Shown here: positions 1 to 36,077 of the stretch, in pieces
Layout of the letters: each line of letters starts with the position of its first letter
Position numbering within the stretch: the stretch's first letter is position 1
From: a virus
Length of the DNA stretch: 36,077 nucleotides
IMG/VR virus record: IMGVR_UViG_3300030117_002665
Span: 1-36,077 of that record
Reading direction: 5' to 3' (one strand)
The notes under the pieces: generated by a model
Told to the model about the DNA's origin: nothing
Databases searched by the model: none
Seen by the model: the letters and a program-made list of their open reading frames with translations, nothing else
Translations under genes and position numbers: made by a program

Positions 1-1
1 T

Positions 2-385
2 AGTTCAACGTCTTACGTAACGTCTGGTCATTCTGTATCAATAACACCCAAGTTTTCAACAAGTAGACTTTTTTTCTACAACTCAAGTAATTGTTTTTTC
101 TATTCTGGTTCTGGGGGAAGTTATAATACAACAAACTTTCATTTACAAAAAGCTGTATCTGGTGGTTCAACAGCTTATGTAAATAGTAATGATTGGCTTT
201 ATCAAGCAAACGCTGGTGAATCAAATCAAAATAAAAATGTAAGTTTTACATATACGGAAATTGCTGGAACAACGAGTGCTATTACTTATACTTTATTTTT
301 AAAATCAGTAGGAAATGACGACACTACTTGGAATGAGGGTGCGTATTCTTTGGCAGTTTTTACAGTACAGGAGGTATCAGTATGA
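2..385 (+). CDS. 3' part of a fibre-like virion protein (5' end outside window)
   Basis: An open frame runs from the first bases to TGA at 383-385, giving about 127 residues without a start. The product is rich in Ser, Thr, Asn, Tyr and Gly (for example NDWLYQANAGES and TYTLFLKSVGND) with beta-strand-like alternation, as in C-terminal domains of phage fibres and accessory tail proteins. I recognise no catalytic motif. It overlaps the next start by ATGA, so it is translationally coupled to the assembly-like gene downstream. The truncated gene at 36065 starts with MSKL, like the fibre protein at 802, and may be the missing N-terminus if the genome is circular. The function is inferred from context. 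Confidence 0.6.
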   Translation, partial: SSTSYVTSGHSVSITPKFSTSRLFFYNSSNCFFYSGSGGSYNTTNFHLQKAVSGGSTAYVNSNDWLYQANAGESNQNKNVSFTYTEIAGTTSAITYTLFLKSVGNDDTTWNEGAYSLAVFTVQEVSV

Positions 386-792
386 CAACAATAGCAACAG
401 CATTAACAAGTCTAGGAATTAAAGAGTGGGTACTCAGGGGAGAGCCTACAAGTGAAGCAGAGTTTAACTCTATGTTTCGTAAGGTAACAGGCTCAGATAA
501 TGGAACAGCTATTGAAAGCTCAGACCCAAAAGATTTTGGAACGACATGGAAAGCTGTTAGCGATAAGAAGAAAGCGTTAGCTGATGCAGAGCCTATGCGA
601 TTGTTGAGGGTTGAAAGAGATAGGTTATTAGCTGAAACGGATTGGATGGCAAACTCTGATGTAACTCTTGCTAGTAATTGGAAAACCTATCGACAATCAT
701 TGAGGGATTTACCAGCAAGTGCAAAGCCAAAACTATCTAGTGATGGGTCGCTTGATATGTCGAGTGTGACGTTCCCAACAAAACCGAGTTAG
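382..792 (+). CDS. Tail fibre assembly / tail assembly chaperone-like protein (Phage_tail_APC type)
   Basis: 136 residues. The C-terminal half holds RDRLLAETDW, then WKTYRQSLRDLP, and ends VTFPTKPS. This is the signature of small phage proteins annotated as tail assembly chaperone or fibre assembly (Phage_tail_APC-like). Such proteins often sit beside fibre genes and are thought to help fibre folding or attachment. The N-terminal 65 residues are not recognised. SD-like GGAGG lies a few bases upstream. The C-terminal 70 residues resemble the stand-alone 74-residue protein at 1341, so the two are paralogues. The family call is fairly firm; the chaperone role is known only by analogy. Confidence 0.65.
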   Translation: MTTIATALTSLGIKEWVLRGEPTSEAEFNSMFRKVTGSDNGTAIESSDPKDFGTTWKAVSDKKKALADAEPMRLLRVERDRLLAETDWMANSDVTLASNWKTYRQSLRDLPASAKPKLSSDGSLDMSSVTFPTKPS

Positions 793-798
793 GAGTAA
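781..798 (+). repeat. 18-bp direct repeat over stop codon and RBS (copy 1; copy 2 at 1554-1571)
   Basis: AAACCGAGTTAGGAGTAA occurs identically at 781-798 and 1554-1571. In both places it encodes the last residues (KPS), the TAG stop and the AGGAG ribosome binding site of the following C1q-like fibre gene. It marks the joints of a duplicated cassette of assembly-like gene plus fibre gene. Confidence 0.9.
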
Positions 799-801
799 GA
801 C

Positions 802-1344
802 ATGGTTTCAAAATTAGAAGTAGATACGATTGCTCATTCTGGTGGCACTACTGGAATGACGATTGATAGTAGTGGACATATTCTTACACCAGCTAGACCA
901 TCATTTCTAGCTTATATGTCGGCTACACAGTCTAATATTGCTAATAGTAATAGCGATGTTACTGTTCAATTTGACTCAGAAGTCTATGATGTTGGTGGGG
1001 TTTTCAATACAAGTACATATAAATTTACTGCACCCATTTCTGGAACATACTCTGTCTATACACAAGCTAGACTACAACAGATTGATACAGCAGCAGACCA
1101 TTTGATACTAAGTATTTTACGCACAAATTCTAGTGGTACAGTACAAGAATATTGGCAAAATGTAATAGACCCAGACCAATTTGATACAGATAGTGAATAC
1201 CATACTTTTTTCATTCAAGTTGCTGATTCTTTTTCTGCCAACGATACGGCTCATGTAACAGTTATTCAAGGTAGTGGTACATCGCAAGTTGATGTTCAGA
1301 ACTATAATAAAAATTCATACTTTGGTGGGTACTTAATAGGATGA
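802..1344 (+). CDS. C1q-like accessory fibre protein
   Basis: 180 residues. The start, MVSKLEVDTIAHSGGTTGMTI, is the short attachment-like N-terminus seen in many environmental phage accessory fibres. Residues from about 38 on (FDSEVYDVGGVFNTSTYKF, TAPISGTYSV) match the jelly-roll C1q/TNF-like fold used as a trimeric receptor-binding head. AGGAG lies 7 bases upstream. Its stop overlaps the next start (ATGA). It is paralogous to the protein at 1575: both share FDSEVYD/FGTEVYD, an FTAP-[IV]-[ST]-G segment and an IDPD segment. Likely role: exposed tail or fibre decoration that helps host recognition. Receptor unknown. Confidence 0.7.
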   Translation: MVSKLEVDTIAHSGGTTGMTIDSSGHILTPARPSFLAYMSATQSNIANSNSDVTVQFDSEVYDVGGVFNTSTYKFTAPISGTYSVYTQARLQQIDTAADHLILSILRTNSSGTVQEYWQNVIDPDQFDTDSEYHTFFIQVADSFSANDTAHVTVIQGSGTSQVDVQNYNKNSYFGGYLIG

Positions 1345-1565
1345 CAATAACAATAGAAAATAAATTTAGACTATATAGAAACAAGTTACTTAAAGAATGT
1401 GATTGGACACAGGCTAACGATAGTCCTTTATCAGATAGTAAAAAAGAAGAATGGAAAGTGTATAGACAGGCATTAAGAGACATGACTAAAACTGTTAAAC
1501 CAGAGTGGACAAAGTATGGAACTCTTAAAAAGTCTGCTATTACCTTCCCTACTAAACCGAGTTAG
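1341..1565 (+). CDS. Small tail fibre assembly-like protein (Phage_tail_APC type)
   Basis: 74 residues, corresponding to the C-terminal half of the protein at 382. Shared blocks are YRNKLLKECDWTQ, WKVYRQALRDM and ITFPTKPS. It overlaps the preceding fibre gene by ATGA and is followed by the same 18-bp stop-plus-RBS repeat. It contains only the assembly-like domain, which suggests the domain works alone. Probably a chaperone or connector for the neighbouring C1q-like fibre; function inferred from family and neighbours. Confidence 0.7.
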   Translation: MTITIENKFRLYRNKLLKECDWTQANDSPLSDSKKEEWKVYRQALRDMTKTVKPEWTKYGTLKKSAITFPTKPS

Positions 1566-1571
1566 GAGTAA
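1554..1571 (+). repeat. 18-bp direct repeat, copy 2
   Basis: Identical to 781-798. It carries the end of the 74-residue gene and the RBS of the fibre gene at 1575. Confidence 0.9.
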
Positions 1572-1574
1572 ATA

Positions 1575-2195
1575 ATGACCTCAACATTAAAAGTAAGAAA
1601 CATAGAGATGGGCGAGGGTGCTGCATCAGACAGTAAGATATTGTTTGATGGCAATGCTCAAGACTTTCACATAGGACTAGACGATAGTTCTGATAGCTTA
1701 ACTATAGGTCTTGGCTCTGCGTTAGGTACTACATCACACATGGTCTTTGATGCTAATGGGATTATTACTAAGCCACTACAACCTGCGTTTTTAGCTGTAC
1801 CTGCTTCTTCCCAAAATAATATTGCCACTGGAAACACTACAACAACTTTAGTTTTTGGGACAGAAGTGTATGACCAAAATGGTGACTACGCATCAAATAC
1901 TTTTACAGCACCAGTAACAGGTAGATATTACCTTAATGTACAACTTAGAATAGATGACCTTGACATAGATGTGGACTTTTATGAACTTCAGATTGTAACT
2001 TCAAATCGAACTTATATTGCTATAATTGACCCAGACCTTGCAGACCAAAATATGGGTTACTATTCTTTAGCAATTAGTGTTGTTGCAGATATGGATGCCG
2101 CAGATACAGCTATACCTAAAATTAGAATAAATGGTGGTGATACCACTATGGGTATGTCAACAGCTAGTCATTTTTCAGGTTGTCTGTTAGCATAA
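1575..2195 (+). CDS. C1q-like accessory fibre protein, second paralogue
   Basis: 206 residues. The N-terminus MTSTLKVRNIEMGEGAASDSK is a short attachment-like segment, followed by a beta-rich linker (DFHIGLDDSSDSLTIGLG) and a C1q-like head from about residue 75 (LQPAFLAVPASSQNNIATG, FTAPVTGRYYLNVQLRID). The head aligns by eye with that of the 802 protein, including the IIDPDL segment near residue 150. AGGAG lies upstream. It is probably another receptor-binding or decoration fibre. Confidence 0.68.
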   Translation: MTSTLKVRNIEMGEGAASDSKILFDGNAQDFHIGLDDSSDSLTIGLGSALGTTSHMVFDANGIITKPLQPAFLAVPASSQNNIATGNTTTTLVFGTEVYDQNGDYASNTFTAPVTGRYYLNVQLRIDDLDIDVDFYELQIVTSNRTYIAIIDPDLADQNMGYYSLAISVVADMDAADTAIPKIRINGGDTTMGMSTASHFSGCLLA

Positions 2196-2210
2196 TTAAA
2201 GGAGATAATA

Positions 2211-2495
2211 ATGGCAAAACTTACACTAACAATAGAAGTAGATGATACGCAACAGACTATTCTAAAGAATGATTTGTTAGATATTAACACATGGGTTCAA
2301 GATGCAATGACAGGCAAGATAAACAACGCTTGGAAAAGGATGCAACGAGAGTGGACAACTAAGTTAATGAACGACAGTTCTTTTACTGACCCAATCCCAT
2401 CTAATCAAGCTGACTTTGTAAAACTTATAACTGCTAGAAGTGACTACAAGACAAGAGTTCAAAGAGATGCAGCTAATAAAGCTAATAAGAAATGA
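2211..2495 (+). CDS. Hypothetical small protein of the fibre region
   Basis: 94 residues, beginning MAKLTLTIEVDDTQQTIL and ending in a basic, Ala/Lys-rich helix. RBS AAAGGAGAT is strong. The middle (WVQDAMTGKINNAWKRMQREW) looks helical. I recall similar proteins beside accessory fibres in environmental phages but know no function. The stop overlaps the next start (ATGA). Confidence 0.6.
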   Translation: MAKLTLTIEVDDTQQTILKNDLLDINTWVQDAMTGKINNAWKRMQREWTTKLMNDSSFTDPIPSNQADFVKLITARSDYKTRVQRDAANKANKK

Positions 2496-2653
2496 CCAAA
2501 GCATTAGAAACAAGAGTGGTTAAATTGGAAACTGAGAATAGTATTCAGTTCCGAGACATCTATAATAGGCTTAAAAAATTGGAGATGGTGTTGATTGCTG
2601 GAATGGGTGCAGTAATTACCATGCTTGTCGGGATCTTATTTCAAATTAATTAA
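2492..2653 (+). CDS. XhlA-like small membrane protein (putative holin accessory)
   Basis: 53 residues read directly: ATG at 2492, TAA at 2651-2653. An N-terminal amphipathic, coiled-coil-like half (LETRVVKLETENSIQFRDIY) is followed by one membrane segment at residues 32-51 (MVLIAGMGAVITMLVGILF). This is the layout of haemolysin XhlA-like proteins found beside holins and endolysins. It is coupled by ATGA to the preceding gene and precedes the lysis genes. Probably a membrane-associated lysis helper. Confidence 0.6.
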   Translation: MTKALETRVVKLETENSIQFRDIYNRLKKLEMVLIAGMGAVITMLVGILFQIN

Positions 2654-2677
2654 ATTTTTACCTGGGGGGAAACCAAA

Positions 2678-3154
2678 ATGGTTTTTGGGGTTGGGGAAGC
2701 TATTGCAGCAGCAGCAGCTTTCAAAAGTGCTGTCGATGCAATAAAAAGTACAGTCAATAGTTGCCGTGATGTTTCGGAATTAGCATCAAGTATTGACCAG
2801 CTGCTAGATGGCAAGGCGAGAATAGATAGAGCCAAGAAGCATAAGGCTGCGCCAGGTCAATTCAGTATCAAGTCAATCGCATCAGATACGATCTCAGCTA
2901 AATTGGCTGAAGAAGAACTTTATAACATCTCTGTTCTTATCGACAATCGCTTTGGACATGGCACGTTCAAGGGCATTCAAGACGAGAGAAGAAAGCGGAT
3001 CAAAGCCTACAATGAGGCGGAGCAAAAAAGATTAGCTGCCAAAGCAAAACGTCGTAGGGAATTGATAAATGATCTCAAAATACTTTTATGGGTTGTTGGC
3101 GGCGCTGGTGCTTTGTGTGTGGCTGGGGTCATCTATCTTACCATTGCAAATTAA
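2678..3154 (+). CDS. Hypothetical phage protein with C-terminal membrane anchor
   Basis: 158 residues with a GGGGGG-type RBS upstream. An Ala-rich N-terminus (VGEAIAAAAAFKSAVDAIK) leads into a helical middle, a very basic stretch (ERRKRIKAYNEAEQKRLAAKAKRRRE, residues about 103-128) and one hydrophobic segment at about 134-156. That suggests a cytoplasmic helical domain tethered by a C-terminal inner-membrane anchor. I recall similar proteins near phage lysis genes without a known role. The last 86 bases overlap a second frame starting at 3069. Confidence 0.6.
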   Translation: MVFGVGEAIAAAAAFKSAVDAIKSTVNSCRDVSELASSIDQLLDGKARIDRAKKHKAAPGQFSIKSIASDTISAKLAEEELYNISVLIDNRFGHGTFKGIQDERRKRIKAYNEAEQKRLAAKAKRRRELINDLKILLWVVGGAGALCVAGVIYLTIAN

Positions 3155-3323
3155 ATCGGAGATTAAAAATGATACACAGAATTATAGCCTGGTTAAACGA
3201 GTTCGTAAGACCGCAGCCGGCAGAAGTCTTAACGAGTTCTACTGTGTCTACATCTCGCAAGAGGGGGAGACCAAAGCAATCAAAGTCAGCAGTTACGAAA
3301 ACTGTCCGGAAGAAAAAAACTAA
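3069..3323 (+). CDS. Candidate membrane-anchored protein in overlapping frame
   Basis: 84 residues with N-terminal hydrophobic segment YGLLAALVLCVWLGSSILPL, then a soluble tail ending VSSYENCPEEKN. TAGGGA lies 8 bases before ATG, so it could be translated. Its start is inside the 3' end of the 2678 gene, and from 3169 it shares DNA with another open frame. The topology (one N-terminal membrane segment, soluble tail) fits an i-spanin-like protein, but I see no lipoprotein partner. Either frame of 3169-3320 may be the real gene, or both. Confidence 0.4.
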   Translation: MISKYFYGLLAALVLCVWLGSSILPLQIKSEIKNDTQNYSLVKRVRKTAAGRSLNEFYCVYISQEGETKAIKVSSYENCPEEKN

Positions 3324-3327
3324 ATGA
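3169..3327 (+). CDS. Small basic protein with AT-hook-like RKRGRPK motif
   Basis: 52 residues, ATG at 3169 with GGAG 7 bases upstream, TGA at 3325-3327. The first 14 residues (MIHRIIAWLNEFVR) are amphipathic. The rest is Ser/Thr/Lys-rich with RKRGRPKQSK, which matches an AT-hook core (RGRP), and it ends RKKKTK. Small proteins with KRGRP motifs occur near phage lysis genes, but their function is unknown. It lies entirely within the frame starting at 3069. Its stop overlaps the holin start. Confidence 0.45.
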   Translation: MIHRIIAWLNEFVRPQPAEVLTSSTVSTSRKRGRPKQSKSAVTKTVRKKKTK

Positions 3328-3524
3328 GTCCAGAAACTTTGGATCGCTGGAAAATCATTCCCAGGCTAATGATGATTACGATCTTAATTATCAGTTATCA
3401 AGTTTGTTCCTGGTTTATGAGTCTACCGGATCCGACGATAGAGCAATCTGGATTTTGCTCAATTGTGATCGGTGCTTTAACCGGTTGCTTTGCGATATGG
3501 ATGGGAAAGGAAACTAGCGCATGA
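3324..3524 (+). CDS. Small holin (two membrane segments)
   Basis: 66 residues: MSPETLDRWKIIPRLMM, then membrane segments at about 14-33 (RLMMITILIISYQVCSWFM) and 43-60 (FCSIVIGALTGCFAIWMG), joined by SLPDPTIEQSG, and a short charged end. This is the form of small holin-like proteins beside endolysins in many environmental phages. Predicted to form inner-membrane lesions timed for lysis. It overlaps the preceding stop and the next start (ATGA at 3521-3524), so it is coupled within the lysis cassette. Confidence 0.7.
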   Translation: MSPETLDRWKIIPRLMMITILIISYQVCSWFMSLPDPTIEQSGFCSIVIGALTGCFAIWMGKETSA

Positions 3525-3922
3525 GTTTAATAAATACATTAGTAGGACCGGTATCTTCTCTACTCGATAAGTTCGTAGAGGACAAAGATCAGAAAGCGAA
3601 ACTCGCGCATGAGATCGCTACAATGTCAGAAAAATTTTCTCAAGAAAAAGCGCTGGCACAGATTGAATTGAACAAAGCGGAGGCTGCATCCGGATCGGTT
3701 TGGAAAGGCGGCTGGCGACCATTCGTTGGCTGGATTACAGCAAGTGCATTACTCTATCATTACATCTTAAAAGATCTAATTATGTTCGGCTGCACACTAG
3801 CTGGAGTCGAGGTTCCAGAGTTGCCAGAATTTGATATGGCAAGCCTAATGACAATCCTCCTGGGGATGCTCGGAATTGGCGGTTTGCGTAGCTATGAAAA
3901 AACAAAAGGAATAACAAAATGA
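3521..3922 (+). CDS. 3TM-type holin (GTA_holin_3TM-like)
   Basis: 133 residues. A helical N-terminal part (DKDQKAKLAHEIATMSEKF, then LAQIELNKAEAASGS) is followed by WKGGWRPFVGW and hydrophobic segments at about 70-95 and 106-122. The motif of Ala/Glu helix then WRP-x-VGW is characteristic of the gene-transfer-agent/phage 3TM holin family. Likely a second holin or membrane partner of the 66-residue protein. It overlaps the endolysin start by ATGA. Confidence 0.78.
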   Translation: MSLINTLVGPVSSLLDKFVEDKDQKAKLAHEIATMSEKFSQEKALAQIELNKAEAASGSVWKGGWRPFVGWITASALLYHYILKDLIMFGCTLAGVEVPELPEFDMASLMTILLGMLGIGGLRSYEKTKGITK

Positions 3923-4455
3923 AAGAGAATTTTGAACAATGTATGGTCATGTTATTGGAGAACGAGGGAGGCTATCAAGAGGACAATCGGGATAGTGGAA
4001 ATTCCTCTGATGGATACGGAAATCCAGGCTCAACAAATTGGGGAGTTACAGCAAAAGTATTCGCTGAGTTTACCGGTCAACCAGCCACAAGAGAGATAAT
4101 GAAAGCGCTCAAAAAGGAGGAGGTTTATCCGGTCTATAAAGAACTATATTGGGATAAAATAAAAGGTGACGATTTGCCAGCTGGAGTCGATTGGACGACG
4201 TTTGATTACTGCGTAAATTCGGGAGTGTCCAGGGCAGCAAAAGCGCTGCAAGGAATTGTGTCAGCGACAAGAGATGGCGCGATCGGTAAGCTGACGTTAG
4301 CAGCTGTCGAGAAAAAAGATGCGAAAGAAATCATCGATCAGATGCACACCACCAGGCAAAATTTCCTGGAGGGTCTATCAACATTCGGTGTCTATGGTCG
4401 AGGCTGGACCAGGCGAAATGAGCATGTAAAAGATACCGCTCTTGATATGCTTTAG
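3919..4455 (+). CDS. Endolysin, glycoside hydrolase family 108 muramidase
   Basis: 178 residues, full length for the family. The N-terminal GH108 domain has the ENEGGY motif at 14-19, with Glu16 the expected catalytic residue, then STNWGVTAKVFAEF and the conserved YKELYWDKIKGDDLPAGVDW block. The C-terminal half (VSRAAKALQGIV, DGAIGKLTL) matches the associated peptidoglycan-binding domain. It would cleave the glycan backbone after holin action. No signal peptide is evident, so export depends on the holin. Last gene of the rightward late operon before the attachment region. Confidence 0.9.
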   Translation: MKENFEQCMVMLLENEGGYQEDNRDSGNSSDGYGNPGSTNWGVTAKVFAEFTGQPATREIMKALKKEEVYPVYKELYWDKIKGDDLPAGVDWTTFDYCVNSGVSRAAKALQGIVSATRDGAIGKLTLAAVEKKDAKEIIDQMHTTRQNFLEGLSTFGVYGRGWTRRNEHVKDTALDML

Positions 4456-4502
4456 TAAGCACAAATTGAGCACAAAATAGACGTTAGTAGATGTTATTAT
4501 AT

Positions 4503-4527
4503 GTTATTAAGAATCAATTTTAATAAC
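4503..4527. repeat. 8-bp inverted repeat in attP left arm
   Basis: GTTATTAA at 4503-4510 and TTAATAAC at 4520-4527 are perfect inverse copies separated by 9 bases. No T tract follows, so it is more likely a protein-binding site than a terminator. Confidence 0.6.
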
Positions 4528-4574
4528 GTAAACTAACATTAAATAACGGCAAATAACGGCAAATAACACCTAGC

Positions 4575-4604
4575 ATGGGGTTTCAAGTCCTATCACCCGC
4601 ACCA
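4575..4604 (+). other. tRNA-Leu 3'-end-like sequence, probable attachment core
   Basis: TTTCAAGTCC is followed by TATCACCCGCACCA, which reads like a T-arm followed by acceptor strand CACCCGC, discriminator A and CCA. The pairing 5' strand would be GCGGGTG, as at the start of many bacterial tRNA-Leu genes. No other tRNA half is present, so this is a fragment, as expected for a phage that restores the host tRNA 3' end on integration. The T-loop fits imperfectly, so the isoacceptor is uncertain. Confidence 0.65.
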
Positions 4605-4677
4605 AAATTTCCCTTTATATTACAGTAACTTAACCAATTTTATTGGATTTCAAGCACAGATTTAAGCACAAAGATGT

Positions 4678-4706
4678 TTGACAATCTTGATTCTATTCTC
4701 CATTAT
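4678..4706 (+). promoter_or_regulatory. Sigma70-type promoter for the integrase unit
   Basis: TTGACA at 4678-4683, a 17-base spacer, and CATTAT at 4701-4706. The -35 box is perfect and the -10 matches 4 of 6. It lies 45 bp before the small gene at 4752. Confidence 0.55.
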
Positions 4707-4751
4707 CATTGAAAATATTAACAATGTTCCTTAACAGATGTGGAGGTCTAA

Positions 4752-4934
4752 ATGGAAAAAGTTATTGAGAAGTCAGAGCAGTTACAGCAGCTACACGATC
4801 TAACAGATACGGAAACAAATTGGGTCGTTCATACCAAACAGAATCAGAAAATTGTTTTATCAGCTGACCAGCTGCATTTGATCCGGCAAGGATTAAACCA
4901 GGCTGTTGATGCAGATCCCTCTATTTATTTCTAG
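4752..4934 (+). CDS. Small protein upstream of integrase (possible excisionase or regulator)
   Basis: 60 residues with RBS GGAGG, ten bases before the integrase start. The protein is acidic and helical (EKSEQLQQLHDLTDTETNW, then LSADQLHLIRQGLNQAV). Position fits a recombination directionality factor, but most of those are basic winged-helix proteins and I see no helix-turn-helix here, so the role is open. Probably co-transcribed with the integrase from the promoter at 4678. Confidence 0.55.
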   Translation: MEKVIEKSEQLQQLHDLTDTETNWVVHTKQNQKIVLSADQLHLIRQGLNQAVDADPSIYF

Positions 4935-4943
4935 GAGGGGTCA

Positions 4944-6167
4944 ATGCTTACAAAAGAAGAAACAATTAACCTGGTTAGATATTATCCTAGTCGCAAAAGA
5001 AGTCCTCATTATGTTGATGGTCGAAAGCATGGCATGTTGCCTAAATCTTTTCCCACAAAAGAGGAGGCTCTAAAGTACGCAGAGAAGATAGCAGAAAATA
5101 TTTTATTGCATTCAAAAGGGCGCGCTGAAGTTAGGATGGGAACAGTTTTTAATTGCGGTGAATGTGAGCCGACTAATAAGAAGTGTTGCTACACGAAAAC
5201 GAGAAGAATGGATATCGAACATGGTGTGATCCGAGAGCATAGTTTTGAGAACTCAATGCGTGATATTAATTTCCTCCTCGACATTAAAATTGAGGGTACT
5301 CCGGTTCGTGAAATGTCAGCAAAAAATTTCTTTGATGATCCCACAATAGTATTCAGAATTATTGATCCGGAAACGATCAAAGGTCGCGTACTGAAAACTG
5401 TAAAAAACTATTGGGCAAACTACACGGATTTCGGATCGTTTTGCGTTAGCGCTGGTTTCACAAAGCAAAATATTTTTCGTGAAACTCGACCAAAGAGCGG
5501 CGGAAAAAAATCCACCAGGAAAGCAAAGATCGATCGGGTCCAGCGCTCGACTATCGAGGGGATCCTGGAACATCTGCCGGTAGATACGAGCAACATGGAT
5601 CCTCGCGGATACAGAAGATGTAATTGGAGGTTAGCAGCTTTCGTTGCAGCACAAACCGGAATGCGCCAGGGTGAGCAAAGAGCACTAACCTGGAACGATG
5701 TAAATTTTGATGTTCGCGTTATCGAGATTAACAAAGGCATCGATAGATACCATAATGTTGCGGAAACAAAAACAGAGAAATCAAATAGGCGATTGCGGTT
5801 TCCACCGGTCGTCGTTAAGGCGCTGCAAGAAGAATATATGCGCCAGGGAAAACCACCAAAAGAAGATTTAATTTGGATGGATACGCGAGGTCGATCAGTA
5901 AATCCCTCGATGTTCATCAAGAAGATCACCAGAGCAGCCGCAGCAGCCGGTGTTCCGCGTATTACATGGCATGAACTACGTCATTACTTTGCATCCGCTC
6001 AGTTGGCTTTAAAAGGCGGTACAAAGGATGGTATCTGGAAAGTATCTAACCAGCTGGGTCACTCGGATACAACAATCACAACCAAAACTTATGGTCATTG
6101 GCTGGATGATTTCTCTGAGGATCCGGAGGAAACAGCTAGAGAAGATCAAGCAGCGCTGCGCTACTAA
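4944..6167 (+). CDS. int: Tyrosine-type site-specific integrase
   Basis: 407 residues. The catalytic set is visible: Arg241 in TGMRQGEQ, a Lys candidate near 276-279, His343 and Arg346 in HELRHYFAS, His373 in LGHSDTTIT, and the nucleophile Tyr383 in TYGHW. The N-terminal part has a core-binding helical domain (about 95-185) and, unusually, a Cys cluster at 71, 74, 81 and 82 that could bind zinc. RBS AGGAGGGG. It would recombine the nearby attP with a host tRNA gene. All key residues are present, so it is expected to be active. Confidence 0.93.
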   Translation: MLTKEETINLVRYYPSRKRSPHYVDGRKHGMLPKSFPTKEEALKYAEKIAENILLHSKGRAEVRMGTVFNCGECEPTNKKCCYTKTRRMDIEHGVIREHSFENSMRDINFLLDIKIEGTPVREMSAKNFFDDPTIVFRIIDPETIKGRVLKTVKNYWANYTDFGSFCVSAGFTKQNIFRETRPKSGGKKSTRKAKIDRVQRSTIEGILEHLPVDTSNMDPRGYRRCNWRLAAFVAAQTGMRQGEQRALTWNDVNFDVRVIEINKGIDRYHNVAETKTEKSNRRLRFPPVVVKALQEEYMRQGKPPKEDLIWMDTRGRSVNPSMFIKKITRAAAAAGVPRITWHELRHYFASAQLALKGGTKDGIWKVSNQLGHSDTTITTKTYGHWLDDFSEDPEETAREDQAALRY

Positions 6168-6418
6168 TGTCAGCTTGTTTAAGATCCGGTTACTGCTGCA
6201 AGAAAGCGCCGTGTCCTTACGGCAAATCTATCAGCGATACAAACCTAGCTTGTCGATACCAGGGCGGTGATAAACCTGGTGAATATTTCTGCAAAAAATA
6301 TAATGAAATTATCCTGGATGAAACCAGCTGGATTAGTCCGGCATTCGGATCCGGATGTTCTAGTCCGTTAAACTCTGATAGACTTCAGATAAAAAAAAGA
6401 GCGCCGGAGCGCTCTTGA
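6167..6418 (+). CDS. Cys-rich small protein, probable metal-binding
   Basis: 83 residues. ATG overlaps the last base of the integrase stop. Cys at 4, 10, 11, 16, 29, 42 and 64 form a pattern (CLRSGYCCKKAPCPYG, then C, then YFCKKYNEI, then GSGCSS) resembling small Cys-cluster proteins seen in other phages, probably zinc- or iron-binding. Role unknown. The last ten codons run through the hairpin at 6391-6416, so its 3' end shares bases with the terminator of the opposing operon. Confidence 0.6.
   Translation: MSACLRSGYCCKKAPCPYGKSISDTNLACRYQGGDKPGEYFCKKYNEIILDETSWISPAFGSGCSSPLNSDRLQIKKRAPERS
6391..6416 (-). terminator. Rho-independent terminator of the leftward operon
   Basis: AAGAGCGC at 6397-6404 and GCGCTCTT at 6409-6416 form a perfect 8-bp stem with loop CGGA. 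Read leftward it is followed by eight T residues (6398 to 6391). It ends transcription of the 8328-6440 genes and also sits at the convergence with the rightward integrase unit. Confidence 0.85.
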
Positions 6419-6439
6419 GTTTCGCAATTCTCCTTTCTT

Positions 6440-6733
6440 TTACATTAAGTTCGAGGCGATAATGCCGGTTAAGATCGCTGGATTTTTGTGTGATCTTTCA
6501 AAATCAAAACCATCTTCGTAATAATATTCACCATCTATTTCTATGAACGTGTATTCCAGGCTGCCATCCACAAATACATCGACATAGTTGGTGATCCAGC
6601 TTTCTTCTTTTGTGGCTCTCTCTTTCAACTCAAATTGATATCCATAATATTCGAACTTATTATCTTTTACCTTAATGGTCGCGGTTTCTCCGGACCAATT
6701 TTGTTTGTCAAAAGTAAGTGTTTCGTTTTTCAT
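6440..6733 (-). CDS. Hypothetical acidic protein
   Basis: 97 residues, last gene of the leftward unit. GGAGA lies upstream of its ATG. Sequence is aromatic- and acid-rich with predicted beta strands (DNKFEYYGYQFELKER, EYTFIEIDGEYYYEDGFDFER). No family recognised. Confidence 0.6.
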   Translation of the reverse strand: MKNETLTFDKQNWSGETATIKVKDNKFEYYGYQFELKERATKEESWITNYVDVFVDGSLEYTFIEIDGEYYYEDGFDFERSHKNPAILTGIIASNLM

Positions 6734-7000
6734 TTATGCAATCTCCATTAATGTTTGCTTATTAATTAATTTTTCCCAGGCTTGTTTCGGCAGCTGGCAT
6801 TTTCGATTGCCGCCACTTTTACAGATCTGAGAGGTTGATGCGTAAACCCATTTCTTTCCAATGATTACCCAAACCGCTCGATGATCTCCTCCCAGCGCAT
6901 CCGGTGCATAGTGCATCATGTAACAAATTGCTTTATCCCATTTCTTTCCAATGGGTCGTCCGTGTTGTCTTGGTGTCTTGAGTTTTTTTCGTCGTGCCAA
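6734..7000 (-). CDS. Hypothetical basic protein, TTG start
   Basis: 88 residues from TTG at 7000, directly after the TAA of the upstream gene, with AAAGGAG before it. The N-terminus is basic (MARRKKLKTPRQHGRPIGKKW) and the C-terminal half has spaced Cys (QICKSGGNRKCQLP). It could bind nucleic acid. The first in-frame ATG is far downstream, so TTG is preferred. Confidence 0.55.
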   Translation of the reverse strand: MARRKKLKTPRQHGRPIGKKWDKAICYMMHYAPDALGGDHRAVWVIIGKKWVYASTSQICKSGGNRKCQLPKQAWEKLINKQTLMEIA

Positions 7001-7252
7001 TTAAGAGGCTCCTTTCTTGTTTTTGATGTTGAAACTGAGGTTGTCGTATATGCAATTAGCGATGTGTTCGTTGGCAATCTTGATGTCTGCGTGTGCAGCA
7101 GCTGGAAACAAATCCGGTTGTCGTTTTGCCAGGGTAATGAGATCTAAGATCCCAGGATCATGTCCGGTCTTGTCCTTAAAAACTTTTCGGATCATCATGA
7201 GTGAGGCTGGTATCCCAGCCTCCATCTTTTTAAAATCTAATGGTCTATTCAA
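7001..7252 (-). CDS. Hypothetical protein, TTG start
   Basis: 83 residues. The start is TTG immediately after the preceding TAA, with AAAGGAG at the right distance. An internal ATG (MEAGIPASLMMIRK) lacks a good RBS. Mostly helical (IRKVFKDKTGHDPGILDLITLAKRQPDLF). Function not recognised. Confidence 0.55.
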   Translation of the reverse strand: MNRPLDFKKMEAGIPASLMMIRKVFKDKTGHDPGILDLITLAKRQPDLFPAAAHADIKIANEHIANCIYDNLSFNIKNKKGAS

Positions 7253-7555
7253 TTAAGAAACTCCTTTCTTTGTTGCCAAGTAAAACGCACCACAGCTGTT
7301 GAAGATTTCGTAGCCGGTGAAGTCGTCGTTATCAAAACTGTTAAAGTAATCTCTGCTTTGACCTACAAACCAAGCACCCTCAATACCAAGTGTGTATTGT
7401 TCGTTTCTGTCACTAGCTGTTGCTTTGTGAAAGCCGTTGTTGACTTCCATGCAGCAATCGTACATTCCATCAAATTTTGATCTGACCTTGATGTAAAGTT
7501 TGTCTTTGTTTTTTCTGATAAAACTTTTAATTGTTGATTTTGTAATCTTAGCCAT
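7253..7555 (-). CDS. Hypothetical phage protein
   Basis: 100 residues, ATG at 7555 overlapping the TAA of the DpdA-like gene (TAATG) and preceded by AAAGGAG. The basic N-terminus (TKSTIKSFIRKNKDKLYIKV) leads into a compact region with DGMYDCCMEV and a Phe/Asp/Asn-rich end. I recall related sequences in other phages but no function. Confidence 0.6.
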   Translation of the reverse strand: MAKITKSTIKSFIRKNKDKLYIKVRSKFDGMYDCCMEVNNGFHKATASDRNEQYTLGIEGAWFVGQSRDYFNSFDNDDFTGYEIFNSCGAFYLATKKGVS

Positions 7556-8328
7556 TAAGCGGCTCCTTTCTGAGTTGCGATATTGAACAAGGGAAGATCA
7601 TCCAATATCTTGTGATTAACTTTAGCTGCCAACCTATCGGCAAACTGTTTAACGTGATGGACCATGCTGTGTTTTTTGTAACAATGGTTCATCGCAATGT
7701 TGCAGCTGTCAGCGCTATCAAATCCGATCTTGTGCAACACTCCCAAACCTCTCATCATGTGGATCCAGGGTCTATTTGCTATTCCGTAATTTGCATCCCA
7801 ATAATCCATGTGGGCGAAAGTCTCTTTTATCTTGTTGTAATATTTGCTGTCGTTTCCGTTCTTGGCGATGTCTACGTCCGCGCAGCTGCCGAAACCTACG
7901 AAATTAAATAATCTGTAAAGTTTCTTTAACTGATCCAAACTCTCATTCATGTGCCATATTGCCATCGCTCTCTCTGGATATTTGATTTTGTCGTTGTGTA
8001 TCGCATCTGAAATCAAAGCCATGTTCTCAACCTCGCTACCGCCGATCACGTCCGGTATCACACAAACAGCCTGGTCGCATCGATCCATCGCTGCGTTTGC
8101 CCAGCTGTAAAAACCATCCCACCAGGCAGCATCCAATGTGATTCCTTTCTTCCAAGCAGTAAAAGCGCCATTGTCCAGGATCAAGATCTGATCTTTACCA
8201 ACCAGGTCAATGCAATCGTCAAGCTGTTCGGGGTGCATGTAGCTGACACAAAAGCTGTGTCCTTTCAGCTGCTTTAAATATCTCTTAGGAGTGATTGGTG
8301 TGCCATGAACTAACCTTTTTCCGCTCAT
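7555..8328 (-). CDS. TGT-like TIM-barrel protein, probable DpdA-type deazaguanine transglycosylase
   Basis: 257 residues from ATG at 8328, chosen because AAAGGAG lies just upstream; an in-frame ATG at 8391 has no RBS. Motifs resemble tRNA-guanine transglycosylase and its DNA-acting relative DpdA: LILDNGAF (49-56, cf. DSGGFQ), VIPDV (90-94, cf. the base-binding Asp loop), FVGFGSCAD (143-151, cf. the GG-glycine loop) and GFDSADSCN (202-210, with Asp204 or Asp207 in the place of the nucleophile). DpdA swaps guanine in DNA for a 7-deazaguanine. I see no preQ0 synthesis genes, so it would need host-made precursor. The fold relation is inferred by eye. Confidence 0.55.
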   Translation of the reverse strand: MSGKRLVHGTPITPKRYLKQLKGHSFCVSYMHPEQLDDCIDLVGKDQILILDNGAFTAWKKGITLDAAWWDGFYSWANAAMDRCDQAVCVIPDVIGGSEVENMALISDAIHNDKIKYPERAMAIWHMNESLDQLKKLYRLFNFVGFGSCADVDIAKNGNDSKYYNKIKETFAHMDYWDANYGIANRPWIHMMRGLGVLHKIGFDSADSCNIAMNHCYKKHSMVHHVKQFADRLAAKVNHKILDDLPLFNIATQKGAA

Positions 8329-8428
8329 TCTGGCTCCTTTCTCGTTGTTTCTCTTGGGGGGGTTTTTCGAATCACTTGATCCGTTCTTCATTATTATTGA
8401 CTCAATTCGTCAATGATTGCAAGTAAAA

Positions 8429-8443
8429 TAACAGAATGTGTTA
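8429..8443. promoter_or_regulatory. Operator-like palindrome TAACA-N5-TGTTA, copy 1
   Basis: TAACAGAATGTGTTA lies in the gap before the DpdA-like unit. The same arms and 5-bp centre recur at 10763-10777 and 11742-11756. Read leftward a weak -10-like TATTTT overlaps its end. Nearby, at about 8396-8414, is a second palindrome, ATTGAC-N7-GTCAAT on the minus strand. Confidence 0.6.
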
Positions 8444-8450
8444 CAAATAA

Positions 8451-8479
8451 CTTAAAAAGAACAGCGCCGGAGCGCTGTT
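8451..8479 (-). terminator. Rho-independent terminator of the recombination operon
   Basis: AACAGCGC at 8460-8467 and GCGCTGTT at 8472-8479 form an 8-bp perfect stem with loop CGGA, the same tetraloop and core as the terminator at 6397. Leftward it is followed by TTCTTTTTAAG. It separates the exonuclease/annealing unit from the DpdA-like unit. Confidence 0.8.
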
Positions 8480-8494
8480 AGTTGGTGATATATG

Positions 8495-8710
8495 TTAGTT
8501 TAAATTGGCTCCCAAGCGTTTCAATTCATGTCGAGCCAGGTAGGTTGTTCGTCCGCTCTTGTGAATTTCATAGTCACCGCTTGCTAGGATCCGGCGCAGT
8601 TTCATGTAAGCAGCTGGTTTGCTCAGATCCGGAAACAGCAGCGCTCCAGCCTCGGTCACAGTATAGAGCGATTTACCAAGATGGTTTGTCGTCATTTCCA
8701 CTATTGTCAT
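8495..8710 (-). CDS. Winged-helix/MerR-like small DNA-binding protein
   Basis: 71 residues from ATG at 8710; a further in-frame ATG at 8695 and a longer TTG start at 8743 are alternatives, none with a strong RBS. The core LYTVTEAGALLFPDLSKPAAYMKL then RTTYLARHELKRLG resembles excisionase or winged-helix DNA-binding domains that end in a short wing and a final helix. It overlaps the upstream gene. It could be an excisionase or an early regulator. Confidence 0.5.
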   Translation of the reverse strand: MTIVEMTTNHLGKSLYTVTEAGALLFPDLSKPAAYMKLRRILASGDYEIHKSGRTTYLARHELKRLGANLN

Positions 8711-9089
8711 TTTCTTTATCCCATTCTGGAGGTGTATCAGCAAAACTTTGGTTTCTCATTTCCTCTGGTACATCGAGGAATAGGAGAGGGCGCTCGATAA
8801 CTGTCCAGGGATCCCCAGGTCCAGCTTTCTCCTTAATGCTCATACCTAACTGCATCTGGCAGTTGTCGCCATGCGTTACAGCTGCCTCTCGTAAGGCTGC
8901 CATTAGGTTAGCTATCGCTTTTCTCTGTTCAGCTGATTGCGGCAGCGGTTTTCCCTCTGGATCTCTAGCTGTCTTAAATTGCAGCCATGCAGCTGCTTGA
9001 TATTCCACGTCCGATTTCAATCCGGAAAGCATCTTAAACTTTCCATTTCCGAAATGTGGTCGTTGTCCTGGCATTTTAATCTTATCCAT
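8673..9089 (-). CDS. Hypothetical recombination-module protein with acidic tail
   Basis: 138 residues with GGAGC before ATG. The middle is helical (SAEQRKAIANLMAALREAA), then LLFLDVPEEMR, and the C-terminus is acidic and ends DDKPSW. Acidic tails ending in an aromatic residue resemble those of single-strand DNA-binding proteins (DDDIPF in SSB), but I cannot recognise an OB fold. It overlaps the annealing-protein gene upstream and the small gene downstream, so it belongs to the recombination operon. Confidence 0.5.
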   Translation of the reverse strand: MDKIKMPGQRPHFGNGKFKMLSGLKSDVEYQAAAWLQFKTARDPEGKPLPQSAEQRKAIANLMAALREAAVTHGDNCQMQLGMSIKEKAGPGDPWTVIERPLLFLDVPEEMRNQSFADTPPEWDKENDNSGNDDKPSW

Positions 9090-9786
9090 TTAATATTTGC
9101 TCCTCTCTTAGTTCATAAAAAGCCTTTACCTTTGCAGCAGCTGACTCATCCAGCTTTTTTAAAGATAAATAATTTTTCTGGTTTTCCTTAAATATTATGT
9201 TCATGCGTTCTACGCTTTTTGCTCGCTCAAACTTTTCGATAAACCACTGCGCGCATTTCGTAGCCGGATCCTCCCCAAAAACGTCACTATCATCACGCAA
9301 GGTTTCCAGGATATCTGCCTCCTCTGGATCTTCTTTCGGTGGATCCTTGGGTTTTTTCTCAGCTGCTTTTTTCTCAGCTGTATTTAATTCAATCTTTGCA
9401 TCCTTTAATTGAGCCACCTCGATCTCGAAATCGCTGGCAAATTCACCGCCATGCAAGCCAAGATTGGCAAGTGCTCGACCAATCGCCGAGGTTTCGCCGT
9501 TCTCAATCGCTGACGTTTTGTTTACATTACTGCTACCGCGTATTTCTTCAGCTATGCCGGTCGCTACCGGTCGATCTGAGTTAGGCGGATATATTTCAGC
9601 TACGACAATTACGCGCTTTGCATCGTCTACTGTTACTCTGGTGTTTACGGAATAGTCCGGAAAATGCTTTCTAAATACTTCAATGCGTACTGCAACAGTT
9701 GTGTATTTTTTATTTCCTCGTACAACAACTCCCTCTGCATTTAGTTTGCTAATATCCTCCATTGCTGCGTGCAGCTGATCTTTCAT
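9082..9786 (-). CDS. Probable single-strand annealing protein (Rad52/ERF-like)
   Basis: 234 residues. The N-terminal 130 residues are compact with alternating strands (TVAVRIEVFRKHFPDYSVNTRV) and the block ENGETSAIGRALANLGLHG at about 96-114, typical of phage annealing or ssDNA-binding recombination proteins. A Lys/Pro/Glu-rich linker (KKAAEKKPKDPPKEDPEEAD) follows and then a helical C-terminus. It directly follows the exonuclease gene with an ATGA overlap, which supports a two-component exonuclease-annealase system. The exact superfamily is uncertain. Confidence 0.6.
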   Translation of the reverse strand: MKDQLHAAMEDISKLNAEGVVVRGNKKYTTVAVRIEVFRKHFPDYSVNTRVTVDDAKRVIVVAEIYPPNSDRPVATGIAEEIRGSSNVNKTSAIENGETSAIGRALANLGLHGGEFASDFEIEVAQLKDAKIELNTAEKKAAEKKPKDPPKEDPEEADILETLRDDSDVFGEDPATKCAQWFIEKFERAKSVERMNIIFKENQKNYLSLKKLDESAAAKVKAFYELREEQILNG

Positions 9787-10688
9787 TTGAAACTCCTTTT
9801 AGCTAATTCGATTAATTCTGGTTGTAGGTTCCAGGCAAACATGTGATCCCACTCTGGGTCCAGCGATCGAAAGAGATCCTCCTGGTTGTCTGCCTTTTTT
9901 AATAAATGCTCGGTAGTTTGATGATGCCTCGCCATCTGCTGCACAATTCGATCAAGGTTCTCATCACTTAATTCCGGAGAGTTGTCCTGGTCAAAAATTC
10001 TATATTCTTTATGATTGGCGCAAACAAGGAACGGCGGCTGCTGTCCATTAAGCGCCCAAAAGCCAGCAATCTGATAAAGCCAGCTTTTCTCAAACATACC
10101 GGATAAATTTTTCGGAACGTAAGAAGATTTCTTTAAGCTGCTCCATTTAGTTTTCAGATCTCCACGTCTTGCATAGTCCGGTTTGGTTTGGTGCGGCAAT
10201 TCACAACCTGGCAACTTATCTTCGAGTGTAATTTCTCCGATATATTTGTTCTCTCTTGCCATCGCTTTCTCTAATCCCTCGACCGAGTTCTTAATTACGT
10301 CGCCAATTAGCGTTTTGTAGACCTCGACAAGCATTTCGTCCTCTTCACCGACGTTTTCCCCTAAAAAATAGCGACTTTGAAAAAATAGACCCTCAGATTT
10401 CGCCCAGGAGACCGCTTCGTCGAGTTTCATGGGTTCTGATCCATCAATATTTAACACGCTGTCTACAGCCTTTTGAACGGCATTTCCGGCGATTGCGCTT
10501 GGACCGGTTGCTCGATTGGGGTTTAATAACTCCCATTGCTCTTTATCGCTTAAAAAGAGGTCAGATAACAGCGGTCGGAGCACAATTTTCTCCCACAGCT
10601 TTTTCCCTCTCGGTGCTGTCATTGGATTACTATGGTGATAGTAATTAAATCGTAGTGCGTACTCTGGTGTCAGCTGTGGCAGCGGCAT
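9783..10688 (-). CDS. PD-(D/E)XK exonuclease (YqaJ/RecB/Cas4-like)
   Basis: 301 residues. The nuclease core is readable: an acidic region at 115-125, then KPDYARRGDLKTKW with Asp171 and Asp177-x-Lys179 as the PD-DXK pair, and Gln206 in YQIAGFW in the usual downstream position. It probably resects double-stranded ends for the annealing protein encoded next. First gene of a leftward unit whose promoter at 10759-10788 contains an operator-like palindrome. The RBS is GGGAGA before ATG at 10688. The leader carries a strong stem. Confidence 0.75.
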   Translation of the reverse strand: MPLPQLTPEYALRFNYYHHSNPMTAPRGKKLWEKIVLRPLLSDLFLSDKEQWELLNPNRATGPSAIAGNAVQKAVDSVLNIDGSEPMKLDEAVSWAKSEGLFFQSRYFLGENVGEEDEMLVEVYKTLIGDVIKNSVEGLEKAMARENKYIGEITLEDKLPGCELPHQTKPDYARRGDLKTKWSSLKKSSYVPKNLSGMFEKSWLYQIAGFWALNGQQPPFLVCANHKEYRIFDQDNSPELSDENLDRIVQQMARHHQTTEHLLKKADNQEDLFRSLDPEWDHMFAWNLQPELIELAKRSFK

Positions 10689-10703
10689 GTTTATCTCCCT
10701 GGT

Positions 10704-10753
10704 ACGCGCCGCTGTAATTCTGAGTCATATTAAAACAAGGAAATGCGGCGCGT
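10704..10753 (-). repeat. 9-bp inverted repeat at the 5' end of the recombination transcript
   Basis: ACGCGCCGC at 10704-10712 and GCGGCGCGT at 10745-10753 are perfect inverse copies with a 32-base loop. With the -10 box at 10759-10764, transcription would start near 10753, the first base of the stem. The transcript would thus begin with a GC-rich stem, ahead of the RBS. It could stabilise the mRNA or gate translation. Confidence 0.6.
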
Positions 10754-10758
10754 TCTGA

Positions 10759-10788
10759 AAGATAACAATAATTGTTATTATGGGTCAA
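10759..10788 (-). promoter_or_regulatory. Promoter of the recombination operon with operator in its spacer
   Basis: Read leftward: TTGACC at 10788-10783, 18-base spacer, TATCTT at 10764-10759. The palindrome ATAACAATAATTGTTAT (10762-10778, containing TAACA-N5-TGTTA) fills the spacer, so a bound repressor would block polymerase. Lies between the repressor gene and the exonuclease gene. Confidence 0.6.
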
Positions 10789-10821
10789 CAACTAAATCAA
10801 GGTATTGATCGAAATCTCAAT

Positions 10822-11586
10822 CTAATGATCTTTTACAATCTCAAATCCCCAGGATTCCGGATCGTAAAGCATCATGCCAGCTGGTGTTGCCCATTCGAGT
10901 TCGACTTTGTTGTAATTCTTTTGCAATGGTTCGTGATCGTCGAGAGTTGTGGGATAGGTAATTTTTTTTCCCTGGTAACTGCTTACTATCGCGGTCATGC
11001 GCCTAATGGTATAGGTTTCAAAGTCTGAATTTTCAAACGGATATCCCACAATTATTGGACTACCATCTAAATTAAGTCTTTTTGAGTTTTTAATTTTGCA
11101 GATACTAGGTTGACCAATACATTGCTCGTGAACATATTTTTTCTCAATCGGTTTTTTATTAACAATACAGATGGCATTTTTCTTTTTTGCAAACCACTTT
11201 GGCACAAAATAAGCGCCGTGATTCTCAGTAAAGTTAAAAGGACCAGCTAGATAAACACGTTTTGATTCGTCCTCGCCATACATGTGCAGCACTCCGTCAT
11301 TCGTCATTTCTCCCATGATAGGACACATGCTGCGTTTAAAGAGTATTTCTTCGGCTGTGCAGTTTAAAATTTTTGAGTATTTAATAGCATCATCAATACT
11401 TATATTTTGTCTGCCGTTTAAATGTCTTGATACAGTTTCGGGTCGAAATCCCATCTGTTTAGCTATCTCAACACCGGAGAGGTTAGCTTTTCTTGCTAAG
11501 TTTTTAAGGTTTGATACGCTTTGTACTTCTGACATATTGTCTATTTCTAGTCCATTTGAGTTACAGTTAAATAAGGTTCCGTTCAT
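10822..11586 (-). CDS. Phage repressor (HTH_3/XRE-type, CI-like)
   Basis: 254 residues, ATG at 11586 with AGGAGG. The helix-turn-helix lies at about 26-82: NLARKANLSGVEIAKQMGF, then RPETVSRHLNGRQNISIDDA. The C-terminal 160 residues start PIMGEMTNDGVLHMYGE, reminiscent of the linker before an S24 domain, but I do not see the Ser-Met or Lys motifs of LexA-type self-cleavage. Transcribed opposite to the Cro-like gene across the palindrome-rich switch region. Likely maintains lysogeny by binding TAACA-N5-TGTTA operators (inferred). Confidence 0.75.
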   Translation of the reverse strand: MNGTLFNCNSNGLEIDNMSEVQSVSNLKNLARKANLSGVEIAKQMGFRPETVSRHLNGRQNISIDDAIKYSKILNCTAEEILFKRSMCPIMGEMTNDGVLHMYGEDESKRVYLAGPFNFTENHGAYFVPKWFAKKKNAICIVNKKPIEKKYVHEQCIGQPSICKIKNSKRLNLDGSPIIVGYPFENSDFETYTIRRMTAIVSSYQGKKITYPTTLDDHEPLQKNYNKVELEWATPAGMMLYDPESWGFEIVKDH

Positions 11587-11704
11587 AACGACCTCCTTTT
11601 CTTGGAGATCCGGTAGGCTGGTTTACCCAAATCTTTGCGCCTATTTTGTTAGAAAGAAATAACTTTAATCCTCTCTTTTTTTTTAAGCAGAATATAACAA
11701 ACAT
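11567..11704 (-). CDS. Possible small basic ORF ahead of the repressor
   Basis: 45 residues from ATG at 11704 to TAA at 11567-11569, overlapping the repressor start in another frame. GGAGG sits 7 bases upstream. The product is hydrophobic then basic (MFVIFCLKKKRGLKLF, ending PRKGGRYERNLI). The ATG lies inside the -10 box of the best leftward promoter (11703-11732), so translation would need a transcript starting further upstream. It may be fortuitous. Confidence 0.25.
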   Translation of the reverse strand: MFVIFCLKKKRGLKLFLSNKIGAKIWVNQPTGSPRKGGRYERNLI

Positions 11705-11732
11705 AATATTTCCTCCTATCAAGTAATGTCAA
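11703..11732 (-). promoter_or_regulatory. Leftward promoter of the repressor gene
   Basis: Read leftward: TTGACA at 11732-11727, 18-base spacer, TATTAT at 11708-11703. This is the strongest promoter match in the switch region, giving a leader of about 110 bases before the repressor ATG. Its -35 overlaps the TCAATCATATTGG site (11729-11741). Confidence 0.65.
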
Positions 11733-11741
11733 TCATATTGG
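11729..11741. promoter_or_regulatory. Second operator-like site, TCAATCATATTGG
   Basis: Matches the perfect palindrome TCAATAATATTGA at 11858-11870 at 11 of 13 positions and overlaps the -35 of the repressor promoter. A Cro-type protein binding here would shut off the repressor. Confidence 0.45.
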
Positions 11742-11766
11742 TAACATAAAGTGTTACATTGATAAC
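11738..11766 (+). promoter_or_regulatory. Possible rightward early promoter with TAACA-N5-TGTTA operator
   Basis: TTGGTA at 11738-11743, 17-base spacer, GATAAC at 11761-11766. The palindrome GTAACATAAAGTGTTAC (11741-11757) fills the spacer, the same arrangement as at the recombination promoter. The operator is well supported; the promoter boxes are weaker. Confidence 0.5.
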
Positions 11767-11779
11767 CACAGTATAGACC

Positions 11780-11818
11780 TTTATTTATAAGTCAAATTAA
11801 ATTGCATTTATAAATAAA
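11780..11818. repeat. 11-bp inverted repeat in the switch region
   Basis: TTTATTTATAA at 11780-11790 and TTATAAATAAA at 11808-11818 are perfect inverse copies separated by 17 bases, which spaces their centres 28 bp apart. All A/T, so chance is possible, but it adds to the palindrome cluster. A perfect ATATTGCAATAT palindrome follows at 11821-11832. No gene other than the small ORF above is seen at 11587-11916. Confidence 0.5.
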
Positions 11819-11857
11819 ATATATTGCAATATGTATATTATAACTTAATCTGTTAAA

Positions 11858-11870
11858 TCAATAATATTGA
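11858..11870. promoter_or_regulatory. Palindrome TCAATAATATTGA near the cro-like gene
   Basis: Perfect 13-bp palindrome 46 bp before the Cro-like start. Half-sites TATTGAT recur just downstream, near 11901. Candidate operator for the Cro-like protein or repressor. Confidence 0.5.
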
Positions 11871-11916
11871 TCCAAAGGTTGATTGTATTGTTGATTTGAC
11901 TATTGATAGGTGATTT

Positions 11917-12138
11917 ATGAAATTAGAAGATTGGCGAAAAGAGAGAGGGTTAACGTATAAGCAACTCGCTGAAAAACTTGATGCTCCTGGTGCTGGTGTT
12001 GTTCATCGATGGTGTTTACATCCACGTCATCCAGGATATGCGAGGCACGTTAGACCTAGCCAGGAATATATGCGCCGGATCAAGATTGCTACTGATGGTG
12101 CTGTGCAGCCTAACGATTTTTTTATGGATGATTTATGA
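11917..12138 (+). CDS. Cro-like HTH transcriptional regulator
   Basis: 73 residues, divergent from the repressor, with AGGTGA upstream. MKLEDWRKERGLTYKQLAEKL and APGAGVVHRWCLHPRHPGYAR form an XRE-type helix-turn-helix; the tail QPNDFFMDDL is acidic. Small size, an HTH alone and divergent position match Cro-type early repressors that oppose CI. It overlaps the nuclease start (ATGA). Confidence 0.7.
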   Translation: MKLEDWRKERGLTYKQLAEKLDAPGAGVVHRWCLHPRHPGYARHVRPSQEYMRRIKIATDGAVQPNDFFMDDL

Positions 12139-12530
12139 CAGAGGCGCAGCTGCAAAACCTGGTAGCTGATTATCTGCGTGTGGCATTGCCGGACGGATCT
12201 CTTTTTCATCACTCTCCGAATGAGGGGAAATCGCATGTGTCCTGGAGAATGAAACAAAAGAAAGCTGGGATGCGTGCTGGTATGCCGGATCTTGAGATCT
12301 TTTGTCCAGGGGTCCAGCCAATATTTATTGAATTAAAGGTGGGTCGAAACACGTTATCGGTTCATCAAAACGAAACTCTGCAAATCTTATCGAACCTGGG
12401 ATACACGACAGCTGTATGCAAATCGCTCGATGAGGTTATCCAGGTATTAGGAACAGTAGTGCAGCTGAAAAATCATTCACAGACGGATGCTTATCTTACA
12501 CAAATGAGGAGGAATATTTATGGAGAATAA
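12135..12530 (+). CDS. VRR-NUC domain nuclease
   Basis: 131 residues. The VRR-NUC pattern is complete: N-terminal helix MTEAQLQNLVADYLRV, then FHHSPNEGK, AGMPDLEIF with Asp52, IFIELKVG with Glu66-x-Lys68, and HQNE with Gln78. These are the PD-(D/E)XK catalytic residues. Phage stand-alone VRR-NUC proteins are thought to be structure-specific or Holliday-junction-type nucleases in replication or recombination. Translationally coupled to the Cro-like gene. Confidence 0.85.
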   Translation: MTEAQLQNLVADYLRVALPDGSLFHHSPNEGKSHVSWRMKQKKAGMRAGMPDLEIFCPGVQPIFIELKVGRNTLSVHQNETLQILSNLGYTTAVCKSLDEVIQVLGTVVQLKNHSQTDAYLTQMRRNIYGE

Positions 12531-12696
12531 TTTAGAAATTGCCAGGGAGTATTTTCACTACCGGATCAGCCAGGGGTGGGGATTGCTGCGGATCGCGCAG
12601 TTCCACCGGATCCCAGCTGTCTATGAAAGCTGCTATACGGAACCACAAATCATTGATTGGCTAGCGAGGTACTATGAACAATTCAGAGATCGATAA
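12520..12696 (+). CDS. Hypothetical small protein
   Basis: 58 residues, ATG at 12520 with a strong GAGGAGG RBS, stop TAA 12694-12696, overlapping the nuclease 3' end. The sequence is Tyr- and Arg-rich and helical (LEIAREYFHYRISQGWGLL, then IIDWLARYYEQFRDR). The segment SQGWGLLRIAQFHRI could be a helix-turn-helix, but this is weak. Confidence 0.6.
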   Translation: MENNLEIAREYFHYRISQGWGLLRIAQFHRIPAVYESCYTEPQIIDWLARYYEQFRDR

Positions 12697-12793
12697 GTAT
12701 TTTACCGGTAGATTTGGACAGCTGCTTGCCTGGAGAAATGCCAATATTGTGCAGCGCTTTTTTATTTCTATTAAAAAGGTGTTTACAAAATGA
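12674..12793 (+). CDS. Hypothetical very small protein
   Basis: 39 residues, ATG 12674, TGA 12791-12793, overlapping the 3' end of the previous gene. Sequence MNNSEIDKYFTGRFGQLLAW, then a basic helical end. The RBS is GAGG-like. No family recognised; coding status uncertain. Confidence 0.4.
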   Translation: MNNSEIDKYFTGRFGQLLAWRNANIVQRFFISIKKVFTK

Positions 12794-12813
12794 AAAAATC
12801 GATTACCCTCGGT

Positions 12814-12879
12814 AGCTACACCGGTACGCGGAGCTACACGTTATACTACTTATTTCTACTACATGTAGCTACACGTTAT
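12814..12879. repeat. Direct AGCTACAC repeats (iteron-like)
   Basis: AGCTACAC occurs at 12814-12821, 12832-12839 and 12867-12874. The last two extend to the 13-mer AGCTACACGTTAT. Starts are 18 and 35 bp apart, roughly multiples of 17.5. The palindrome CTACATGTAG (12859-12868) abuts the third copy. The cluster sits just before the gene at 12878, whose ATG lies at the edge of the last repeat. Candidate replication iterons or autoregulatory sites. Confidence 0.55.
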
Positions 12880-13342
12880 GCTGTATAGTGAAATTCCGTA
12901 TGATGTGACGTTTTTAGAGAATCTTTTTTTAGAGGCTGCATGTACGGAACGGCGACTCCCACCAGCGATTGTTAAAAGAAAGTTAGCCAGCTGGGTTGAG
13001 TATGAACAATCCTGGCACGCATATAATGCCACAGCATTCACACCAAAGGCTCCCAAAGCATCACCGCGAGAGATCGACCGGTATTTTCTGGCGCTCGATC
13101 TCGGTCTTTGCTATGCGGAGGTCGAGGATCGGAAGTTGATTTGGGCGGTTAATTATTCAGCTGTTCTCAAGAATGGTTATCCCAGGGAACGCGGACCATC
13201 CTGGGAAAAGGTCAGTAAAGCGAGTAACAAGCGGATCTCAGCTAAGAGCGTTAAGCGAGATTATATTGATGCGATTGTTCGCATGGCTTACCGGATTAAA
13301 TTGCAGCCAGAAAGATTGATGCAAAAATTAGTCATAAAGTGA
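12878..13342 (+). CDS. DUF6362-like protein, possible HTH DNA-binding
   Basis: 154 residues. The layout resembles the phage DUF6362 family: AACTERRLPP, then KLASWVEYEQSW, ASPREIDRYFLALDLGL, EDRKLIWAVNYS, PSWEKVSKASN and SAKSVKRDYIDAIVRMAYRI. The last part looks like a sigma-factor-type helix-turn-helix. It is next to the terminase genes and just behind iteron-like repeats. No RBS is evident before ATG 12878, so the start is uncertain. Function unproven; DNA binding inferred. Confidence 0.55.
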   Translation: MLYSEIPYDVTFLENLFLEAACTERRLPPAIVKRKLASWVEYEQSWHAYNATAFTPKAPKASPREIDRYFLALDLGLCYAEVEDRKLIWAVNYSAVLKNGYPRERGPSWEKVSKASNKRISAKSVKRDYIDAIVRMAYRIKLQPERLMQKLVIK

Positions 13343-13485
13343 TTGCACGAATGCACGAAATGTAGTACCGTTTCCGGTAAGATTGGCAAGATCTTGCGAT
13401 ATTACTGCTTATATTGATGATATGCTCTGCCAGAGTACAAGGTTCTTAGCCATTCTTGATTTTCATATCTTTCTGAAAAAATGCT

Positions 13486-13515
13486 GAACGCAATGCGCTC
13501 CACCGCATTGCGTTC
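13486..13515. repeat. 12-bp perfect hairpin upstream of terminase small subunit
   Basis: GAACGCAATGCG at 13486-13497 and CGCATTGCGTTC at 13504-13515, loop of 6. No T tract on either strand, so not a typical terminator. It lies 18 bases before the terS start. Otherwise 13343-13532 shows only a tandem TGCACGAA pair just after the previous gene. Possible packaging or regulatory site. Confidence 0.65.
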
Positions 13516-13532
13516 GGTCAATAGGTAGATCA

Positions 13533-13949
13533 ATGTCAAGACTAATGAATTTGAAATTAATGAAAGATATCTGCGGTAAGCTGATCGAGGGGAACTCGAT
13601 GCGACAGATCGCAAAGCTGCCAGGATATCCGAGTGATGATACTGTGTATCGGTATGTGCAGAAGAACGACCAGGCACATGAGATGTATATCAGAGCCAAA
13701 GCAATCCAGGGTGAACGCATCCAGGACGAGATCGATGAAGTGCTTGGCGCTCCGATGCCGGACGATCCGAAACAAATGATGGCTGACGTGCAAATGAGGC
13801 GACTCAAGGTTGATACATTGCAGAAGCGGCACACACAGCTACAGCCGAAAGGCATACGGAATAAGGCGGAAGATGTAACGGCGCCAGGTGTATCGGGAAC
13901 GATTACGTTATCCTGGGAGAAAGGCGATGTTGACGTTAAGGCTGGTTGA
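13533..13949 (+). CDS. terS: Terminase small subunit (Sf6-type)
   Basis: 138 residues. The helix-turn-helix-like N-terminus (ICGKLIEGNSMRQIAKLPGYPSDDTVYRYVQKND) and the helical core AHEMYIRAKAIQGERIQDEIDEVL are characteristic of Sf6-like small terminases, which recognise phage DNA and form rings. The C-terminus (VSGTITLSWEKGDVDVKAG) is the usual short tail. The RBS is weak. It is separated from terL by 1.5 kb of small genes and a methyltransferase. Confidence 0.85.
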   Translation: MSRLMNLKLMKDICGKLIEGNSMRQIAKLPGYPSDDTVYRYVQKNDQAHEMYIRAKAIQGERIQDEIDEVLGAPMPDDPKQMMADVQMRRLKVDTLQKRHTQLQPKGIRNKAEDVTAPGVSGTITLSWEKGDVDVKAG

Positions 13950-14110
13950 TTTCGGTTCGGCAATGCTTTAACTGCGACCAATCGCACGCGCGAGTCCTGG
14001 GCATTTCGCTATGTTTGTGCTTGATCTGTGCTTGACCGCTCTGATCCAGCTTATTTTATTGAAAAGCATGGGGGATGGTCGCTCTTATGCCGGTCTTTTT
14101 GCCTGGATAT

Positions 14111-14145
14111 GCCGCGACCCTACCCCCGACCGATCGGGCGCGCGC
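14111..14145. other. GC-rich island in the gap after terS (possible cos/pac)
   Basis: 29 of these 35 bases are G or C, in a genome that is otherwise AT-leaning. It contains CCCGA-CCGA-TCGGG (a 5-bp stem with a central CGATCG) and a GCGCGCGC run. The whole gap 13950-14198 has no convincing gene; the frame open from 14011 has no recognisable features. Position between terminase genes makes a packaging signal possible. Confidence 0.4.
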
Positions 14146-14198
14146 AACTTACATATATATAACCCAATCCGGACACAGACATTCACAATGAGGACCAC

Positions 14199-14735
14199 AT
14201 GGGAAAACGTAGTGAGTTCGACCGGATACCGAGAGATTTCTATCCAACACCACCGGAGGCGGTAAAGCCTTTGCTGTATCACTTGGATATGCCGTCTATA
14301 AAGCTGTTTTGCGAGCCGTGTGCTGGCAATGGGCAGCTTATTGATCTTATGGAGCTAGCTGGTGTTATGTGCTGCTATGCGAGCGATATAGAGCCGCGTA
14401 GGTCTGGTATTATTCAGCATGATGCGCTGGAGTTAGATGAGATGAAGATATTGGATGCGGATGCGATTATTACTAATCCTCCCTGGCGACGTGATCTGCT
14501 GCATCCTATGATTGAGTATTTTATATCTTTAAAACCTACATGGCTGCTATTTGATGCCGATTGGATGCACACCAGGCAATCGACGGATTTGATTAAGTAT
14601 TGCCAAAAGATTGTGTCTGTGGGTCGTGTGAAGTGGATCCCCGATAGTAAGCATACCGGTAAGGATAATTGCTGCTGGTATTTCTTTAGTAAATATTCGC
14701 AGACGAACAGCACAAGGTTTATAGGTCGAGTATGA
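14199..14735 (+). CDS. Adenine-type DNA methyltransferase-like protein
   Basis: 178 residues with GAGG before ATG. FYPTPPEAV (14-22) precedes the SAM-binding motif EPCAGNGQLIDLM (39-51); SDIEP (62-66) follows the second strand, and the catalytic motif NPPW (93-96) matches N6-adenine methyltransferases. The protein is short and no target-recognition domain is visible, so specificity cannot be read. It may protect phage DNA or mark it. The 3' end is coupled to the next gene by ATGA. Confidence 0.75.
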   Translation: MGKRSEFDRIPRDFYPTPPEAVKPLLYHLDMPSIKLFCEPCAGNGQLIDLMELAGVMCCYASDIEPRRSGIIQHDALELDEMKILDADAIITNPPWRRDLLHPMIEYFISLKPTWLLFDADWMHTRQSTDLIKYCQKIVSVGRVKWIPDSKHTGKDNCCWYFFSKYSQTNSTRFIGRV

Positions 14736-14914
14736 AAACATTGATTTTTATCCTTGTGATTATGAAAGGCAGCGAACAAGTAGACGAGGCTGATTTTGGC
14801 AGTCACCAGGATTGTAGCTGGCACGCTTCGTTGATTAACAGAGCGAATACTGGCAGTCCATACAGCGCGTATTGCAAGCCGAAATTGAAAATGATTGTTG
14901 ATAAAAATGGCTGA
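14732..14914 (+). CDS. Small protein with hydrophobic N-terminus
   Basis: 60 residues: MKTLIFILVIMKGSEQVDEADF, then a soluble part with two Cys. The short hydrophobic N-terminus could be a signal peptide or membrane anchor. I recall similar small secreted-looking proteins in packaging regions of environmental phages. Coupled to the methyltransferase gene. No function known. Confidence 0.5.
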   Translation: MKTLIFILVIMKGSEQVDEADFGSHQDCSWHASLINRANTGSPYSAYCKPKLKMIVDKNG

Positions 14915-14917
14915 AAA

Positions 14918-15127
14918 ATGACACCAACTATTGTTATTACCTTTCATTTATTTCTTATTCTTATGCCCGATGTGGAGAAAGAGGAGTTTGTGGTTCACAA
15001 GCTACGATTTGAAACGCAAGAAAGTTGTTTGTATTTTGCTGAGAGATTGGATCAAGTGAGGGATCCTATAGTTCGGAAGAAGCAATGCAGACCGGTTATG
15101 AATTATATTTATCCGGATGAATTATGA
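14918..15127 (+). CDS. Small hypothetical protein
   Basis: 69 residues: hydrophobic N-terminus TPTIVITFHLFLILM, then KLRFETQESCLYFAERLDQV and a second Cys near the end. Size and layout resemble the preceding 60-residue protein, so the two may be related. Overlaps the next gene by ATGA. Confidence 0.5.
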   Translation: MTPTIVITFHLFLILMPDVEKEEFVVHKLRFETQESCLYFAERLDQVRDPIVRKKQCRPVMNYIYPDEL

Positions 15128-15351
15128 AAAATGATCCGGTGAACAACCCCTGGCATTATACCCAGGCGAAAATTGAGTGCATTGATTTTATAAAAGAGAA
15201 TTTGGGCGATGGTTTCGGGTGTTACTGCCGAGGTCAAGTGCTCAAGTATATGTGGCGCTATAAGGATAAGAATGGTGTCCAGGATTTAAAAAAGGCTGAG
15301 TGGTATTTGAAAGCATTAATTGAATTTGAAGATTCTAGGAAAGACCGCTGA
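15124..15351 (+). CDS. DUF3310 family protein
   Basis: 75 residues with the family signature nearly end to end: DPVNNPWHYTQAKIECIDFI, YCRGQVLKYMWRYKDKNG, then LKKAEWYLKALI. DUF3310 proteins are widespread in phages and sometimes labelled nucleotide kinase-like, but the activity is unproven. Full length for the stand-alone domain. Confidence 0.8.
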   Translation: MKNDPVNNPWHYTQAKIECIDFIKENLGDGFGCYCRGQVLKYMWRYKDKNGVQDLKKAEWYLKALIEFEDSRKDR

Positions 15352-15568
15352 ATGGTTCCGCAAGCAACAAGAGAACAAGCAACTGCATAGGGATTTTATG
15401 CTGCGGCAATTTAGGCAAGAATTAGAGAAATATGGAAATAAAGATACCATACGCGCCGAGAAAGGTGCAGCAAGAACTACACAATCAGCTGGACAAACAC
15501 CGGTGGGCGGTAGTGGTAATGCACCGAAGAGCCGGCAAAACAGTAATGGCGATCAATCATCTTCTTAG
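15320..15568 (+). CDS. Possible small ORF overlapping terL
   Basis: Open frame of 82 residues from TTG at 15320, with no RBS. The part before terL (KTAEWFRKQQENKQLHRDF, MLRQFRQELEKYG) looks like a genuine helix and fills the only gap between DUF3310 and terL. From 15432 it shares DNA with the terL start and becomes Gly/Ser/Gln-rich and unstructured. It may be a real small gene running into terL, or a remnant. Confidence 0.3.
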   Translation: MNLKILGKTAEWFRKQQENKQLHRDFMLRQFRQELEKYGNKDTIRAEKGAARTTQSAGQTPVGGSGNAPKSRQNSNGDQSSS

Positions 15569-16700
15569 AGAGGCGGTATTGTGTGAGAAAAAAAGTCCAC
15601 GATATGCCTATATTGCGCCGACATACCGCCAGGCAAAGCAAGTAGCCTGGGATTATCTTAAACAATTTGCGGTAAATATACCGATGGCGCGCTTTCACGA
15701 AACGGAATTGCGCTGCGATCTGCCCAATGGTGCTCGAATACAGCTGTTGGGATCTGAAAATCCGGCGAGCTTGCGTGGAATTTATTTAGATATGGCGGTT
15801 TTGGACGAGATGGCGGATATGCCGGAGAACTTATTTCCGGAAGTTATCAGACCAGCTTTATCGGATCGTGAGGGAAAAGCATTATTTATTGGTACACCAA
15901 GAGGACACAATGCCTTTTTCGAATTATACGAGGCTGCAACGGCAGCAGATGATTGGTTTACAGCGACCTACAAGGCGAGTGAAACCGGGATATTACCTAA
16001 ATCCGAACTTGAGTCCGCGCGGATCGGCATGTCGGAGGATCAGTACAACCAGGAATATGAGTGCTCCTGGGTGGCGAATGTTCCAGGGTCTGTCTTTGGT
16101 AAGGAACTTCAGAAAGCCTTTCAAGATGGTAGAATTTCTAAGGTTCCGTATGATCCCTCTGTCCGTGTTGACACTTTTTGGGATCTTGGAGTCGGCGATT
16201 CGACAGCGATTTGGTGGGTCCAGGTCGTAGGGAGAGCGGTACATTTTATAGATTATTATGAGGCGAGAGGTGAGGGATTACCCCATTATGCCAGGGTGCT
16301 GCAAGAACGTGAGTATCTATACGATAGTCATTACGCACCACATGATATTGAGGTTAGAGAATTAGGATCCGGAAAGAGTAGGCGCGAGGTTGCCTGGGAT
16401 CTAGGGATAAATTTTCGTGTTGTTCCCAAACTACCTATTGATGATGGGATCCACGCAGCGCAGCTTTTGCTAGCACGATCCTGGTTTGATCGAGATAACT
16501 GTAAGAATGGATTAGAGGCATTAAGACAATATCATCGTGTCTATAACGAGCGAACACGATCATTTTCTAAAACAATAAAACACGATTGGTCCTCACATAG
16601 CGCCGATGCGTTTCGTTATGCGGCGGTAGGATTAAGAGAAAACAAGCGACAGTTTCAAGCACCACAGCAAACAGCGGTGAATGAATACCGCGTATTCTAG
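15432..16700 (+). CDS. terL: Terminase large subunit
   Basis: 422 residues. ATPase: Walker A HRRAGKT at 31-37, Walker B MAVLDE at 121-126, coupling motif GTPRG at 154-158. Nuclease: Asp251 in FWDLGVGDSTA, acidic residues around 275, and Asp392 in SHSADAFRYA. MEIKIPYAPRKVQQELH is the usual N-terminus, which fixes the start. It packages DNA into the prohead through the portal at 17513. Complete. Confidence 0.93.
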   Translation: MEIKIPYAPRKVQQELHNQLDKHRWAVVVMHRRAGKTVMAINHLLREAVLCEKKSPRYAYIAPTYRQAKQVAWDYLKQFAVNIPMARFHETELRCDLPNGARIQLLGSENPASLRGIYLDMAVLDEMADMPENLFPEVIRPALSDREGKALFIGTPRGHNAFFELYEAATAADDWFTATYKASETGILPKSELESARIGMSEDQYNQEYECSWVANVPGSVFGKELQKAFQDGRISKVPYDPSVRVDTFWDLGVGDSTAIWWVQVVGRAVHFIDYYEARGEGLPHYARVLQEREYLYDSHYAPHDIEVRELGSGKSRREVAWDLGINFRVVPKLPIDDGIHAAQLLLARSWFDRDNCKNGLEALRQYHRVYNERTRSFSKTIKHDWSSHSADAFRYAAVGLRENKRQFQAPQQTAVNEYRVF

Positions 16701-16709
16701 GAGAACAGC

Positions 16710-17279
16710 ATGAGTTTTTGGAGTGAATTGGTTAGCGCCATTACCGGTGGTGGTACAAATTTCGGACGAACTACCGGACCAGCTATACAAAGATTTTCCG
16801 ATAGCATGAAATTCAAAGAGCCTACCAGGTTAGATAGATTTTTAGCCGGACCCAATCAGACAGTAGATATGAGCGAAAAGGGTCGTAAGAAAAGATTTGA
16901 GGATAATGTTGCGTTAAATCAAGCTGAAATGACAAAGGTAGCGGATATGGTGGATCCGATGGGAGAGCGCACCGATCCTAATACCGGTCGATCTGTCAGA
17001 GAAACCAGGGGATATGAGCAGAAATCGGGCAGTACAGCTGCACCAAAAACAATGATGAGCGGATCTTCTACACCAGCGGCGGCTACTAAAACAGAGCCGA
17101 CACCGCCGGCAGCGCCTAAAACTGTAGGTGAAGATGCTACCAGCAGCGGTGAAATTGAGGATGAAGTGGATGCAAATAAAGGAAAAGGCAAGAAATCTAC
17201 AATTTTAACCAGCGCACAAGGGTTATTGAGTGAGGCTCCGACCAGGGGAAAGCGTAAATTAAAAGGTTTAATCGCGTGA
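16710..17279 (+). CDS. Conserved virion-region protein between terminase and portal
   Basis: 189 residues with AGGAGA upstream. Low-complexity Pro/Ala/Thr middle (PAAATKTEPTPPAAPKT) and a C-terminus STILTSAQGLLSEAPTRGKRKL, a motif I recall from proteins at this place in many podovirus-like genomes. Possibly a head or connector-associated protein; no enzymatic motif. Overlaps the next gene by GTGA. Confidence 0.6.
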   Translation: MSFWSELVSAITGGGTNFGRTTGPAIQRFSDSMKFKEPTRLDRFLAGPNQTVDMSEKGRKKRFEDNVALNQAEMTKVADMVDPMGERTDPNTGRSVRETRGYEQKSGSTAAPKTMMSGSSTPAAATKTEPTPPAAPKTVGEDATSSGEIEDEVDANKGKGKKSTILTSAQGLLSEAPTRGKRKLKGLIA

Positions 17280-17464
17280 AAGTACGAAAACCAAAGAATG
17301 CTGCTGGCTTAATGGGTCGAATTGCTAATCAACCTATTACCGGAATGTCCTCATCGATGGATATTGATCCTATGGAGCGGATGATGCAGCGCTTTGAGGG
17401 TCGAATGAAAGGCGGAAGTCCGCGAAAAAAGAAAAGAAAAACTATGATGCAAGGGAATTACTAA
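17276..17464 (+). CDS. Small basic protein, GTG start
   Basis: 62 residues from GTG at 17276 overlapping the previous TGA. Met- and Lys-rich (MERMMQRFEGRMKGGSPRKKKRKTMM). Could bind nucleic acid. The last base overlaps a 13-codon ORF. Confidence 0.5.
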   Translation: MKVRKPKNAAGLMGRIANQPITGMSSSMDIDPMERMMQRFEGRMKGGSPRKKKRKTMMQGNY

Positions 17465-17505
17465 TGCCAAAACCCTATAAAAAGCCAAAAAAACCAAGAA
17501 AGTAA
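17464..17505 (+). CDS. Possible micro-ORF, MPKPYKKPKKPRK
   Basis: 13 codons, ATG 17464, TAA 17503-17505, with AGGGA 7 bases upstream. All but three residues are Lys, Pro or Arg. It fills the gap before the portal start and could act as a coupling leader, since the portal lacks a clear RBS. Confidence 0.35.
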   Translation: MPKPYKKPKKPRK

Positions 17506-17512
17506 TGTCTTA

Positions 17513-19129
17513 ATGGATAAAATTTCACCATTAGTCGCCACATTGCACAAAAGATTTGAGTCTTTACAGACCCAAAGGAGCAATATTGAGCAGCGCTGGC
17601 AAGAGGTAGCTGACTATTTCTTACCCAGGAAAGCCGATATTGTACGAAAACGTGCAGCTGGTGAGCGAAAAGATCAAAAAATATTCGACTCCACGGCGCA
17701 ACATGCGGTCGAATTGCTAGCTGCGAACCTACACGGCACGCTTACCTCCCCTTCGGTGCCGTGGTTCGCTATGCGATTTAGAGATAAAGCGCTGCAAAAT
17801 GAGGATGCAGCGAATGAATGGCTGGAGATCTGCACGCAGCAGATGTACCAGGCGCTTGAGAGATCCAATTTTCAGCAAGAAATCCATGAATTATACTATG
17901 ATTTAGTGGTTTTTGGCACAGCTGCCCTGGCGATCGAGAAAGAAATTGGTCAAGATCTACGCTTTTCCACCAGGCATATTGCTGAGATTTACATAGCAGA
18001 AAATCATGAGGGAAGAGTCGATACAGTATTTCGTAAGTATGAGTTAACCGCACGACAAGCAGAGCAAAAGTTTGGGAAGAATAATCTATCGAATAGAATA
18101 AAAAAATCATTGGAGAACACTCCTTTAGATAAACATGCGATAATTAATGTTATTTACCCTAGAGGCGATACAGGCAAGACAACCGCAAAAGACAAACCTT
18201 TTGCATCTATTCACTACTGTTATGACAGTAAATATCTGATGCAAGAGAGCGGTTATGACTCAATGGTCCTGGCAACTCCCAGATTTACCAAGGATAGTTC
18301 TAGCGTTTACGGACACTCACCGGCACATACATGTCTAGCGGATGCCATGATGGTATCAAAGATGGCAGAAATTGGGATCAGAGCCGCACAAAAGCAGCTG
18401 GATCCGCCGTTAATGGTTCCGGATGATGGTTATGTCCTACCGGTAAGAACGACACCAGGAGCGCTTAATTTCTACAGATCTGGTTCCAGGGATAGAATAG
18501 AGCCGCTAAAAACAGATGCGAATAATTTATTGCAGCTTAATCAAGAGGAGCGACGACAAGAGCAGATCCGCCGGATCTTCTATGTTGACCAGCTATTAGC
18601 CTCTACAGATAAGACAATGACAGCAACACAAACGCTGCAAATGCAAGAAGAACGATTACGAATGTTAGGACCGGTGTTAGGGCGCTTGCAATCAGAGTTA
18701 CTACAACCCTTAATTTCAAGAACCTTTGAATTACTGCTTTCCCAGGGTGTTCTACCGCCGGCTCCCGACGAACTGCAAGGACAAGATATAGATATCGAGT
18801 ACGTTTCGCCGCTTGCTAAAGCACAAAAGATAGGTGATCTACAAAATCTAGTGCGCGGAGTAGAGATAATGACCAGCTTGGCAGAGGTTATTCCAGGGAT
18901 TACGGACTACATTGATAATGATGGATTGGTTCAGTACCTGGTTGAGATCACCGGAATGCCGGCAAGAGTGATTAGATCCGATCAAGAAGTGGCAGCGATG
19001 AGAAAAGAGCAGCAAGAGGCAGCCGCAGCGCAGCAATCACAAGAGCAAGATATGCAAAATTCAGAGCAAGCGCGTAATGTTGCGCCATTATTGCAAGCCT
19101 TACAAGCTAACCAGGGCGCGGCTGAATGA
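17513..19129 (+). CDS. Portal (head-to-tail connector) protein, podovirus type
   Basis: 538 residues, similar in length to T7 gp8. Conserved blocks: RWQEVADYFLPRKADI, KIFDSTAQHAVELLAANLHG, TSPSVPWFAMRF, FQQEIHELYYDLVVFGTAAL, GHSPAHTCLADAM and RIFYVDQLL. It forms the dodecameric ring through which terL packs DNA and to which the tail tubes bind. The Gln/Ala-rich C-terminus is typical. The stop overlaps the next gene. Confidence 0.9.
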   Translation: MDKISPLVATLHKRFESLQTQRSNIEQRWQEVADYFLPRKADIVRKRAAGERKDQKIFDSTAQHAVELLAANLHGTLTSPSVPWFAMRFRDKALQNEDAANEWLEICTQQMYQALERSNFQQEIHELYYDLVVFGTAALAIEKEIGQDLRFSTRHIAEIYIAENHEGRVDTVFRKYELTARQAEQKFGKNNLSNRIKKSLENTPLDKHAIINVIYPRGDTGKTTAKDKPFASIHYCYDSKYLMQESGYDSMVLATPRFTKDSSSVYGHSPAHTCLADAMMVSKMAEIGIRAAQKQLDPPLMVPDDGYVLPVRTTPGALNFYRSGSRDRIEPLKTDANNLLQLNQEERRQEQIRRIFYVDQLLASTDKTMTATQTLQMQEERLRMLGPVLGRLQSELLQPLISRTFELLLSQGVLPPAPDELQGQDIDIEYVSPLAKAQKIGDLQNLVRGVEIMTSLAEVIPGITDYIDNDGLVQYLVEITGMPARVIRSDQEVAAMRKEQQEAAAAQQSQEQDMQNSEQARNVAPLLQALQANQGAAE

Positions 19130-19347
19130 TGGATATTGAAGATCTACAGCGCGTTTATCGAGAAGTCTTTTCCTCTGATGAGGGCAAGAGAGTTTTAGAC
19201 GATTTGAAAGCCAGGTTTGGTTTTCAGCAAACCACGCATGTTCCAGGGGATCCCTATGAAAGTGCGTTTTTCGAGGGTCAGCGCAATGCTGTCCTATTAA
19301 TTTTAAGAATGATGGAAGAAAAAAGAAAGGATCTAACAAGTGAATGA
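19126..19347 (+). CDS. Bbp19-like small virion protein
   Basis: 73 residues. VYREVFSSDEGKRVLDDLKARF and GDPYESAFFEGQRNAVLLILRMM match the Bbp19-type family found between portal and scaffold genes of T7-like and BPP-1-like phages. Role unknown, presumably head assembly. Coupled to both neighbours. Confidence 0.7.
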   Translation: MMDIEDLQRVYREVFSSDEGKRVLDDLKARFGFQQTTHVPGDPYESAFFEGQRNAVLLILRMMEEKRKDLTSE

Positions 19348-20161
19348 AACAGCAGAGGTAATTGAGCAAACTCAATCTCAAGAAACACAACCACAAGAAA
19401 CTCCAGTAGCTTTTGCGGATTCGCTAGGCGAGGAGTTTAAGGGCAACCCTATATTTAAGAATTTTCAAGACGTAAATGGTTTAGCAAAATCATATATGCA
19501 CGCGCAGCGCATGATCGGTGCTGATAAAGTAGCGATCCCAGGTAAGCACGCGACAGATGCAGAGAGGCTAGAAGTCTATCAAAAGCTAGGTGCGCCGGTA
19601 AATATCGATGGTTATGATGTAAAATTTCCCGAAACCTTTACAGCTGACGAGCAAAAAGCCTTTAAGGAAACGGCATTATCCGTTGGTTTAAATGGTAATC
19701 AAGCCTCTAAAGTTGTCGATTTTCTAAGTGAAACCTTTAACCAGGCAAGCGCGCAATCACAATTAAACGCTGACCAGGTAGTCGCGGATAATCGTGCAGA
19801 ATTGCAGAAAGAATGGGGAAATGCGTTAGATCAAAAGCTAGAGAGAGCACGCGGTGCTGCTGTTCATCTATTAGGATCCGACGATATTTTCAGTGATATA
19901 CAACTAAAGGACGGAACCCATTTGGGTGATAATCCACAGATAATAAGAATGTTTGCTGCTTTAGCTGACCAGATAAGTGAAGATACCCTGGGCGGTCCTA
20001 CAAGTGAGCAGATTAGCACACCAGAGGAACTTGAGCGCGAAAAGCGAGAACTCATGCAATCTGGTAGTCCATATTGGAGCAATACTCATCCCGATCACGA
20101 TAAATACATTCAACGTGTTTTGAAGATCAATGAGGATTTGTATCCAGAACCAGAGGGGTAA
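19340..20161 (+). CDS. Capsid assembly scaffolding protein
   Basis: 273 residues from GTG at 19340, overlapping the previous stop. Gln/Glu/Thr-rich disordered N-terminus, then KNFQDVNGLAKSYMHAQRMIG, YQKLGAP and a helical, acidic C-terminal half ending YIQRVLKINEDLYPEPEG. Composition and position just before the capsid gene match podovirus scaffolds (T7 gp9 role). Confidence 0.75.
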   Translation: MNETAEVIEQTQSQETQPQETPVAFADSLGEEFKGNPIFKNFQDVNGLAKSYMHAQRMIGADKVAIPGKHATDAERLEVYQKLGAPVNIDGYDVKFPETFTADEQKAFKETALSVGLNGNQASKVVDFLSETFNQASAQSQLNADQVVADNRAELQKEWGNALDQKLERARGAAVHLLGSDDIFSDIQLKDGTHLGDNPQIIRMFAALADQISEDTLGGPTSEQISTPEELEREKRELMQSGSPYWSNTHPDHDKYIQRVLKINEDLYPEPEG

Positions 20162-20249
20162 TCTTCGGATCCCTCCAGGTAAAAAATATTTTGGGTCTTT
20201 TGCGAGATAACCCACTTCAATTTTAACTTTTTTAACGGAGGTACTTACA

Positions 20250-21107
20250 ATGAGTACACAAATTACGACTGCTTTCGTTAATCAGTATTCTCAGAACGTA
20301 ACATTATTATCGCAGCAAATGGGTTCATTACTGCGTAATTCTGTGAGAACTGAGGCGGTTAACGGAGAAAAGGCGTTTTTCGAGCAGATCGGTTCTGGAG
20401 TCGCAGCAGCCAGGTCGAGCAGAAATTCAGACACGCCGATTATGGAAACTCCCCATGCGAGGAGAATGTGTAATTTAACCGATTATGAATATGCAGATTT
20501 GATTGACGATCAAGATAAAATTCGCATGTTGATATCTCCGGATTCAACTTACGCAAAGGCAGCGGCAGCGGCTATCGGCAGAGCTATGGATGATGAAATC
20601 ATCGCAGCTTTAGGCGGTACAGCTAAAACCGGTGTATCGGGTGGAACTTCAACAGCTTTACCTAGTGGGCAGAAAATCGCTCATGGTGGTGCTGGACTAA
20701 CGATTGCAAAATTGGTTAGTGCAAAGAAGATCCTAGATCAAAACAGCGTAGATCCCTCAATAGAGAGATACATTGTTGTTTCACCAGAGCAAATAGAAGA
20801 TCTATTAAACTCTACCACAGTAACAAGCGCAGATTTCAATTCTGTAAAAGCGCTCGTTCAAGGTGAGATGGATACTTTTCTTGGCTTTAAATTTATAACA
20901 TCTAATCGTTTAACAGATAACGGAACCTCAAGGCTATGCTATGCGTATGCTAAAGAGGGAATGGTTTTGGGAATGGGTAAGGAACCTACTGCCAGGATAG
21001 ATGAACGAGCAGATAAATCATACAGCACGCAGATCTACTACTGTTCTTCTTTCGGGTCCACAAGGCTTGAAGAAGAAATGGTTGTTGAAATTGCGTGTAA
21101 TGAGTAA
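20250..21107 (+). CDS. Major capsid protein
   Basis: 285 residues with strong RBS GGAGG. Blocks FVNQYSQNVTLLSQQMGSLLRNSVRTE, GEKAFFEQIG, PHARRMCNLTDYEYADLIDDQD and DDEIIAALGGTAKTG are those of T7-like capsid proteins with an HK97-type fold. It is shorter than T7 gp10A (345 residues). The C-terminal strands end TRLEEEMVVEIACNE. Most abundant virion protein expected; the extended leader at 20162-20249 and good RBS fit high expression. Confidence 0.88.
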   Translation: MSTQITTAFVNQYSQNVTLLSQQMGSLLRNSVRTEAVNGEKAFFEQIGSGVAAARSSRNSDTPIMETPHARRMCNLTDYEYADLIDDQDKIRMLISPDSTYAKAAAAAIGRAMDDEIIAALGGTAKTGVSGGTSTALPSGQKIAHGGAGLTIAKLVSAKKILDQNSVDPSIERYIVVSPEQIEDLLNSTTVTSADFNSVKALVQGEMDTFLGFKFITSNRLTDNGTSRLCYAYAKEGMVLGMGKEPTARIDERADKSYSTQIYYCSSFGSTRLEEEMVVEIACNE

Positions 21108-21120
21108 GGAGGATTGAACA

Positions 21121-21624
21121 ATGGCAAATGTTAATACTACATTAGTAACCAATTTTGAAGCCTCGCCTCAAGTGATGAATCCGGCATATCAACAGCATGG
21201 CGTTGTGCGAATTATTCAAGGCACAATCGCTCTAGCTGCTGGTGATTTGAGTGCTAGTGACACAGTTATGTTGGCTCCTATTCCGACTAACGCGAGTGTA
21301 ACAAGTATCAAGCTATTCAATGACGACCTGGATAGTGGAAGTACAAACACTTGTGATGTTGGTCTATGGACAGCTGATGGTAACGTCACAGCGGTTGATG
21401 ATGATTGCTACGCAAGTGCGATCACCGATCTTCGTGCTGCTGTCACTACCGGAACTGAGGTAGCTTTTGAAGCGCGTAACATCAATTTGATGGGTCAACG
21501 TGTGTGGGAAGATGCTGGTCAATCATCTGATCCAGGCGGATATTACAATATCGGCTTGATCTTTGATGCGGCTGGCGACACAGCTGGCGATCTATCATTT
21601 ATGATCGAATACGTCGTAAATTAA
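21121..21624 (+). CDS. Probable head decoration / minor capsid protein
   Basis: 167 residues with AGGAGG, immediately after the capsid gene. Beta-rich, with VVRIIQGTIALAAGDLSASDTV, SVTSIKLFNDDLDSG and WEDAGQSSDPGGYYNIGLIF, a pattern seen in phage proteins at this locus. Likely binds the capsid exterior; inferred from position. Confidence 0.6.
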   Translation: MANVNTTLVTNFEASPQVMNPAYQQHGVVRIIQGTIALAAGDLSASDTVMLAPIPTNASVTSIKLFNDDLDSGSTNTCDVGLWTADGNVTAVDDDCYASAITDLRAAVTTGTEVAFEARNINLMGQRVWEDAGQSSDPGGYYNIGLIFDAAGDTAGDLSFMIEYVVN

Positions 21625-21643
21625 AATTAACCAGGGGTGAGCA

Positions 21644-22249
21644 ATGCCGAGTGTTGTGGAAATTTCTAATAATGCGCTTAATGCGATTGGAGCAACAAAC
21701 ATTACTAGTATGGATGAAAACTCTAAAGCTGCGCGTGTTATTAACCAGGTGTACGCTAATGTCCGCAACGAGGTTTTTCGTGCTCACCCCTGGAACTGTT
21801 TAATTAAAAGGGCAACTTTAGCGCAAGATGCTTCTGCTCCGGCTTATGGATATACATATTCCTATACCTTGCCGGCGGATCCATATTGCCTAAGAGTCCT
21901 GGAATATTCAAATGGATCGCAAACATATCCCTTTGATAACCTCACAAACAATGCTGGCGGTAGTGTATTTGTTATCGAGGGTCGTAAGTTGCTAACAGAC
22001 GAGTCAACGGCAAAGATTAAATATGTAGCGCGATCTGAGGATCCAAATGAATATGATGCTGGTTTAGTTGGAACTTTGTCAGCTAAATTAGCCTATACTA
22101 TTTCTTATGCGTTAACCGGATCGACAACAGTAGTGCAGCTGCAAAAAGCGCTATTCGATGAAAGATTGCGTGAGGCTAGATTTATTGATGCAACAGAGGG
22201 TGCGCCGCAGCGCATCGAGGCTAGTGATCTAATTGAATCGAGGTTGTAA
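21644..22249 (+). CDS. Tail tubular protein A (gp11-like)
   Basis: 201 residues, close to T7 gp11 (196). EISNNALNAIGATNITSMDENSKAARVINQVY and VFRAHPWNCLIKRATL are diagnostic of the podovirus adaptor that joins portal and nozzle. The stop overlaps the next start. Confidence 0.87.
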   Translation: MPSVVEISNNALNAIGATNITSMDENSKAARVINQVYANVRNEVFRAHPWNCLIKRATLAQDASAPAYGYTYSYTLPADPYCLRVLEYSNGSQTYPFDNLTNNAGGSVFVIEGRKLLTDESTAKIKYVARSEDPNEYDAGLVGTLSAKLAYTISYALTGSTTVVQLQKALFDERLREARFIDATEGAPQRIEASDLIESRL

Positions 22250-24255
22250 TGGCACGATCAGCACCAGCTATACAATCCTTTGTAGCCGGAGAAATATCGC
22301 CACGATTAGAGGGCAGAGTTTCTATAGAGAAATACAAGGAAGGGTTATCTGACCTAACGAACATGGTTTCTATGCCGCATGGCGGTGTAGCGCGTAGACC
22401 AGGAACAGAGTTTTTAGGAGAAGTTAAAACAAGCAGCGTTAAATGTAGGCTTATTCCGTTTCAATTTAAAACGACAGATACTTATATTTTGGAGTTTGGC
22501 GAGCAAATCATGCGGATTTACCGCAATGGTGAGCAAGTTTTATCGGGTACAACAAAGACTATATCGGGCGCAACCCAGGCAAGTCCTGGTGTAATAACAG
22601 CAACATCACACGGATATTCTAATGGTGACGAGGTTTATATTGCCTCAGTTGCCGGTATGACCGAGTTGAACGGACGAAATTATAAAGTTGCTAACTCGAC
22701 CACGCATACGTTTACGCTGACGGATCTATGGGGAACAGCGATTAATACTACCGATTTCACAGCCTATTCAAGCGGCGGCACAGCTAATGAAATCCTGGAG
22801 GTGGCGACACCATATCCGGAGTCGGTATTACCAGATATAAGGTTTGCTCAGAGTGCCGACACAATGTATATCGTTCATCCTAGTTATGCGATTAGGACGT
22901 TAACGCGATCCAGCCATACCAGCTGGAGTTTTGCAACACCATCGATCTCCGGAACACCGAGTCCAAACTTAAATAATGCCACCGATAATTATCCAAGTGT
23001 GGTTACGTTCTTTGAGCAGCGGCTGGTATTTGCTAACACAAACGACAATCCGCAGACTATATGGTTTTCAAAAACAGCGGATTATACGAATTTTACGACC
23101 GGATCCAATGCGGATGATGCGCTAGTTTATACAATCGCTAGCAACCAGGTAAACGCAATTCGCTGGCTAACAGCTACGCGTGTTATGACAGTTGGCACAG
23201 CTGGAGGAGAATTTGTGGTAACAACCACGAATGATGGACCTATTACTCCTACAACAACGCTGATCCGAAAATATAGTAATTACGGCACAGCAGCGATAGA
23301 TCCGGTGCAAGTGGCGGATGTTACACTATTTGTCCAGCGCGGTAATCGCAAGGTCAGAGAATTTAGATATGTTGGTGATATTGATGCCGGAGGCTATACA
23401 GCACCGGATATGACCATCCTGGCAGAACATATTACTGAGGGCGGTATAACAGAATTTGCATATCAGCAAGAGCCAGACAGCGTTGTATGGGCGCTGCGTG
23501 GTGATGGTGTTTTATTGGGGATGACCTATCGACGTGAAGAACAAGTTGTTGCCTGGCACAAGCACACGATTGGCGGTGTGTTTAGTACCGGTAATGCGGT
23601 GGTCGAAAGTATAGCGACGTTGCCCACAGATACCGGTGAAGATGAATTATATATGATTGTTAAAAGAACGATCAACTCACAAACAAAGCGGTATGTAGAG
23701 AAATTAAATGTATTTGATTTTGGAACAGTTGCTACCGGATCTTTCTTTGTTGATAGTGGCTTAACCTATTCTGGTAGTGCGGTTACGTCATTTAGTGGTT
23801 TATATCATTTAGAGGGCGCTACTGTTTCTATACTAGGTAACGGAGGATCACATGCAGACAAAGCGGTTAGCAGCGGTGCTGTATCTCTGGATTTATCTGC
23901 AACAACGGCGGCGGTCGGATTGGGTTATACATCAAATTTACAAACATTGAGGCTTGAGTCCGGATCCGTTGATGGAACTAGCCAGGGAAAACCTAAGAGA
24001 ATACACCACATAACGCTGCGATTATTTAGAACAGTAGGGTTAGAGGTAGGATCATCGTCTGATGATGTTGATCGAGTGCCTTTTAGAGATAGCAGCATGG
24101 CAATGGATACAGCTGTTGAGTTATTTACCGGTGATAAAGATATCGAGTTTGCCGGTGGCTTTGAGGAAGATGAGCGCATTTATGTAAGGCAAACACAGCC
24201 TTTACCTCTTACTGTCCTGGCGCTTTATGCACGAATGAACACTTTTGATATATAG
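22249..24255 (+). CDS. Tail tubular protein B / nozzle (gp12-like)
   Basis: 668 residues. The N-terminus FVAGEISPRLEGRVSIEKYKEGL and MVSMPHGGVARRPGTEFLGE are diagnostic of podovirus tail nozzle proteins, followed by a beta-propeller-like body (TYILEFGEQIMRIYRNGEQV, FFEQRLVFANTNDNPQTIW, VREFRYVGDIDAGGYTAPD) and YVRQTQPLPLTVLALYARM at the end. Shorter than T7 gp12 (794). Forms the DNA exit channel. Confidence 0.87.
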   Translation: MARSAPAIQSFVAGEISPRLEGRVSIEKYKEGLSDLTNMVSMPHGGVARRPGTEFLGEVKTSSVKCRLIPFQFKTTDTYILEFGEQIMRIYRNGEQVLSGTTKTISGATQASPGVITATSHGYSNGDEVYIASVAGMTELNGRNYKVANSTTHTFTLTDLWGTAINTTDFTAYSSGGTANEILEVATPYPESVLPDIRFAQSADTMYIVHPSYAIRTLTRSSHTSWSFATPSISGTPSPNLNNATDNYPSVVTFFEQRLVFANTNDNPQTIWFSKTADYTNFTTGSNADDALVYTIASNQVNAIRWLTATRVMTVGTAGGEFVVTTTNDGPITPTTTLIRKYSNYGTAAIDPVQVADVTLFVQRGNRKVREFRYVGDIDAGGYTAPDMTILAEHITEGGITEFAYQQEPDSVVWALRGDGVLLGMTYRREEQVVAWHKHTIGGVFSTGNAVVESIATLPTDTGEDELYMIVKRTINSQTKRYVEKLNVFDFGTVATGSFFVDSGLTYSGSAVTSFSGLYHLEGATVSILGNGGSHADKAVSSGAVSLDLSATTAAVGLGYTSNLQTLRLESGSVDGTSQGKPKRIHHITLRLFRTVGLEVGSSSDDVDRVPFRDSSMAMDTAVELFTGDKDIEFAGGFEEDERIYVRQTQPLPLTVLALYARMNTFDI

Positions 24256-24263
24256 GTAGAGCG

Positions 24264-24779
24264 TTGGAGTTTTTAACTTTTTTAAATCTGGTATCCGCCG
24301 GATCGTCTTTATTAGGCGGTATTAATGATAAACAAGCAGCGGATAATGCAGCGGCAGCGGCACAAGAGGCAGCGAATTTTAATGCGGATCTTATCGAGAG
24401 GGATGTAGATCTTCTGGAAAAGCAGCGCCGGTTTGTGAATGCGAATTACAATGTTTCTAATGATCGAAAGAAACAAGGATTTAAGGCGGTTCAAGGTGAG
24501 GTAAAAGCCAATTATGCGTATGGCGGTATTGATGTTTCTGAGGGTACACCGATTGATGTTCTTAAAACAAATGCCAGGGAAATGCAGTTTGAGTTGGATA
24601 CAGATAAATTTAATAACGATGTCGCTAATATGCAGATCGATGATGCTCAAGAGGATGCCAGGTTAAATGCTGAATTGGCGCGCATGGAGGGCGGTAGTGC
24701 AGCTGCATCACTAAGGGCGCAAGGAACAAAAAGCCTTATTCAAGGTATCGGTACGGCTGCCAGAACTCTTTATACATAG
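24264..24779 (+). CDS. Internal virion protein (gp14-like), TTG start
   Basis: 171 residues from TTG at 24264, with AGGTAGA upstream. The hydrophobic N-terminus (MEFLTFLNLVSAGSSLLGGI) is followed by long Ala/Gln helices and the motif NYAYGGIDVSEGTPIDVL. Size, order and pattern fit T7 gp14, the ejected protein that forms the outer-membrane pore. Confidence 0.72.
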   Translation: MEFLTFLNLVSAGSSLLGGINDKQAADNAAAAAQEAANFNADLIERDVDLLEKQRRFVNANYNVSNDRKKQGFKAVQGEVKANYAYGGIDVSEGTPIDVLKTNAREMQFELDTDKFNNDVANMQIDDAQEDARLNAELARMEGGSAAASLRAQGTKSLIQGIGTAARTLYT

Positions 24780-24786
24780 GTGTTAG

Positions 24787-27108
24787 ATGCGTATTCCTTT
24801 ATATACAGCGCAATCCAGGGCAACGTCCGAGGCTCCAGGAAAGTCGATTACTGCTAGAAAAAACGTACAATTAGCAGCACAAACAGAATTAGCAAAGGGA
24901 TCACCATTCTCTGCTTTTACTGATGAGGTTTCGAAATTCAGCCTGGAGAGATATAAGGTTGTAAGGAATAATCTGCTAAACGAGGCGGATCTAGCAATGG
25001 ACGAGTCGATGTATGAATTGGCTCGAAAGCTGGAGAAATCTGGCGATTATAATAATATTCTTGATGGTGATGCGCCTAAATGGAAAAGCGGTGCAGAGGC
25101 TATTAAAGCAGAACTGCTAGGAAAAATTGGAAAGGATGAATACAGCCAGAAACAATTTGAATTACGTTTTGGTCAGAATGAATTAAAGCATAGGTTTCAG
25201 CTGAGATCTATAGTTGACCGGCAGCTAAAGATAGCTAGCCAGGGCGATTACTCACAAAAGTTACTCCAGGGCGAGGCGGAGTTAAGTGATTGGCGGTTAG
25301 ATGAAAAGGGTCGGAATGCTATTCTTAGACCGATTAATATCTTTACCGGTGGTTATATCAATCAGACCAAAGCCAATCCTGGAAAGGTAAAAGCCACAAT
25401 TAAAGCTATGGAGTTGAACGCAGCGAGAGCAGCATTAACCAGATATATTTCTGAGCAGCCTGGTAGAGAGATCACAACACTTACAGCGATGCGAGAGGCA
25501 ATAAGACAAGGCAGAGAGGGCGGCACACTTGAGGGTCCACCAGGAAAACAAACTTTACCGGCTCCGTTACTTGGTGCTGAAAATCTCTATAAGCGATTAA
25601 TTGCATTTGATGATGATGAACTTGCATCAATAATCAGTACATCATCCGGTGATATTGCTACGATTTATGGACCAGGATTTGAAGAAAGAGCAAGAAAATC
25701 TAAGCTAACAGCTACGTCAAAGATCCTAAAAGATAGCGCAAATACACTTATTAGCCAGATGGAAATTGATGGCGCCGCTGATACACAAAAAATAAGTGAC
25801 CTTTTGCAAGGATTTGAGAAGTTAATCAATGAAGATCCTAACGTCGGATCCGATGTTAAAGATAAATTTAATGAATTAAGACTAACCTCTAAACTTGCTT
25901 TTGATACGAGAAAAGCCTCTCCCACCGATATGAATACAATTATCTCTGATTTTAAAAAAGGAGAGCTTTTAGGTGGTCCTGGTATGGATACGGATGCAGA
26001 ACAAAATACGCTTAATTTTCTTGAGAGCCGCCGGAACAAGATGGAAAGTGCTCTTAAAGATGATGCGCTGCAATGGGGTATTGATAATGGAGTTGTAGAA
26101 CAACCGGTAACAGATTTGTTTAATGAGGATGGATCATTTGATCCTATGGCGGTAACAGAGCGCCTTATGAATGCCAATGCGGTACGAAATCATTATAATC
26201 TGCCTACTGTTCAATATCTTACAAAGAACGAGGTAGCGGCTTTTAATGGGTTTATAAAGCGAAAAGATTTAGACCCACAGCTGCGATTAAACTATCTTTC
26301 TGATTTTGTGAAAGGCTGGGGGGATAATGTAACAGATGTTTTTACGCAGTTAGGTGAGAAAAACGCGGTGCAGCTAGCAGCGCTGGGATCTTATGTAAAC
26401 AATAATCTGCACAATTCGGCTCTTACAATGCTTAAAGGATTAGATCGGATTGATGCTGGTGACTCTATTCCAGAGTTTACAAACGCAAATCTCATGCCGG
26501 TGTTTATAGAGGTAACGTCAGATAATAGCGCAAAAGACATTTTGGAACTTATGGATCCAAAGGAAAAAATGGCAGCATTCAACTTAGCCAAAGCGCATTA
26601 CATGGGATTAGGCAGAACTGATTTTGATGATGCTGTTTTCGAGGATTCTATCCAGGCAGCTTTGGGTTTTAATGAAGAAACCGGAACCGGAGGGGTCCAG
26701 GAGGTTAGGGATGTAAAGACACTTTTATTGCCAGAACTAACAGCTGAACAAACAGAAAATGTTTTAGATAATCTTATTCTTCCACATTTTAATTTTATTA
26801 ACCAATCTATAGTTGGATCAGAGGAGTTAAGAGATACGATCGATCGCGCTTTATTAATGGATATAAACAATAACGATGATTATATCCTAAAAGCCTATTC
26901 TGGTGATAACTACGTTATTATTGATACAGCTAGAGATAAGCTGGTTCGATATAATCCTACAGTTGAAAACAAAAGTGGCGATCCGGTGATCTTAAATCTT
27001 TACGAGTTGATGCTTGCATTTCCAGGAATAACGCAAGAACGCGGCGAAGTTAGTCAAACTGTTAAGGAGTATGAAGAAAAACTAGAAGAAGAATTGTTAT
27101 CTCAATGA
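24787..27108 (+). CDS. Internal virion protein (gp15-like)
   Basis: 773 residues, close to T7 gp15 (747). Almost entirely helical and hydrophilic, without a recognised catalytic motif. N-terminus RIPLYTAQSRATSEAPGKSI resembles those of podovirus ejection proteins. It sits between the gp14-like and the giant protein, as gp15 does. Stop overlaps the next start by ATGA. Confidence 0.7.
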   Translation: MRIPLYTAQSRATSEAPGKSITARKNVQLAAQTELAKGSPFSAFTDEVSKFSLERYKVVRNNLLNEADLAMDESMYELARKLEKSGDYNNILDGDAPKWKSGAEAIKAELLGKIGKDEYSQKQFELRFGQNELKHRFQLRSIVDRQLKIASQGDYSQKLLQGEAELSDWRLDEKGRNAILRPINIFTGGYINQTKANPGKVKATIKAMELNAARAALTRYISEQPGREITTLTAMREAIRQGREGGTLEGPPGKQTLPAPLLGAENLYKRLIAFDDDELASIISTSSGDIATIYGPGFEERARKSKLTATSKILKDSANTLISQMEIDGAADTQKISDLLQGFEKLINEDPNVGSDVKDKFNELRLTSKLAFDTRKASPTDMNTIISDFKKGELLGGPGMDTDAEQNTLNFLESRRNKMESALKDDALQWGIDNGVVEQPVTDLFNEDGSFDPMAVTERLMNANAVRNHYNLPTVQYLTKNEVAAFNGFIKRKDLDPQLRLNYLSDFVKGWGDNVTDVFTQLGEKNAVQLAALGSYVNNNLHNSALTMLKGLDRIDAGDSIPEFTNANLMPVFIEVTSDNSAKDILELMDPKEKMAAFNLAKAHYMGLGRTDFDDAVFEDSIQAALGFNEETGTGGVQEVRDVKTLLLPELTAEQTENVLDNLILPHFNFINQSIVGSEELRDTIDRALLMDINNNDDYILKAYSGDNYVIIDTARDKLVRYNPTVENKSGDPVILNLYELMLAFPGITQERGEVSQTVKEYEEKLEEELLSQ

Positions 27109-30100
27109 GTGCGATATTTCAAAAACAGTTAAACAAATCTTACCTGGATATGTACGATGGGGTCGATACATCCCAATCTAGTTTTAAGGAAAATATGTCA
27201 GTTGGTGCGATCGATCAGATAACCAGAGGTAATAGTAATTCCAGGGCAAGAATGCTTGAGGACTCCTGGCAGCCATTTTTAGATGAAATAAAAAACAAAA
27301 CCGGACAAGATTTTTTTAATCCAGCCAGGCATTTGAACAAGGGTATTTTTGGCGCAAGTGCAACGCATGGTGCAAATCAATGGAATTATCGCCATGATTC
27401 AAAGAAAATCTTTGAGTTTATAAAGGCAAATGAACAATCGCTGGGTCCAGAGTTTATGACACTCAACCACGATTTTATTATAGATAGAGCGATAAAAAAA
27501 GCGCAACACCACGCAGAGCAATTTGATGAGGTCGTAGAAAGATCGGGTGATTGGAAAAACTTTTTAGGTCGGCTTGCTGGAGCAATCGCTGGATCATTTG
27601 ATGATCCGGTTATTCAAGATACTATGGTGGGTGGTTATTTTTTTGCGCCGATAAAAAGTATTTGGAGCCTGGCATTTCGTGAGGCTGTTATTGGAGGATC
27701 CTCAGAGGCGCTTATCCAAGCTAGTGTTCAAGAGTGGTATAAAGAATTAGAGTTGCCTTACACCTGGGAAACTTTTGCATTAAACGTAGCCGCTGCAAGT
27801 ACATTAAGCGCTGCTTTCCCTCTTACCTTTAGAATAGGAGGAGAAGTCGTAAAGCTATCGGGTAGCCAGGCAAAAAAAGGTTATGAGGCGATAAAAAACG
27901 CGCATAAGTCAATCGGACAAGAGGTTAGCGAAAACGCAAGAACAGCTGAAAATATTGCTGATGAAATCGAGAGTACGATAGGAACCTCTCCTATAAATGA
28001 TGTTGACGAGCATTTGGATCGCGTGGATGCCCATGCTGATGCCATAGATAATGGTGAGGCTCCTACTGTAACGAATGAACCAACAAGCGGTCCAACAGCT
28101 GCTGAACTTGAAAACGTAGCTAATCCAGGGAAATTTAGTAAAGATCTTGATGAAGTAAATCAAAACATTGCTGAAACAGAGGAGGCAATAAAAGTATTTA
28201 AAGATGCTTATGATGATGAAGTAAATCAGATCATGGCAGATTTTGATAAGCAAAACAAAAGCATAGAAGAGGGAGGTATTCTCGATTATTCCGATCCGCT
28301 GATGGACAGCCAAAAGCAAACAAAGTTGATGGAAGATACAGCTGCAAAGTTAGAGAATCTTGAGTCTAAGAAAAATCTTGAAGATGCTGGAAATCTAATG
28401 GATATGCTGTTGAAAAAGCAAAGAGGAATTAAGGAAGCAATACTAGCACAACCAGAGGCAAAGCCTAGAGCAACTATTAATGATGTAGTATCCAGGTTTG
28501 AGGTAGATGAACTTAACGTCGATGCTAAAGCCTTTCAATTTAAAGAGGGTGGCGACGAGTTTGGTGTAACGGAGCGATTAAAGGACGTTAAAACCTGGGA
28601 TCCGGTAAAAGCTGGAACAGTTGTGGTGTATGAGCAAGCTGACGGAAAGCTATTTATTGCAGACGGACACCAGCGATTAGGGTTAGCAAAGCGGATAAAG
28701 AGCCAGGATCCAAAGCAAGATGTATTTCTTTTAGGATCCGTATTACGCGAGAAAGATGGAATAAGTCGCGATCAAGCAATGGTTGTTGCAGCAATGAAGA
28801 ATATTGCCGAGGGAACCGGTACTGTTCTTGATGCTGTTAAAGTTTTAAGAGGAGATCAAAAACTATTTAAGGAGTTACCACCACGATCTGCCCTGGTACG
28901 CATGGCAAGAAATATCGTTAATATTAACGACGATGAGGCATTCGGTTTATTTAAAAATGGATTAGTTTCTCCACAACAAGCAGCGGTTGTCGGTCGAATG
29001 ATCCCAGAAGATGCAACGATGCAGCGCGCAGCTATGAATGTTTTAGCAAAGGCAAAGCCGGAAAATGATGTTCAAGCAGAGTCTATTGTCCGGCAAGTAA
29101 TGGATAGCGGCACAGAAAAGGTTAACCAGGAGAGTTTATTTGGTAATGCTTTGGAAGAAGAGTCGCTCTATTTTGAAAGAGCCAAAGTTTTAGATAATGC
29201 AGTAAAGATCTTGCAACGTGATAAATCGGCATTTAATACTATAGTAAAGAACCAGACGAAATTTGAGAGCGAGGGAAACCAGCTAGCAAGGAGCGCTAAT
29301 GAGCAAAAAATCCAAAAAGACGGACAAGCAATCCAGCTTATCCAAACGCTCGCCAACAGACGAGGACAACTCAGCGACGATCTCACAGCTGCCGCAAGGG
29401 TCGCAAAGCAATCCGGACAATACAACAAGGCTACAGACAGCTTTGTCCAATCTGTCAGAGGAGCAGTTGATCGAGGCGATTTCAATGGGGAAATCCTTGG
29501 CGATCCAGGACGCACTATCGATGCTCCGCCGCAAAACGGCACAATACCAACAAGGGCAGTTGAAAAAAGTTTAGATGATTTCGACGATCCAGCTGGATTA
29601 GGATCGCAAAAACAGATGGATCAGATGGAGGCAGATATGTTTCAGCAGCCTCCGGAAGTAAAACCGCGTGAGGCATTCCAATCTGATGACGAATTACGAA
29701 ACGATCTTGGTAATATAATTGAGCAAGGCGCTGATGAAGCTGTAGTAGATGCACATCCAGCAGTTACTAAAGCGATTGAAGAGTCGATGGCTCGACCAGA
29801 AACAACAACATTACCTGGTTATGGTACAGATCAATTTCGACAAGCCAGATCTTTTAATACACTTCGTCTACAAGAACTAGGTGTAAAGTTAGAAAATACT
29901 ATAACCGGTTATACTGATGCTATTGTTGCTTTATATAAAGGTGCTAGAAACCTTGCCTGGAAAGATGATGAGTTAGATCTACCGGTTGGAAAGTATATTA
30001 ACCAGGATAAAAGGGCAGCTATTGTATTAGGTCCACCAGCCGCCGGTAAATCTACTATAGCAAATCCAATAGCTAGACGAATGAATGCAGCCATTATTGA

Positions 30101-30797
30101 TAGCGATGAGGCAAAAAAAATACTACCAGAATACGATGGCGGAATTGGAGCAAATGCAGTACACGAAGAAAGCAGCGCTTTAGCAGAAAGAGTGCTTAAT
30201 ATGGCGCTAGAACTTGGTGATAATGTTGTTATTCCAAAGGTAGGCGGAACAGTTGGATCTATAGAAAAGCTAGTTAATAAACTTAAAGAAAAAGGATATT
30301 CAGTTGATTTAGTTGATATGTCTGTTACTTATAAGAACGCGCGTAATAGAATGTTTTTGCGTTTTGTAAAAGAGGGTCGTCTTATAAATCCGGACTATGT
30401 AAGGCAAGTGGGTGATAATCCTGGTAAAACATACGACACACTGAAACAACAAGGGAAAGCTGATGGCTACACGAGAATCGACAACAACGGACAAATCGAC
30501 AAACCAAAAGACCTCATCGAAGATACCAGCGGACTCACGCAAGGATCTGATATTCGATTACGACGGAGCGGAGGAGAGAGGGATCCAGGAGGGGAACTCG
30601 CCGGCAGCCAAGAAAGAGGTTTTAGAGGCGCTGAAGAAATTACAGACGGAGAGCTAGACCTAGAAATTCCGGTCGGGCAAAGAATAGACGATGCAACCAA
30701 TGAGGTTACTGTCGTCAATCAAACAATGCGGCAGATTAAAGATGAAATCGATTATGAAAATAAGATGATCGATCGAATGGGATATTGTGTTAAATGA
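27105..30797 (+). CDS. Giant internal virion / polyvalent protein with ParB-like and Zeta-toxin-like domains
   Basis: 1230 residues at the position of T7 gp16 (1318). N-terminal 230 residues include membrane-prone stretches (LGRLAGAIAGSF, MVGGYFFAPIKSIWSLAF). A ParB/sulfiredoxin-like domain at about 470-580 has VVVYEQADGKLFIADGHQR, with ADGHQRLGLAK at 519-529. A kinase domain of the Zeta/PezT type at about 965-1135 has Walker A GPPAAGKST at 976-984 and IIDSDEAKKILPEY after it. No transglycosylase domain is seen. Mixed domains in one giant phage protein match the polyvalent-protein concept: effectors injected with DNA. Two small ORFs are nested in another frame. Confidence 0.75.
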   Translation: MSAIFQKQLNKSYLDMYDGVDTSQSSFKENMSVGAIDQITRGNSNSRARMLEDSWQPFLDEIKNKTGQDFFNPARHLNKGIFGASATHGANQWNYRHDSKKIFEFIKANEQSLGPEFMTLNHDFIIDRAIKKAQHHAEQFDEVVERSGDWKNFLGRLAGAIAGSFDDPVIQDTMVGGYFFAPIKSIWSLAFREAVIGGSSEALIQASVQEWYKELELPYTWETFALNVAAASTLSAAFPLTFRIGGEVVKLSGSQAKKGYEAIKNAHKSIGQEVSENARTAENIADEIESTIGTSPINDVDEHLDRVDAHADAIDNGEAPTVTNEPTSGPTAAELENVANPGKFSKDLDEVNQNIAETEEAIKVFKDAYDDEVNQIMADFDKQNKSIEEGGILDYSDPLMDSQKQTKLMEDTAAKLENLESKKNLEDAGNLMDMLLKKQRGIKEAILAQPEAKPRATINDVVSRFEVDELNVDAKAFQFKEGGDEFGVTERLKDVKTWDPVKAGTVVVYEQADGKLFIADGHQRLGLAKRIKSQDPKQDVFLLGSVLREKDGISRDQAMVVAAMKNIAEGTGTVLDAVKVLRGDQKLFKELPPRSALVRMARNIVNINDDEAFGLFKNGLVSPQQAAVVGRMIPEDATMQRAAMNVLAKAKPENDVQAESIVRQVMDSGTEKVNQESLFGNALEEESLYFERAKVLDNAVKILQRDKSAFNTIVKNQTKFESEGNQLARSANEQKIQKDGQAIQLIQTLANRRGQLSDDLTAAARVAKQSGQYNKATDSFVQSVRGAVDRGDFNGEILGDPGRTIDAPPQNGTIPTRAVEKSLDDFDDPAGLGSQKQMDQMEADMFQQPPEVKPREAFQSDDELRNDLGNIIEQGADEAVVDAHPAVTKAIEESMARPETTTLPGYGTDQFRQARSFNTLRLQELGVKLENTITGYTDAIVALYKGARNLAWKDDELDLPVGKYINQDKRAAIVLGPPAAGKSTIANPIARRMNAAIIDSDEAKKILPEYDGGIGANAVHEESSALAERVLNMALELGDNVVIPKVGGTVGSIEKLVNKLKEKGYSVDLVDMSVTYKNARNRMFLRFVKEGRLINPDYVRQVGDNPGKTYDTLKQQGKADGYTRIDNNGQIDKPKDLIEDTSGLTQGSDIRLRRSGGERDPGGELAGSQERGFRGAEEITDGELDLEIPVGQRIDDATNEVTVVNQTMRQIKDEIDYENKMIDRMGYCVK
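29299..29574 (+). CDS. Nested overprinted ORF 1 inside the giant virion gene
   Basis: 91 residues in the +1 frame relative to the host gene, with AAGGAG at 29288-29293, 5 bases before ATG. Ser/Thr/Gln-rich N-terminus (MSKKSKKTDKQSSLSKRSP) and a clear amphipathic helix region (LSNLSEEQLIEAISMGKSLA, then ALSMLRRKTAQYQQ). Over this stretch host-frame codons end in C about 28 times and T 18 times by hand count. In about 75 codons before it the counts were 11 and 20, and after it about 6 and 22. Such a local shift suggests both frames are selected. No homologue recognised. Confidence 0.55.
   Translation: MSKKSKKTDKQSSLSKRSPTDEDNSATISQLPQGSQSNPDNTTRLQTALSNLSEEQLIEAISMGKSLAIQDALSMLRRKTAQYQQGQLKKV
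30463..30657 (+). CDS. Nested overprinted ORF 2 inside the giant virion gene
   Basis: 64 residues in the same frame as nested ORF 1, AAGGGA at 30451-30456, 6 bases before ATG. Thr/Ser/Lys-rich N-terminus (MATRESTTTDKSTNQKTSSK), then IFDYDGAEERG and a C-terminal helix KKEVLEALKKLQTES. Host-frame codons here end in C about 21 times and T about 10, again the reverse of the surrounding gene. The two nested products have similar composition. Confidence 0.5.
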   Translation: MATRESTTTDKSTNQKTSSKIPADSRKDLIFDYDGAEERGIQEGNSPAAKKEVLEALKKLQTES

Positions 30798-33259
30798 CCG
30801 GTTTTAGAGAATGTATTAATGATGGTGTTAACGAGGGTCTTATTCGAGAGGAAGATGCTGCCGAAATTAATACAATGTTTGACCAGCTGGAGGGCGAATA
30901 TCGAGGTAATATGGCAAACGCACCGGCAGCAGCAAGAGCGGCAGCCGATACTTTAGATGCAATTCGCCGGCAAAAGTTTGAAACAAGACGAAAGAAATTA
31001 CTCCAGGCAAGAACCTGGCGCGAGATCGAGGGGATCCTGGACACACACCGAACACAGTTTGGTAATCTGGATCCAAATGATGCAGCTGTTAATCTGCTTG
31101 GTCACGTTAGAGATCAGAAGTTTTCGTCAGTAGAGCAAAGAGCAGATGCTGTTAGGAGCCTGGCACATGGTAGAATGTCTGAGATCCTAGCCTCATTTAA
31201 GAGAAATATATTCGGAGAAACGCAGAACAAGGCGACACAAAAAAACTTAATAAGAGAGTTATTCGGAGAAAATACCGGTGATACTGCTGCAAGAGAGTTT
31301 GCTAGAGCCTGGTCAGAAGTTACCGATATGCTTAGAAAGCGCTTTAATGCAGCTGGTGGTGCTATACAAAAACTAGCAAATTGGGGAATGCCTCAAGTCC
31401 ATGATGCTATTAGGATCCGAAAAGTGCCAAAGAGTGAATGGGTAGATTATACCTATAGCCGGCTCGATACAGAAAATATGATCGATGAACAGACCGGATT
31501 AGCATTTAATGAGGTACGATTAAAGGCAGTTTTAAACGAGGTTTACGACACAATAACCCAGGAGGGATTTAATAAAGTAAAGCCTGGAGCCGTTCTCCAG
31601 GGTCGATCGATGGCAAATCGAAGGCAAGATCATCGTTTTCTTAAATTTAAAAATGCTGATGCTTGGATGGAATACCAGGAGCAATTTGGCAACGTAAACG
31701 CTTTCGATACAATGATGTCGCATATTTCCTCAATGTCGCGTGATATTGGCATGATGGAAGTGCTCGGTCCAAATCCGGTCACAACAATGAATGCGATAAA
31801 AACATCACTTAATAAACGTGCAGCAGAAACCGGAAAGGGTGCAAATAAAGCCAGGGCAGCTGGCGATAAGATGGATAAGTTGTATAGGGCGCACATGGGA
31901 ACTCTTAACGCGCCTATAAACGGAATTGCTGCTAATACCATGTCTGGTTTACGAAATATCCTAACGGCTGCTCAGTTAGGCGCTACGTTCTTTACAGCTG
32001 TAACAGATCTAAATAGTCAGAGTTTAGCGCGAAAGTTTAACGGATTACCCCAGGTTAAAACGCTTGGACAAGTTATTAAGTATATGGAGCCTCTTGGCGC
32101 AAAGAAACGCGGCAAACTAGCGACCAGGTTAGGATTAATTGCCGATCATTGGACAACGATAGCCTCTGCACAAATGCGCTATGTTGGAGAGATTAGTGGT
32201 CCGGAGTTTACCAGGCGAATAAGTGATTTTGTTATGCGTGCCTCTTTCTTATCTCCCTGGACACAAGCTGGAAGATGGGCATTCGGTCAAGAATTTCTAG
32301 GAACCCTGGCTGATAATGTTGGTAAAAACTTTGACCAGCTGGATGAGGGATTAAAAGGAGCACTTGAAAGATATGGTTTTTCCTCAAGAGATTGGGAGGT
32401 TATACGGCAAACCGAGTTACTAGATGAAAGCGGTGCTACGTTCTTTAGTGTTCAAAACCTTATAGATCGAGCAGATATAGATGAGTTTGAGGCGCAGCGG
32501 TTAGGCACGAAGATTTTAGAAATGGTTAACACGGAAACAGAATTTGCGGTTCCTACCGGATCTTTACGATCAAGAATGTTTCTTACCGGTGGTACAAGTC
32601 CTGGAACATTGGGCGGTGAGATCCTACGATCCTTTGCGATGTATAAAAATTTTGGTGTAACGATCATGTTTACACACATGATGCGAGGCGCAATGCAGCT
32701 AAAGAATAATAAGAAAGCTGGATACCTGGCACAGTTTATTATCGGCGGCACAGTATTGGCAGCCTTTGGTATACAAATGAAAGAATTAGCGAAAGGTCGG
32801 GATCCTAGACCAATGGATGATCCAAAGTTTTGGGGTCAAGCATTAATGGCATCTGGTGGATTTGGGTTGTATGGAGATTTTCTTTTCTCGGATGTAAACA
32901 GATTTGGTCAAGGATTGGGTACAGCGATTGCCGGACCAGCTGTAGGATTTGCTGATGATGTTAGAAAACTAACAATAGGAAACTTATTACAGCTAGCACA
33001 AGGAGAGGACACAAATGCGGCAGCTGAAACAGTAAACTTTGTTAAGCGCTATATGCCTGGTGGATCTCTTTGGTATTCAAGGTTGGGAATGGAGCGCTTG
33101 GTGTGGGATCAGTTGTCAGAAATGACGGATCCAAAAATAAGAAGTAAAAGGCGACGATTAGAAAAAAGGCAGAAAACACAGTATGGCAACAGCTATTGGT
33201 GGCGACCAGGGAGAATGGAGCCAAGACGTGCTCCTAGTTTTGAGAACATAACGAGGTAA
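30794..33259 (+). CDS. Large internal virion protein, C-terminal partner of the giant protein
   Basis: 821 residues coupled by ATGA. Helical first half (RECINDGVNEGLIREEDAAEI, TWREIEGILDTHRTQFGNLD), a central block DTMMSHISSMSRDIGMMEVLGPNP, then hydrophobic stretches around LRNILTAAQLGATFFTAVTD and FIIGGTVLAAFGIQMKEL, consistent with membrane insertion during ejection. The family accompanies polyvalent proteins in podovirus-like genomes; in some it is fused to them. Catalytic residues not recognised. Confidence 0.68.
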   Translation: MTGFRECINDGVNEGLIREEDAAEINTMFDQLEGEYRGNMANAPAAARAAADTLDAIRRQKFETRRKKLLQARTWREIEGILDTHRTQFGNLDPNDAAVNLLGHVRDQKFSSVEQRADAVRSLAHGRMSEILASFKRNIFGETQNKATQKNLIRELFGENTGDTAAREFARAWSEVTDMLRKRFNAAGGAIQKLANWGMPQVHDAIRIRKVPKSEWVDYTYSRLDTENMIDEQTGLAFNEVRLKAVLNEVYDTITQEGFNKVKPGAVLQGRSMANRRQDHRFLKFKNADAWMEYQEQFGNVNAFDTMMSHISSMSRDIGMMEVLGPNPVTTMNAIKTSLNKRAAETGKGANKARAAGDKMDKLYRAHMGTLNAPINGIAANTMSGLRNILTAAQLGATFFTAVTDLNSQSLARKFNGLPQVKTLGQVIKYMEPLGAKKRGKLATRLGLIADHWTTIASAQMRYVGEISGPEFTRRISDFVMRASFLSPWTQAGRWAFGQEFLGTLADNVGKNFDQLDEGLKGALERYGFSSRDWEVIRQTELLDESGATFFSVQNLIDRADIDEFEAQRLGTKILEMVNTETEFAVPTGSLRSRMFLTGGTSPGTLGGEILRSFAMYKNFGVTIMFTHMMRGAMQLKNNKKAGYLAQFIIGGTVLAAFGIQMKELAKGRDPRPMDDPKFWGQALMASGGFGLYGDFLFSDVNRFGQGLGTAIAGPAVGFADDVRKLTIGNLLQLAQGEDTNAAAETVNFVKRYMPGGSLWYSRLGMERLVWDQLSEMTDPKIRSKRRRLEKRQKTQYGNSYWWRPGRMEPRRAPSFENITR

Positions 33260-33263
33260 ATAC

Positions 33264-35525
33264 ATGACAATTAGCACTACAACAATCTCGAAGTCATATT
33301 CGGGAGACGGATCGACTCATTCTTTTGCTTATGATTTTCCTATATTTGCAGAGGGAGATCTGACAGTTATTATCCGGTCAAGCGCTGGAACGGAAACTGT
33401 AAAAACAAAAGATACGCATTACATAGTGACCGGTGCTGGTGTGTCTACCGGTGGTACTGTTCTCTTTAAATATAATACCGGAACATCAAGTGATGCTCAT
33501 TATTCCTCTACAGATTACAGACCGGCATCCGGTGAAACTGTTGTTATAAGATCTGAATTATCAAATACGCAATCAATGAACCTGGTGGCTAACGATCCAT
33601 TTCCAGCAGAAACGCTTGAAACAAACATGGATAAGATCGTCAGAATGGTGCAGCAGCACGACGAGGAACTAGGTCGATCAATAAAACTAAGTCGTACTAA
33701 CACGATCACATCAAGTGAATTTACGGAAAACGCATCAACTAGAGCAAGCAAAACGCTGGGATTTGATAGTAGTGGTGATTTAGCTACTGTTGCTGATTAT
33801 CTGCCAGCTGGAGGGGATTCTGCCTTATTCAAGTTTGCAACCTCTACAACAGACAGCGATCCTGGATCTGGAGTTATACGATTAAATCACGCAACAATCG
33901 CCAGCGCTACTATTCTTTATGTTGATGATCTGGAATATAACGGCACAGATGTTAGCGCATGGGTTCAATCATGGGATGATGTATCAGCAAATCCGACAAA
34001 CAGAGGACGTATTCGATTAAGTAAAGCCGGTGTTCTCGATACCTGGCATGTATTTAAAATCAGTAGTGCATTGGTTGATGCGAGTGGTTACACAAAAGTT
34101 AATCTAACTTATGTTGACGGATCCGGCACGTTTGCAGCGGATGACAAGATCTGGATCTCGTTTGCAGCCTCTGGTGAGGACGGAGTATCAGCTGGTTATT
34201 TCTACAAGTTTGATAGCGGTACAAGCGATACTGATCCAGGAGCCGGTGAGATCGCGTTTAATCACGGCACATATTCTAGCGTTACGGAAATATATATAGA
34301 CGATGCGGATCAACATGGAGTTTCGACACAATCCGATACGATTACCTGGGATGACTCAACGGCGCTCGATCGAGGTGTTCTGCATATTGTTGATATCAAC
34401 GACAAAACGACGTATGCAAAATTTAAGATTAACGGATCAGCTACGGATGCAAGCGGATATAACAAGCTGGCTGTTAGTCACATTGTTTCAAATAATACAT
34501 TTAGTGCGGCAGATGAATTGTCAGTACAGTTCACAAGGACCGGTAATGATGGTGCTGCACCTGGTTATCTCTATACTTTTGATAACTCGACAAGTGATGC
34601 GGATCCTGGCGCTGGAGAATTAAGGTTAAACAATGGAACCTATGCCTCTGCAACCGCTATATATATAGATGACTCAGATGCTAATGGTGTCGATATTTCT
34701 ACAGATTTGCTGGCATGGGATGACAGCACAAGTACCATAAGAGGATTTGTTCACATTGTGGATCGTGATGATCCTACGACGTATGCACGATTTAAGATAA
34801 CCGGCGCGAGCACGGATGCATCGGGATATGTTAAATTAGCGGTGGCGCATTTATCCTCAAGCAATACATTTAGTGCAGCGGATAGATTATCTGTTCACTT
34901 CACGATGACCGGCTTGAAAGGTGATACCGGATCTACCGGCTCAACCGGTGCTACCGGTGCAGCTGGTGTAGCTGGTATTGCAATGACCTGGAGCAATTCA
35001 ACGAGTGATGCGGATCCTGGAGGCGGAAAGATTGCCTTTAATCATGGTACTGTTTCAAGCGTTTCTATTCTTTACGTCGATGATGCTGACGATGCCTCGG
35101 TCGATATATCTGGCTGGGTTCAATCGTGGGATGACGTATCGAACTCCACAGCCAGGGGTTATGTTAAAATTGAAAAAGAGGGAACACCATCAACCTATGC
35201 TTTATTTAAGGTAAGCGGTGCGGTTACGGATGCATCGGGATATACCAAAGTGCCGGTTACGCATGTTGCCAGCAATGGATCTTTTTCTAATGAGGATGGA
35301 GTAGGAGTTCATTTTAGTGCATCCGGTGCAGATGGAACGGATGGCGATATGACCAGCTTTACTTTGGCTGGAACGTCTGGATCAAACCAGACAATTACGA
35401 ATGGTAATACAGTTACGATAGCAGCTGGAACCAACATTACAACAACCGGTGGATCAACAGATACAGTAACGATTGCTTGTACGCTCGACGATCCAATAGC
35501 TATGTCCATTGCATTAGGAGGATAA
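33264..35525 (+). CDS. Tail fibre with T7-type N-terminus, four repeats and a collagen-like segment
   Basis: 753 residues. Residues 1-150 (KSYSGDGSTHSFAYDFPIF, ETVVIRSELSNTQSMNL, ETLETNMDKIVRMVQQHDEELGRSI) are the T7 gp17-like domain that binds the tail nozzle. Four homologous beta modules of about 115-120 residues follow (187-307, 312-430, 435-550, 572-690), each with an SD-x-DPG-x-G motif and DASGY. Between modules 3 and 4 is a collagen-like GLKGDTGSTGSTGATGAAG (550-568). The C-terminus is Thr/Gly-rich. No catalytic domain. The modules probably form a long stalk. Confidence 0.85.
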   Translation: MTISTTTISKSYSGDGSTHSFAYDFPIFAEGDLTVIIRSSAGTETVKTKDTHYIVTGAGVSTGGTVLFKYNTGTSSDAHYSSTDYRPASGETVVIRSELSNTQSMNLVANDPFPAETLETNMDKIVRMVQQHDEELGRSIKLSRTNTITSSEFTENASTRASKTLGFDSSGDLATVADYLPAGGDSALFKFATSTTDSDPGSGVIRLNHATIASATILYVDDLEYNGTDVSAWVQSWDDVSANPTNRGRIRLSKAGVLDTWHVFKISSALVDASGYTKVNLTYVDGSGTFAADDKIWISFAASGEDGVSAGYFYKFDSGTSDTDPGAGEIAFNHGTYSSVTEIYIDDADQHGVSTQSDTITWDDSTALDRGVLHIVDINDKTTYAKFKINGSATDASGYNKLAVSHIVSNNTFSAADELSVQFTRTGNDGAAPGYLYTFDNSTSDADPGAGELRLNNGTYASATAIYIDDSDANGVDISTDLLAWDDSTSTIRGFVHIVDRDDPTTYARFKITGASTDASGYVKLAVAHLSSSNTFSAADRLSVHFTMTGLKGDTGSTGSTGATGAAGVAGIAMTWSNSTSDADPGGGKIAFNHGTVSSVSILYVDDADDASVDISGWVQSWDDVSNSTARGYVKIEKEGTPSTYALFKVSGAVTDASGYTKVPVTHVASNGSFSNEDGVGVHFSASGADGTDGDMTSFTLAGTSGSNQTITNGNTVTIAAGTNITTTGGSTDTVTIACTLDDPIAMSIALGG
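33822..35333 (+). repeat. Four tandem coding modules in the tail fibre gene
   Basis: Modules at about 33822-34184, 34197-34553, 34566-34913 and 34977-35333. Modules 2 and 3 are closest to each other; 1 and 4 share an AWVQSWDDVS/GWVQSWDDVS segment. The interruption at 34914-34976 encodes Gly-x-y triplets. Confidence 0.75.
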
Positions 35526-35529
35526 ATAT

Positions 35530-35889
35530 ATGGCAAATACTTTTAAGGTCGTATCGCATGATGTCATGCCGGCATCAGCTGGTACACCAGAGGATCTTTA
35601 CACTACACCAGGGAGTACAACGACAATCGTATTAGGATTGGTATTGTGTAACGTACACACGGCGCAAGTAACTGCTGACGTTAAACTTGTAAGTGATACA
35701 AGTGGAGGTGGTCGAGCAGCTACCAATACAACAACATTCTTAGCTAACGATATTCCCCTTGCAGTTGGGCAAAGCACAAGTGTCCTAATGGGAGCAAAGA
35801 TTGTTTTGGAAACTACAGACAAGATACAGATTGATTGCTCTGTTGCTGACAAGGTTTCCGTCACAATGTCAATTATGGAGATTACATAA
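35530..35889 (+). CDS. Minor tail/fibre-associated protein
   Basis: 119 residues with AGGAGG upstream. Beta-rich: VMPASAGTPEDLYTTPGSTTTIVLGLVLCN, VTADVKLVSDTS, FLANDIPLAVGQSTSVLMG, VSVTMSIMEIT. Proteins of this type lie after fibres in many environmental phages and are probably virion parts. The stop overlaps the next start (TAATG). Confidence 0.6.
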   Translation: MANTFKVVSHDVMPASAGTPEDLYTTPGSTTTIVLGLVLCNVHTAQVTADVKLVSDTSGGGRAATNTTTFLANDIPLAVGQSTSVLMGAKIVLETTDKIQIDCSVADKVSVTMSIMEIT

Positions 35890-36068
35890 TGGGTGAACAT
35901 TCAATAGGTAAAGATGCAACACCGACTAGCTACGAGCCAGCTATTCAACAGCATGAAAACACAATACCAGGTACATTAACTATAGATGCAACTAACAATG
36001 CACTTTCAGCTGGTCCGGTTACAATTTCTGGAACTGTAACTGTTAATGGGGTTTGGGTGATAATATGA
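35889..36068 (+). CDS. Small fibre-region protein
   Basis: 59 residues read directly, ATG 35889, TGA 36066-36068. MGEHSIGKDATPTSYEPAIQ leads into a strand-rich end (GTLTIDATNNALSAGPVTIS, then GTVTVNGVWVII). Likely a short structural or attachment protein. Coupled on both sides. Confidence 0.55.
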   Translation: MGEHSIGKDATPTSYEPAIQQHENTIPGTLTIDATNNALSAGPVTISGTVTVNGVWVII

Positions 36069-36077
36069 GCAAACTTC
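36065..36077 (+). CDS. Start of a further fibre-like gene (3' end outside window)
   Basis: ATGAGCAAACTTC overlaps the preceding TGA and reads MSKL, like the MVSKLEVDTI start of the fibre at 802. The rest lies beyond the window. Confidence 0.5.

Follow-up and report, generated by a model that had tools for sequence, protein, structure and literature searches.

Predicted operators of a CI-like repressor at four early promoters of a marine temperate podophage

The window analysed here is a whole IMG/VR virus record of 36,077 bases. Its early region carries four palindromic sites, O1 to O4, dispersed over 3.4 kb at four promoters (Table 1). With a probability of about 0.87, these palindromes are the operators of the phage's own CI-like repressor and make up a lambda-like, dispersed immunity regulon of four sites that is silenced in lysogens. 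What the computation shows is where the sites lie, that they are conserved and that operator type matches repressor type; from this we infer binding and repression. A repressor dimer would read the sequence TAAC-N7-GTTA through its lambda-type helix-turn-helix (HTH). Bound to O1, where the repressor transcript begins, it would repress its own synthesis; O4, which covers the -10 hexamer of PR, would serve to control cro; O2, in the PL spacer, would control the recombination operon; and O3, upstream of a separate accessory promoter, would control the DpdA-like operon. In a lysogen the repressor would silence PR, PL and the accessory promoter, and all three would be released together upon induction or infection.

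Table 1. Positions in the window of the predicted operators, promoters, RNA elements and genes.
Feature	Position	Strand	Basis or remark
DpdA-like protein, first accessory operon gene	7555-8328	-	PHROG 887
Accessory promoter, TTGCAA (8422-8417), N18, AATAAT (8398-8393)	8393-8422	-	Promoter scan; conserved in accessory cassettes
Sister-type palindrome, TTGAC-N7-GTCAA	8397-8413		In the spacer of the accessory promoter; distance to O3 31 bp
Operator O3 (predicted), TAACAGAATGTGTTA	8429-8443		Exact motif; 6 bp upstream of accessory -35 box
Terminator-like hairpin, AACAGCGCTCCGGCGCTGTT-CTTTTT	8460-8479	-	Terminator scan; ends PL operon just before O3
Remaining PL operon (234, 138 and 82 aa proteins)	8495-9786	-	Gene order conserved in relatives
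First PL operon gene, 301 aa	9783-10688	-	Always follows O2 in relatives
9-bp RNA hairpin, arms 10753-10745 and 10712-10704	10704-10753	-	Covariation
PL promoter, TTGACC (10788-10783), N18, TATCTT (10764-10759)	10759-10788	-	Promoter scan
Operator O2 (predicted), TAACAATAATTGTTA	10763-10777		Exact motif; core in 28/28 relatives
CI-like repressor, 254 aa as listed	10822-11586	-	Pfam HTH_3, 1.1e-7; PHROG transcriptional repressor
Operator O1 (predicted), TAACATAAAGTGTTA	11742-11756		Exact motif; kept by all relatives that span the gap (23/23)
Putative repressor promoter, TTGACT (11795-11790), N16, TACTGT (11773-11768)	11768-11795	-	Alignment of relatives
Putative rightward cro promoter PR, TTGCAA (11824-11829), N16, TAATCT (11846-11851)	11824-11851	+	
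Operator O4 (predicted), TAACTTAATCTGTTA	11841-11855		Core TAAC-N7-GTTA; one mismatch to ten-base motif
Second palindrome beside O4, ATCAATAATATTGAT	11857-11871		Arms ATCAA-N5-TTGAT
Cro-like protein, 73 aa, divergent from repressor	11917-12138	+	Weak HTH_3 match and position

Occurrence of the motif and its conservation in related phages

A scan of the full window for TAACA-N5-TGTTA recovered the three exact copies described in the initial annotation, at 8429 (O3), 10763 (O2) and 11742 (O1), and no other exact copy. All three lie in control gaps, so that the exact motif is not one that abounds in coding regions. The annotation had found no fourth copy and thereby missed O4, which has a single mismatch to the ten letters and a perfect TAAC-N7-GTTA core. 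It is this core that is conserved among relatives, the fifth base of the arm varying at other sites in two of them (L014 and L042); one core of the window falls in a coding region, near 35,669. The statement that three copies are far above chance holds for this exact motif, of which dinucleotide-shuffled windows contained 0.055 copies on average and at least three in 0 of 400 cases. It does not hold for an unspecified 5-N-5 gapped palindrome: some such motif reached three copies in most shuffles. For this reason the motif count by itself is a weak argument, and the case for the predicted operators rests on location and conservation rather than on copy number. The ease with which some gapped palindrome attains three copies is also what could be said for chance palindromes in AT-rich gaps. 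Three exact copies never arose, however, in 3,000 shuffles of the three control gaps alone (566 bases), and the conservation described below, with variable centres in 28/28 and 23/23 loci, rules such an origin out for practical purposes.

Scanning viral contigs with the repressor yielded 25 loci; in 23 of them most of the protein is present, with 52-97% identity. Further relatives with this repressor type came from an alignment-based scan. Exactly one TAAC-N7-GTTA core was present in the PL gap of every locus with a homologous repressor (28/28), and exactly two in the cI-cro gap (23/23). The cores of these loci are found, with few exceptions, at PR, the repressor promoter, PL, the accessory promoter or equivalent promoter sites.

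A separate scan with the 301-aa PL protein identified about 50 sister loci whose repressors are homologous but diverged, with 18-29% overall identity to that of the window. In these sisters TAAC-N7-GTTA is found in 0/38 PL gaps and in 2/36 cI-cro gaps. Many of them carry instead TGAC-N7-GTCA, a palindrome with the same spacing and one base changed in each arm; perfect copies are present in 16/36 cI-cro gaps and 6/38 PL gaps, the other 32/38 PL gaps being without one. Sisters of the IHG type showed no clear operator motif. The Fisher values of 3e-19 and 2e-14 overstate independence, since loci within a group are related. The recognition helices are almost identical in the two groups (RPETVSRHLNG in the window's group and RPETVSRHISG in the sisters); hence some other part of the protein must account for the A-to-G change of the half-site, unless the effect is indirect. 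In the sisters, a close DpdA-like homologue (73-75%) resides on the other genome arm, and TGAC-N7-GTCA accompanies its operon promoter in 8/8 cases, a count that leaves aside a ninth locus, L114, with only a 33% DpdA-like homologue in a different context. Two phages with the window's repressor type, L004 and L005, have a promoter of the accessory type on the other arm, with a TAAC operator. From these two phages and the sisters' DpdA-like modules it follows that operator type goes with repressor type and not with genome position.

Footprinting among relatives and the natural operator swap thus support the initial proposal of a repressor regulon that includes the recombination and DpdA-like units. 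They also bear on the idea that the phage exploits a host regulator, to which the palindromes would belong. Terminase matches in bacterial MAGs, at most 55%, point to no particular host and leave room for such a regulator; but among related phages the motif changes together with the phage repressor, and does so at homologous promoters, which makes a host protein very improbable.

The repressor, the Cro-like protein and the promoters they may control

The repressor's Pfam HTH_3 match, which is above the cut-off, identifies a lambda-type HTH (residues 27-81, with the recognition helix RPETVSRHLNG), which is conserved in relatives; it is accompanied by a C-terminal beta domain. Translation may in fact begin at Met18, the start in most relatives. 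An AlphaFold2 model built from 38 sequences reached a pLDDT of 79.8; an earlier model from 12 sequences had been poor (pLDDT 54). The best Foldseek match of the model was a lambda-186 hybrid repressor (5.7e-6), spanning the chain with a TM below 0.35. Matches to HppE/MPnS enzymes, also of low TM, probably reflect the layout of HTH plus beta domain, and no hint of function was taken from them. Pfam detected no S24 (LexA-type) autocleavage domain in the repressor, and the C-terminal part of the 38-sequence alignment has no invariant Ser or Lys that could form a catalytic pair; RecA-driven self-cleavage is therefore not supported. The solved structure closest to the HTH by profile is HigA of P. 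vulgaris (4mcx/6chv; 5e-4), in which the arginine of a TVSR motif reads a YpG step (PMC6987408). The window's repressor has the TVSR recognition motif, and such a reading would be compatible with the TpG in the half-site TGTTA. Membership of the HigA family is not indicated: the TIGR02607 score is 22.3 bits against a cut-off of 47.7, and no HigB-type or other toxin match was found by Pfam or PHROG among the repressor's neighbouring genes. A search of genome contigs found no copy of the repressor, nor did tblastn of the phage collection find a match to it; blastn found none to the immunity region.

All promoter assignments draw on conservation and consensus, and several hexamers are weak. O1 would cover roughly positions +5 to +19 of the repressor's leftward transcript and lies just downstream of a TTGACT-N16-TACTGT promoter, so that autorepression is to be expected. 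The -35 hexamer and the spacing of this putative promoter are conserved among the aligned relatives; its match to the consensus is weak. The initial annotation had placed the site at 11742 in the spacer of a possible rightward promoter. That promoter was rejected, as it is not conserved in the alignment of relatives; the site adjoins the leftward repressor promoter, and the putative rightward promoter PR overlaps O4. A strong leftward promoter-like match at 11732-11703 (11/12), whose -10 overlaps the start codon of a small leader ORF, is absent from most relatives and was not used either. O4 is kept in every relative covering the site and overlaps the -10 hexamer of putative PR, whose position is conserved among relatives with a spacer of N16-17 and a weak consensus match. 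The ATCAA-N5-TTGAT arms beside it are kept in nearly all relatives around a variable centre, and this palindrome is a possible Cro site.

In both groups, almost every locus that extends far enough encodes the Cro-like protein. Lambda-type Cro proteins share sites with CI. One could therefore suppose that O1 to O4 are mainly sites of the Cro-like protein, which would shut early promoters late in the lytic cycle, and that the repressor uses other sites; the protein's conservation, the precedent of shared sites and the presence of another conserved palindrome at PR all speak in favor. Against this, the TAAC/TGAC change tracks the repressor clade, the repressor HTH suits such a site, none of the other palindromes is found at all four promoters, and O1 overlaps the start of the repressor transcript, as autoregulation predicts. 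We regard a predominant role of Cro as improbable on these grounds. It is quite likely that the Cro-like protein also reads the repressor's sites, which does not contradict their assignment to the repressor.

At PL, O2 fills the 18-bp spacer. The placement of the site at 10763 within a TTGACC/TATCTT promoter, already proposed in the initial annotation, is seen in the window and conserved among relatives, whose alignment shows TTGAC and TTATC to be kept. At the 5' end of the predicted PL transcript stands an RNA hairpin with 98% of cells paired and six pairs changed on both sides; its score was reached in 0/500 shuffles, and an Rfam search gave no match. The 301-aa protein encoded downstream had no match in Pfam, PHROG or NCBIfam, and tblastn against the phage collection found none either. 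As a name for the PL operon, "recombination" is taken over from the initial annotation; no Pfam or PHROG family match in the operon corresponds to it.

The accessory promoter and the DpdA-like module

The accessory operon is probably a transcription unit of its own, since a terminator-like hairpin stands between the PL operon and O3. An unbiased scan for the leader found downstream of O3 identified 18 leader copies in the phage group besides the window's own, some of them on contigs already known. The exact operator is present 60-63 bp upstream of all 18 and missing at two unrelated chance matches. Three phages have two copies of the whole accessory cassette, and the first gene behind it varies among phages, encoding a DpdA-like protein, a 186-193 aa protein or a 150-172 aa protein.

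O3 itself lies upstream of the -35 box, centred near -50, and not within a spacer. This is an unusual place for simple repression. The direction of its effect is likewise inferred. Lambda CI is able to activate transcription when bound upstream of -35, and O3 occupies an upstream position in all 17 distinct cassettes; the repressor or Cro, bound at about -50, might accordingly switch the accessory promoter on in the lysogen. Yet lambda-type activation sites are centred near -42 rather than -50, and the sisters' operator for the same module covers the -35 box and the spacer, the geometry of repression. Activation from O3 is thus unlikely, and repression remains the preferred reading.

The spacer of the accessory promoter contains a second palindrome, TTGAC-N7-GTCAA, of the type found in the sisters. 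The window's group has it in the spacer of 17 distinct cassettes, at a distance of 31 or 33 bp from O3; its arms are fixed and its centre varies. The search behind this count demanded both palindromes; the unbiased leader scan gives the same picture. As judged from these sequences, the accessory promoter of the window's phage group always carries both predicted operators, one of its own type and one of the sister type. The reader of the second palindrome may be the phage's own repressor with relaxed specificity, Cro, or the repressor of a sister prophage. Tentatively, and with considerable doubt, the arrangement could be viewed as a two-key switch in which the accessory genes are shut by the phage's own repressor and by that of a sister prophage, a cross-immunity gate on counter-restriction genes. 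The accessory genes concerned are DpdA-like in the window phage and ArdA-like in a sister phage.

The DpdA-like protein matches the queuine tRNA-ribosyltransferases of PHROG 887 at 4.7e-28 and has no Pfam match, so the label stands on one PHROG family. Its start at 8328 follows a good ribosome site, in an ORF that runs from 8391. DpdA inserts 7-deazaguanine into DNA, and such modifications shield phage DNA from restriction; many phages encode DpdA alone (PMC6884629). In the sister phage L104, an operator of this type precedes a gene that matches anti-restriction proteins (PHROG, 6.7e-7) and scores 25.5 bits with Pfam ArdA, just below the cut-off of 27. The DpdA literature and the L104 match make a counter-restriction role of the accessory genes plausible.

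Relation to known immunity systems

The predicted arrangement is of a known kind, lambda-like immunity with dispersed operators, one of which would serve an independently promoted accessory module. Shared with lambda CI/Cro are the divergent repressor and cro genes with operators between them (two cores in the gap, 23/23), the operator in PL of the recombination operon (O2, 28/28), the HTH repressor and the autoregulation site. Lambda differs in having operator triplets, whereas two single sites about 100 bp apart occupy the cI-cro gap here; also unlike lambda are the additional accessory promoter with an operator of its own and a repressor in whose C-terminus no S24 peptidase domain was recognised. 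The c1 operators of phage P1 form a dispersed-operator regulon as well, with one repressor and several separated operators. The same is true of the stoperators of L5-clade mycobacteriophages (PMC6550527). In both kinds of regulon, related phages also have diverged repressor/operator pairs. L5 stoperators are asymmetric and numerous (PMC6550527); the sites described here are symmetric, few and all at promoters, unlike asymmetric sites that stop elongation in transcribed regions. The virus resembles pelagiphages of the HTVC203P/Skadi type in its terminase (56% identical), genome size and podovirus structural genes, and differs from them in an immunity region without a match in the phage collection (tblastn, blastn). 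The window contains no tRNA gene that might serve as a clue to attachment.

For a group of marine temperate podophages that finds no match in the searched phage collection, these results supply a map of the predicted operators in the immunity region. The double palindrome of the predicted accessory promoter is a new observation; together with the natural operator swap, it is the part most worth testing. The shift of one base per operator arm between sister repressor clades, at homologous promoters, makes the evolution of immunity specificities directly testable. A further prediction is that possible counter-restriction genes would be silent in lysogens and come on with lytic growth.

Elements at the promoters of the window

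Two additional palindromes are found at promoters of the window. The TTGAC-N7-GTCAA element, at the promoter of the DpdA-like operon, is of the operator type of the sister immunity group. The other, beside the putative operator O4 at the cro promoter, has arms that are retained across nearly all relatives and is a possible Cro site. In the leader of PL, the leftward promoter preceding the 301-aa gene, a hairpin shows strong covariation among relatives; mRNA stability, translation and antitermination are its candidate roles. Translation of the DpdA-like protein probably begins at 8328 (MSGKRLV, preceded by AGAAAGGAGCC) rather than at 8391. The short ORF ahead of the repressor gene has a good ribosome site and is present in many relatives (L014, L017, L022 and L025 among them).

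Coordinates and settings of the features (positions in the window unless a relative is named)
Feature	Position	Strand	Setting
RNA hairpin, 9 bp	10704-10753	-	PL transcript 5' end, immediately upstream of ribosome site
TTGAC-N7-GTCAA, second palindrome	8397-8413		within accessory promoter spacer
Palindrome ATCAATAATATTGAT	11857-11871		adjoins O4
DpdA-like gene	7555-8391 (ORF)	-	likely start 8328
Short ORF, about 40 aa	about 11567-11705	-	between repressor promoter and repressor gene
Accessory gene	L104:345-881		sister-type operator in front; ArdA anti-restriction resemblance

Likeness to Pelagibacter podophages

The terminase (region 15432-19129) is 56% identical to that of Pelagibacter podophages, and the structural genes are similar as well; against this stands the window's GC content of 42%.

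Sister phages and accessory cassettes

In sister phages L103, L105, L117, L118 and L122, cro directly adjoins the 301-aa gene, and TGAC-N7-GTCA is retained at the DpdA-like promoter even though no repressor homologue was found within the fetched stretch. Many sister phages (L099, L092, L087 and L095 among them) carry a TAACGAGCTTCGTTA-like palindrome at a constant position, about +2380 from the 301-aa gene and outside both control gaps. The L104 accessory product scores 25.5 bits against ArdA in Pfam, slightly below the cut-off. In L018/L037, L027/L044 and L025/L035/L038, the operator-promoter-leader cassette occurs in two copies per phage, with a different accessory gene behind each copy.
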